42,383 bases of DNA from a bacterium (lineage in GTDB: Bacteria > Margulisbacteria > Marinamargulisbacteria > JABGVJ01). Below, piece after piece: positions 1 through 42,383 of this stretch. Every line of letters begins with the position of its first letter. The stretch's first letter is position 1. Where the stretch lies: assembly GCA_018646105.1 (NCBI GenBank), contig JABGVJ010000063.1, positions 1-42,383 on the forward strand, in the 5' to 3' direction. The notes beneath the pieces were generated by a model that saw only the letters and a list, made by a program, of their open reading frames with translations, was not told the DNA's origin and did no database searches. The position numbers and the translations under genes were made by a program.

Positions 1-1
1 C

Positions 2-1006
2 CCGCCATACGGCTATACAAACGTAAACAAAGAATTAATCCCATATCCTAGAGAAAAACAGATTGTACAAATGATTTTTAGTAATTTTTTGGAGCACAAA
101 TCCACGGCAGGCATAGCTCGCCTGCTTAATGAGTCGGATTGCAAGTATAGGAAGAATAAATTATGGATAAAACAACAAATACAAAGAATATTGCAAAATC
201 CTGTGTATATAGGAAAAACAAAGTGGAAAGGCGGGGTTTATCAAGGGCTGCACCAGCCCATGATTTCCGACAAACAATTTGCCTTAATACAAGAAATTTT
301 CAAACTTAATCGTTATGGCAAAGAAAGAGGTCAAACAAAAGCTATGCTTCAAAAATTACTCGTTTGTGGTTTTTGCTTTGCGCCAATGACCCCAAGTCAT
401 TCAGTAAACCGCCATAAAAAGAAATATTACTATTACCGGTGCACAACTACAAATCAAGCATCTAAAAGCAATTGTGAGTTTAAATACGTTAGTTTCAAAG
501 CCATTGAAAGTAGGGTGTTCACATTGCTTCTGGCCTTATCAGAAGAAAAACAGTTTTCCATTATTGAAAATCGGGTTTTAAAACATAATCAAATAATAGA
601 AAAAGAAATACAAAAAAACACAACCATTCTTAATAATTTTGAAATAAAATTAGAACTCTTAAAAGCTAAAAGAGAAAAGTATTTAGACTCATTAATCACA
701 GGCGATTTTTCCTCGTCAGAACGACAAAAAATCAACGCCCACATCGACGAAATGGAAATGGAAGAAAAACAAATTACCAGCAAAATTTTCAAACTGGAAT
801 TTGAGCTAAACAAACAACACGATAACTTGATTAATATTACACAGCTAAAAAGAATCTTCATTTCTTTTAAAACAGATTACGAGGTTTTTACCTCAAAAGA
901 GCTTAGAAGTTTTCTAGGAACACATCTTGAAAAAATTATCTATTATCCTGAAAAATTGGAGGTAAAATTCAAACTCTTAGAATGGACTTTAAGCTTTAAT
1001 TTTTAG
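2..1006 (+). CDS. Large serine recombinase, C-terminal part (5' end outside window)
   Basis: The reading frame is open from the first bases, so this is a partial gene with 334 residues visible. It begins inside the recombinase domain with PPYGY, the usual opening of that domain in large serine recombinases (resolvase/invertase superfamily). A zinc ribbon follows (CGFC near residue 120, later a YYYYRC motif and a Cys in SNCEF), then a Lys/Glu-rich coiled coil and a C-terminal beta segment. The catalytic N-terminal domain with the active serine lies outside the window. Such proteins integrate, excise or transpose phages, ICEs and cassette elements. The gene points toward tRNA-Gln at 1219-1292, so the stretch 1007-1218 may hold an element boundary. 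Family assignment is firm; the type of element is unknown. Confidence 0.9.
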   Translation, partial: PPYGYTNVNKELIPYPREKQIVQMIFSNFLEHKSTAGIARLLNESDCKYRKNKLWIKQQIQRILQNPVYIGKTKWKGGVYQGLHQPMISDKQFALIQEIFKLNRYGKERGQTKAMLQKLLVCGFCFAPMTPSHSVNRHKKKYYYYRCTTTNQASKSNCEFKYVSFKAIESRVFTLLLALSEEKQFSIIENRVLKHNQIIEKEIQKNTTILNNFEIKLELLKAKREKYLDSLITGDFSSSERQKINAHIDEMEMEEKQITSKIFKLEFELNKQHDNLINITQLKRIFISFKTDYEVFTSKELRSFLGTHLEKIIYYPEKLEVKFKLLEWTLSFNF

Positions 1007-1120
1007 CGTTGCGACTTTCCCGAGAAATCTCGCCATATCCCTGTTTTCTAGGACATGTCGTGTCATGCACCATTTTTCGAGATTTTATCTACCCAGTCGT
1101 CTGATTTTCTCGCACCCAAG

Positions 1121-1152
1121 AAAAAAGAAAAATTCTCTGTGTTCGAGAATTT
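1121..1152 (-). terminator. Rho-independent terminator downstream of tRNA-Gln
   Basis: AAATTCTC (1130-1137) and GAGAATTT (1145-1152) form a perfect 8-bp stem with a 7-nt loop. Read on the minus strand the stem is followed by a T-rich run (revcomp of 1121-1129). It lies about 70 nt beyond the 3' end of tRNA-Gln. A second imperfect stem (GCGAA 1176-1180 with TTCGC 1200-1204, CCCT with AGGG inside) sits between the tRNA and this terminator. Confidence 0.65.
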
Positions 1153-1218
1153 CAACCGCCTTTCAAGGCTAAAAAGCGAATTTCCCTCGTTCCAAAGGGT
1201 TCGCGGGAAAGTATGTAC

Positions 1219-1292
1219 TGGCTGGGGTGGAAGGATTCGAACCCTCGATGGCGATACCAAAAACCGCTGCCTTGCCACTTGGCTACACCCCA
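1219..1292 (-). tRNA. tRNA-Gln (anticodon UUG)
   Basis: The minus strand folds as a standard cloverleaf. The acceptor TGGGGTG pairs fully with CACCCCA, the D stem is GCC/GGC, and the anticodon stem is GCGGT/ATCGC with loop TTTTGGT, giving anticodon TTG. The T stem is GAGGG/CCTTC with loop TTCGAAT. The discriminator G is followed by an encoded CCA. The gene is 74 nt long. Confidence 0.95.
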
Positions 1293-1339
1293 TTATGTGA
1301 AACCTAGAAAATTATAGCGGAATTCAAAAAATATTTCAA

Positions 1340-1369
1340 TGTACTTAAATGAAATGCGATATCTCGCAT
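1340..1369 (-). terminator. Possible terminator of transketolase
   Basis: ATGCGA (1354-1359) and TCGCAT (1364-1369) form a 6-bp stem with a 4-nt loop just past the transketolase stop. On the minus strand it is followed by TTCATTT, a weak U-tract. Confidence 0.4.
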
Positions 1370-1376
1370 CTTTACA

Positions 1377-3362
1377 TTAATTTGTAATTTTTAAAGCCTG
1401 CGCCACAACGTTTTCAACGGTAAAGCCAAACTCCTGCATTAAACGATTTCCGGGAGCAGAAGCGCCAAAATGATCAATAGCGATGATTACCCCTTGATCA
1501 GTAGCATAACGGTCCCATCCTTGAGAAATACCGGTTTCTATCACTAATCTGCGTTTGATGGCTGGTGGTAACACTTGATGTTGATACTCTAAACTTTGTT
1601 GTTCAAATAATTCCTGAGATGGCATGGAAACAACTCGTACTTTAATTCCTTTTTTACTTAATTCTTTTTCAGCGGAAACTGCGAGTGCAACTTCGGAACC
1701 AGTAGCAATTAAAATCAGGTCTGGTGTTGAAGACGGTTCTACCAGAATATATGCTCCTTTGCTAACCCCTGTATCTATCTCTGTTTGTGAATTGACTAAT
1801 ACTGGTAAGGCTTGTCTGGTAAGTGCTAAGGCAACAGGGTTTTTACTTTGTATCGCTATTTTCCAGGCAGCTGCGGTTTCTTTGGCATCAGCTGGTCTGA
1901 GGACGGTGAAATTGGGGATAGCACGCAACATTGCCAGATGTTCGATCGGCTGATGCGTAGGACCATCTTCCCCTACCCCAATACTGTCGTGCGTAAAAAT
2001 ATAAATAGTAGGTAAATTCATTAAAGCTGCTAATCTTAAGGCTGGTTTCATATAATCTGAAAATACTAAGAACGTAGCAGCATATGGCTGCAATATACCA
2101 TTTAAAGCCATACCATTGATAATGGCAGCCATAGCATGTTCTCTTACCCCAAAATGAAAGTTTCGGCCTTTGTGATTGGTAGACGTATAATCTGTAAACT
2201 CTTTTAAATGACTATTATTGGAAGGAGCAAGGTCTGCGGATCCGCCCATCAAAAATGGTAGTTTAGTAGCCAAAGCATTTAATACTTGGCCGGAAGCTTG
2301 TCTAGTCGCCATTTTATCGTTCTCACCAAAAACAGGTAAAGCCTGGTCCCAACCTGAGGGTAATTTACAGGCTAAAGCATCTTGTAACTCTTGGGCTTTT
2401 TGAGCATATTTCTGAGTATAAATAGCCAGCTTTTCCTGCCATTGTTTTTCTTGCGCCTGATGTTGTTCTTGAACTTCTGAAAAATAGGTTTTAACTTGGT
2501 CTGGAACATGAAAAAACTGGTCTGGATCAAAACCAAAATGTTGTTTTAATAAACGTAAATTTTCTGTACCTAGAGGTGAGCCATGAGCAGCCGCGCTATC
2601 TTGTTTGGTACTACCATAACCAATATGCGTTTTAGCAAGGATAAGTGATGGTTTATGATTTTCTTTTTGCGCTTCTAAAGTAGCTTTTTGGATAGCAGTA
2701 ACGTCATTGCCATCAACCCGCAAAATTTGCCAGCCATAAGATTCAAAACGTTTAGCCACATCTTCGGTAAACGCTAAATCTGTTGATCCTTCGATAGAAA
2801 TCTGATTATCATCATAAAAACAAATTAGTTTACCTAATTTTAAATGTCCGGCAAAAGAAGCGGCTTCCGCAGACAGCCCTTCCATAAGATCCCCATCACC
2901 GCAAATAACATAAGTATAATAATCGATAATTTTAGTTTGATCTTGATTAAAATATTGAGCTAAATAAGTTTCTTCAATAGCAATACCTACAGCATTGGCA
3001 ATACCTTGGCCAAGTGGCCCGGTAGTAGTTTCTACGCCCTGAGTATGTCTAAATTCTGGATGACCTGGGGTAAGACTGCCCCATTGCCGAAAATTCTCAA
3101 GGTCTTCTAAGGTCAAGGCATATCCACTTAAATGCAACATAGTATATAGAAGCGCCGAACCATGGCCGGCTGAAAGAACTAAACGATCTCGGTTAAGCCA
3201 TTCTGGATCTTGAGAATTATAATTCATAATTTTAGTGAAAAGAATGTGCGCAATAGCGGCAACGCCTAAAGGCAAGCCAGGATGCCCGGATTTGGCTTTT
3301 TCAACCATATCCGCAGCTAAAACACGTATCGTATTAATGGATAATTTTTCAAGATCAGACAT
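1377..3362 (-). CDS. tkt: Transketolase
   Basis: Transfers two-carbon ketol units in the non-oxidative pentose phosphate pathway, using thiamine diphosphate in the cytoplasm. At 661 residues it is a full-length single-chain enzyme. The N-terminal KSGHPGLPLG segment holds a conserved His. The ThDP/metal motif GDGDLMEG lies near residue 155, followed by FYDDNQISIEG. The pyrimidine-binding domain contains GVREHAM and DSIGVGEDGPTHQP, and a C-terminal transketolase domain closes the chain. The ATG is preceded by AAAGGAG at good distance. It appears monocistronic: tRNA-Gln lies downstream and a divergent gene upstream. Confidence 0.97.
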   Translation of the reverse strand: MSDLEKLSINTIRVLAADMVEKAKSGHPGLPLGVAAIAHILFTKIMNYNSQDPEWLNRDRLVLSAGHGSALLYTMLHLSGYALTLEDLENFRQWGSLTPGHPEFRHTQGVETTTGPLGQGIANAVGIAIEETYLAQYFNQDQTKIIDYYTYVICGDGDLMEGLSAEAASFAGHLKLGKLICFYDDNQISIEGSTDLAFTEDVAKRFESYGWQILRVDGNDVTAIQKATLEAQKENHKPSLILAKTHIGYGSTKQDSAAAHGSPLGTENLRLLKQHFGFDPDQFFHVPDQVKTYFSEVQEQHQAQEKQWQEKLAIYTQKYAQKAQELQDALACKLPSGWDQALPVFGENDKMATRQASGQVLNALATKLPFLMGGSADLAPSNNSHLKEFTDYTSTNHKGRNFHFGVREHAMAAIINGMALNGILQPYAATFLVFSDYMKPALRLAALMNLPTIYIFTHDSIGVGEDGPTHQPIEHLAMLRAIPNFTVLRPADAKETAAAWKIAIQSKNPVALALTRQALPVLVNSQTEIDTGVSKGAYILVEPSSTPDLILIATGSEVALAVSAEKELSKKGIKVRVVSMPSQELFEQQSLEYQHQVLPPAIKRRLVIETGISQGWDRYATDQGVIIAIDHFGASAPGNRLMQEFGFTVENVVAQALKITN

Positions 3363-3541
3363 TTTAGTATTTACTCCTTTGGTTTAACTTTTAAATTGAA
3401 ATAATAAGGGTATTAAAGGGTAACCCCTGAACCCGAGTACCGCAGCTTGTTGCTGGGCATTAAAAATATTAACTTATATTTAAAAATTAAGCTAGTTTTC
3501 TATATTTTTTTTAGAACTATTTATGTTAAAATACAAGAATA
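3363..3541. other. Divergent intergenic region with a GC-rich patch
   Basis: This 179-bp gap separates transketolase from the deacetylase. The transketolase ribosome site (AGGAG on the minus strand) is at its left end. A GC-rich patch near 3411-3460 has a short stem (CAGC 3443-3446, GCTG 3452-3455). It resembles in style, but is not clearly a copy of, the GC-rich repeats at 11.0 and 17.9 kb. A TAAAAT at 3527-3532 could be the -10 box of the deacetylase gene; no convincing -35 box was seen. Confidence 0.4.
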
Positions 3542-4273
3542 ATGAAATCTATAAAAAAAATATATTTATACTTTTTTCTCGTTTTTCTAAGTTTGTGCAT
3601 ATGGAGCGGGACTGTAAGCGCGTACAACATAGCTTATAATGTAGAAACACCAGAAAAAGTTATAGCTTTGACTTTTGATGACGGTCCTAATAAATTTTAC
3701 ACCGAAAAAATACTTGCGATTTTAGACCGAGAAAAAGTAAAAGCGACTTTTTTTTTAGTGGGGAAAAATATTAAAGAACACCCTCAAATTGCGCGAAAAA
3801 TTAAAACAAAAGGACATGAATTAGGGAATCATTCTTTAAACCATTTTGATTATTCTTTGATGAACAATCAAGAAATAATTAAAGATGTATTACTTTCCCA
3901 ACATGTTTTCTTTAAATATCTTGATGAATTCCCTTTATTTTTCAGACCGCCTTATGGCAAAATAAAAGCGGCTAATCACGAATTATTCAAAAACTATTTT
4001 TACAAAATCGTAAAATGGAATATTGATCCTAAAGACTGGAAGCCTGGCACGAACAAACAAATAATTAGCAATATTATTTTTAAACATTTGAAACCAGGTT
4101 CTATTATTATCATGCATGATAATAATATGAATACGCTCAAAGCTTTGCCGCAAATTATTAATAAAGCCCGAAAAAGAGGGTTTCAGTTTGTAACTGTATC
4201 TGATTTAATCTCCAAAGAAGCGACTAATACAGCTTTAGGTTATAACCCTCAAAAAACTAAAAATTATTATTAA
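3542..4273 (+). CDS. Secreted polysaccharide deacetylase (NodB/CE4 family)
   Basis: Removes acetyl groups from amino sugars of a cell-wall or extracellular polysaccharide; the exact substrate cannot be read from sequence. Residues 1-27 form a signal peptide or signal anchor (basic start, hydrophobic core, AxA-like end). The NodB motifs are complete: TFDDGP with the metal and base Asp residues, the metal-binding HxxxH in GNHSLNHF, RPPYG, the DPKDW segment and IIIMHD with the late His. At 243 residues it is a minimal single-domain enzyme. No good Shine-Dalgarno sequence precedes the ATG. The next gene starts 12 nt after the stop, so the two may be co-transcribed although their functions seem unrelated. 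Confidence 0.92.
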   Translation: MKSIKKIYLYFFLVFLSLCIWSGTVSAYNIAYNVETPEKVIALTFDDGPNKFYTEKILAILDREKVKATFFLVGKNIKEHPQIARKIKTKGHELGNHSLNHFDYSLMNNQEIIKDVLLSQHVFFKYLDEFPLFFRPPYGKIKAANHELFKNYFYKIVKWNIDPKDWKPGTNKQIISNIIFKHLKPGSIIIMHDNNMNTLKALPQIINKARKRGFQFVTVSDLISKEATNTALGYNPQKTKNYY

Positions 4274-4285
4274 AGGGGAAAATAT

Positions 4286-5491
4286 ATGACTAAAACTATT
4301 GCGGAAATTAACGAAAAAATCAAAAAAGGGGTAGCGGTCATTGTCACAGCAGAAGAAGTGATCGACATTGTCGCAAAAAATGGTCTGAAAAAAGCAGCCA
4401 AAATGGTAGATGTTGTGACTACCGGTACTTTTGCACCTATGTGCTCTTCTGGCGTTTTCCTAAATTTTGGACACTCAAAACCTAAAATAAAACTCGGGGG
4501 TGGACAATCTTTTTTAAATGATATTCCGCTTTGTACAAGCATTGCCGCAGTTGACGCTTTTTTAGGAGTAGGCGCATTACCAAACGACGACCCCAGAAAT
4601 AAAGAATATCCGGGCCATTTTAATTATGGTGGAGGACATGTTATAGAAGACCTGGTTAGTGGCAAAGACCTTCAATTCAAGGCTACTGCTTATGGTACTG
4701 ACTGCTACCCCCGAAAAAAAATTGATACTACTATTAATATTAAAACTATTAATCAAGCTACTTTATTTAATATCAGAAACTGTTACCAAAACTATAACGT
4801 AGCAGCTAATGTTTCCAAGAAGAAAATTCATACTTATCTGGGTGTGCTCAAGCCTAACTTGGGTAATGTAAACTATTGCAGTGCCGGCCAACTCTCCCCT
4901 TTGCTCAATGATCCTCATTATAAAACCATTGGTATTGGTACCAAAATTTTCTTGGGCGGCGGAGTTGGTTATGTGGCTTGGCCCGGCACCCAACATAACC
5001 CTTATGAAGCCAGAAGCAAAAACGGAATTCCGACTGGAGGAGCCGGGACCTTAGCGGTTATCGGGGATTTAAAACAAATGAGCTCTAAATGGTTGCGCGG
5101 AGTTAGTATGTTGGGGTATGGCGTCACCATGAGTGTGAGCATTGGCATACCGATTCCTATCCTGAACGAAGAAATACTTAAATATACCGCAGTTAAAGAC
5201 GAGGACATATACGCACCGGTAGTTGATTATAGCGATGACTATCCAAACAGAAGACCTCATATTTTAGCACAAGTTAGTTATGCGGAACTCAAAAGCGGTA
5301 AAATTAAAATTAAAGGCAAGGAAGTACCGACAGCTTCTTTATCCAGCTATTCAAAAGCATTAGAGATTGCTAATACTTTAAAAAAATGGATTGAGGATAA
5401 AAAATTCTTTTTAACTGAGCCCGTAGCGCTGATTCCAGATGTAGATTCTGGATACCCAAAAGGTCAAACTTTGGAGGAAAAAAATGGATAA
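4286..5491 (+). CDS. Homocysteine biosynthesis protein, DUF39/HcyS family
   Basis: In methanogens, members of this family (COG1900) make homocysteine from aspartate semialdehyde and sulfide together with a NIL-ferredoxin partner, bypassing O-acylhomoserine. The 401 residues carry family-like Gly-rich blocks (KLGGGQSF, FLGGGVGYVAWPGTQHNP, GAGTLAVIGDLKQM). Cys53 (APMCSSG) and Cys140 (GTDCYP) are candidates for the persulfide-carrying cysteines known in the family. Its start overlaps no gene and follows AGGGGAAAATAT. Its 3' end overlaps the NIL-ferredoxin gene by 8 nt, indicating coupled translation. Family identity is strong; the reaction is inferred from archaeal work. Confidence 0.88.
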   Translation: MTKTIAEINEKIKKGVAVIVTAEEVIDIVAKNGLKKAAKMVDVVTTGTFAPMCSSGVFLNFGHSKPKIKLGGGQSFLNDIPLCTSIAAVDAFLGVGALPNDDPRNKEYPGHFNYGGGHVIEDLVSGKDLQFKATAYGTDCYPRKKIDTTINIKTINQATLFNIRNCYQNYNVAANVSKKKIHTYLGVLKPNLGNVNYCSAGQLSPLLNDPHYKTIGIGTKIFLGGGVGYVAWPGTQHNPYEARSKNGIPTGGAGTLAVIGDLKQMSSKWLRGVSMLGYGVTMSVSIGIPIPILNEEILKYTAVKDEDIYAPVVDYSDDYPNRRPHILAQVSYAELKSGKIKIKGKEVPTASLSSYSKALEIANTLKKWIEDKKFFLTEPVALIPDVDSGYPKGQTLEEKNG

Positions 5492-5897
5492 TATCAAAAA
5501 AACAATTGTTTTAAATTTTTCTAAAAGCATGGTTTATAAACCTATTGTCTATCATTTAGTGAAAGATTATGATTTGGAACCTAATATTTTAAAAGCTTCT
5601 ATTAACCCTAATGAAGAAGGGTTACTGGTACTGGAATTAAAAGGAAAACGTGCAAATTATGAAAAGTCGCTTAAATTTCTTAAAGAGCAAAATATTAAAA
5701 TAGAATCTGTGGAACAAGAAATATACAAAAATGAAGATAAATGCACTCATTGTGGAGCTTGTATTAATTTCTGTCCCACTGATGCCTTGTATGTAGAAAG
5801 ACCTTCGATGAAAATTAAATTTAATAGTGAAAAATGTATTATTTGTGAAGAATGTATTCTAAAATGTCCAATGCGCGCTATGGAACTGAAGGTTTAA
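5484..5897 (+). CDS. NIL domain plus 2x[4Fe-4S] ferredoxin protein, partner of DUF39
   Basis: The N-terminal half (about residues 1-75) resembles the NIL ligand-binding fold found on methionine transporters. The C-terminal half is a bacterial-type ferredoxin with two clusters, CTHCGACINFCP and CIICEECILKCP. In methanogens the same architecture is encoded next to the DUF39 protein and is needed for sulfide-dependent homocysteine synthesis, probably as electron carrier. GGAGGAAAAA precedes the ATG inside the end of the DUF39 gene, supporting this start. The 137-residue length fits the family. Confidence 0.92.
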   Translation: MDNIKKTIVLNFSKSMVYKPIVYHLVKDYDLEPNILKASINPNEEGLLVLELKGKRANYEKSLKFLKEQNIKIESVEQEIYKNEDKCTHCGACINFCPTDALYVERPSMKIKFNSEKCIICEECILKCPMRAMELKV

Positions 5898-5914
5898 ACC
5901 GTTTAGTCTGAATT

Positions 5915-6625
5915 ATGAAAAAAGATTATCGAAATTGGGTAGCTGATTCTGAATTAGTAAAATTTGAAGTACAGGTTGAGGAAACAGACCTGCAAATTCA
6001 GGCTGATAAAAACTTAACTGAAGAAGCAAAAACGGCATGTGTCAAATATCGTAAAATCATAAAAAAGTACGGCCTGCAAAAACCAGAATTTCTTACTTCC
6101 CTACTCCCTTTACCGCAAGATATAACCGTACCGCTAATTATTCAAGATATGCTAAAAGCGGCGCAGCTCACAAATACCGGACCCATGGCCGGGGTAGCGG
6201 GCGCAGTTTCGGAATATGTGGCTTTAGATTTGTTAAAAAATACGCCGGAAATTATGATTGAGAACGGTGGCGATATTTTTCTCAAAACAAACCTTAAAAG
6301 AAAAATCGGGTTATATGCTGGAGAATCGGTCTTGACTGGTAAAATTGCTTTAAAAATTGAGCCACAAGATACGCCTTTGGCTATATGTACTTCTTCTGGT
6401 ACGGTGGGACATTCGCTAAGTTTTGGTAAGGCTGACGCTGCGGTTGTATTGGCTAAATCCGGTGCTTTAGCTGATTGTGCGGCTACGGCTATAGGGAACC
6501 TGGTAAAAAAACCAACTGATATTGCTATGGCTATAGAATGGGGACAAAAAATACCTGGGATTAAAGGAATTTTAATTATTGTAAAAGACCAAATTGGTGC
6601 TTGGGGAAAAATTACGTTAGATTAA
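5915..6625 (+). CDS. UPF0280 family protein (COG2122), ApbE-like fold
   Basis: This family is related to ApbE flavin transferases and in methanogens co-occurs with DUF39 and NIL-ferredoxin proteins in sulfur assimilation; its precise reaction is unsettled. Visible motifs are TGPMAGVAGAVSEYV, IENGGDIFLKTN, CTSSGTVGHSLSFGKADA and AVVLAKSGALADCAATAIGN, all hallmarks of the family. The 236 residues look complete. It starts 17 nt after the ferredoxin gene, without a clear Shine-Dalgarno sequence. Its 3' end overlaps the convergent dihydroorotase gene by 14 bp. Being third in this cluster supports a role in the same sulfide-to-homocysteine system. Confidence 0.87.
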   Translation: MKKDYRNWVADSELVKFEVQVEETDLQIQADKNLTEEAKTACVKYRKIIKKYGLQKPEFLTSLLPLPQDITVPLIIQDMLKAAQLTNTGPMAGVAGAVSEYVALDLLKNTPEIMIENGGDIFLKTNLKRKIGLYAGESVLTGKIALKIEPQDTPLAICTSSGTVGHSLSFGKADAAVVLAKSGALADCAATAIGNLVKKPTDIAMAIEWGQKIPGIKGILIIVKDQIGAWGKITLD

Positions 6626-7925
6626 CTTCTTGACCTTTGATCTGATCAAAAATATCACCTTCACGATAGACAATATTTCCGTTGACGATAGTCATCACAG
6701 GCCAACCTTGTAAAGTCATACCATCAAAAGCGCTCCAGCCACATTTGGTTTGCAGTTTTCGATTAGTTACCTTACGTTTAGTTTTCATATCCACAATCGT
6801 CAAGTCCGCATCATACCCCCTTCGTATATATCCCTTATTAGGAATACCAAAGGTTTTAACTTGGTTTTGAGAAAGCCATTTATTAATATCATACATGCTA
6901 CATTTACCCGTATTCACCATGTTGAGCATTAAAGGCAGCGCTGTTTCTAGACCAGGCATTCCTGAAGGAGCTTCATGATAGGACTTTATTTTTTCTTCAA
7001 TGGTATGTGGCGCATGGTCTGTGGCTATAAAATCCAACACCCCATCTTTTAAGCCTTGCCATAATGTCATACTGTCTCTTTGGTCCCTGATGGGAGGGTT
7101 AACTTTGGCGAAATTGCCGAGTTTCTCATAGGCTTCTGGCCCATGTAAAAAAAGGTGTTGCGGGCAGACTTCGGCCGTGATCAAGCCTGCTACTTTTTCT
7201 TTTCTTAAAAACGCTACGGTTTCGGCAGCTGTAATATGTAAAATATGCAATCTCTTATGATATAACTTTGCTAATTTTACAGCTTTTTGAACAGCTTTAA
7301 GTTCTGCTTCCCTACTTCTGATTTTGGCATGCACAGAAACGTCTTGTTCGCACATGTATTTTCGCGTATTTTCCATGATAATCTGTTCATCTTCGGCATG
7401 TACCAAGATCAATTTATCGGTATTTTTAAATATGTTTTGCAAGTCTGATTCCTGATCCAGTAATAAGTTGCCTGTAGATGAACCCATAAAGATTTTGAGA
7501 CCAGGAATATTTTGGGCTTTATTAAGTTCCGTAAGGTTGTTTTTGGTAGCACCTAGATAAAACCCATAATTGACCAGACAATGAGCTGCTGCTTTTTGTC
7601 TTTTTTGTGCTAACGCATCCAGTGAAATGGTAGGCGGTTGGGTATTGGGCATATCAAAAACCGTAGTAAAACCGCCAGCTGCAGCTGCTCTGGTACCGAA
7701 ATTAAAATCTTCTTTATCTTTAAGATCAAAGTCACGTAAATGGACATGTGTATCGATACAACCTGGTATAGCGGTCAAACCTTTACCCTTTAAAACCAAT
7801 TCTGCTGGGAAATTCAAATGCCAATCAAAGGCTTTAACCTGACCATTTTGAAGATAAAGGTCTCCTATTTGAGTATCTCTCTCAAAAATAATTTCAATAT
7901 CTTTAATTAAAATAGATTCATACAT
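6612..7925 (-). CDS. pyrC: Dihydroorotase (amidohydrolase superfamily)
   Basis: Interconverts carbamoyl-aspartate and dihydroorotate in pyrimidine synthesis. The 437-residue chain has the class I pattern. DTHVHLRD, a metal-binding HxH followed by Arg, lies near residue 60, and GGFTTVFDMPNT follows. KIFMGSSTG may hold the bridging Lys, single His ligands lie in LVHAED and ILHIT, and the catalytic Asp is in IATDHAPHT. A small C-terminal beta domain ends with a second TIVNGNIVYREG strand. AGGAAAA precedes the ATG. Allantoinase or hydantoinase remain formal alternatives, but the APHT and SGMPGLETALPL blocks favour dihydroorotase. No other pyr genes are nearby. Confidence 0.88.
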   Translation of the reverse strand: MYESILIKDIEIIFERDTQIGDLYLQNGQVKAFDWHLNFPAELVLKGKGLTAIPGCIDTHVHLRDFDLKDKEDFNFGTRAAAAGGFTTVFDMPNTQPPTISLDALAQKRQKAAAHCLVNYGFYLGATKNNLTELNKAQNIPGLKIFMGSSTGNLLLDQESDLQNIFKNTDKLILVHAEDEQIIMENTRKYMCEQDVSVHAKIRSREAELKAVQKAVKLAKLYHKRLHILHITAAETVAFLRKEKVAGLITAEVCPQHLFLHGPEAYEKLGNFAKVNPPIRDQRDSMTLWQGLKDGVLDFIATDHAPHTIEEKIKSYHEAPSGMPGLETALPLMLNMVNTGKCSMYDINKWLSQNQVKTFGIPNKGYIRRGYDADLTIVDMKTKRKVTNRKLQTKCGWSAFDGMTLQGWPVMTIVNGNIVYREGDIFDQIKGQEVNLT

Positions 7926-7992
7926 TTGTTAATTTTCCTATTGAAGTTAATTAACTCTATTATAATATACTTATTTGTTTTTAGGTTAATAA

Positions 7993-9702
7993 TTAAGCTA
8001 ACAGCTCTAACAAGTCTTTTAAAATTTGGCTTAATTTTTGATGAAAAGCCTTGGTTTGAGCTTGTAATTTTTGATGAGCTGTAAGACAAATTTGGATTTT
8101 TTCAGGTAAAACCGTATATCCTATACCTAAACCATCTAAAGTAGTGGGTCCATAACCAAAAAAGCTAATGTCGCGAGAGCCGCAGTTGCTGCTGGACATT
8201 TTATCGTATTTTAATTTTTGCCAACCTGGACTTTGAAAAATAGCGTTGAGGGTAGGCGTGGTTGAAGGAAGGCTAGTAGCGGCGATTTGCGCTAAACCAA
8301 AAAAATGTCTTTCCACCCCTAGCCCGTTTTGACATTCCATAATGCGGTCAATATGGGCTTTGGCGGCTTTTCTAAAAAGCTCTACTTTAACAGTTTGGCT
8401 AATATTTTGATTTTTAAACCCTTTGATAAAGGCTACTAGTTCCGAGGTTAAAGAACGCATAGCTTCGGTACGAGCCAAGGAAAACTGTCGGGTGGAGACA
8501 GATTCGTAAATAGTGCCAAATTCGTGAAAGATAGATTCATAAGTAAGTTGAAAAGCAATTTGCATAAAAGCATCAGGACTAACTTGAGCTTTTTTAATAA
8601 GGTTGGACCCAAAACCGGTAAACTCAAAGGCTTTGGTATAAATATCTGAGCTGGCAGTTGCAAAATCTTTTTTGGCCATCGCTAATTGTTGCTGGATAGA
8701 TGTATTTAATTTAAATTCCAGTAATTGAACAGAATGATTTTGTGGTGTTTGTTTGGGAGTAGACAGAGTATGACTGGTGTCTAAATGATTAATGATAAAG
8801 TTAAGCAATTTTAAAACTGGTAATGCGTCCAGCATGGTGTGTTCAATATTAAAAGCAATACTGCCATTAGTATTAAAAATAAATTGTAAACTTTTATCAA
8901 ACCAACGATTCTCAAAATTGGCATGGAGCGCTAATTCTAATTGCTGATCAAGGTTATCTGGAACTTTTTCGTCTAAACAAACTGCAAACAAGGCCTGATT
9001 AACAATGTCTAGTGTAGCGTCATTACCTAAGGATTTAAGCCCTATTTGAGCGTCTGCCCATTTATCACGTTTCCAGGCTGTAAAAGCACCAATCCCAGAA
9101 CCATTTTCGGCATGTTCTTGGATATATTTCAAATCTTGATAAATTGTGGTTAAAGGATTAAGATCCGCATCTAGTACTTGTAACCGATAAATTTGGCCTT
9201 TAATCAAGACAATAATGTGTTGCGAGATGGTTGCGGTCTTGATTTGATCTTTATTTTTTTGTGGGATTCTGGAAGTGGCAAACAAATATTTATATTCATG
9301 CATACATAAGGGAATATCTTTTTGCATATCTTGAGGTAGTTTTTTAGTTTGGATTAATTTATAAAATTGAGTAGCGGCTGCAATAAACATGGTCGCATTT
9401 TTAAGAGGTTCTTTTTCTGTTATTTCTGGTAAAAGAAAAAAATAGTTGCTGTTTAATGGTAAATTACTGCGATAACCAAGATAACTTTCCTGCCAATAAT
9501 CATAAAGCCAATTATTTTTTTCTTGGGCACGATCCTGAAGTTTTTGTTGTAAAACTTTACTTTCCGGAGTATTTATAAAATTTTGGATGGAGGTAGCGGT
9601 GGCTTGGTATTCCTCCTCTGTGAGTAAAGGTTGGCACCATTGCAAAAATTTGGGGCTGGTTTCTTCTAATTTAGGAACTGGTAATTTGGGAAGTTGATTC
9701 AT
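7993..9702 (-). CDS. Choline/carnitine O-acyltransferase family protein
   Basis: This family transfers acyl groups between CoA and carnitine or choline and is mostly eukaryotic. The 569 residues match it over the whole length. They show an R-x-x-W-A block (WKRDKWADAQIGL), NRWFDKSLQFIF and the catalytic His near residue 289 in IEHTMLDALP. YESVSTRQFSLARTEAMRS follows, then a CoA-site-like stretch VELFRKAAKAHIDR, an STS-like MSSSNCG near residue 502 and FFGYGPTTLDGLGIGY. The substrate (acetyl, longer acyl, carnitine or choline) is not determined. An AAGGAGA lies about 25 nt upstream of the ATG with no closer site, so the start is less certain than the family. MntP is encoded 39 bp upstream on the same strand. 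Confidence 0.9.
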   Translation of the reverse strand: MNQLPKLPVPKLEETSPKFLQWCQPLLTEEEYQATATSIQNFINTPESKVLQQKLQDRAQEKNNWLYDYWQESYLGYRSNLPLNSNYFFLLPEITEKEPLKNATMFIAAATQFYKLIQTKKLPQDMQKDIPLCMHEYKYLFATSRIPQKNKDQIKTATISQHIIVLIKGQIYRLQVLDADLNPLTTIYQDLKYIQEHAENGSGIGAFTAWKRDKWADAQIGLKSLGNDATLDIVNQALFAVCLDEKVPDNLDQQLELALHANFENRWFDKSLQFIFNTNGSIAFNIEHTMLDALPVLKLLNFIINHLDTSHTLSTPKQTPQNHSVQLLEFKLNTSIQQQLAMAKKDFATASSDIYTKAFEFTGFGSNLIKKAQVSPDAFMQIAFQLTYESIFHEFGTIYESVSTRQFSLARTEAMRSLTSELVAFIKGFKNQNISQTVKVELFRKAAKAHIDRIMECQNGLGVERHFFGLAQIAATSLPSTTPTLNAIFQSPGWQKLKYDKMSSSNCGSRDISFFGYGPTTLDGLGIGYTVLPEKIQICLTAHQKLQAQTKAFHQKLSQILKDLLELLA

Positions 9703-9741
9703 TTTTTTTATAAGGCTCGAACCCTGTCTCCTTTCAAAATA

Positions 9742-10290
9742 TCAAGTTAAATGTTCGAACAAAATCTTGCAGCCAATAATAATTAAAATACAGCCACCCA
9801 GAAACTCTGCTCTACTTTGAAATAAATGGCCTAATCTTTTACCCAAATCCACGCCAAGTACAGACAAGGTAAAAGTAATTAGACCAGTAGAAATCACCAA
9901 AAACATTAAAGAAACACCTAGTAATGCAAAACTTAAACCCACGGCCATAGCATCAATGCTGGTGGCAACGGCTAAAACAAAAAGGGTTTTATAATCTAGC
10001 TGTGCATTGCTTTTTTCGGTTTGGAACGATTCGTAAATCATTTTAGCGCCAATGCCTGCTAAAAGAATAAACGCGATCCAATGGTCAAAGGACATCATTA
10101 AAAGTTGGAAACGCGCGCCAAGATAGGCGCCAATAAAAGGCATAAAAGCTTGAAAAAAACCAAAAAACAAACCCAATTTTAACGCGTCGCGTAATTTGAT
10201 ATTTTGCACGGCAATGCCTTTGCCAATAGACACTGCAAAAGCATCCATTGCCAGGCTGGCAGCAATCAGAAATTGGGTTAACAGGGGCAT
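9742..10290 (-). CDS. mntP: Manganese efflux pump MntP
   Basis: Small inner-membrane exporter that lowers cytoplasmic Mn2+. The 182 residues form about six hydrophobic helices in two related halves. Each half carries the family's intramembrane Asp motif: AMDAFAVS near residue 15 and SIDAMAVG near residue 113. The ATG follows AAAAGGAAAAA at normal spacing. I looked in the 123-bp leader for a yybP-ykoY manganese riboswitch, which often controls mntP, and saw no convincing match. Confidence 0.93.
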   Translation of the reverse strand: MPLLTQFLIAASLAMDAFAVSIGKGIAVQNIKLRDALKLGLFFGFFQAFMPFIGAYLGARFQLLMMSFDHWIAFILLAGIGAKMIYESFQTEKSNAQLDYKTLFVLAVATSIDAMAVGLSFALLGVSLMFLVISTGLITFTLSVLGVDLGKRLGHLFQSRAEFLGGCILIIIGCKILFEHLT

Positions 10291-10413
10291 GCTGATTTTT
10301 CCTTTTCAGATAAAATAATAAAGGGTATTAATGATTGGGGCAAGCGTTAAAAAGTAGAGACGCGAAAATCACTACGTGCTTTTAAATTTGATCATAAATA
10401 GCAAAAGATATTT

Positions 10414-10965
10414 TTAGCCAGATAAAGGGGCCTCCATAACTACTCTCTGGTCTGTACTGGTAGAACCATCTTTTCTTTGGGACAAAATAGTCTCGATATC
10501 GCCGGTTTCCAAAAAGCCGCAGCTACGGTACAGGTGTAAAGCCACTTTATTTTGCCCTTCATCTTTTAAAGTACGTAGCCGAAACTTTGTTGGTTGTTGC
10601 TTCCCCCCATATTCTAGCAAGCTCTGAAATAGTCTCTTACCTAACCTTTGACCACGTTTACGTGCCGAGACGCCTAATTCCGCGATATAAAAAGCATTGT
10701 CCTCTGGTTGTATATATCCTACTCCAAAACCAGATACTCCTACATCATCCCGAGCTAACAAAATACAACTACCTGGCTTTTGGTCTAATAATTCTGAAAA
10801 CTCAGTTTCTAAAGTTTGGGACTCAAAAGTTTCAAAGTAAGGTGCACCTCCAAACACCTCTTGATAACAGTCGCAAAATTGCGACAGATATGGAGTAATC
10901 TCGCTGCTGTTTTTTACCACCTCAATGGTATCTTTCTGCTTAAAAGCTATTATTTTAAAATACAT
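10414..10965 (-). CDS. GNAT-family N-acetyltransferase
   Basis: The central part carries the GNAT core: a beta4 strand (FYIAELGVSARKRGQ) followed by the acetyl-CoA pyrophosphate loop RGQRLGKRLFQSLL (R/Q-x-x-G-x-R/K type), then ALHLYRSCGFLETG, the usual C-terminal strand and helix. The 183-residue length suits a single domain. The acceptor (small molecule, antibiotic or protein N-terminus) is unknown. AAAGGAGATC precedes the ATG. Confidence 0.85.
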   Translation of the reverse strand: MYFKIIAFKQKDTIEVVKNSSEITPYLSQFCDCYQEVFGGAPYFETFESQTLETEFSELLDQKPGSCILLARDDVGVSGFGVGYIQPEDNAFYIAELGVSARKRGQRLGKRLFQSLLEYGGKQQPTKFRLRTLKDEGQNKVALHLYRSCGFLETGDIETILSQRKDGSTSTDQRVVMEAPLSG

Positions 10966-10998
10966 TTTATTGATCTCCTTTAGTTTGTTTTTTTACCG

Positions 10999-11140
10999 CT
11001 TACCCGCGGTGGGGTTAATGCAAAGGCCTGCGGCCTTTGCAATCCTAATTCCCCCTCTATAGAATAGAGAGGGGGACAGCACGAAGTGCGAGGGGGTGAG
11101 TGTTAAACGCAGCAGGCGGAGTAAACCCTAAAGCCAGGCT
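10999..11140. repeat. GC-rich intergenic repeat, copy A
   Basis: This GC-rich block in an AT-rich gap contains a perfect 9-bp inverted repeat, GCAAAGGCC (11020-11028) and GGCCTTTGC (11032-11040). It also has a CCCCCTCTAT / AGAGGGGG hairpin and a small GCAC-GAA-GTGC hairpin followed by GGGGGTGAG. The 19-mer TATAGAATAGAGAGGGGGA (11058-11076) and GGGTGAGTGTTAA (11094-11106) recur in reverse complement at 17922-17940 and 17903-17915. This is therefore a dispersed repeat family with at least two copies here. Confidence 0.75.
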
Positions 11141-11476
11141 ACGAAAATATTAATTATTAAAAAATGGATACAAATATAGTGTGTTGCTGCTTAGGCAGCA
11201 TGGTGGAAGTGATGATAGATATTTAAAGTTCTTATTATTTTTATGTTAATCATCGTAAAAAGTATTTTAGCAAAAACTATGCAAAAAATGCAACTCTCTC
11301 TTTAATATTAGATCCTCTTACTAGGCGATGCCACAGCAAGACGATCTATATAGTTATCGGAACGTTTATAAAAATAATTTCACTTTTTTTCTGGTGTAAT
11401 TTAATCATTAGCAGATTACTTCATAAAGTTAAGATAATAAGTTATTATTTAGCTAATATTTTAAGTAAGGATAATA
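11141..11476. other. Long leader of the BRO-N gene, no gene seen
   Basis: The 336 bp hold no credible coding sequence. Visible are a hairpin TGCTGC-TTAG-GCAGCA (11185-11200) and the 8-mer TCTGGTGT at 11390-11397, which recurs at the 3' end of tRNA-Arg. An AAGTAAGGA ribosome site lies just before the BRO-N start. Confidence 0.4.
11390..11397. repeat. Short direct repeat, left flank of BRO-N gene
   Basis: TCTGGTGT is repeated exactly at 12310-12317, where it covers the encoded CCA and first acceptor bases of tRNA-Arg. It could be a target-site duplication around the BRO-N gene, but 8 bp is short enough to be chance. Confidence 0.3.
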
Positions 11477-12307
11477 ATGGATACAACTAAACTTGCCATA
11501 TTCAAAGGAAAAAAAATAAGAAGAGTTATTCATAATAATGAATGGTGGTTTTCGATAATAGATATTATAGAAGCTCTCACTGAAAGTAACCGTCCTAGAA
11601 AATATTGGAATGATATTAAAAGAAAGTTGACTGATGAGGGGTATAATGAAGTGTCCGATAATATCGGACAGTTGAAAATGATAGCTACAGATGGAAAGTT
11701 AAGAGAAACTGATGCTGCTAATACTAAAACTATTTTTCGAATTATTCAGTCTATCCCCTCTCCTAAAGCAGAACCTTTTAAACGCTGGTTAGCAAAAGTT
11801 GGTTATGAGCGGGTTCAAGAAATTGAGGATCCTGAATTAGCAACAAAAAGAACCAGAATGCTTTATAAACTTAAGGGCTATAGCGATGACTGGATAGAAA
11901 AACGCATGCGGGGCATTGCTATTCGTGAAGAATTAACTGATGAATGGAAAAACCGTGGTGCACAAGAACAAAAAGATTATGAAATATTAACCTCAGAAAT
12001 ATCTAAGGCTACTTTTGGTGTAACTCCAAGTGATTATAAAAACCTAAAAGGTTTAAAACGAGAGAATCTACGAGATCATATGGATGATTTTGAACTTATT
12101 TTTACGATGCTTGGGGAAAGATCTACAACAGAAATACATCGCACAGAAAATTCTAAAGGAATAAAAAAATTAAAATCAGATACTCAAGCTGGCGGTACGA
12201 TTGCGGGAAATGCTAGAAAACAACTTGAAAAACGTTTAGGTAGATCAATTGTTAATCCTAATAATTATTTAGATAAAGGTCAGGACAATAGTAAGTTATT
12301 GAAGTAA
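11477..12307 (+). CDS. BRO-N domain phage antirepressor-like protein
   Basis: Residues 1-110 match the BRO N-terminal DNA-binding domain of phage antirepressors: NNEWWFSIIDIIEAL, RPRKYWNDIKRKL, IGQLKMIATDGK and FRIIQSIPSPKAEPFKRWLA. The C-terminal part (NRGAQEQKDYEILTSEISKATFG) is the conserved extension of standalone chromosomal BRO/DinD-like proteins. Function in such solitary copies is not established. TGTCCGAT-AAT-ATCGGACA (11652-11670), an 8-bp-arm palindrome, lies within codons for SDNIGQ. The stop is 4 bp before tRNA-Arg, and a possible 8-bp direct repeat brackets the gene. No phage genes adjoin it, so it looks like a single-gene insertion. Confidence 0.85.
   Translation: MDTTKLAIFKGKKIRRVIHNNEWWFSIIDIIEALTESNRPRKYWNDIKRKLTDEGYNEVSDNIGQLKMIATDGKLRETDAANTKTIFRIIQSIPSPKAEPFKRWLAKVGYERVQEIEDPELATKRTRMLYKLKGYSDDWIEKRMRGIAIREELTDEWKNRGAQEQKDYEILTSEISKATFGVTPSDYKNLKGLKRENLRDHMDDFELIFTMLGERSTTEIHRTENSKGIKKLKSDTQAGGTIAGNARKQLEKRLGRSIVNPNNYLDKGQDNSKLLK
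11652..11670. repeat. Intragenic palindrome in the BRO-N gene
   Basis: TGTCCGAT (11652-11659) and ATCGGACA (11663-11670) are perfect inverted arms around AAT. It sits immediately before the codons for the conserved segment IGQLKMIATDGK. Comparable palindromes occur in the ORF6N and RhuM genes of this window. Confidence 0.8.
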
Positions 12308-12311
12308 TATC

Positions 12312-12388
12312 TGGTGTCCTCGGCGGGAATCGAACCCACGGCCTTTGGATTAGGAATCCAACGCTCTATCCTACTGAGCTACGAGAAC
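12312..12388 (-). tRNA. tRNA-Arg (anticodon CCU)
   Basis: The minus-strand cloverleaf has acceptor GTTCTCG pairing with CGAGGAC (one G-U pair), D stem GCTC/GAGC and anticodon stem TTGGA/TCCAA with loop TTCCTAA (anticodon CCT). The T stem is GTGGG/CCCGC with loop TTCGATT. The discriminator A is followed by an encoded CCA. The 5' leader AATATCCAGT can pair at 8 of 10 positions with the 3' ACCAGATATT, which extends the acceptor helix over the CCA end. Confidence 0.95.
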
Positions 12389-12463
12389 ACTGGATATTAT
12401 TTTATATACTTTTAGATATTTTGTAAAAGCTTAAACCACCTGATGCGGAGGATAGGCCACAGG

Positions 12464-12483
12464 CTTTACCTTTCAAGGTAAAG
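12464..12483. repeat. Perfect palindrome upstream of comF
   Basis: CTTTACCTT (12464-12472) and AAGGTAAAG (12475-12483) are 9-bp arms around TC, 44 bp before the comF start. There is no T-tract on either side, so it is more likely an operator or cruciform than a terminator. Confidence 0.5.
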
Positions 12484-12527
12484 AAATTATAATGGTTTTT
12501 TATTTCTTCACCTAAAGGCTAATGCTA

Positions 12528-13166
12528 ATGAATTTTTTTAAAAAAGTTTTAGATATTTTTTTACCTGGCAAATGCTATCTTTGTAACGAATTTTCCACGC
12601 AAGAAATTTGTGATCAATGTTTCCATAAAATTGCTTTTTATCCAGTAAAAATAAAAAAGAATTTAGCTAATATTGCTGAGGTCTATTCTTTAAGTGAATA
12701 TGATCAAAATATAAAAAAAACTTTAACTCTGATCAAATTTAATAGTATCGCTAAAATCGCGAACCAAATAGCAAATTTAATGCGTAAAAACATTAAGCCC
12801 CTACCCTTTTCTGAGATAGATTATTGGGTACCGGTACCTATTCATAAAACAAGGTTAAAAAAACGTGGGTTTAACCAGGTGGATCTTTTATTCAAAGATT
12901 TTATCAATTTACATAAACAAAATTATCAAAATATTTTAATCAGAACCAAAAATACTAAATCTTTATTTGATCTTGGACCAGAAGAAAGAGAAAAAGAAAT
13001 AAAGGGGGTTTTTGATCTTTGTAAAAGTGTGGATATCCGCAATAAAAATATTTGTATCTTAGATGATATTATTACGACAGGCGCTACAGCACAAGAAATC
13101 GCCCTGCTTTTACAAAAAAAAGGAGCTCATAACATATATGTGTTAACGGTTTGTTATGGGAAATAA
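12528..13166 (+). CDS. comF: ComF family phosphoribosyltransferase-like protein
   Basis: ComF-type proteins have an N-terminal zinc finger and a type I phosphoribosyltransferase domain. In naturally competent bacteria they assist DNA uptake or processing, and elsewhere their role is uncertain. Here the finger is CYLC...CDQC within the first 35 residues, followed by YWVPVPIHKTRLKKRGFNQ, the typical ComF core. The PRPP loop ICILDDIITTGATA lies near the C-terminus. The 212-residue length is typical. I place the start at 12528 rather than the ATG at 12522, because AAAGG (12514-12518) is 9 nt from the former and only 3 nt from the latter. No other competence genes are visible. Confidence 0.9.
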   Translation: MNFFKKVLDIFLPGKCYLCNEFSTQEICDQCFHKIAFYPVKIKKNLANIAEVYSLSEYDQNIKKTLTLIKFNSIAKIANQIANLMRKNIKPLPFSEIDYWVPVPIHKTRLKKRGFNQVDLLFKDFINLHKQNYQNILIRTKNTKSLFDLGPEEREKEIKGVFDLCKSVDIRNKNICILDDIITTGATAQEIALLLQKKGAHNIYVLTVCYGK

Positions 13167-13252
13167 TGAATGATTAATCCTTAGGTCGTGCGTGTTAAGT
13201 TTTTTTGAATTATAATAAAGAAAATTATATACAGACAAGAAAGGCTTAATTA

Positions 13253-13606
13253 ATGACTACAAAACAATTATCTGATGAAAGACCTTGGGGAAAATGGGAA
13301 ATATTATTGGATGAAAATTACTGTAAAGTGAAACGCATTACAGTAAAACCACATTCCAGATTAAGTTATCAAAAACATGAAAAAAGAGAAGAACTGTGGA
13401 CCATTGTCAAAGGTGAAGGCATAGTAATTTTGAAAGGTGAAAAAGTAACTGTAAAACCTGGTAACGTAGTTCATATCCCCACACAAGCAGCGCATCGTAT
13501 GATGAATGAAACAGATGAAGCAGTGATTTTTATTGAAATTCAAAGAGGCTCTTATTTTGGAGAAGATGACATTATCCGTTTAGAAGATGATTATGGACGA
13601 AACTAA
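13253..13606 (+). CDS. Mannose-6-phosphate isomerase type II-like cupin
   Basis: This 117-residue single cupin matches the C-terminal isomerase domain of bifunctional GDP-mannose pyrophosphorylase / phosphomannose isomerase, encoded without the nucleotidyltransferase. The family opening RPWGKWEILL is present, as are the metal-site blocks SYQKHEKREELWTIVKGEG and PGNVVHIPTQAAHRM. GSYFGEDDIIRLEDDYGR ends the chain as in known members. It probably binds a metal and interconverts or binds sugar phosphates. AAAGG precedes the ATG, and a TATAAT at 13211-13216 could be its -10 box. The stop overlaps the sbcD start (TAATG), so it heads an sbcDC operon. Confidence 0.88.
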   Translation: MTTKQLSDERPWGKWEILLDENYCKVKRITVKPHSRLSYQKHEKREELWTIVKGEGIVILKGEKVTVKPGNVVHIPTQAAHRMMNETDEAVIFIEIQRGSYFGEDDIIRLEDDYGRN

Positions 13607-14823
13607 TGCGGATACTCCACACCTCTGACTGGCATTTAGGTAAAAAACTAGATAATTTTTCCAGAATTGAGGAACAAAAACAAGTTTTGGCTGAAATTTG
13701 TAAAATTGCTGACCAAGAAAAGGTTGATGTGGTGATCATAGCCGGAGATCTTTTTGATACTTACAATCCCGGTACAGAAGCAGAAGAATTATTTTATAAA
13801 ACCCTAAAAAAACTAGCTAAAAACGGTAGTCGTCCTGTCATCGCCATAGCTGGCAATCATGATTCTCCGGACCGCATCGAAGTACCTGACCCTTTGGCTA
13901 AAGAATGCGGTATTATTTTGGCAGGATTTCCAAACACAAAAATACCTGCTTTTAAGCTAGATACCGGGATCGAAATAATAAATACGGAGCCTGGATTTCT
14001 GGAATTAAAATTAGCACATCTCGCGTATAGTTTACGGCTGCTATATACCCCGTATGCCAACGAGTTTCGATTGAAAACTTTTTTGGACATAACAGATACA
14101 GAAGAAGAATTAAGACAAATATTAGCTAAACATTGGCAAAAAGCAGCCTCTAAATATTGTGATACAGAAGGCGTGAACATACTGATGGCACATTTATTTA
14201 TGATGCAAAAAAACGCACCGCAACCAGAAGAACCAGACGATGAAAAACCGATTCTTTATCTTGGTGGTGCACAACCGGTTTTTACCACAAATATTCCAGC
14301 ACAAATTCAATACACGGCTTTGGGCCATTTACACAAAAAACAAATAGTTTCCGAAAAAAATATGGCTGTATATAGTGGCACGCCTTTAAGCTATAGTATG
14401 AGTGAGGCGGAACAAGATAAATATGTCATAATCACGGAAATTAAGCCGGGCACGCCAGCCAAGTTAAAACCGATCAAACTTCAAAACGGACGCAAATTAA
14501 TCCGTAAAACTTTTACTGAAGTTGATTTGGCATGTATCTGGTTACAAGAAAATCAAAACACGATTGTAGAATTAACAATGAAGACGGACATGTTTATGGC
14601 AGCGGAAGATATTAAGAAAATACATAAAGTTCATGATTATGTAAAAATCATTCCGGAAGTTAAAAATCGGCATGTACATGATTATAAAACTACCAATATT
14701 GATTTAACTAAAAGTATGGAAGAACTTTTTAGCGATTATTTCAAACATGAGAAAAATGGTTTGGCCCCAAATAAAGATATTTTAAATATTTTCAAAGAAA
14801 TCTATGCGCAGGAAGAAAGATAA
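13606..14823 (+). CDS. sbcD: Exonuclease SbcD (Mre11-like nuclease subunit)
   Basis: Nuclease subunit of the SbcCD complex, which cleaves hairpins and processes protein-blocked DNA ends. The 405 residues carry the five-part metallophosphoesterase signature in order: TSDWHLGK at the N-terminus, AGDLFDT, AGNHDSPDR, a His in NILMAHLFM and LGHLHKKQ. A C-terminal SbcD capping domain follows. Its start overlaps the stop of the cupin gene by one base, and its stop overlaps the sbcC start in the same TAATG arrangement. This is the standard translational coupling of the two subunits. Confidence 0.96.
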   Translation: MRILHTSDWHLGKKLDNFSRIEEQKQVLAEICKIADQEKVDVVIIAGDLFDTYNPGTEAEELFYKTLKKLAKNGSRPVIAIAGNHDSPDRIEVPDPLAKECGIILAGFPNTKIPAFKLDTGIEIINTEPGFLELKLAHLAYSLRLLYTPYANEFRLKTFLDITDTEEELRQILAKHWQKAASKYCDTEGVNILMAHLFMMQKNAPQPEEPDDEKPILYLGGAQPVFTTNIPAQIQYTALGHLHKKQIVSEKNMAVYSGTPLSYSMSEAEQDKYVIITEIKPGTPAKLKPIKLQNGRKLIRKTFTEVDLACIWLQENQNTIVELTMKTDMFMAAEDIKKIHKVHDYVKIIPEVKNRHVHDYKTTNIDLTKSMEELFSDYFKHEKNGLAPNKDILNIFKEIYAQEER

Positions 14824-17800
14824 TGTTACCGCAAAAATTAATTATAGAAGGTTTGTATTCATACCAAAAACGACAAGAAATTGATTTTACGGTTTTAAAT
14901 GATGCAGGCTTGTTTGGTATTTTCGGGATTGTTGGTAGTGGTAAATCTGCTATTTTGGAAGCTATTTCCTTGGCTTTATATGGGGAAACCGAACGTTTGG
15001 GACAAAAAGATCGTAATTATAGTTTGATGAACCTAAAATCAAATTTGCTGTATCTTGAATTTGAATTTATAGCCGGCAAAAACCAAGAAAAACTTTATAA
15101 ATTTACAGTAAAAAGTAAACGCAACTCTAAAAATTTTGCAGAAGTACGTAGTCTGGATCGTAACGCATATTTAAAACAAGGAAATGAATGGATCCCCCTC
15201 AAAGATAAAACCGCGGAAACCATTATTGGTTTAAGTTATGACAATTTTAAAAGAACCGTAATTATCCCTCAAGGTAAGTTTCAGGAATTTTTACAACTCA
15301 AACCTACTGAACGTACAAAGATGCTAAAAGAGATCTTTTATTTAAGCAAATATGACCTCTTTGATAGGTGTAGTGGCCTGATCAAAGAAAATGCGGGTAA
15401 TTTGAGCGAAAATCAAGGAGGTCTTAAAGCACTAGCACAAAATCTCACTCCTGAAACTTTAGTTAACAAAGAAAAGGAATTAAAAGAATTTTTGATAAAA
15501 ATTGAGGTGCAGGAAAAACCGTTAAAGGTTATGGAACAAAAAGAAAAAACTTTCGCTACCTTAAAAGAAAATACAGATAACGCCAATATCTTGAAACAAG
15601 AAATAAAAATATTGGAAAATGAAAAAGAAAAATTTAAACAAAAAGAAAAATCGTTAACTGATTATGAAATATGTAAACAAAATTTTCAGGATGTTTTGGT
15701 ACAAGAAAATAATTTACAACTAAAAAAACGTAATTTAAATCAGGAATTAAAAACTAAAACAGAATCATTTATTAAAAAACAGCACTTTTTGACTAAGCAA
15801 CAAGAAGACCACAAAAAAACAAAAGCAATCTATCAGAAAAAGGATGTTTTAGAGAAAAAAATAACGGAAATACCGCTTTTGAAAAATATCATGATAAAAC
15901 AACAAGAGTTGATAAAAAAGGAACAAAAATTATTACAGGTTAATAAAGAAGTAAATAGTTTAAAAGAAAAACTTGATTTACAGACCGTCCAAATCAAAGA
16001 ACAAACTACCTTATTAAAAAACAAAAAAAATAAACAGTTAGACCCAGAAAAATTAATAAAAGTGCAAAACTTGTTCGCGGAACAAAAAAACCTGACTGTA
16101 AGAATTAAAGAAAACCAAGAGAAAAGCACTGAATTCAGTAAAGAAATCACAAAAACAGAAATACAGTTAGGAAATATTCTAGGACAGAAAATAGATTTTA
16201 ACAAAAATCAGGCCATGGTTTTAAAAAAAATAAATTTATTAATTAGACAAAAAGAAACCAATTTAAAAAATGACAAAAAACAATTAGAAGAATGGGCTTT
16301 ACAGGAAAAATTAAGTGAGTTTACTACCAAAATCAAAGAAAACATTCCCTGCCCTCTTTGTGGATCAAAAGAACATCCACAAATTTTAAAAATAGATGCC
16401 GGGGAAACTTTACTTGGAAAACAAACACGCTTAAAAGAACAAGTAGTTGCCGGAGAAAAAAGCCTAAATTCAGCAAGACAGGTATGGGGAAAAAGAAATG
16501 ATCAGCTAAATTATCTAGAAAAAGAAACTGCTAACCTAGAAAAACTAAAAACAGTTTTGATACGCCAAAATGAGTTACTTAAACATTTAACAGAAAATCC
16601 GGAACAAGAAATAGCTAATTTCAAAATTTTGGATACGGCGATTAAAGAGCTGGAAAACAAGCTGGAAAAAAGCCGACAAGTTCATGAGGACACTAAGCCT
16701 AAATATGATCTGTTGCTTAAAGAAAGTGCTGGGAAAATAAAAGAAGAAATAACTAAATTAACTACTATGATAGAAACCGAGACTAAACAAATTAAATATT
16801 TGGAAAAAGAAAAATATTTAAAAGCAGCACCTCAGGAACTAGAGAGACTTTATCAAGAAAATAAAGAAAAACTAGCTAATATCATATCTTTGTTTGAGCG
16901 ACAAACTAAAGATATAGAGTTATTAAATAAAGGCATCCACAATTTGGATGGTAGTGTTCGTATATTAAACCAAAATCTTGAACAATTAACCATGGAAGAA
17001 AAACAGTTAGCAAACTTAATTACGCAAAGATTAGCTAAAACCAAGTTTAGTTTAGATGAGGTGAAGCATACTTTAGCTTTGAATTTGAATATTCTAAAAG
17101 AAAAAGCTGTTTTGGAAACTTATAAAAATATGGTAATTACCAAAAAAGCTGCTTTGAAAAATCTTCAAGCAAAAACCCAAGATCAAGTTTACGATAAAGA
17201 AGTTCACACATGTTTACAAAAAGAATTACAAAATTTACAAAACATGCTTAAAAATTGGCATGAAACAAAAGGGGCCCTATTATTAGAAATCAAGAAAATG
17301 GGAATGGACCTAAAAAGCAAGCAAAAATTATTAAATGTTCAGGAACAATTAGAAAAACGAAGCCAAAATTTGGAAATTTTGAAACGGCTGTTTCAAGCTA
17401 ATGGTTTTGTGAATTTTATTTCCACCAAATATTTACAAAATCTTTGTTTAGCCGCTAATGAACGTTTTTATAAATTAACGCAGAATGCGCTACAACTAGA
17501 ACTAACTGAAGATAATAATTTTCAAATTAGAGATTTTTTACATAATGGTAAAACCAGGCATATTAAAACTTTGTCCGGAGGCCAGATGTTCCAAGCTTCT
17601 TTGGCTATGGCTTTAGCTTTATCAGACAGTATTCAAAAACAAGCTGGTTTGGATCAGATGTTCTTTTTTCTAGATGAAGGATTTGGTACTTTGGATAAAG
17701 AAACTTTGCAAACCGTTTTTGAAGCACTGAAGAACCTGCGTCAAGAAAATAAAATCGTAGGTATAATTTCGCATGTTGATGAGCTCAAAGAAGATATTGA

Positions 17801-17864
17801 TGTTTTCTTGTCTATCGCTAATAACTCGGAAACTGGGAGTAGTATTAGGAAAAGTTGGAGGTAA
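14823..17864 (+). CDS. sbcC: Exonuclease SbcC (Rad50-like SMC ATPase)
   Basis: ATPase subunit of SbcCD. The 1013 residues follow the SMC plan. Walker A GIVGSGKS lies near residues 36-43. A long Lys/Glu/Gln-rich coiled coil follows, interrupted near residue 509 by the zinc hook CPLCGSKEHP, then returns. The ABC signature TLSGGQMFQASLAMALALS lies near 917 and Walker B MFFFLDEGFGTLD near 948. Length and order are normal, with no disruption. SbcCD attacks long palindromes, which is notable because several palindromes occur in nearby mobile genes. Confidence 0.96.
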   Translation: MLPQKLIIEGLYSYQKRQEIDFTVLNDAGLFGIFGIVGSGKSAILEAISLALYGETERLGQKDRNYSLMNLKSNLLYLEFEFIAGKNQEKLYKFTVKSKRNSKNFAEVRSLDRNAYLKQGNEWIPLKDKTAETIIGLSYDNFKRTVIIPQGKFQEFLQLKPTERTKMLKEIFYLSKYDLFDRCSGLIKENAGNLSENQGGLKALAQNLTPETLVNKEKELKEFLIKIEVQEKPLKVMEQKEKTFATLKENTDNANILKQEIKILENEKEKFKQKEKSLTDYEICKQNFQDVLVQENNLQLKKRNLNQELKTKTESFIKKQHFLTKQQEDHKKTKAIYQKKDVLEKKITEIPLLKNIMIKQQELIKKEQKLLQVNKEVNSLKEKLDLQTVQIKEQTTLLKNKKNKQLDPEKLIKVQNLFAEQKNLTVRIKENQEKSTEFSKEITKTEIQLGNILGQKIDFNKNQAMVLKKINLLIRQKETNLKNDKKQLEEWALQEKLSEFTTKIKENIPCPLCGSKEHPQILKIDAGETLLGKQTRLKEQVVAGEKSLNSARQVWGKRNDQLNYLEKETANLEKLKTVLIRQNELLKHLTENPEQEIANFKILDTAIKELENKLEKSRQVHEDTKPKYDLLLKESAGKIKEEITKLTTMIETETKQIKYLEKEKYLKAAPQELERLYQENKEKLANIISLFERQTKDIELLNKGIHNLDGSVRILNQNLEQLTMEEKQLANLITQRLAKTKFSLDEVKHTLALNLNILKEKAVLETYKNMVITKKAALKNLQAKTQDQVYDKEVHTCLQKELQNLQNMLKNWHETKGALLLEIKKMGMDLKSKQKLLNVQEQLEKRSQNLEILKRLFQANGFVNFISTKYLQNLCLAANERFYKLTQNALQLELTEDNNFQIRDFLHNGKTRHIKTLSGGQMFQASLAMALALSDSIQKQAGLDQMFFFLDEGFGTLDKETLQTVFEALKNLRQENKIVGIISHVDELKEDIDVFLSIANNSETGSSIRKSWR

Positions 17865-17867
17865 TAA

Positions 17868-18060
17868 CTCTCACCCCCGCGACTTCGTCGCAAAGGTTAA
17901 GATTAACACTCACCCTCTAAATCCCCCTCTCTATTCTATACACTGCCGTCCGGGGAAACACGTGCCCTCACCCCTAGCCCCTCTCCCGTGGAAATAGAAT
18001 AAATTACTCAGTTAGTTTATATTCGGGAGAGGGGGACTTAATTTACTTTATAGAGGGACC
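17868..18060. repeat. GC-rich intergenic repeat, copy B (composite)
   Basis: It begins directly after the sbcC stop. TCACCCCC is followed by a GCGAC-TTC-GTCGC hairpin (17879-17891), then TTAACACTCACCC (17903-17915) and TCCCCCTCTCTATTCTATA (17922-17940). The last two match copy A at 11094-11106 and 11058-11076 in reverse complement. Further on, CCCCTCTCCCG (17978-17988) pairs perfectly with CGGGAGAGGGG (18024-18034). No coding sequence is credible here. Confidence 0.75.
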
Positions 18061-18084
18061 TGAGATCAGACAAATATCGCTGTA

Positions 18085-18097
18085 TTTAGTTTACCCC
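18085..18097. repeat. Direct repeat, left flank of ORF6N gene
   Basis: TTTAGTTTACCCC is repeated exactly at 18749-18761, so the two copies bracket the ORF6N gene with its promoter. It may be a target-site duplication. Confidence 0.5.
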
Positions 18098-18147
18098 CCT
18101 TCAAATTCATAGCCATACGTTATATTTTTTAGAAATTCATTTGTTAT

Positions 18148-18176
18148 TTGACCTTGTGTTTAAAATATATTATATT
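18148..18176 (+). promoter_or_regulatory. Sigma70-type promoter of the ORF6N gene
   Basis: TTGACC (18148-18153) and TATATT (18171-18176) are separated by exactly 17 bp. Transcription should begin near 18183, just ahead of the ribosome site AAGGAGG at 18189-18195. A TTG inside the -35 box could be mistaken for a start codon but lies upstream of the predicted transcript. Confidence 0.75.
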
Positions 18177-18188
18177 AAGCGTTAAAAT

Positions 18189-18195
18189 AAGGAGG
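18189..18195 (+). promoter_or_regulatory. Strong ribosome-binding site before a non-ATG start
   Basis: AAGGAGG is a full anti-16S match. Nine bases later the in-frame codon is ATA (18205-18207). No ATG, GTG or TTG follows in frame before ATG at 18271, which is already inside the conserved domain. Confidence 0.7.
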
Positions 18196-18204
18196 ATTAT
18201 AAAA

Positions 18205-18714
18205 ATAAAAGACCTAATACCCACAGAAACAATTGTTAGTAAAATACTGGTGATCAGAGAACAAAAAGTCATGCTGGATAGAGACTTGGCTGGGCTTTAT
18301 GGAGTTGAAACTAAAGTGTTAAATCAAGCTGTGAAACGAAACTTAAAACGTTTCCCTCTTGAGTTTATGTTTCAATTAAATCAAGCAGAAAAAAGAGAAC
18401 TGGTCACAAATTGTGACCGGTTCCAAATTTTAAAGCACTCTTCATCTTTACCCTATGCTTTTACTGAACATGGTATCGCCATGTTATCTAGTATCTTAAA
18501 CAGTGATAAAGCCATTAATATAAATATTTTGATTATTAAGGCTTTTATTGCATTACGCAAAGCCATGCTTAATTATGGAAAATTAGCGGAAAAAGTTGAT
18601 GTTTTAGAAAAAAAATATGATACGCAGTTTAATGTTATTTTTGAGGCTATTGAACATATGTTTAAATTAGAAGCTAATCCTAAAAAAATTGGGTTTGTAA
18701 GAGATAAAAACTAA
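18205..18714 (+). CDS. ORF6N domain protein, probable ATA start
   Basis: ORF6N proteins are KilA-N/antirepressor-related DNA-binding proteins of phages and mobile elements. The conserved pattern is KDLIPTETIVSKILVIR, QKVMLDRDLAGLYGVETKVL, NLKRFPLEFMFQL and LPYAFTEHGIAMLSSILNSDKA, followed by a short coiled coil and an IGF ending. Promoter and RBS fix translation at 18205 with ATA as initiation codon, so either initiation is non-canonical or an ATG has mutated. A palindrome (18398-18422) lies in the codons for LVTNCDRF. The last four codons fall inside a 57-bp repeat shared with the nicO 3' end, and a 13-bp direct repeat brackets the gene. It looks like a small mobile unit. Confidence 0.82.
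   Translation: MKDLIPTETIVSKILVIREQKVMLDRDLAGLYGVETKVLNQAVKRNLKRFPLEFMFQLNQAEKRELVTNCDRFQILKHSSSLPYAFTEHGIAMLSSILNSDKAININILIIKAFIALRKAMLNYGKLAEKVDVLEKKYDTQFNVIFEAIEHMFKLEANPKKIGFVRDKN
18398..18422. repeat. Intragenic palindrome in the ORF6N gene
   Basis: AACTGGTCACAA (18398-18409) and TTGTGACCGGTT (18411-18422) are 12-bp arms around one A, perfect except for one T/G pair. It lies between the conserved FMFQL and LPYAFTEHG blocks of the protein. Confidence 0.85.
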
Positions 18715-18758
18715 ACCTGCATAGCTTAGGATCGAGCTAATAATATTTTTTAGTTTAC
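18702..18758. repeat. 57-bp direct repeat, left copy (nicO-tail duplicate)
   Basis: It matches 19881-19937 at 55 of 57 positions by eye (differences at 18709 and 18715), in the same orientation. The right copy is coding sequence of the nicO gene, encoding SSILSYAGLVFI and neighbours. The left copy overlaps the last codons of the ORF6N gene. Confidence 0.9.
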
Positions 18759-18761
18759 CCC
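18749..18761. repeat. Direct repeat, right flank of ORF6N gene
   Basis: Exact second copy of TTTAGTTTACCCC (first at 18085-18097). Its first ten bases are also the end of the 57-bp repeat. Confidence 0.5.
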
Positions 18762-18877
18762 GGACGGGCGTGTAATAAACAAAAATATTTTTCGATATAA
18801 AAAAGTGAAATCTTTTGGCAAATAAATGCGATAATTAAGTAGAATGAATTTTTTAAAAAAATAAAAGGGGAGTGTTT

Positions 18878-19009
18878 ATGCTGTATAAATGTTTTAAAAA
18901 GATTATAGCGAATCGAGGAGAGATCGCCTTTTCTGATCTACCTAATATCTTATGTGAAGCAATGAATAGCTTAATATATGAAGCAAACGTCTACTGCCGA
19001 TACTATTAA
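18878..19009 (+). pseudogene. Short reading frame resembling a biotin carboxylase N-terminus
   Basis: AAAAGGGGAGTGTTT gives a strong ribosome site before an ATG. The 43-residue product begins MLYKCFKKIIANRGEIA, which closely resembles the conserved N-terminus of biotin carboxylase / pyruvate carboxylase (FKKILIANRGEIA). After that the resemblance stops and the frame ends at 19009. It is probably a translocated accC start region fused to unrelated DNA. A genuine small peptide cannot be excluded. Confidence 0.35.
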
Positions 19010-19649
19010 GGGCCTAAATCAAGCTATAGAAAAGCTTTACCCACTCGTAGAGCAAGCCAAAGAAGAGCAGCTATATATTTCGGCTCTCAGCGAAACAGCT
19101 ACCAAGGTGCAGGACCTCGTAAAGATAAGCAGCACCGAAATCGGCGAGTTAGGTAAGCCATTCCAAGATTTGGACATTACAATCTCCCGAATGGCTGCAC
19201 GGATGACTGCATTGGAGACAAATGTCAGCAAGATAACACACTACATGGTGGAAAACTCGGGCCCTAGCCAGCCTGATCCTAGGTCTTGTGTGTGGAGAGG
19301 TAGGACGATGACGTTCCCTAAGAATACTAATAACCCTATTAAAATGGTCCCCATCCCTCCACCATTCTCATCCACGCCTAGATTTCCTCTTCATCCGAGC
19401 TTCTCGTTAGATCCGACAGCGCGTTTCCATATGGCTCTTCCCGCCACGTTACTCCCCGCGCAGATTGATCGTGTTGAGCCACGCATGACAATTAGATTTG
19501 ACGATAGGCTGATCAAGGATGCGATGGTAGCTTGCAGTGTAAGAAAGACGGTTGTTATTCAAGTGCTACTATCGCTGTTCGAGCAGGGACGCGCCTGCAA
19601 CAATCTGGAGACGCTAATAAAGGAGTTGCGGAGTCAAGTAATGCAGTAG
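18978..19649 (+). CDS. Unrecognised protein in a GC-rich island; in-frame TAG then 56 more codons
   Basis: I do not recognise this 223-residue product. Residues 1-95 look helical and partly coiled-coil. Residues 100-160 are Pro/Ser-rich (PIPPPFSSTPRFPLHP). The last 55 residues (RMTIRFDDRLIKDAM...) could be a ribbon-helix-helix-like strand-helix-helix, which is only a guess. Base composition is foreign: 34 of 60 bases at 19261-19320 are G or C, against 20 of 60 in the ORF6N gene at 18541-18600. After the TAG at 19647-19649 the same frame continues to TAA at 19818-19820, starting with a Gln/Lys run (KQQQQQKQKK). A CAG-to-TAG change may therefore have shortened the gene. No clear ribosome site is seen. 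Confidence 0.4.
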   Translation: MKQTSTADTIKGLNQAIEKLYPLVEQAKEEQLYISALSETATKVQDLVKISSTEIGELGKPFQDLDITISRMAARMTALETNVSKITHYMVENSGPSQPDPRSCVWRGRTMTFPKNTNNPIKMVPIPPPFSSTPRFPLHPSFSLDPTARFHMALPATLLPAQIDRVEPRMTIRFDDRLIKDAMVACSVRKTVVIQVLLSLFEQGRACNNLETLIKELRSQVMQ

Positions 19650-19836
19650 AAGCAGCAGCAGCAGCAAAAACAAAAAAAGGAGTATGAAGCAGTTCGTGTA
19701 GAAACGAGTATGTTTGTGCCTAAGCATAGCCGAATGTGGCTTGGTAGTAAGAAGATTAAGCCCCCTAAGTTTGAACAAATGAGACTAGTACCTCGGCAAG
19801 AAAGCGGCCGGTTAACGTAAGGGTTTGCCAGACTGC

Positions 19837-20733
19837 TTACCCTGGCCAATTTCTAAAAATAATAAACAATCCTATTAAAAAGATAAACACTAAGCCTGCA
19901 TAGCTTAGGATCGAGCTAATAATATTTTTTAGTTTACTTAATTGGCTTGAACCATCTGTACTTAGTTTATGCTGAGACTTGATCGTAATTATGCCTAAAA
20001 CAAACAAGACCAGGCTTTGAGAAACAGACATAGCCAAAACCGCGCTCAACCCTATAAAAAAAAGACCGGCCGGAATAGTAATAAGCATAATAGTAAGTGC
20101 TACTGGACAAGGGACAAGGCCAGAAGAAATGCCTACAAGCCAGAGGCCTTTATCCTTTTGACGGGAGGTGGTGGGTTTAGAGGCGTTTTTTTTGATACGG
20201 CTAAAAAGTTTTTGTGTTAATAGAAAAAAACTCAAAAGTACGATGAGTACACCACTGCCAACATTAAAATAACTCTGGATTTTGATACGAGCAAAACCGC
20301 GTACCGATGAAAGCAGGGTCATGTAGAGTGCCGCCAAAACAAGCGCAGCGCCGCTATGAATAATCGCGATGATTATAGCTAATTTCGCAGAATCTTTAAT
20401 TTTAGCTGATTTATGCAAAAAATATGAAGTAACCAGAGCTTTGCCATGCCCCGGACCTAAGGCGTGAAAGGCTCCGTAGCCTAAAGCAAAAAGAATTAAG
20501 GTTAAATAGGTTATAGGTTTAAAATCTGTCTTTAAATATCTGATATTTTTATGAACCAGGGTCATACCCTTGTGCTGAAGAAGAATAAATTTGCGATAAA
20601 AAGACGGATTATGCGTGACTGTTTTTTTGATGACAGGACGCGCATTTTGATTTATGAATGGGGTAGTTTCGGCCCAAAGCGGTAGGCTTAAAAATATAAA
20701 AATGAGCATTAAAATGGCTGGCTTTTTTTTCAT
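19837..20733 (-). CDS. NicO-family nickel/cobalt transporter
   Basis: NicO/RcnA-type membrane proteins move Ni2+ or Co2+, usually outward. The 298 residues start with a signal-like hydrophobic stretch and a periplasmic loop. About six membrane segments follow, the second family-defining block being HALGPGHGKALVTSYFL. His-containing IIHSGAALVLAAL and SSGLVPCPVALTIML are further family motifs. The chain ends in a plausible last helix (LVFIFLIGLFIIF). Its start overlaps the DUF1007 stop by 4 bp (ATGA), the common NicO-DUF1007 pairing. The 3' part contains the 57-bp repeat, so the last 18 codons may have been replaced when the adjacent island arrived. The metal specificity is inferred. Confidence 0.88.
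   Translation of the reverse strand: MKKKPAILMLIFIFLSLPLWAETTPFINQNARPVIKKTVTHNPSFYRKFILLQHKGMTLVHKNIRYLKTDFKPITYLTLILFALGYGAFHALGPGHGKALVTSYFLHKSAKIKDSAKLAIIIAIIHSGAALVLAALYMTLLSSVRGFARIKIQSYFNVGSGVLIVLLSFFLLTQKLFSRIKKNASKPTTSRQKDKGLWLVGISSGLVPCPVALTIMLITIPAGLFFIGLSAVLAMSVSQSLVLFVLGIITIKSQHKLSTDGSSQLSKLKNIISSILSYAGLVFIFLIGLFIIFRNWPG
19881..19937. repeat. 57-bp direct repeat, right copy inside nicO
   Basis: Partner of 18702-18758, 55 of 57 identical. It codes for the region just before the last transmembrane segment of the NicO protein, so this is probably the original copy. Confidence 0.9.
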
Positions 20734-21257
20734 TCTACCTCCATTTCAAACTGAATCCCATAATATTCATATTCTTTGGCATTTTTATCTTTAGAGCGAA
20801 AGGAAGTATAGATGGTTGGGTCATTCTGAATAAGAGTTATCTGTTTAATTTTTGAAGGGACTTTTTTAGGTCTAAAATTAAAATAATAAGTGACTTTTCT
20901 GGTTTTTTTATCAATGGTAGCTGTAAAGTCTGTCACATCATATTCAATTTTATTACTATTAATTTCGAGAATCGTAAAAAAATCATATTCCTGGATATTG
21001 ATAAAACAATCTTTATACACTGAGTTTATTTCCTCTTTATCAAACTCAAGATCATTATTTTTATCACAATCCATAAGAATAGCATCAGAAAACAGCTCAT
21101 CCCAAATCCATTGTATTTGAACACAAGCAAATTTATTTTCTTTAAAAACAAATGTTGGGTTACTCTCTATAAAAAGATGGGGATGGGCATAAATAAAACT
21201 TATGCTTAAGATAATAAAAACAATAATAAAATTAAATATTTTCAAGATATATTTCAT
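20730..21257 (-). CDS. DUF1007 family periplasmic protein, NicO partner
   Basis: DUF1007 proteins are exported and nearly always encoded beside NicO transporters; a metal-binding role is presumed. The 175 residues begin with a signal peptide of about 24 residues, and the mature chain starts with the family motif HPHLFIES. Residues near 64-78 (DCDKNNDLEFDKEE) look like an EF-hand-type loop. The rest is beta-rich. The gene overlaps nicO by 4 bp and lies 9 bp after the methyltransferase gene, inside the same minus-strand run of genes. Confidence 0.85.
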   Translation of the reverse strand: MKYILKIFNFIIVFIILSISFIYAHPHLFIESNPTFVFKENKFACVQIQWIWDELFSDAILMDCDKNNDLEFDKEEINSVYKDCFINIQEYDFFTILEINSNKIEYDVTDFTATIDKKTRKVTYYFNFRPKKVPSKIKQITLIQNDPTIYTSFRSKDKNAKEYEYYGIQFEMEVE

Positions 21258-21266
21258 AGATAGGTA

Positions 21267-21917
21267 TTATAAGTCATGTTCTATACTTTTTAAAATTTTT
21301 GAGGTTTTTTCTCCGATATACATTTTTTGCCACTCATCTTCAAATTCATTAATTAAAAAACCATTTTTCTCAAGATATGTTCCTACAATATTAAAATCGC
21401 CACATTCTCTATGATGACTTCTACCTTCAAGTTTTTGAATCTTCTCAATAATAGAAAAACCGTAGTCGTTAAAATCTGAGATTATCAACTGATGTTTAGT
21501 GAGCTTAATCATCTCATCTAAAACCGTATAAGGTTCTTTTAAATGATGAAATGTGAAAGCGGAAACAACAGCATCAAATGATTTTTTTTTGTAGAGTAAG
21601 GATTTAGTATTAGATATAACAAATTTAACTTTATCTTTATATCCAGCATATTCTATATTCATCTTAGCTATGCGTTGTTCTTCAACATCAATATCAACGG
21701 TGACTATTTTAGGAAAATTTTGAGCGAGCATTATTGTTAAATACCCTTTACCAGTCCCAATTTCTAAAATCTGTTTATGTCCAGGATCTAATTTATTTAT
21801 AATATTTTTTCGAGCTTGTTCTTGATCTAAGCCCTTATCTTTATATAGGTCTTTTCTTTGTAAATATGCTTGGTGATTTTCTTCTAGCTCTTCAAGGCTA
21901 GTTTTTGTTTTACTCAT
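21267..21917 (-). CDS. Class I SAM-dependent methyltransferase
   Basis: The SAM-binding motif I is ILEIGTGKGYLTIMLAQ near residues 50-66. Motif II follows as VTVDIDVEEQ, and SFDAVVSAFTFHHLKEPYTVLDEM is the post-I/motif III region of the UbiE/Methyltransf_11 type. The substrate is unknown. The C-terminal half has His and Cys residues (GRSHHREC) that might suit a metal or metalloid context. Its start overlaps the preceding membrane-protein gene by 8 bp, so the two are translationally coupled. Together with NicO and DUF1007 this suggests a role in a metal or metalloid response, which is inference from context only. Confidence 0.82.
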   Translation of the reverse strand: MSKTKTSLEELEENHQAYLQRKDLYKDKGLDQEQARKNIINKLDPGHKQILEIGTGKGYLTIMLAQNFPKIVTVDIDVEEQRIAKMNIEYAGYKDKVKFVISNTKSLLYKKKSFDAVVSAFTFHHLKEPYTVLDEMIKLTKHQLIISDFNDYGFSIIEKIQKLEGRSHHRECGDFNIVGTYLEKNGFLINEFEDEWQKMYIGEKTSKILKSIEHDL

Positions 21918-22527
21918 TTTTTTTAGCTTCTTTGGTAAATATTAAAGGGAAAATAATGTCACTTAAACAGCAAGGTAGCCATACGGCTAGAAAGAGAAAA
22001 AAAAGTATTATAAAATATGAAATCATACTTAAACCAGCCCCTTTTGCCATCATAATATGAAATAATGATGCCCAAGTACTAAGTAAAACATGCATAGCAT
22101 GAGGAAATTTTGTGAATGGTTTAAAATAAGCGATTAGTATTCCTAGTATTGCCAATGGATTTATTAACCACCATTTTTCAATAAAACCTATATGAAGCCC
22201 TTTATTAGGCATACCAAGTAAATATTCGCCCAAATAAGGAATTAAACAATCACTCAAAGTGGCAATGCCAACTGATCCCACATAACCAATAATAAATAAA
22301 CTTAATAAATAAAATTTACTTTTATGATTATGATTATATAGTTTATAAATTGAAGTTGTGACAACCGCGCTTACAACAACATGTAAAGGATGCAAAATAT
22401 AAAAAATATTATATGATATTTCAGGACTTAAGTTTTGACTAAATAGCATAATTACAAGACCCGTAATAGCGCCAAAAATAGTAAAAGGGGCATGTTTTTC
22501 TAGCTCAAATAAAATTCGTTTCCACAT
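21910..22527 (-). CDS. Polytopic membrane protein of unknown function
   Basis: Not recognised as a named family. The 205 residues contain about five or six hydrophobic segments. Histidines lie in or near membrane spans (ILHPLHVVVSAV, HAMHVLLSTWASLFHIMMAKG), and an aromatic WLPCC segment is near the C-terminus. Clustered His and Cys near membranes could bind a metal, but this is not shown. TAAGGAGGAAAAAATG is an excellent start. It lies between the RND pump gene (43 bp) and the methyltransferase gene (8-bp overlap), so it probably belongs to the export operon. Confidence 0.65.
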   Translation of the reverse strand: MWKRILFELEKHAPFTIFGAITGLVIMLFSQNLSPEISYNIFYILHPLHVVVSAVVTTSIYKLYNHNHKSKFYLLSLFIIGYVGSVGIATLSDCLIPYLGEYLLGMPNKGLHIGFIEKWWLINPLAILGILIAYFKPFTKFPHAMHVLLSTWASLFHIMMAKGAGLSMISYFIILFFLFLAVWLPCCLSDIIFPLIFTKEAKKNE

Positions 22528-22570
22528 TTTTTCCTCCTTAATTAAATCTTGCCAGATATTTTTGATTGTA

Positions 22571-25500
22571 TCAGTACTTTTTCCTTGAGAACACTTTTAC
22601 TATATCCAAATGAATTAAATATAAACAAGGCAATAATAAAAGCGTTAAAAATGTTGCAAAGATTAATCCGTAAGCAATTGCCATCACAACCGGCACTAAT
22701 GATTTCACATCACCGCCAAGGCCATACACAGTTGGCATTAACGCAGCAACGGTGGTGAGGGTGGTTAAAATTACTGGCCTTAAACGTTGTTTGGCACCTG
22801 CGGCAATTATATGGTATAAAGTTTTTGTATCTAAATTAGTAGTTTTATTCCGAATACTGTTAATAAAATTAATCATTACTACACCATCATTAACTATGAT
22901 GCCTGATAAACCAATTAGGCCAATGATCCCCATAAAAGATAAAGGCATTTGATGTGCCTGAAATGCTAGTAGTCCACCAATAGTACCCATAGGAACAATA
23001 AATAAAATCAATAATGGTTGGGTTAAGGAATTAAATAATAATATAAGAATAAAATAAATTCCTATTAGAGCCATACCAAACACAATAGCTAAATCTCCTA
23101 ATGTATCTTTTGTTTCTTTAGCCTCGCCACCAAGTTTTAGATAAGTGCCAGGATAATTGGGACTAATTTTATTTTTAAAATACGTGTTAATTTGTTTGGT
23201 TGCTTTTGAAGCCGTAATCACGCCAGGATTAACACTGGCTGTAATAGTAATAATTTTATCACCGTTATAATGATTAATAATGCTTTTACCAAACCCGGGT
23301 ATAATTTTGGCTACTTCTTTTAATTTAATTAAACGGCCTGTTTTATTAGGTATTAATAGGTTTTCTAAAAATAATTCATCTCTGGAAAAATTATCTGCAA
23401 TTTTTACCCGGAAACCTAATTTATGGTTTGTCTGTTGAATTGAAGTTGCTTCCAGTCCTTCATACGCTATTCTCACCGTTTGAGCTACCTGAGCCACAGT
23501 TAAGCCAAGCTGGGCTAGTTTTTCATAATTAAATTTTATGGTTAGTTCTTCTTTTTTACCTTTCTGGTCATTATCTAAGTTTTTTATCCCCTTAATTGTA
23601 GATATAAAAGCGTCTAACTTTTTCTGAACTGCCAATGATTTATCAAAATTTTTATTAATAATTTTAATATCAATTGCCTCACCAGGTGCCGGCCCGATGA
23701 CTCGTTCTTTATAACCTATACGTTTAAAAGTATTTATCTTTTTAGGATTAATTTTTTTTCTTAAATCCTGAATAATTTGGGCTGCTGATCGATCCCGCTG
23801 GGTTTTAGGCACTAAATGAATTAAAAGCTGTGCCCAATTTTCATGTTCGCCCTTAGAATTAGATCTTTTTACAGTATGATGCCCTATATTCGTAATAATA
23901 GAAATACGTTCGGTAGGTGATATTAATTTTGTTAATTTGGTTTCAATTGCTTTTGTTAAAAACTCAGTCTTTTTCAAGGAAGTCCCATTAGGTGCTTCCA
24001 GATTAACAAAAATAGCATCAGCAGAATCATCCCATAGCAGCACAAAGTTTTTGATAGAATTTTGGGAAACAAATAAAGCCCCAATAAAAATAGCTATAAA
24101 ACCGATTATAACTATATATCTAAAACGTAATACCTTTAATAAAGTCTTTTCATACCAATCAGCAAAAGGTTTAAACCAATCTTTTTTAGCTTTTATAACT
24201 TGTTTTGTGTTTGATAAGTGATTAGGCAGCATAAAAATAGATTCTAGCAAGGAGGCAATAAGCGCAACACTAACAATTATCGGAAAAACCCAGATGAATT
24301 TCCCCATTATCCCTTTTACTGCCAGCATTGGCAAAAAAGCGATAATCGTTGTAATACTGGTAATACAAACTGGGGCAATGACTCTTTTCAAGCCTATAAG
24401 CGCAGCATCTATCGTATTATTTTTCCTTTCCTCAAAAATACTTTCGGAAATAACAATTGCATCATCAACGATCATGCCAAGCACCATAATAATTGCGCCA
24501 AGGGTCATGACATTAAGAGATAGCCCTGCTAAATACATATATATAAATACCATTAAAAGCGTAAGAGGAAGTCCAAATGCGGTCCAAAAAGCTGTTTTAA
24601 AGTCCAAAAAAATAACAAGAATGATTAAAACTAAAACAAACCCGATTAGAGCATTAGAAATAACTACGTGTAAAAGCGCTGAAATAGATTTTGATTTATC
24701 CTCTAATACATTTACTTTAAACTTTTCATTAAAACTTTCTTGGTTCTTATTTAAGAAAGCTTGAACATTTTTTACAGTATCTACAATATCCGCCTTTTCT
24801 TTTTTTACAATTTGAAAAACAACAGCAGGTTTTTTGTTTACCTTTACTAAAGTAGAACTTTTTTTAAAGCTTTTCTTTATTGATGCAATATCTTTAATAT
24901 AAACTCGTTTTTTTTCAAAGCTGGACCGTATAATAACATTTCCTACATCCAAGGGATCTTGAAATTGGCCAATAGTTACTATGGTTTGTTCTTTTTGCAA
25001 ACTTTGTAAACTACCTCCTGTGGAACGAATATTACGGTTTTGAATACTGGTTACCACATCATTTAACGATACATAATATTGCTGCATTTTTTTTGGATGA
25101 ACATTTATGTGGATTTCTTGTTCTCTATAGCCTGTCTTTCTAATTTCAGCTACACCTTTAATACGTAATAATTGTGATTCTAATTTATCAGCCAGTTTAT
25201 ACAAATCTGCTTCAGAAGTTTCTTTTTGATTGTTAGCACTGATACCAAGCGTAACAATAGGCATTAATTTAGGATTAGCATCTATAATTGTAATTTGCTC
25301 AACTTCTTTGGAGATATCTTTTAGGGCACTGGTATTAATATTGCGATAAATATCATCTTTTACGGCTTGTATATCTGAAGAGTCTGGATCGATAAAAACA
25401 TATAATGTTGCACCATTTTCAAGAGAGAGTGAAGTATATTCTTTAATCCCGTTAATTTGTTTTAGAGCTAATTCAATTGGAATTACAGCATTAATTTCTA

Positions 25501-25681
25501 CATCTGATGCACTAGCACCAGGATATAGGACCTTGATAAACATAGTTTGCATATCTGTGGGAGGGAACACATCCTGTTTGATTTTGGTAACGCTAAATAT
25601 ACCTACTAAAATAATTGTAAGTACCAGAATATTTACGATAAGCTTATGTTTTATAAAGGTATCTAATATTTTTGTAAACAT
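22571..25681 (-). CDS. RND-family efflux transporter (AcrB/MMPL superfamily)
   Basis: Inner-membrane proton-driven exporter. The 1036 residues show the two-fold RND plan: one N-terminal membrane helix, a large periplasmic domain, a helix bundle, then the same again. DVFPPTDMQTMFIKVLYPGAS is the usual opening. LGAIIMVLGMIVDDAIVISE carries the adjacent Asp pair of the proton relay in helix 4, and GLIGLSGIIVNDGVVMI is the second-half counterpart. These features suit the HAE-type (hydrophobic or amphiphilic substrates) more than heavy-metal CusA types, but substrate is not readable. The start is 7 bp after the tolC-like gene, and no membrane-fusion (adaptor) gene accompanies it. Confidence 0.93.
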   Translation of the reverse strand: MFTKILDTFIKHKLIVNILVLTIILVGIFSVTKIKQDVFPPTDMQTMFIKVLYPGASASDVEINAVIPIELALKQINGIKEYTSLSLENGATLYVFIDPDSSDIQAVKDDIYRNINTSALKDISKEVEQITIIDANPKLMPIVTLGISANNQKETSEADLYKLADKLESQLLRIKGVAEIRKTGYREQEIHINVHPKKMQQYYVSLNDVVTSIQNRNIRSTGGSLQSLQKEQTIVTIGQFQDPLDVGNVIIRSSFEKKRVYIKDIASIKKSFKKSSTLVKVNKKPAVVFQIVKKEKADIVDTVKNVQAFLNKNQESFNEKFKVNVLEDKSKSISALLHVVISNALIGFVLVLIILVIFLDFKTAFWTAFGLPLTLLMVFIYMYLAGLSLNVMTLGAIIMVLGMIVDDAIVISESIFEERKNNTIDAALIGLKRVIAPVCITSITTIIAFLPMLAVKGIMGKFIWVFPIIVSVALIASLLESIFMLPNHLSNTKQVIKAKKDWFKPFADWYEKTLLKVLRFRYIVIIGFIAIFIGALFVSQNSIKNFVLLWDDSADAIFVNLEAPNGTSLKKTEFLTKAIETKLTKLISPTERISIITNIGHHTVKRSNSKGEHENWAQLLIHLVPKTQRDRSAAQIIQDLRKKINPKKINTFKRIGYKERVIGPAPGEAIDIKIINKNFDKSLAVQKKLDAFISTIKGIKNLDNDQKGKKEELTIKFNYEKLAQLGLTVAQVAQTVRIAYEGLEATSIQQTNHKLGFRVKIADNFSRDELFLENLLIPNKTGRLIKLKEVAKIIPGFGKSIINHYNGDKIITITASVNPGVITASKATKQINTYFKNKISPNYPGTYLKLGGEAKETKDTLGDLAIVFGMALIGIYFILILLFNSLTQPLLILFIVPMGTIGGLLAFQAHQMPLSFMGIIGLIGLSGIIVNDGVVMINFINSIRNKTTNLDTKTLYHIIAAGAKQRLRPVILTTLTTVAALMPTVYGLGGDVKSLVPVVMAIAYGLIFATFLTLLLLPCLYLIHLDIVKVFSRKKY

Positions 25682-25688
25682 ATACTAA

Positions 25689-27065
25689 TTATTCCACTCC
25701 ACTAACAAGAGCTAAATCAAGATAATTAAAAATAATATTTAGTTTTAAATTTATAGTATTAATTTTTTCAGAAATAATGGCATTTTGAGTCTCAATTAAA
25801 AAAGAAAGGTTTAAGCGTGCTTTATCATATTTGCCTGCTTCTATTTTATACCGTTTATTCAAGTTTTTCAGATTTTTTTGAGATAGGATGAGTTGGTTTT
25901 GCTGTCCCTCTATATTGGCTATAATTTGATCTCTTTGAGATTGAAGCAAATTTGTATTTTGTAAAATATTTTGTTCTAAGAGTTTTGTGGAGATATCCAA
26001 CGCTTCTAAATCTGCTTTTTCTTTAGCTTTTTCTATGGGCATAGAAATAACAATTGCTGCTGAATAATCCAGGTCTTCGAAATTTCTTACTGATTGGTAA
26101 AAACTTTCATCTCTACCTTTAAGTGCAACTTGTAAATTCAAATCTGTTTTTGGTGTAAGCCTATTTTCTAATACTTTTTTATATTCATTAAAATATTGTT
26201 TTTGTAACTCATACACTTTAAAAGATGAATTATTTTTAATATTCATGGCAGATAAGTTTTTAGTATTAATCTTAGTTATTTGATCACGCATATCAGAATC
26301 ATTAGGAATTAATTTTAGATTATTTATATATGGCTTGATAGAAGCTAATAATTTATTTAAAGAAATTTGGTATTGTACAAGCTGATTTTGGTATTTTATG
26401 ATAAGGCTTTCTGTTTTTTCTACATCATCTAAATCAATTAAACCAGACTTATATTTAGCTTTGGCATTTTTTCGTAAGTTTTTAGCATTTATAATACTTT
26501 TTTTTAGCAAATTAATAGCGGTTTTAGTTTGAATCCATTGAAAATACAGTTTTTTATATTGATTCAAAATTTGGGTGTCAGATTCAAGTTGTTTCCATTT
26601 TTCTAGATCAAAATTGTTTTGGGCTGCGTATATAGCAAATTTATCCTGCATTCCACCTGAATTATAAAATAAGGGATAAGAATAGTTTATATATATTTGA
26701 GGAACTTTATAATCGCCAAAGAAAGAAGCTATTCCATATTGCAGGCTTGTACCGTTTTCAATATTTTTTTGTGTTATTTCAGCACCAACTCCAAATCCAT
26801 GAATATAATTTCTAGTTGTAGCAGTGTATTGATATTCCTGCATTAAGTTTGTATTAAAATTAAGCACTGGATCAGTGATAGATGATGCCTGTTTAATTTT
26901 ATTTTCGGCTAATTTGATAGATAGCTGAGTTTTTTGAATTTGAGGTAATTGATTTTTTATCTTTGATATAAATTCTTTATAAGAAATAGTATTTTGGGCA
27001 AATAAAAAATTGCTTTGAAGTAAAATAAATAATAATAATAATAATAATCTATTTTTTTTGTTCAT
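25689..27065 (-). CDS. TolC-family outer-membrane efflux protein
   Basis: Forms the outer-membrane and periplasmic tunnel for tripartite export. The 458 residues begin with a signal peptide (KKNRLLLLLLFILLQSNFLFA). Two similar long helical halves follow, rich in Asn, Gln and Lys, with YKSGLIDLDDVEKTE in the first and YDKARLNLSFLIETQNA in the second. These are the repeated TolC helical hairpin signatures. It is the first gene of the minus-strand run and is preceded by a promoter with the 14-bp operator found at two other loci. Confidence 0.9.
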   Translation of the reverse strand: MNKKNRLLLLLLFILLQSNFLFAQNTISYKEFISKIKNQLPQIQKTQLSIKLAENKIKQASSITDPVLNFNTNLMQEYQYTATTRNYIHGFGVGAEITQKNIENGTSLQYGIASFFGDYKVPQIYINYSYPLFYNSGGMQDKFAIYAAQNNFDLEKWKQLESDTQILNQYKKLYFQWIQTKTAINLLKKSIINAKNLRKNAKAKYKSGLIDLDDVEKTESLIIKYQNQLVQYQISLNKLLASIKPYINNLKLIPNDSDMRDQITKINTKNLSAMNIKNNSSFKVYELQKQYFNEYKKVLENRLTPKTDLNLQVALKGRDESFYQSVRNFEDLDYSAAIVISMPIEKAKEKADLEALDISTKLLEQNILQNTNLLQSQRDQIIANIEGQQNQLILSQKNLKNLNKRYKIEAGKYDKARLNLSFLIETQNAIISEKINTINLKLNIIFNYLDLALVSGVE

Positions 27066-27168
27066 TAATGTAATTATACTTTAATATCATCAATTCTTTT
27101 ATCACTATTTAAAAAAAACAAGGAATGCAATTTAAATAGGTTTTCATAATCAAATAAATCCTTTAATA

Positions 27169-27212
27169 TGTGTATATGCACAAATTATATCAGTATAATA
27201 ATGATTTTTTAA
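27169..27212 (-). promoter_or_regulatory. Promoter and operator (site a) of the tolC-RND-NicO operon
   Basis: On the minus strand the -10 box TATAAT (27184-27189) is followed after one base by TGTGCATATACACA (27169-27182). A weak -35 box TTAAAA (27207-27212) is at 17-bp spacing. The operator and its distance to the -10 box match the sites before trxB and the DUF5320 gene. A plus-strand TATAAT at 27194-27199 could drive the VOC gene from the same region, so both directions may be controlled. Confidence 0.62.
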
Positions 27213-27334
27213 GTTTATTTTTTAATTGGGATATCAAATATGTATAAAATAGCTAAAGTAATGATTAAGAAATCTGATATCCTAAAAGGAGGCTTAACTA
27301 AACTTGCTCAATTTTAAAACAAGGAAACTAGATT

Positions 27335-27715
27335 ATGCTACTAAATCACGTTGCCCTTAATATATTAAATCAAGAAGAATTTAAGAATTTTTATCAAAAC
27401 ATTCTTGGAATGAAGGAATCAAAATCGTTTATTTTAAACAAAAACCTTGCTAAAAATATTTTTAATATAGCTAAAGAAATCCCTGTCTTATTGTGTCAAA
27501 AAGATGAGTTATATTTAGAATTAGCGATAAATCCGGTTAAAAATGAGAAGCAAAGATTTTTTCACTTATGTATATCTGTAAACAACAGAGAAGCTTTATT
27601 AAAAAAAGCTAAAGAAAATAATTATGAAGCTATTCACATCAAAAGAGATAGCCCTGACTTAATTTTTATAAAAGATAAAAATGGGAATTGTTTTGAACTA
27701 AAAGAAAAAACTTAA
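27335..27715 (+). CDS. VOC superfamily (glyoxalase-like) protein
   Basis: The 126 residues have the paired beta-alpha-beta-beta-beta pattern of vicinal oxygen chelate proteins. HVALNILNQEEFKNFYQNILGMKES is the opening half. YLELAINP follows, then FHLCISVNNREALLKKAKENN and LIFIKDKNGNCFELKE, the typical closing strand with a metal-ligand Glu. The possible metal ligands His6, Glu, His and Glu are all present. Substrate unknown. AACAAGGAAACTAGATT precedes the ATG, giving a fair ribosome site. The gene faces the tolC operon divergently and is followed by the phosphatase-like gene, possibly in one transcript. Confidence 0.8.
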   Translation: MLLNHVALNILNQEEFKNFYQNILGMKESKSFILNKNLAKNIFNIAKEIPVLLCQKDELYLELAINPVKNEKQRFFHLCISVNNREALLKKAKENNYEAIHIKRDSPDLIFIKDKNGNCFELKEKT

Positions 27716-27788
27716 AAATGGCAAAAACAAAAAATTTTAATGATTATGCAGATAAATATAAAAAACTGCTTTAGCAAAAAAGATAGCC

Positions 27789-28685
27789 ATGAGTTATATT
27801 TTTATATTTATTGATGGTTTAGGTTTAGGAACAAATAATGTTCATAATCCATTTACTAAATTAAAACCTTTCTTTTTAGAGCACTATTTAGCTAATGCTT
27901 GGTTAGAACAAAAAGAAATTTACCAGAAGGATTTATGTTTTAAAGGAATAGATGCCCGGCTAGATGTGCAAGGCATACCACAAAGCGCTACAGGGCAGGT
28001 AAGTTTATTTACAGGCGTAAACGCAGCAAAAGTTCTAGGCTATCATCTTACTGCTTATCCTAAGGCTCCTTTAATTGAAGTTTTAAATCAAGCTTCTTTC
28101 TTAAAAAAAGCTAAAAAATTAGGGCGTTTTGTAACTTTTGCAAATCCATATACTAAAACTTATTTTGAAAATGTAAAACAAGGAAAAAGAAAACATACTG
28201 CTTCAACCCTAAGTGTTATATCAGCAAAATTACCTTTTAGAACCGTCAAAGATTTACTTAATCAGCAAGCTGTATCTTGGGATATAACTAATGAATTAAT
28301 CAAACAATATGCAGAAATAGATATTCCCATTTATAGTCCTCAAGAAGCAGGCCAAAATTTGGTTGGTTTAACTCAAAATTTCGATTTAGTTTTTTATGAA
28401 ACTTTTTTAACAGATTTATTAGGGCATCACAAAGATTATTATAATGTAGGATCATTCTTAAAAAAATTAGATCAATTCTTAAATTCTGTTTTAAAATATA
28501 AAAATAATAATACAACCGTAGTTCTTAGTAGTGACCATGGTAATGTAGAAGACCTATCAACAGGTAGACATACTCTTAATCCTGTACCTTTATTAGCTAT
28601 AGGTCCAGGGGCTAACTATTTTCATAAAACCAAGACTATTCTTGATGTTCCTATTTGTTTATTAAAAGCTCTTTCGACTATATAG
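27789..28685 (+). CDS. Alkaline-phosphatase superfamily metalloenzyme (iPGM/phosphopentomutase-like)
   Basis: The N-terminus FIFIDGLGLGTNN holds the first metal-binding Asp of the superfamily. SATGQVSLFTGVNA carries the Ser/Thr nucleophile position. VVLSSDHGNVEDLSTGRHTLNPVPLLAIGP is the C-terminal metal site (DHGN and later His) seen in cofactor-independent phosphoglycerate mutases and related metalloenzymes. With 298 residues it is far shorter than iPGM (about 510) and lacks room for the full transferase insert. It is therefore probably a hydrolase or a mutase of another substrate. It begins 73 bp after the VOC gene without a strong ribosome site. Confidence 0.8.
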   Translation: MSYIFIFIDGLGLGTNNVHNPFTKLKPFFLEHYLANAWLEQKEIYQKDLCFKGIDARLDVQGIPQSATGQVSLFTGVNAAKVLGYHLTAYPKAPLIEVLNQASFLKKAKKLGRFVTFANPYTKTYFENVKQGKRKHTASTLSVISAKLPFRTVKDLLNQQAVSWDITNELIKQYAEIDIPIYSPQEAGQNLVGLTQNFDLVFYETFLTDLLGHHKDYYNVGSFLKKLDQFLNSVLKYKNNNTTVVLSSDHGNVEDLSTGRHTLNPVPLLAIGPGANYFHKTKTILDVPICLLKALSTI

Positions 28686-28709
28686 AAAAGCTGCTTAACA
28701 AAGACAAAG

Positions 28710-28731
28710 ATATAGGAAAGCATTTTATCCT
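28710..28731. terminator. Possible bidirectional terminator between convergent genes
   Basis: ATAGGA (28710-28715) and TCCTAT (28726-28731) pair around an AT-rich loop, with A- and T-rich flanks, in the 53-bp gap between the convergent genes. Confidence 0.35.
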
Positions 28732-28738
28732 ATTCATT

Positions 28739-29083
28739 TTAAGCCTTAAATTTTTGTTCTAATATTTCAATTACCTGTTCTTTAGTCTGAATACTAGTAG
28801 TAGCAGCCACTACCTCTCCATTTTTAAAATACACAGTAAAAGGCAATCCTCTAAATGAGCTGCATTCTGGTATTTTTTTTATAAACATTGCTCCGGGAAT
28901 ATCAAAACTTTGAGCATGGAATTTTACATGCGAAAAAGATTTTTTTAATTCTTCCATAATTCCATAAACAGGAATACACATTGGCCCCATTCTTCCGCAA
29001 CAAATCATAACATTTTCATTTTCTGTTATAACCTTTTTAACATCTTCCTCTGTTTCAAGTTGTTTAATATTTGTATCTAACAT
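28739..29083 (-). CDS. Atypical thioredoxin-like protein lacking the first active-site Cys
   Basis: The 114 residues follow the thioredoxin fold. The active-site helix reads CCGRMGPMCIPV, so the position of the CGPC motif is GPMC (residues 33-36). The nucleophilic first Cys is Gly and only Cys36 remains. Two extra cysteines (28 and 29) lie one turn upstream and might substitute. The cis-Pro loop RGLPFTVYFKNGEVV is intact. The gene starts 3 bp after trxB with its own GGAG site and is surely co-expressed with it, so it is the likely substrate of that reductase. Electron flow through Cys28/29 and Cys36 is inference. Confidence 0.8.
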   Translation of the reverse strand: MLDTNIKQLETEEDVKKVITENENVMICCGRMGPMCIPVYGIMEELKKSFSHVKFHAQSFDIPGAMFIKKIPECSSFRGLPFTVYFKNGEVVAATTSIQTKEQVIEILEQKFKA

Positions 29084-29086
29084 TTT

Positions 29087-30004
29087 TCATTTCTCCTTTT
29101 GTAAATATTTTTCTAAATCTAGAGCCGCCATACAGCCTTGTCCAACTGCCACAGCAGCTTGTTTATAAACAGGATCACATACATCTCCACAAGCAAAAAT
29201 ACCTGACATTGATGTTCTAGTAGAACCTGGTTCAACTAAAATAAAGCCATTTTCATCAATTTTTACTAAATCTTTGAAAGCTTCTGTTTTTGGATCATGT
29301 CCAATAGCGACAAAAATTCCTTCGCAATTTAATTCTCGAACATCTTCAGTCTCAGTATTTTTCAAAATAACGCCTGCTACCGTATCCTTACCAAGTATTT
29401 TTTGAACTATCCAAGGGATTAGCCATTCTATTTTAGAATTGTTTTTTGCTTTTTCAATTTCAATGGCAGATGCTCGTAAATAATCTCGCCTATGCACAAT
29501 AGTAACTTTGTTAGCAAATTTAGTCAGCAACACTGCATCCTGCATTGCTTTATCTCCCCCTCCTATCACTAAAACATGCTTATCACAAAAAAATGAACCA
29601 TCACATACAGCACAGCCAGATATACCTCTGCCATAAAATTTTGGCTCGCTTGGAATTTGCAATCGTCTTGCCTGGGCACCTGTTGCTATAATTAGTGCTT
29701 TAGTTTCTATTTTTTCGCTACCCATATCCACTTCCAAAGCATTTTCTGTTTTTGTAACATTTTTTATTGCTTTTGCCTTAAATCTCACACCAAATCGTTC
29801 AGCTTGTTTTCTAAATCGTGTCATAAGTTCCTGCCCTGAAATTGGCTCAAAAAAACCAGGATAATTTGCTACTGCTTCAGATACAGTTAATTGTCCGCCA
29901 GGGATAAATCCGCTTAAAACTAATGGCTTTAATCCTGAACGAGCAGTATATATTGCAGCTGTTAAGCCTGCTGGCCCTGAGCCAGCTATGATTACATTTT
30001 CCAT
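29087..30004 (-). CDS. trxB: Thioredoxin reductase
   Basis: The flavoenzyme reduces thioredoxin with NAD(P)H. The 305 residues show the FAD-binding GSGPAGLTAAIYTARSG at the N-terminus. GGQLTVSEAVANYPGF follows, then the redox-active CAVC (Cys131, Cys134) in ISGCAVCDGSFF. The nucleotide-binding loop is VIGGGDKAMQDAV and the C-terminal FAD motif is GIFACGDVCD. HRRD in IVHRRDYLRAS would favour NADPH. It is transcribed from its own promoter carrying operator site b, with the atypical thioredoxin gene 3 bp downstream. Confidence 0.94.
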   Translation of the reverse strand: MENVIIAGSGPAGLTAAIYTARSGLKPLVLSGFIPGGQLTVSEAVANYPGFFEPISGQELMTRFRKQAERFGVRFKAKAIKNVTKTENALEVDMGSEKIETKALIIATGAQARRLQIPSEPKFYGRGISGCAVCDGSFFCDKHVLVIGGGDKAMQDAVLLTKFANKVTIVHRRDYLRASAIEIEKAKNNSKIEWLIPWIVQKILGKDTVAGVILKNTETEDVRELNCEGIFVAIGHDPKTEAFKDLVKIDENGFILVEPGSTRTSMSGIFACGDVCDPVYKQAAVAVGQGCMAALDLEKYLQKEK

Positions 30005-30023
30005 AAACTCAGCATTCCTTTAT

Positions 30024-30067
30024 TGTGTATATGCTCATTTTATAAACTATAGTTGTGTTTTGCATAA
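30024..30067 (-). promoter_or_regulatory. Promoter and operator (site b) of trxB
   Basis: On the minus strand the -10 box TATAAA (30039-30044) is followed after one base by TGAGCATATACACA (30024-30037). A weak -35 box TTATGC (30062-30067) sits at 17-bp spacing. The AAAGGAA ribosome site of trxB follows directly. The 14-mer differs from site a at a single position. Confidence 0.58.
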
Positions 30068-30087
30068 AATTTACGCCTAGTTTAATA

Positions 30088-30480
30088 TTATTTTGCTAAT
30101 AAATAATCTGCTACGGCTCGATAAAACGTACTTACTGCTAAAATTGAACAATGACGGTGGTTTTGAGGTAAATTAGTAACCTTTTCCATAACTTCACCTG
30201 CCGAAATTTTCAATGCTTCTTCGATGGATTTATTTTTTGCAAGATAAGCAGTTATAGCGCCGCAGGATTTTGTAGCATTACAGCCGTCTGTATAATATTT
30301 AATATCTGTAATTATATTATTTTCTATTACCAAATAAAATTCCATTGAATCTCCACAAGGGCCTTTTAACCAAGCTGCACTAGTGGGATCATTCATCCGG
30401 CCAAAATATTTAGTATCATTTGAAAGATTAATAACCTCTTGAGGACATTTTAAAGTTGCTAGTTTGTTTATTGTTTCCAT
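30088..30480 (-). CDS. NifU/IscU-like iron-sulfur scaffold protein
   Basis: The 130 residues match the NifU N-terminal / IscU scaffold domain. The three cluster-ligand cysteines are in their usual contexts: Cys42 in GPCGDSMEF, Cys67 in DGCNAT and Cys111 in RHCSILAV. It probably assembles or carries Fe-S clusters. It lacks the long family N-terminus and the Asp of some IscU proteins, so it may serve a specialised target such as the ferredoxin-bearing ATPases encoded upstream. It lies 18 bp after one of these, in the same direction. Confidence 0.85.
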   Translation of the reverse strand: METINKLATLKCPQEVINLSNDTKYFGRMNDPTSAAWLKGPCGDSMEFYLVIENNIITDIKYYTDGCNATKSCGAITAYLAKNKSIEEALKISAGEVMEKVTNLPQNHRHCSILAVSTFYRAVADYLLAK

Positions 30481-30498
30481 TGTTCTAATCCTTTAAAA

Positions 30499-31344
30499 TT
30501 ATTTTAAATCTTTCCAAATATTCTTGATTATATCCGTAGTTTTGCTAGTTGAATATTCTATCATTGTTTTGCCTTGTACCATGGCGTTTACCACGTTTTC
30601 ATCAAAAGGAATTTTCCCAATACAGAGAATATTATTATTTATACAGTAATTCTCTATTTTTTGAGTCATTTCCTTGTTTAAATCATATTTATTGATTACT
30701 AGCTTAACTGAAACTTTAAAATGTTTTGCGACCTCAATGACTCTTTTTGCGTCTACCAAGCCTGATAGAGTTGGCTCAGTAACAACTAACGCACAATCAA
30801 CTCCGGTAATACTGGCTATAACAGGACAACCAATCCCTGGAGGCCCATCAATAATAATTAAATCTTTATTTTGTATTTTAGCAATTTTTTGAGCTTTTTC
30901 TCTAACTAAGGAAACTAATTTACCTGAATTTTCTTCGCCTATCCCCAACTTTGCATGTATTAATATACCAAATCTTGTTGCCGAAACAAACCATTCGCCA
31001 GTTATGTTCTCCTTCATTTCTATTGCCCCAACTGGACAAGCAAAACTACAAAAAGCACAGCCTTCACAAGCAAGCGCATCAACTTCTCTATTCTTGATGG
31101 CATCATAGCGGCATAATTTTTTACATAGTCCGCATTTAATACATTTATCTTTATTTATAAAAGCTGTTTTGCCACTTTTAAAGATTCCTTTTTTTATAAC
31201 AGTTGGCTTTAATAATAAATGCATATCCGCGGCATCTACATCACAATCCGCAATTACTTTGTTTTCTGCTAAAGCCGCAAAAGCACCCGTAAGGATTGTT
31301 TTCCCTGTGCCGCCTTTACCACTAATAATGACTATTTGTTTCAT
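30499..31344 (-). CDS. MinD/Mrp-superfamily ATPase with inserted ferredoxin domain (second of pair)
   Basis: The deviant Walker A KGGTGKTILTG lies at the N-terminus. Two [4Fe-4S] motifs, CIKCGLCKKLC and CEGCAFCSFACP, are inserted near residues 65-105. The Walker B-like IIIDGPPGIGCPV and the switch ALVVTEPTLSGL follow. This COG1149 architecture is common in anaerobes, often as adjacent pairs beside NifX-like genes. A role in Fe-S or metal-cofactor assembly is suspected but not proven. The 281-residue length is typical. It lies 14 bp after the FAD reductase gene. Confidence 0.9.
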   Translation of the reverse strand: MKQIVIISGKGGTGKTILTGAFAALAENKVIADCDVDAADMHLLLKPTVIKKGIFKSGKTAFINKDKCIKCGLCKKLCRYDAIKNREVDALACEGCAFCSFACPVGAIEMKENITGEWFVSATRFGILIHAKLGIGEENSGKLVSLVREKAQKIAKIQNKDLIIIDGPPGIGCPVIASITGVDCALVVTEPTLSGLVDAKRVIEVAKHFKVSVKLVINKYDLNKEMTQKIENYCINNNILCIGKIPFDENVVNAMVQGKTMIEYSTSKTTDIIKNIWKDLK

Positions 31345-31358
31345 AATTTAATATCCTT

Positions 31359-32717
31359 TTATTCAATATGAATCTTGGATAAAGCATTTTGCGTGGCGCC
31401 GATAATAGGATAAGCAATCGGAGAAGCGGTTAGTAAAGGATGCGTCCCTATTTGCATAGTAACTAAATCTGAAATTGTTAACTGATTTTGGATCGCCAGC
31501 CCTACAATATTGATCATTTCACCGATAGGTACGCCCCCACTTATTTGTCCGCCTAAGATGGTGCCTGAATGTTTAGAAAAAATTAGCTTAACTTTTGTTT
31601 TAAACATATTAGGCAATGCTCCAGGATGTTTATCAGTCGCAATTGCTTCGCCAATCACAATATCAAAGTGATTTTTTAGGGCTGCTTTTTCAATAAGTCC
31701 TGCCGCGGCTAGAGATAATTCATTAATACTGGTAGAAAAAATACCAATAGTGCCTTTATTCTGACGAATTATCTGTAAATTATACACGTTTAACCCGGCA
31801 ATACGGGCTTCAGACGTAGCGGTGGAAGCCAGCATAGTGGTAATTCTTTCTTTCGTAAAAAAATCTGTCTTTTGCGCGCAATCACCAATTGCAAAAATAT
31901 CATCATCACTGGTTTTCATATATTCGTTAACAACCACAGCCCCTTTTTTATTAATTTCCAAACCCGCTTCTTGTGCTAATTTAGTATTGGGGACAGCACC
32001 TATTGCTAAAATAATTGCGTCTGCGGAAATTTCCTCTTTGTTAGAAAGCAAAACTTTTTCAACTTTACTTTCTCCTATAATTTTGATGACTTTGGTATTG
32101 GTCTTGATTTCAATATTTTTTTGCCTTAATTTTTCTTCCATTTCGATACAAAATTCTTCATCAAAAGCCATTTCCAAGCAATGCGGCAAAGCCTCAACAA
32201 TAGTTACTTTTTTACCCATTTTATTGATTTCATCCGCCATTTCAATACCAATAAAACCGCCACCAATAATAACCACTCTTTCTGTTTTTAATAACTTTTC
32301 TTTGAGCATTTTTAAATAGGCCACGTCTTTTCGAATTTCATATACGCCAGGCAAATTCACACCTTCAATAGGTACCTGGATTGGTAATGAGCCTGTCGCT
32401 ATAATTAATTTTTCGTAACTAAAAAACACTCCTGTTTTTGTATGTACAGTCTTTTTGGTTTGGTTTATGAGTATAACTTCGTCAATAATCAATTCAATAT
32501 CATTAGCTAATAAGACTTTGTCAGGAATCAGATTTTGTTCAACTGATTCTAAAGAACCAAAAATATAAGGAATACCGCAAGGGATAAGGGCTTTTTCGAA
32601 ATTTCTGATCACAGTTACTTTTTTATCTTTATGTCTCTTTTTTGCTGTGATAGCAGCTACGATGGCAGAGGGGCCTCCTCCAATTATTAATACATTTGTT
32701 TTTTTATGCATCTTCAA
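31359..32717 (-). CDS. FAD-dependent pyridine nucleotide-disulfide oxidoreductase (NADH oxidase / CoA-disulfide reductase type)
   Basis: The 452 residues have an N-terminal FAD-binding GGGPSAIVAAITAKK and a single redox Cys47 in LIPCGIPYIFG, the position used by NADH oxidases, peroxidases and CoA-disulfide reductases. The NAD-binding loop is VVIIGGGFIGIEMADEI, FAD contacts lie in DDIFAIGDCAQ, and the dimerisation domain is C-terminal. Water-forming oxidase, CoA-disulfide and persulfide reductase cannot be told apart from sequence. Between two MinD-ferredoxin genes (14-bp overlap upstream, 14-bp gap downstream), it may supply electrons or persulfide chemistry to them. Confidence 0.88.
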   Translation of the reverse strand: MKMHKKTNVLIIGGGPSAIVAAITAKKRHKDKKVTVIRNFEKALIPCGIPYIFGSLESVEQNLIPDKVLLANDIELIIDEVILINQTKKTVHTKTGVFFSYEKLIIATGSLPIQVPIEGVNLPGVYEIRKDVAYLKMLKEKLLKTERVVIIGGGFIGIEMADEINKMGKKVTIVEALPHCLEMAFDEEFCIEMEEKLRQKNIEIKTNTKVIKIIGESKVEKVLLSNKEEISADAIILAIGAVPNTKLAQEAGLEINKKGAVVVNEYMKTSDDDIFAIGDCAQKTDFFTKERITTMLASTATSEARIAGLNVYNLQIIRQNKGTIGIFSTSINELSLAAAGLIEKAALKNHFDIVIGEAIATDKHPGALPNMFKTKVKLIFSKHSGTILGGQISGGVPIGEMINIVGLAIQNQLTISDLVTMQIGTHPLLTASPIAYPIIGATQNALSKIHIE

Positions 32718-33543
32718 TCTTCTCCTTTATTTTTTGATATAAATCTTTAAACTTAGCTTTATATTCCGGGTATTCGTTGATAATAGGGAGCCCTCTAGAA
32801 TAAGCTTTAGCTATTTTTTTGGAAAAAGGTATTTGCATTAAAATAGAAATATCTTCTGTATTACAATAATCTTGAACAGATTCATCGCCTAAATCAGAAC
32901 GATTAATAACTACTCCAAAGGGGATTTCCATTTTTCTTAAAACTTGGACAGCAAGCTTTAAATCGTTTAAGCCAAATGGCGTAGGCTCTGTGACCAGTAC
33001 GCAAAAATCACTACCTGTTATGGCAGTAATAACCGGACAAGATGTCCCTGGCGGAGCATCAATAATATTGATTTTATCTGGCTGAATATTTTTCTTTACG
33101 GCTTTAATTAAGGGCGGAGCCATAGCCTGGCCAATGTCTAATTTTCCTTGCATAAAGCCTAAATTGTTTTTGGCTCCGCTTTCTACTACGCCAATTCTTT
33201 TATGGACTTCTTTAATAGCATTTTGAGGACAAAAATAAGTGCAAGAACCACATCCATGACAAAGGTCAGAAAATACCATTATTTTATCTTTTACTTTTGC
33301 TATGGCATTAAAAGCACAAACGTCTACACATTTACCACATAAATTACATTTTACCTGATCTATTTCTGGAATAGGGATACTGACTATTTCACTTGTTTCT
33401 ATTTCTGGCTGTATAAATATGGCGGCATTAGGTTCTTCAACATCACAATCCAATAATTGTACATTTGCTAAACTTAAGGCTAAATTCGTAGCTATGGTTG
33501 TTTTTCCAGTACCACCTTTACCACTAGCTACTGAGATTATCAT
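32704..33543 (-). CDS. MinD/Mrp-superfamily ATPase with inserted ferredoxin domain (first of pair)
   Basis: The product (279 residues from the chosen start) opens with MIISVASGKGGTGKTTIATNLA, whose deviant Walker A is intact. The cluster motifs CNLCGKCVDVCAF and CHGCGSCTYFCP follow, then INIIDAPPGTSCPV and CVLVTEPTPFGLNDL. A longer frame extends 14 codons upstream but runs into the NifX-like gene. The ATG at 33543 places the P-loop strand at the N-terminus as in all relatives and leaves a 20-bp overlap. Its paralogue lies two genes downstream, and the pair may act as a heterodimer. Confidence 0.9.
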   Translation of the reverse strand: MIISVASGKGGTGKTTIATNLALSLANVQLLDCDVEEPNAAIFIQPEIETSEIVSIPIPEIDQVKCNLCGKCVDVCAFNAIAKVKDKIMVFSDLCHGCGSCTYFCPQNAIKEVHKRIGVVESGAKNNLGFMQGKLDIGQAMAPPLIKAVKKNIQPDKINIIDAPPGTSCPVITAITGSDFCVLVTEPTPFGLNDLKLAVQVLRKMEIPFGVVINRSDLGDESVQDYCNTEDISILMQIPFSKKIAKAYSRGLPIINEYPEYKAKFKDLYQKIKEKIEDA

Positions 33544-34261
33544 ATTGACGAATCGCTTCTTGGACAGTCCCGGATACATTATCAATAATCGTTACATCGG
33601 CTTCTTTTAAAACCTTTAAAGCATTTGGCCCTACATGGCCGGTTAAAACAGCTGTAACTTTTTTTTCTACGACCAGCTGTCCTGACTGAATACCAGCGCC
33701 TCCCATTAAATCTTTATTAGGGTTTGCCATAGCTTCATATTCTAACGTTACAGGATCAACAAAAATAAAATAAGCACATCGCCCAAACCGGGGGTCAATA
33801 GTAGCTTCCAAATTATCGCCTTGTGCTGTAACACATACTTGTCCGTTAACTTTGGCGTGATGGCATTCTTCTTTTTCTTCTGCTTCTGTATTTGTACATT
33901 CTGTTTTATCCAAACCATAGCCTTTGCCAGCGCCAGGATTACATAGACTTTCTCCACCTTCTAAACGATTTTCTAAAAGCTTTTTGATAGCATCTTCTAT
34001 TTTTCCACTAACCCCAACGATTACTTTAATATTTTGTTGGGCAAATAAATCTAAAGCTCTTTGTCCCATTCCTCCAGCAATGATCGCTTCCACATTTAAT
34101 TTAGCTAAAAATTCCGGTAAAAAACCTGGATTATGCCCTGGATTTGCGATACTTTTTTGTTCGATTATTTGATTATTCTCTAGGGTCACAATCGTAAATT
34201 CCGGACAACGTCCAAAATGCTCTGACACAGAACCATTATCTGTTGAAATTGCTATTTTCAA
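33524..34261 (-). CDS. Tandem NifX/NifB-type (dinitrogenase FeMo-cofactor domain) protein
   Basis: Two copies of the small MTH1175-like domain are joined by a Cys/His/Glu-rich linker. The first starts MKIAISTDNGSVSEHFGRCPEF and has AIIAGGMGQRALDLF. The second has IDPRFGRCAYFIFVD and AVLTGHVGPNALKVL. The linker (CNPGAGKGYGLDKTECT, EEKEECHHAK) looks able to bind metal. Family members carry or sense Fe or Mo-type cofactors, but many are encoded outside nif clusters, as here, and no nitrogenase genes are seen. At 245 residues it is twice the size of single-domain members. It lies 1 bp after the DUF5320 gene. Confidence 0.87.
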   Translation of the reverse strand: MKIAISTDNGSVSEHFGRCPEFTIVTLENNQIIEQKSIANPGHNPGFLPEFLAKLNVEAIIAGGMGQRALDLFAQQNIKVIVGVSGKIEDAIKKLLENRLEGGESLCNPGAGKGYGLDKTECTNTEAEEKEECHHAKVNGQVCVTAQGDNLEATIDPRFGRCAYFIFVDPVTLEYEAMANPNKDLMGGAGIQSGQLVVEKKVTAVLTGHVGPNALKVLKEADVTIIDNVSGTVQEAIRQYDNLSS

Positions 34262-34262
34262 T

Positions 34263-34466
34263 TTACTCTCCTCTTCTCTGCCAAAATTTTAATCCAAAAC
34301 CTCGACCTCGACCTTGACCTTGACCGCCACGACCTCGACCAAAACCTCTGCCTAAAAACCCCAAAAAACCTTTTTTTTGAGACCCTTCGCTACTTACACA
34401 GTTTCCTAAACCTCGTCCTGTTAGTGGCCCGTCTCCTCTTGGTCCTGTTTTATCTCCTGCTGGCAT
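34263..34466 (-). CDS. DUF5320-like Gly/Arg-rich small protein
   Basis: The 67 residues open with MPAGDKTGPRGDGPLTGRGLGNC, the recognisable DUF5320 start (GDGTGP...GPMTGRGxGxC), followed by a low-complexity Gly/Arg tract ending FWQRRGE. Function unknown; homologues sit beside NifX-like and DUF134 genes in anaerobes. AAAAGGAGGC gives a strong start. It is the first gene after the promoter with operator site c and so heads the redox/metal operon. Confidence 0.82.
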   Translation of the reverse strand: MPAGDKTGPRGDGPLTGRGLGNCVSSEGSQKKGFLGFLGRGFGRGRGGQGQGRGRGFGLKFWQRRGE

Positions 34467-34486
34467 AATAAACGCCTCCTTTTATA

Positions 34487-34530
34487 TGAGTATATACACA
34501 TATAGTATGCTTCTAAAATTTAGGAGTCAA
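34487..34530 (-). promoter_or_regulatory. Promoter and operator (site c) of the DUF5320-NifX-MinD operon
   Basis: On the minus strand TTGACT (34525-34530), a 17-bp spacer and TACTAT (34502-34507) form a near-consensus promoter. After one base comes TGTGTATATACTCA (34487-34500), which overlaps the expected transcription start and so suits a repressor. With flanks the site is a longer near-palindrome, TATATG...CATATA. It is the best preserved of the three matching promoter-operator units. Confidence 0.75.
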
Positions 34531-34537
34531 GGGGAAT

Positions 34538-34834
34538 TTAATTTGGAGAAATATAATCAGTATCTACAATTTGAAGAGCCTTGCTTTCGTATAAAGCATC
34601 AGCAATTTTTTTATGTCCTGAATAAAGCAATCTTTGTAAGGTACCTGTAGATATTTTCATTCTTTTGGCTGCCTCGGCTTGATTTAACCCTTCATAATCA
34701 CATAAATGAATAGCTTCTAGTTCATCACGTTCAAGGCGCAAGATTTCTAGCCCGCGCAAGGGGATACCTTGAGGCTTAAAAAATCTCACTCCGTTAAAAG
34801 GCCGGCAACAACGATGTTTTTTTTCAAAAGGCAT
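34538..34834 (-). CDS. DUF134 family helix-turn-helix protein
   Basis: The 98 residues match DUF134 (UPF0251): an N-terminal HRCCRP Cys pair, FFKPQGIPLRGLEILRLERDELEAIHL, then a sigma-70-region-4-like helix-turn-helix (YEGLNQAEAAKRMKISTGTLQRLL). It is a presumed DNA-binding protein of unknown target. It begins 8 bp after the asd gene and ends just upstream of promoter c, next to the DUF5320 gene that usually accompanies it. It is therefore the nearest candidate regulator for the 14-bp operators, though nothing demonstrates binding. Confidence 0.87.
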   Translation of the reverse strand: MPFEKKHRCCRPFNGVRFFKPQGIPLRGLEILRLERDELEAIHLCDYEGLNQAEAAKRMKISTGTLQRLLYSGHKKIADALYESKALQIVDTDYISPN

Positions 34835-34842
34835 ATTTTATC

Positions 34843-35853
34843 CTAACTAATTTTATTAATAAATAGTTCCGCATTTAAAATAGCGCCGCCAGCAGCACCG
34901 CGAATGGTATTGTGCGAAAGAATCGTGAATTTATAATCCAGAATCGGACAAGGACGGAGGCGACCGATACTGACCGCCATACCTTTATCCAGATTACGGT
35001 GTAATTTGGGTTGCGGAAAATTATCTTCAGAAAAATAATGTATAGGTTTTAGAGGAGCAGTAGGTAAATTAAGCTCTTGAGGTTTACCTCTAAACTCTTG
35101 CCAGGCTTTAATTATATCTTCTTTACGCGCTTTATTTTTTAATTTCACAGCAACACATTCAGTATGCCCATCAATGACCGCTACCCTATTACAGGTTGCG
35201 CTAATTTTAAAATCTTTAGTGCCCAGAATTTTATAGGGTTCAGTTTCCATTTTTTCTTCTTCGTTTTTAATATAAGGCAATACATTATCAATAATGTCCA
35301 AGGAAGAAATACCTGGGTACCCAGCTCCAGACAAAGCTTGTAATGTAACCACATTAACTGACTCTAAACCAAAATTATCCAATAAAGGTTTTAAGGCCAT
35401 CACTAAACCAATGGTTGAACAATTGGGATTAGTAATAATGCAGCCTTTACCATACGCTTGTTTTTTGGTCAGACTCAACTGTTCCGGGTTGATTTCCGGT
35501 ACAATAAGCGGCACATCCGCATCAAAACGATGGTTACGCGAATTGGAGACTACGATATACCCGGCTTTGGCAAAAGCAGTTTCAATCTCACCGGCTACAC
35601 TAGCATCCAAACCAGAAAACACGATCTTACAATCTAGGTTAGGTTCGCATGTACTTACTTTCATATTTCTCACATGCTCTGGAATAGGTGTAGCCATGAA
35701 CCAATTTACAGCGTCTTGATAAGTTTTACCTGCGGAACGTGAGGAAGCGGCCAAGGCGGTAATCTCAAAGTCCGGATGATTTTGTAATAATTCAATAAAT
35801 TTTTGTCCTACGCTACCGGTAGCCCCTAGAATACCAACTGAAATTTTGGACAT
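34843..35853 (-). CDS. asd: Aspartate-semialdehyde dehydrogenase (archaeal/fungal-type)
   Basis: Reduces aspartyl phosphate to aspartate semialdehyde, the branch point to lysine, threonine and methionine. From the chosen start it has 336 residues: NADP-binding GILGATGSVGQKFIELL, the catalytic Cys145 in ITNPNCSTIG and the active-site His in IDGHTECVAV. SSLDIIDNVLPYIKNEEEKMETEP is characteristic of the archaeal and fungal branch rather than the common E. coli-type. The ATG at 35853 is preferred over 35859, because it overlaps the sppA stop as TAATG and sits 8 nt from AGGGGG. Its product is also the substrate for the DUF39 route encoded at 4.3-5.9 kb. Confidence 0.93.
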   Translation of the reverse strand: MSKISVGILGATGSVGQKFIELLQNHPDFEITALAASSRSAGKTYQDAVNWFMATPIPEHVRNMKVSTCEPNLDCKIVFSGLDASVAGEIETAFAKAGYIVVSNSRNHRFDADVPLIVPEINPEQLSLTKKQAYGKGCIITNPNCSTIGLVMALKPLLDNFGLESVNVVTLQALSGAGYPGISSLDIIDNVLPYIKNEEEKMETEPYKILGTKDFKISATCNRVAVIDGHTECVAVKLKNKARKEDIIKAWQEFRGKPQELNLPTAPLKPIHYFSEDNFPQPKLHRNLDKGMAVSIGRLRPCPILDYKFTILSHNTIRGAAGGAILNAELFINKIS

Positions 35854-38189
35854 TACCATAACCCCCTGAAAAATTTCAAAAAGTCTGGCTGGGAACGATA
35901 AATAACAATTTCCGGTTGACCTGTAATCCCTGCCTCTTTTTTAAGAAACCCTATGGTGTCATTTAAATTCCCTAATTTATCAATTAATTTCAGTTCTAAC
36001 GCTTCTTCACCTGTAAACATTTGCCCTTGGGCGATTTCTTCTATTTGCTGATCTGAAATTTGGCGATTTTCTTTAATTTTAGCTACAAAATGATTATATG
36101 TAACTTTCTGGTTTGCTAAAAGCATTTCAGATTCTTCTTTAGTTAATTTTTTGTTTGGAGAACCTATATCCATATATTTACCGGTTTTAACACTTTCATA
36201 TTTGAGGCCTAAAATTTTATTAAATCTTTCCATACTGGTATAAATAGAAATCACGCCAATACTACCTGTTAATGTCGCGGGATTAGCCACGATTTCATCT
36301 GAATTTAAAGCAATATAATAACCTCCAGAAGTAGCCATATTGCCCATAGAAGTATATACCAGCTTACCTTTTTGCTTTAATTTTTCTATAGCAGTATATA
36401 TACGGTCTGCGCCAAGTAAAGTACCGCCCGAGCTATTCACTCTTAAAACAACACCTCTAATGGTAGGATCCTTAGCCACAAGCTCAATAATGGCGTTTAT
36501 TTCATCAGCACCAGTAACTTTTTCACCAAAAAGAAAACCATCTTGGTTACGACCTAGTCCAATAGAACCATCGATCTCTATAATAGCAATTTTATTAAAA
36601 GCAAATAGATAGCTTGGTTGATAAGTATTTGCATAACTAGCTAAAGGCCTATACGCTTCTTTTTCCTGAACAATTTCTTTGGTTTTTTCAAAAAAGCCTA
36701 GTTCATCTACCAAACCTATATCCCGTGCTTCAGTAGCACTCAATAATCTGCCGTCAAAAACCTGGCTGATTTTATCCCAATCCAGGTCACGATCTTCTTT
36801 AATGTCTAACAAAACTTGATGATATAGGTTATTAACTAAAGAAACCATTTGCGTTTTATCACTTAAAGTTAAAGCTTTTTCCATAGGATATGAAGTAGCT
36901 TTATGCTTGCCTTGCACAATTACATTATGGCTAATGCCAAACTTATTAAAAAAATCTTCGGATTTCAGAATTTCTGTTTTAAGGCCTAAATGAGAAATAG
37001 TGCCTAATTCAGGCATAATAATTTTATCAGCAACACTGGCTAGATAATATTCAGGTAAAGATGCCCAGGATTCTATATAAGCAATGACGGTTTTACCGTT
37101 TTGCCGCGCTTTTTCAAGTTCGCTTCTAATTTCTTGTACTAAAGCAATGGTTGCTAAAGAAGAGTTTAGACTATTGATGCGGACAACATAACCTTTACTA
37201 GAAGGATCCCTGTTTACTTTATCCAAAATAGCTAAAAGGTCGTTACTACCAATTTTTTGACCATTAAAAAGAGTAACCTGGGATTTACCACTAATTAAAT
37301 TTTGGTCAATACTAAATTCAACGAACTCTTTTTTTTTTAAAAGAGCGTATCGCTGCCTGTTTTGTGTGACTAATCCTTTACCTAATTTGAAACCTAGCAT
37401 ATAGACAGCGCCTTCTGATCCGTACGCGGCCTGATACGCGTAATTAACATCTACAATAGGTAAAGCAATGGATAACCCACCGGTTAATCTAGGACCTTTA
37501 AAGCCACCTCTTACTGTAATACCCGGGGTTAACCGGTATTGCAAACCATGTCTGGTTTCCAAAATGCTCGCGGTATCGCCTTTTTTATAAACTAAATCAG
37601 TAGTTAAAATAAAATCTCTTTTTTGCGTAGCCATAGCAAAACCAAGTCGACCAGATGGCGTCAGGGAAGTGTTACTACCTAAAATATCCTGGAGGTTAAG
37701 CCCAAAATTAAGCCAAGGAGTAAAATGGACTAATAAACCAAAATCCGAACTCCAAGTAGATGTTGTGGTCTGATTAGTGGTTTCCTGAATAGATTTATAG
37801 GTTACCCCCCAATTAATACCGTTTTGACTTCTTCTGGCTAAACTAAAAGCCGTAACTTCTACTTTTTGCGCTTGGGCATTTTCTTTTTGCCAATACCCAA
37901 AATTAAAAGGACTGACATAAAAAGAATAGCCATTAAACGCGCTATAAACTTTTTGATTATAATCACAATTTAAATAGTTATACATCACACCTGGAATAAC
38001 TGTACCGGCCGGATTATAAAAAATAGAATCTGCGCCTGCGGCATAACCAGTGTATGCACTACCCATACCAAAAGCGGTAATGCCAAATCCATTTTTCAGC
38101 GTGTCATGTAATAGGTCTTCCCCAAAACAGGGTTGCCCTATCAGAACTAGAACTAAAAAGAAAACAATTTTTTTAAGACAAGATTTCAT
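35853..38189 (-). CDS. Outer-membrane-barrel/SppA (S49) peptidase fusion
   Basis: The 778-residue chain has a signal peptide (about residues 1-23). A region to about residue 280 resembles PorV/UPF0164-type outer-membrane barrels, opening GITAFGMGSAYTGYAAGADSIFYNPAGT. Two S49 peptidase domains like E. coli SppA follow. The first holds the likely catalytic Lys near residue 430 (GKHKATSYP). The second has the Ser near residue 620 (MGNMATSGGYYIAL), then NPATLTGSIGVI. Known SppA cleaves leftover signal peptides at the inner membrane, whereas a barrel would place this one at the outer membrane. The gene overlaps asd and starts 12 bp after the GH57 gene. Confidence 0.85.
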   Translation of the reverse strand: MKSCLKKIVFFLVLVLIGQPCFGEDLLHDTLKNGFGITAFGMGSAYTGYAAGADSIFYNPAGTVIPGVMYNYLNCDYNQKVYSAFNGYSFYVSPFNFGYWQKENAQAQKVEVTAFSLARRSQNGINWGVTYKSIQETTNQTTTSTWSSDFGLLVHFTPWLNFGLNLQDILGSNTSLTPSGRLGFAMATQKRDFILTTDLVYKKGDTASILETRHGLQYRLTPGITVRGGFKGPRLTGGLSIALPIVDVNYAYQAAYGSEGAVYMLGFKLGKGLVTQNRQRYALLKKKEFVEFSIDQNLISGKSQVTLFNGQKIGSNDLLAILDKVNRDPSSKGYVVRINSLNSSLATIALVQEIRSELEKARQNGKTVIAYIESWASLPEYYLASVADKIIMPELGTISHLGLKTEILKSEDFFNKFGISHNVIVQGKHKATSYPMEKALTLSDKTQMVSLVNNLYHQVLLDIKEDRDLDWDKISQVFDGRLLSATEARDIGLVDELGFFEKTKEIVQEKEAYRPLASYANTYQPSYLFAFNKIAIIEIDGSIGLGRNQDGFLFGEKVTGADEINAIIELVAKDPTIRGVVLRVNSSGGTLLGADRIYTAIEKLKQKGKLVYTSMGNMATSGGYYIALNSDEIVANPATLTGSIGVISIYTSMERFNKILGLKYESVKTGKYMDIGSPNKKLTKEESEMLLANQKVTYNHFVAKIKENRQISDQQIEEIAQGQMFTGEEALELKLIDKLGNLNDTIGFLKKEAGITGQPEIVIYRSQPDFLKFFRGLW

Positions 38190-38201
38190 TTTTCACTCCT
38201 T

Positions 38202-40643
38202 TTAATCTTTTACGAATGGTTTATATTTTAAATCAAAATCAATATTTAGAAGTTCGTTAATTTCTTCAAACATCTTAAATAAAGGCGTATTTTTAATTTT
38301 GTGAGTATCACTTAAAAAATAATACCATTGATTACGAATACGCCATAAATTAATATTTATAGGTAACAATAAAATAGCTTTAAAAGTATAAATAAATTCA
38401 GCTAAAAATGCTTTGGAATCAGGATGCTCAAAATATTTTTTTAATACCGTAAGTAAAAACTTTTCAATGCTAATTTTCTGGTCGCTAATATCCACACTAA
38501 AACCATAACTATCTTTTAACTCCATAATTTTCTGGGTATATTTATAAATTTCATACCCTTCAAACTTACCGCTAAACAAATTTTTAAGCTGGTTTTTTAA
38601 AACATATTCATTAGCTACGGTTAATAGTTTAGGCGCGGATATTTTATTTTGCAAACAATAATCCAAAACATCAAAACTGTTTTGGGCAGTCTCTTTGAGT
38701 AAAGAATCCAATTTTTCAAATTCACCTTGCATAATATGTTCAAAAATATTTTTTTGATGGTCTATTAAAAGATCTTTTAAACCATAGGAATAATTACCAA
38801 ATTCCGTAAACAGGGTTTGGATAAGTTGCGTAAGGGCTTGTTTTTGATAAATAGTAAATAATTTGGTTTTTAGACGTTGGTATTCGGCCATTGATTTATA
38901 GGGCAAGACCGAACAATAAAAATCAATACCTCCATAATATAAAACTGCAAAAACATATTCTTGGGTTTCTGCTATTAATTGCTGGGTAACGCTAACATTA
39001 CCGATAATCAGGGTCGTATTGTTTTTAGCATAACGGTTTTCGTCACCACAAGTAATCTGATAAGTGTAAAAAGATTTAGATTTAGTTTTCGCGGCAAAAA
39101 TCTGTTGAATAGCAAAATTTGCTACGACTCTAGAAAAATCTACCCTGGAGTTCTGTTCGTTTTTTTGAAAAATGGTACGGCAGTCACCTTGTTCTGGCAG
39201 ATTAGAATGTGCGTTTGCTAAAAGCTTTAAAAAAGATTCTGTTTCATCCACACCAAAATCTTTTAAGTAGGCTAAGACAATGGCTGCGTATTTTAAAATT
39301 TGTAAAGTCTCAATGGTTGTAATGTCTGCAAAAAACCAGCCACAGGAAGTAAACATTAACATTGTATAATATTGCATACGTAAAAGTTTTAAAAAGACAA
39401 TTTTTTGAGGCGAATTTAAACTAATATCTACCTTATATTGTGCACAAAATTGATCTTGCAATTTTTGATCGTTACTGTGCACTATTTGATAATAATTCTG
39501 AAAAACCTGCCAAGGCTCTTTAGTATACTTTTTCATTTCCTTCATAAAAACTGAACTACTATGATCTCTTAGAGAACTTAAAGATTTTCTTAAAGGTGCG
39601 CGCCATTTTTGGTTCCAGCCTGGCAAACCACCCACGGCACAGCCACAATCAGAGCGCCAGCGTTCAACACCATGTGAGCAGCTCCACGAACTATTTTCTA
39701 TAATTTGCACTTCGTATTGAGGCGGGTTCTGCGCTAAATACGCGCCATAATTAGTAAGAATAGCTAAATTTTTTCTTTGAATTTCTTCTATGGAAAAAGC
39801 CAGAGTCATATCGCCAAATTTTTTATGATGTCCATATGATTCGCCATCTACGGCGATATTTACTAATTGTCGGCTACGCTTACCAGTAAAGCTATTCATT
39901 AGATTGGCAATAAACTTTTGTGCCGATTGCAAAGCATTGCCAAAGGAGATTTTTTGGGAAACCGGACCATCATAAAAAAAGATATCGATATATTTTTTAT
40001 GCGGCAAAAAAACTCTATATGGTTGTGTGGTATCTATTTTTCCGCCTGACACATTTTCAAAATTAGTAGTTTTAGAAGACTTGCTAATTTTGCGAATTTT
40101 AGCTGCTTGATATGGTGACAAAATGGTAAATTTGATATTGTTTTCGGCTAGTAAGCTCAAGGTTTCTGTATCTACGGCTGTTTCAGCTAGCCACATACCC
40201 TCGGGCTGGCGCTGAAAACGAGCCTGAAAATCTTGAATTCCCCAGACAATCTGATTTATTTTTTCTTGTCGGGTAGCTAGCGGCATAATAATATGATTAT
40301 AAACTTGAGCAAGGGCATTCCCATGCCCGGAAAAACGTTTTTGACTTTTTTGATCAGCCTCCAAAATCAGCTGATATGTTTCCGCATCATTTTTTTCTAG
40401 CCAATTTAAAAGAGTAGGCCCAAAATTAAAACTGATATATTCATAATTATTGATAAGTTCTAAGATTTTACCTTTTGCATCTGTAATTCTGGCCGCAGCA
40501 TTAGGAGCATAACATTCATTAAGAATACGCTCGTTCCAGTCATGATAAGGTTTTGCGCTGACTTCTTGTTCAACATAATTTAACCAAGGATTTTCGCGGG
40601 GAGGTTGATAAAAATGACCGTGAATACAAAGATATTTATTCAT
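38202..40643 (-). CDS. GH57-type glycoside hydrolase with DUF3536
   Basis: The N-terminal 300 residues are the alpha-amylase/4-alpha-glucanotransferase-like GH57 barrel. They start with CIHGHFYQPPRENPWL, as in DUF3536 proteins, and continue with YHDWNERILNECYAPNAAARI. The likely nucleophile Glu is near residue 154 in MWLAETAVD, and the acid/base Asp near 268 in VDGESYGHH. The C-terminal 500 residues are the largely helical DUF3536 part, including CSHGVERWRSDCGC. It probably acts on an alpha-glucan such as glycogen, in the cytoplasm since no signal peptide is seen. No clear Shine-Dalgarno sequence precedes the ATG. The sppA fusion starts 12 bp downstream. Confidence 0.87.
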   Translation of the reverse strand: MNKYLCIHGHFYQPPRENPWLNYVEQEVSAKPYHDWNERILNECYAPNAAARITDAKGKILELINNYEYISFNFGPTLLNWLEKNDAETYQLILEADQKSQKRFSGHGNALAQVYNHIIMPLATRQEKINQIVWGIQDFQARFQRQPEGMWLAETAVDTETLSLLAENNIKFTILSPYQAAKIRKISKSSKTTNFENVSGGKIDTTQPYRVFLPHKKYIDIFFYDGPVSQKISFGNALQSAQKFIANLMNSFTGKRSRQLVNIAVDGESYGHHKKFGDMTLAFSIEEIQRKNLAILTNYGAYLAQNPPQYEVQIIENSSWSCSHGVERWRSDCGCAVGGLPGWNQKWRAPLRKSLSSLRDHSSSVFMKEMKKYTKEPWQVFQNYYQIVHSNDQKLQDQFCAQYKVDISLNSPQKIVFLKLLRMQYYTMLMFTSCGWFFADITTIETLQILKYAAIVLAYLKDFGVDETESFLKLLANAHSNLPEQGDCRTIFQKNEQNSRVDFSRVVANFAIQQIFAAKTKSKSFYTYQITCGDENRYAKNNTTLIIGNVSVTQQLIAETQEYVFAVLYYGGIDFYCSVLPYKSMAEYQRLKTKLFTIYQKQALTQLIQTLFTEFGNYSYGLKDLLIDHQKNIFEHIMQGEFEKLDSLLKETAQNSFDVLDYCLQNKISAPKLLTVANEYVLKNQLKNLFSGKFEGYEIYKYTQKIMELKDSYGFSVDISDQKISIEKFLLTVLKKYFEHPDSKAFLAEFIYTFKAILLLPININLWRIRNQWYYFLSDTHKIKNTPLFKMFEEINELLNIDFDLKYKPFVKD

Positions 40644-40704
40644 AATTATTTATTATATAACAGCTTAGAAAATTAAGCACTGATCGAAAACCTTGTAGGG
40701 GGGC

Positions 40705-40722
40705 TAAATTAATCTGTGATTA
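40705..40722. repeat. 18-bp direct repeat, copy distal to tsaB
   Basis: TAAATTAATCTGTGATTA is identical to 41975-41992, where it contains the tsaB stop codon. The two copies bracket the RhuM-Fic gene. This copy lies 10 bp beyond that gene's stop. Confidence 0.85.
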
Positions 40723-40732
40723 TGACAATGCA

Positions 40733-41737
40733 CTAGGCATTCCTTTTGTTTATTAAATTCACAATTAATTTAATTATAATCTCCTTTTCTACTGACTTAC
40801 TTTCAGCAGTCATAAGACAAATCGCGACCAAAGCATTATCCTCGATCCTTTTTTTACCATTTAAAGAATAGAGATAATGATTCTTTTCTAAAAACCAAAT
40901 AAAAAGAAAGGCGCCAATTCTTTTATTACCATCTGTGAAAGAATGATTTTTGATTATAAAATATAGTAAATGAGCCGCTTTTTCCTCAACACTAGGATAT
41001 AAATCTCGGCTCTCAAATGTTTGATAAATATTATATAAAGAACCTTTAAAAGATTTGTCTTTTTCTCGGCCAAAAAGAATTTTTTCGGCATCCCCAAATT
41101 TATTTTTCAACATTTTAATAGCGGCTAACGCCTCATTATAAGTAATCTTGAAAATTTCAAACGTATTTGTATTTTCGATTTCTAATGCTTGATGATCATA
41201 TTTATCTAGTAAATCTAAGGCATATGTATAATCCGTAATAATTTCTAGTAAGCCAATGGCTTCATCTTTTTTTAATTGCTTATTTTTTACCACATTGGAA
41301 AGTAGGCCTAACGTATTTTCCAGTTCCCGGATTCTTTTTGTCTGTGTTTTTAGGCGCGTTTCATTGATAGCATATCCCTGGATTAAATAATTTTTGAGAA
41401 TCTTGTTAGCCCAAATTCGAAATTGAGTTCCGCTTTTAGACCTGACACGGTAACCCACAGAAATAATAACGTCTAAATTGTAATATTTAGTTTCATAGTT
41501 TTTCCCATCTGCGGCAGTATGTCGGAATTTCCGACATACTGCTACTTCCTCTAATTCTGCTTCTTTAAATATATTATTAACATGTTCCGTAATAGTAGTG
41601 CGTGCTTTCTTAAAAAGACTGGCCATTTGTTCTTGTGTTAGCCAAACCGTCTCGTTTGTCAAATTAACCTCTAATTGGAATTGCCCATCTTCCGCTTGAT
41701 AGATAACTATTTGCTTATCTTTATCCTGTATGTTCAT
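40733..41737 (-). CDS. RhuM-family DNA-binding domain fused to a Fic/Doc domain
   Basis: Residues 1-140 match RhuM proteins: NETVWLTQEQMASLFKKARTTITEHV, RHTAADGKNYETKYYNLDVIISVGYRVRS, TQFRIWANKILKNYL. The C-terminal 170 residues carry the Doc-type Fic motif HSFTDGNKRIGAFLF near residue 265, so nucleotidyl or phosphate transfer to a protein target is likely. The combination is common in solitary accessory genes; whether it acts as a toxin is unknown and no antitoxin gene is next to it. AAGGAA precedes the ATG. A 29-bp palindrome lies in codons for AVCRKFRHTA. Exact 18-bp direct repeats surround the gene, indicating recent insertion at the tsaB 3' end. Confidence 0.88.
   Translation of the reverse strand: MNIQDKDKQIVIYQAEDGQFQLEVNLTNETVWLTQEQMASLFKKARTTITEHVNNIFKEAELEEVAVCRKFRHTAADGKNYETKYYNLDVIISVGYRVRSKSGTQFRIWANKILKNYLIQGYAINETRLKTQTKRIRELENTLGLLSNVVKNKQLKKDEAIGLLEIITDYTYALDLLDKYDHQALEIENTNTFEIFKITYNEALAAIKMLKNKFGDAEKILFGREKDKSFKGSLYNIYQTFESRDLYPSVEEKAAHLLYFIIKNHSFTDGNKRIGAFLFIWFLEKNHYLYSLNGKKRIEDNALVAICLMTAESKSVEKEIIIKLIVNLINKRNA
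41514..41542. repeat. Intragenic palindrome in the RhuM-Fic gene
   Basis: GCAGTATGTCGGAA (41514-41527) and TTCCGACATACTGC (41529-41542) are perfect 14-bp arms around one T. It lies just before the codons for the conserved AADGKNY segment, the same relation to conserved sequence as the palindrome in the BRO-N gene. Confidence 0.9.
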
Positions 41738-41974
41738 AAAAAATTTCCTTAATTTAATTTCATCTTATCTAGGTCTCTTGCCCCGCTTTAAATATACTCC
41801 TAATTTTTTAGTTATGCAATATGTAGGGCAACTATAAAGTTTACGTTAGCTTTTGAGTTTTTATACCTGATGGAAATTAAATATTATTTTTTTTCGTGCT
41901 TGGAATTTTTGTTCTTAGGATTATTCTTTGATTTTTCTCAATGTATCTGAATGAGACGCGATTCATCGCACCTG
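41738..41974. other. Leader of the RhuM-Fic gene within the inserted segment
   Basis: These 237 bp hold no credible gene. Near the tsaB side is a GCGA-TTCA-TCGC hairpin next to GAGACGCGA (41953-41961), a 9-mer also present at 10357-10365 upstream of mntP, so a small dispersed repeat may be involved. The AAGGAA ribosome site of RhuM-Fic is at the other end. Confidence 0.35.
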
Positions 41975-41992
41975 TAAATTAATCTGTGATTA
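41975..41992. repeat. 18-bp direct repeat, copy at the tsaB 3' end
   Basis: Second exact copy of TAAATTAATCTGTGATTA. On the minus strand it reads through the final codons and stop of tsaB, so the insertion left that gene's end intact. Confidence 0.85.
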
Positions 41993-42383
41993 CTTTTTTT
42001 TTAGGTTTACCGATATTTGGTTGATGCGAATAACGAGGGTGGGTATAAAGATAGTTTCCTTCTTGTTTATTTTTAAAATTATCCTGAGCCATAAAGGCCA
42101 AGGCAGAAGCGGCTAAAGGTTTCTTAATTATTTGCAGATTAGGGTTCTTTAATTTGAGAATTTGTTTTTCTAGAAGGGGCGGTATCAAGCCGATTAAATA
42201 AATTGTTTTTTGAAACTGTTTTAATTTTTGCAGCATGATCTCATTATCCCAAACAAAATCATCTGTAAGTCTAGACAACTGTTGATCAACAGAGCTAAAC
42301 ATTGCCGCATTCATTTCATTTTTACGCGCGGGTATTAAAGAAAAAAAGATAGATTCCATATCTTTACCTTGATAGGCCATGGC
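41979..42383 (-). CDS. tsaB: TsaB-like protein, C-terminal part (tRNA t6A synthesis; 5' end outside window)
   Basis: The frame is open to the window edge, so only 134 residues are visible and the N-terminal ASKHA domain is missing. AMAYQGKDMESIFFSLIPARKNEMNAAMF fits the TsaB segment in which a Ser-Leu-x-x-(L/M)-A helix is followed by a DAR-x-x-E-Y-x-A-type strand. The ending YTHPRYS is like the usual PLYLR tail. TsaB dimerises with TsaD to make threonylcarbamoyl-adenosine in tRNA. The catalytic-site Asp is replaced by Pro in IPAR, as far as the alignment by eye can be trusted. Other ASKHA-type proteins are possible. Confidence 0.6.
   Translation of the reverse strand, partial: AMAYQGKDMESIFFSLIPARKNEMNAAMFSSVDQQLSRLTDDFVWDNEIMLQKLKQFQKTIYLIGLIPPLLEKQILKLKNPNLQIIKKPLAASALAFMAQDNFKNKQEGNYLYTHPRYSHQPNIGKPKKKVITD

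Follow-up and report, generated by a model that had tools for sequence, protein, structure and literature searches.

Intragenic auxiliary operators such as lac O2 are placed in a coding region and can act together with an upstream operator, and Rickettsia-type palindromic elements are in-frame palindromes in coding sequence, being mobile repeats found at varied places. Whereas lac O2 lies within a regulated gene, the palindromes described here lie in the codons of the regulator's own DNA-binding domain; unlike the Rickettsia-type elements, they occupy a fixed place and their sequence follows the helix of the encoded protein. Initiators with sites inside their own gene are known already: dimers of lambda O bind to inverted repeats that lie in the coding sequence of gene O itself (ori-lambda) (PMC5043065), and the N-terminal DNA-binding domain of pSK41 Rep (RepA_N) recognizes Rep boxes located midway along its gene, where the site codes for a linker (PMC5703833). 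However, lambda O is a replication initiator with four repeats, and pSK41 Rep has an origin function, four boxes and another family membership, whereas the genes studied here mostly carry one palindrome, encode antirepressor-type regulators and show coupling of helix and site across families. Inverted repeats are also kept in protein-coding sequence of Nematomorpha mitochondrial genes (PMC6649704), but these are up to 284 bp long, lie in respiratory-chain genes and are unconnected to DNA binding by the product. Modules of the Bro network swap domains (PMC10111431); ORF6N, Bro-N and KilA-N genes are members of this network by Pfam domain, although neither an embedded operator nor a recognition code was found described there. 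In searches of an open-access collection, which most subscription papers lie outside, we found no account of embedded operators or of a helix-site code in RhuM, ORF6N, Bro-N or KilA-N.

Three genes of these families, each with a palindrome inside its coding sequence, are present in the window, that is, in the whole 42-kb stretch of DNA analyzed (Table 1). Their domain matches exceed the Pfam cut-offs: 91.6 vs 33.7 bits for RhuM in the RhuM-Fic gene, where only the N-terminal part of the profile is matched, 108.9 vs 27.8 bits for ORF6N and 53.8 vs 25.6 bits for Bro-N. The initial annotation had described perfect 14-bp arms in RhuM-Fic, and these are indeed present, around a 1-nt centre, forming the longest short-loop palindrome of the window; the 12-bp arms with one T/G mismatch described for ORF6N were also found (11 of 12 pairs), while the Bro-N palindrome is where it had been placed but has arms of 9 bp rather than 8 bp. 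The window contains 18 palindromes whose perfect arms reach 8 bp or more; ranked among these by their perfect parts, the three sites come first, ninth and 17th, so that the ORF6N and Bro-N palindromes taken alone are weak evidence. The RhuM palindrome does not show REP/RPE-like dispersal, occurring once in its assembly (at three or fewer mismatches), and a second RhuM gene in the same genome (L002) has the palindrome AACTATCCGGAATTTCCGGATAGTT. Outside the regulator genes analyzed, a perfect palindrome with 13-bp arms, TATTATTATCATGCATGATAATAATA, lies at 4102-4127 inside the reading frame 3542-4273.

Table 1. Genes, palindromes and recognition helices in the window, and a separate palindrome family in the related genome G073
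Feature	Position	Strand	Sequence or domain	Encoded part	Core class
RhuM-Fic gene	40733..41737	minus	N-terminal part of PF13310, and PF02661	334 aa	
RhuM-Fic palindrome	41514..41542		GCAGTATGTCGGAA-T-TTCCGACATACTGC	AVCRKFRHTA (aa 66-75), first wing strand	CGG
RhuM-Fic recognition helix	41567..41602	minus	RTTITEHVNNIF	aa 46-57	E of TITEH goes with CGG
ORF6N gene	18148..18714	plus	PF10543	start codon uncertain (TTG or later)	
ORF6N palindrome	18398..18422		AACTGGTCACAA-A-TTGTGACCGGTT	within ELVTNCDRF, between wing strands	TCAC
ORF6N recognition helix	18310..18342	plus	TKVLNQAVKRN		Q of LNQ goes with TCAC
Bro-N gene	11477..12307	plus	PF02498	276 aa	
Bro-N palindrome	11652..11670		TGTCCGATA-A-TATCGGACA	within EVSDNIGQL	CCGA
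Bro-N recognition-helix region	11591..11629	plus	RPRKYWNDIKRKL		YWNDIK goes with CCGA
Palindrome family in G073	C3:344527, 371632, 365319, 441657, 90684; C1:143150		GAAGGCGA..TTCGAA..TCGCCTTC		

Homologs of RhuM, ORF6N and Bro-N were collected from 74 genomes of the same phylum and from IMG/VR with queries that mostly exclude the palindrome; for the main set the queries came from conserved stretches outside it, scans with the whole RhuM-Fic protein having yielded almost nothing. Most homologs have a palindrome at the equivalent place behind the helix-turn-helix (HTH), with arm sequences that are many and varied. Among the unique segments scored (113 for RhuM, 74 for ORF6N and 60 for Bro-N), a palindrome score of at least 9 at this place was reached by 61%, 69% and 53%, respectively, vs 2.3%, 0.5% and 0.9% in synonymous recodings. 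Other windows in these genes reached this score in 0.2%, 2.7% and 0%, and the ORF6N value among these may be raised by second palindromes where cassettes are in tandem. The median score was 9-10 at the palindrome place and five in both the recodings and the other windows. In a scan of IMG/VR that left four bases per arm free, 176 of 256 were complementary, where 95 had been expected and none of 1000 shuffles exceeded 122. Selection on the DNA, as the initial annotation had proposed, is thus confirmed: the arms covary across homologs, the place staying palindromic while its sequence changes, with scores far above those of synonymous recodings, and homologs keep palindromes there far more often than elsewhere. 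Dyad symmetry with arms that remain complementary despite sequence change is also what an operator of a dimeric HTH protein would show.

The genome-wide statistics refer to the related genome G073 (798 kb) and not to the window's own genome: of 33 palindromes with a score of at least 11, eight are inside genes, or gene fragments, of the ORF6N, RhuM or KilA-N families. The same structural place is occupied in RhuM, ORF6N, Bro-N and KilA-N genes of bacteria, phages and one archaeal virus, whose RhuM-like gene (L380) has the palindrome AACGATTCCACTATTAGTGGAATCGTT. Many RhuM genes have an imperfect palindrome, and the RhuM genes Wolbachia WO gp8 and Gordonia Sidious gp32 have no such palindrome. 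In some ORF6N genes the palindromic cassette is present twice in tandem, at a spacing of about 27 bp (L069, L090 and G072:C116:23102-23145); in L069 and L090 the cores of the two palindromes differ.

The sequence of the half-site, 3-6 bp from the dyad, is coupled to residues of the HTH recognition helix; the codons for these residues lie outside the palindrome, 16-31 codons upstream. Across 86 RhuM genes, the core (3-5 bp) shares an excess mutual information of 1.0-1.4 bits (z 17-27) with five helix positions, whereas the other 34 positions reach at most 0.5 bits, though some of them vary more; in Bro-N, z is 12-19 at three positions. The RhuM classes are GCA with S[TV]..[RK]H, TCC with PAISKH, CGG with E in T[IV][NT]EH, AAG with QN...H and GAG with DNI..H. 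For ORF6N, the core is determined by the residue at position -9 of the helix in 62 of 62 genes, counting classes with at least three members: all 33 genes with Q have TCAC, all 12 with K have TTCC, all seven with E have TCGC and all ten with R have TGCC or TGCA. All three window genes obey the pairing rule. The initial annotation had called their palindromes unrelated in sequence, which holds and is explained by each of them following the recognition helix of its own protein.

As a control for relatedness, pairs less than 45% identical outside the helix were compared. Those with the same helix key shared the core in 18 of 18 (ORF6N), 11 of 11 (RhuM) and 35 of 37 (Bro-N) cases, vs 19 of 228, 129 of 716 and 122 of 924, respectively, for pairs with different keys. 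When the core was predicted from the helix using only sequences less than 60% identical elsewhere, the prediction was correct for 78% of ORF6N, 89% of RhuM and 82% of Bro-N, vs 29%, 19% and 25% with shuffled helix keys. One helix residue goes with one core in two reading frames (Q with TCAC in 26 and seven ORF6N genes; E with CGG in about 13 and four RhuM genes), which indicates that the coupling is to the DNA and not to the encoded wing amino acids. The near-twins L220 and L254, 98% identical downstream, differ in the helix (SISSISRH vs GVPAISKH), in the core (TTGCAA vs TTTCC) and in little else. The coupling is equal on both arms, the half-site following the recognition-helix residues on each, as would be expected for a symmetric HTH dimer.

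In AlphaFold2 models (mean pLDDT 82-83), the coupled residues are on the second HTH helix and the part encoded by the palindrome is in the wing, as the first wing strand (residues 68-74) in RhuM and between the wing strands in ORF6N. This stretch seemingly tolerates amino-acid change, which may explain how it can double as an operator. No relative of the DNA-binding domains with a solved structure turned up in sequence searches of the PDB; Foldseek gave weak matches, of RhuM to a TFIIE-type winged helix (E 8e-3) and of ORF6N to MerR/Ski-like folds (E at least 0.4).

Because the palindrome sequence tracks the DNA-reading helix, the gene appears to contain the site of its own protein. In all likelihood each protein recognizes its own palindrome, and very probably each regulator gene contains the operator of its own product, bound as a dimer, both judged from the sequences. 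The N-terminal winged HTH domain of RhuM, ORF6N, Bro-N and probably KilA-N would bind a palindrome of 25-30 bp, located roughly 170-280 bp downstream of the gene start in the wing codons just behind the HTH; the recognition helix of each subunit would read the bases 3-6 from the dyad, and a second conserved block at 9-11 would probably be contacted by the wing or flanking parts. When the helix residues change, the palindrome would change along with them, forcing the encoded wing residues to change. The purpose of the embedded site is reasonably likely to be negative autoregulation, with repression of the own gene by a roadblock or, where upstream operators are present, by looping. It may also keep regulator and operator together as these modules, which swap domains, are moved from one promoter or C-terminal domain to another.

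The regions upstream of ORF6N genes contain further palindromes of the same type, about 0.4 per kb (some 12 in 28 kb, being 14 sites minus those of L070 and L150, which lie inside a neighboring ORF6N gene), vs 0.028 per kb in G073. Of these approximately 12 sites, five have both halves in the class of the gene itself, and the others resemble other classes. In L302 the internal and the upstream site share the unusual outer arms AAAG..CTTT, the upstream one standing directly before a promoter-like TTGACT box; in L063 the upstream site is in front of a Bacteroidota-type promoter-like sequence; upstream copies were also found at L064 and L088, and two at L145. Together with the coupling of helix and half-site, these copies strongly support an operator for the gene's own product, one of three options offered by the initial annotation, as the probable role of the palindrome. 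Second palindrome copies were not found above control in the neighborhood of RhuM and Bro-N genes.

Two or three ORF6N-type palindromes precede the ORF6N genes at L304:1040-1165, L073:1000-1110 and L145:1740-1830, those of L304 and L073 being of mixed classes, which suggests cross-regulation between paralogs. At L146:1501-1570, two extended ORF6N-type palindromes (TCAC and TTCC) stand in tandem in noncoding DNA beside another repeat; the stretch analyzed there contains no ORF6N gene.

Another purpose for a self-binding site would be recombination or copy sensing: instead of regulating transcription, the bound protein would guide superinfection exclusion, gene conversion or the swapping of domains. 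The domain swapping of Bro-network genes, some of which are linked to nucleases, the lack of a promoter copy in RhuM and Bro-N and the tandem cassettes of ORF6N speak for it; however, the window proteins have no nuclease domain by Pfam and the upstream copies in ORF6N favor regulation, so that we regard it as unlikely. The second option of the initial annotation, a recombination or insertion site, gained no positive support.

It is quite improbable that the site serves as an element of a replication origin. For lambda O and the RepA_N initiators, the bound inverted repeats or boxes lie in their own genes, behind the DNA-binding domain, and the palindromes likewise lie inside the own gene behind that domain; but there is nearly always one palindrome per gene (two in a few ORF6N genes) and not a repeat array, a genome can carry up to ten chromosomal copies of the genes, and the upstream copies sit in promoter regions.

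The remaining option of the initial annotation was an mRNA hairpin, which would control translation or termination, the coupling to the helix being a by-product. The arms do covary like RNA stems, and the P4 immunity RNA sits in a Bro-network gene. Against it, pairing of the arms is about 100% at 2-6 bp from the dyad, dips around 7-8 bp, is high at 9-11 bp and reaches background by 12-14 bp; the inner values are biased upward, the segments having been aligned on the best palindrome, and the dip and the second block are unaffected by this. The profile is common to RhuM, ORF6N and Bro-N despite their differing codon phase (the dyad is usually at codon position 3, 1 and 2, respectively). Overall in the three families, G-U mismatches are about as frequent as A-C mismatches or rarer, and this lack of a G-U excess indicates a DNA signal rather than an RNA hairpin. 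The centres of 1 nt also disfavor a hairpin; an Rfam search of the window found two tRNAs only and no RNA family matching the palindromes. Since a hairpin does not predict coupling to recognition-helix residues either, we consider it very improbable. Hardly credible are functionless palindromes arising by template switching between imperfect arms, which has been published as homogenizing the arms of inverted repeats, or by insertion of mobile palindromes, of which in-frame examples are present in G073, as the palindromes have a fixed place in four families, three to four codon phases and one pairing profile, with a core set by a helix encoded elsewhere.

Self-operators may extend to a design of the whole superfamily, which we consider somewhat probable: the wing codons would be the operator, a module would be self-regulated wherever it is recombined and may recognize other copies of its own gene, and the helix-to-half-site code would predict targets. 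Each protein of these large and poorly understood families, whose members are mostly called antirepressors or unnamed, thereby gets a predicted DNA target from its own gene. With hundreds of protein-site pairs, this would be a natural recognition code for an HTH fold and, if true, would predict the targets of thousands of uncharacterized ORF6N, RhuM, Bro-N and KilA-N proteins. It would also show a way for an operator to stay linked to a domain-swapping regulator and explain why a coding stretch is constrained, at the level of DNA rather than of protein, a point of importance in the annotation of phage and satellite switches. Recognition of copies of the own gene, if true, may give superinfection immunity or copy counting.

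KilA-N is the fourth family with an embedded palindrome, which has an even dyad around GAATTC (L397-L418; L419-L487). Coupling of helix and core is moderate in this small and biased set. Sites of the KilA-N type are often noncoding, between genes on viral or phage contigs, and many of them join two different half-sites; in 47 of 49 viral contigs with such noncoding sites no KilA-N gene was detected, and these contigs may be fragments. Searches for pRha (PF09669) yielded nothing above threshold, and the sub-threshold matches coincided mostly with ORF6N genes. A Rha-family gene of Streptococcus phage MissB2 (L378:515-1141) has the palindrome TTGGATTTAAAATCCAA, with 8-bp arms, soon after the HTH, and pRha may be a fifth family. 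An additional, intergenic palindrome with 14-bp arms, TATATTTACCTTTAATAAAGGTAAATATA, was found in Methanobrevibacter smithii tailed virus 1 (L380:5087-5115). Finally, G073 contains a separate family of palindromes with variants inside long reading frames (loci L153-L192; Table 1). The host frames look like housekeeping genes, and the palindromes look like RPE-like in-frame insertions.
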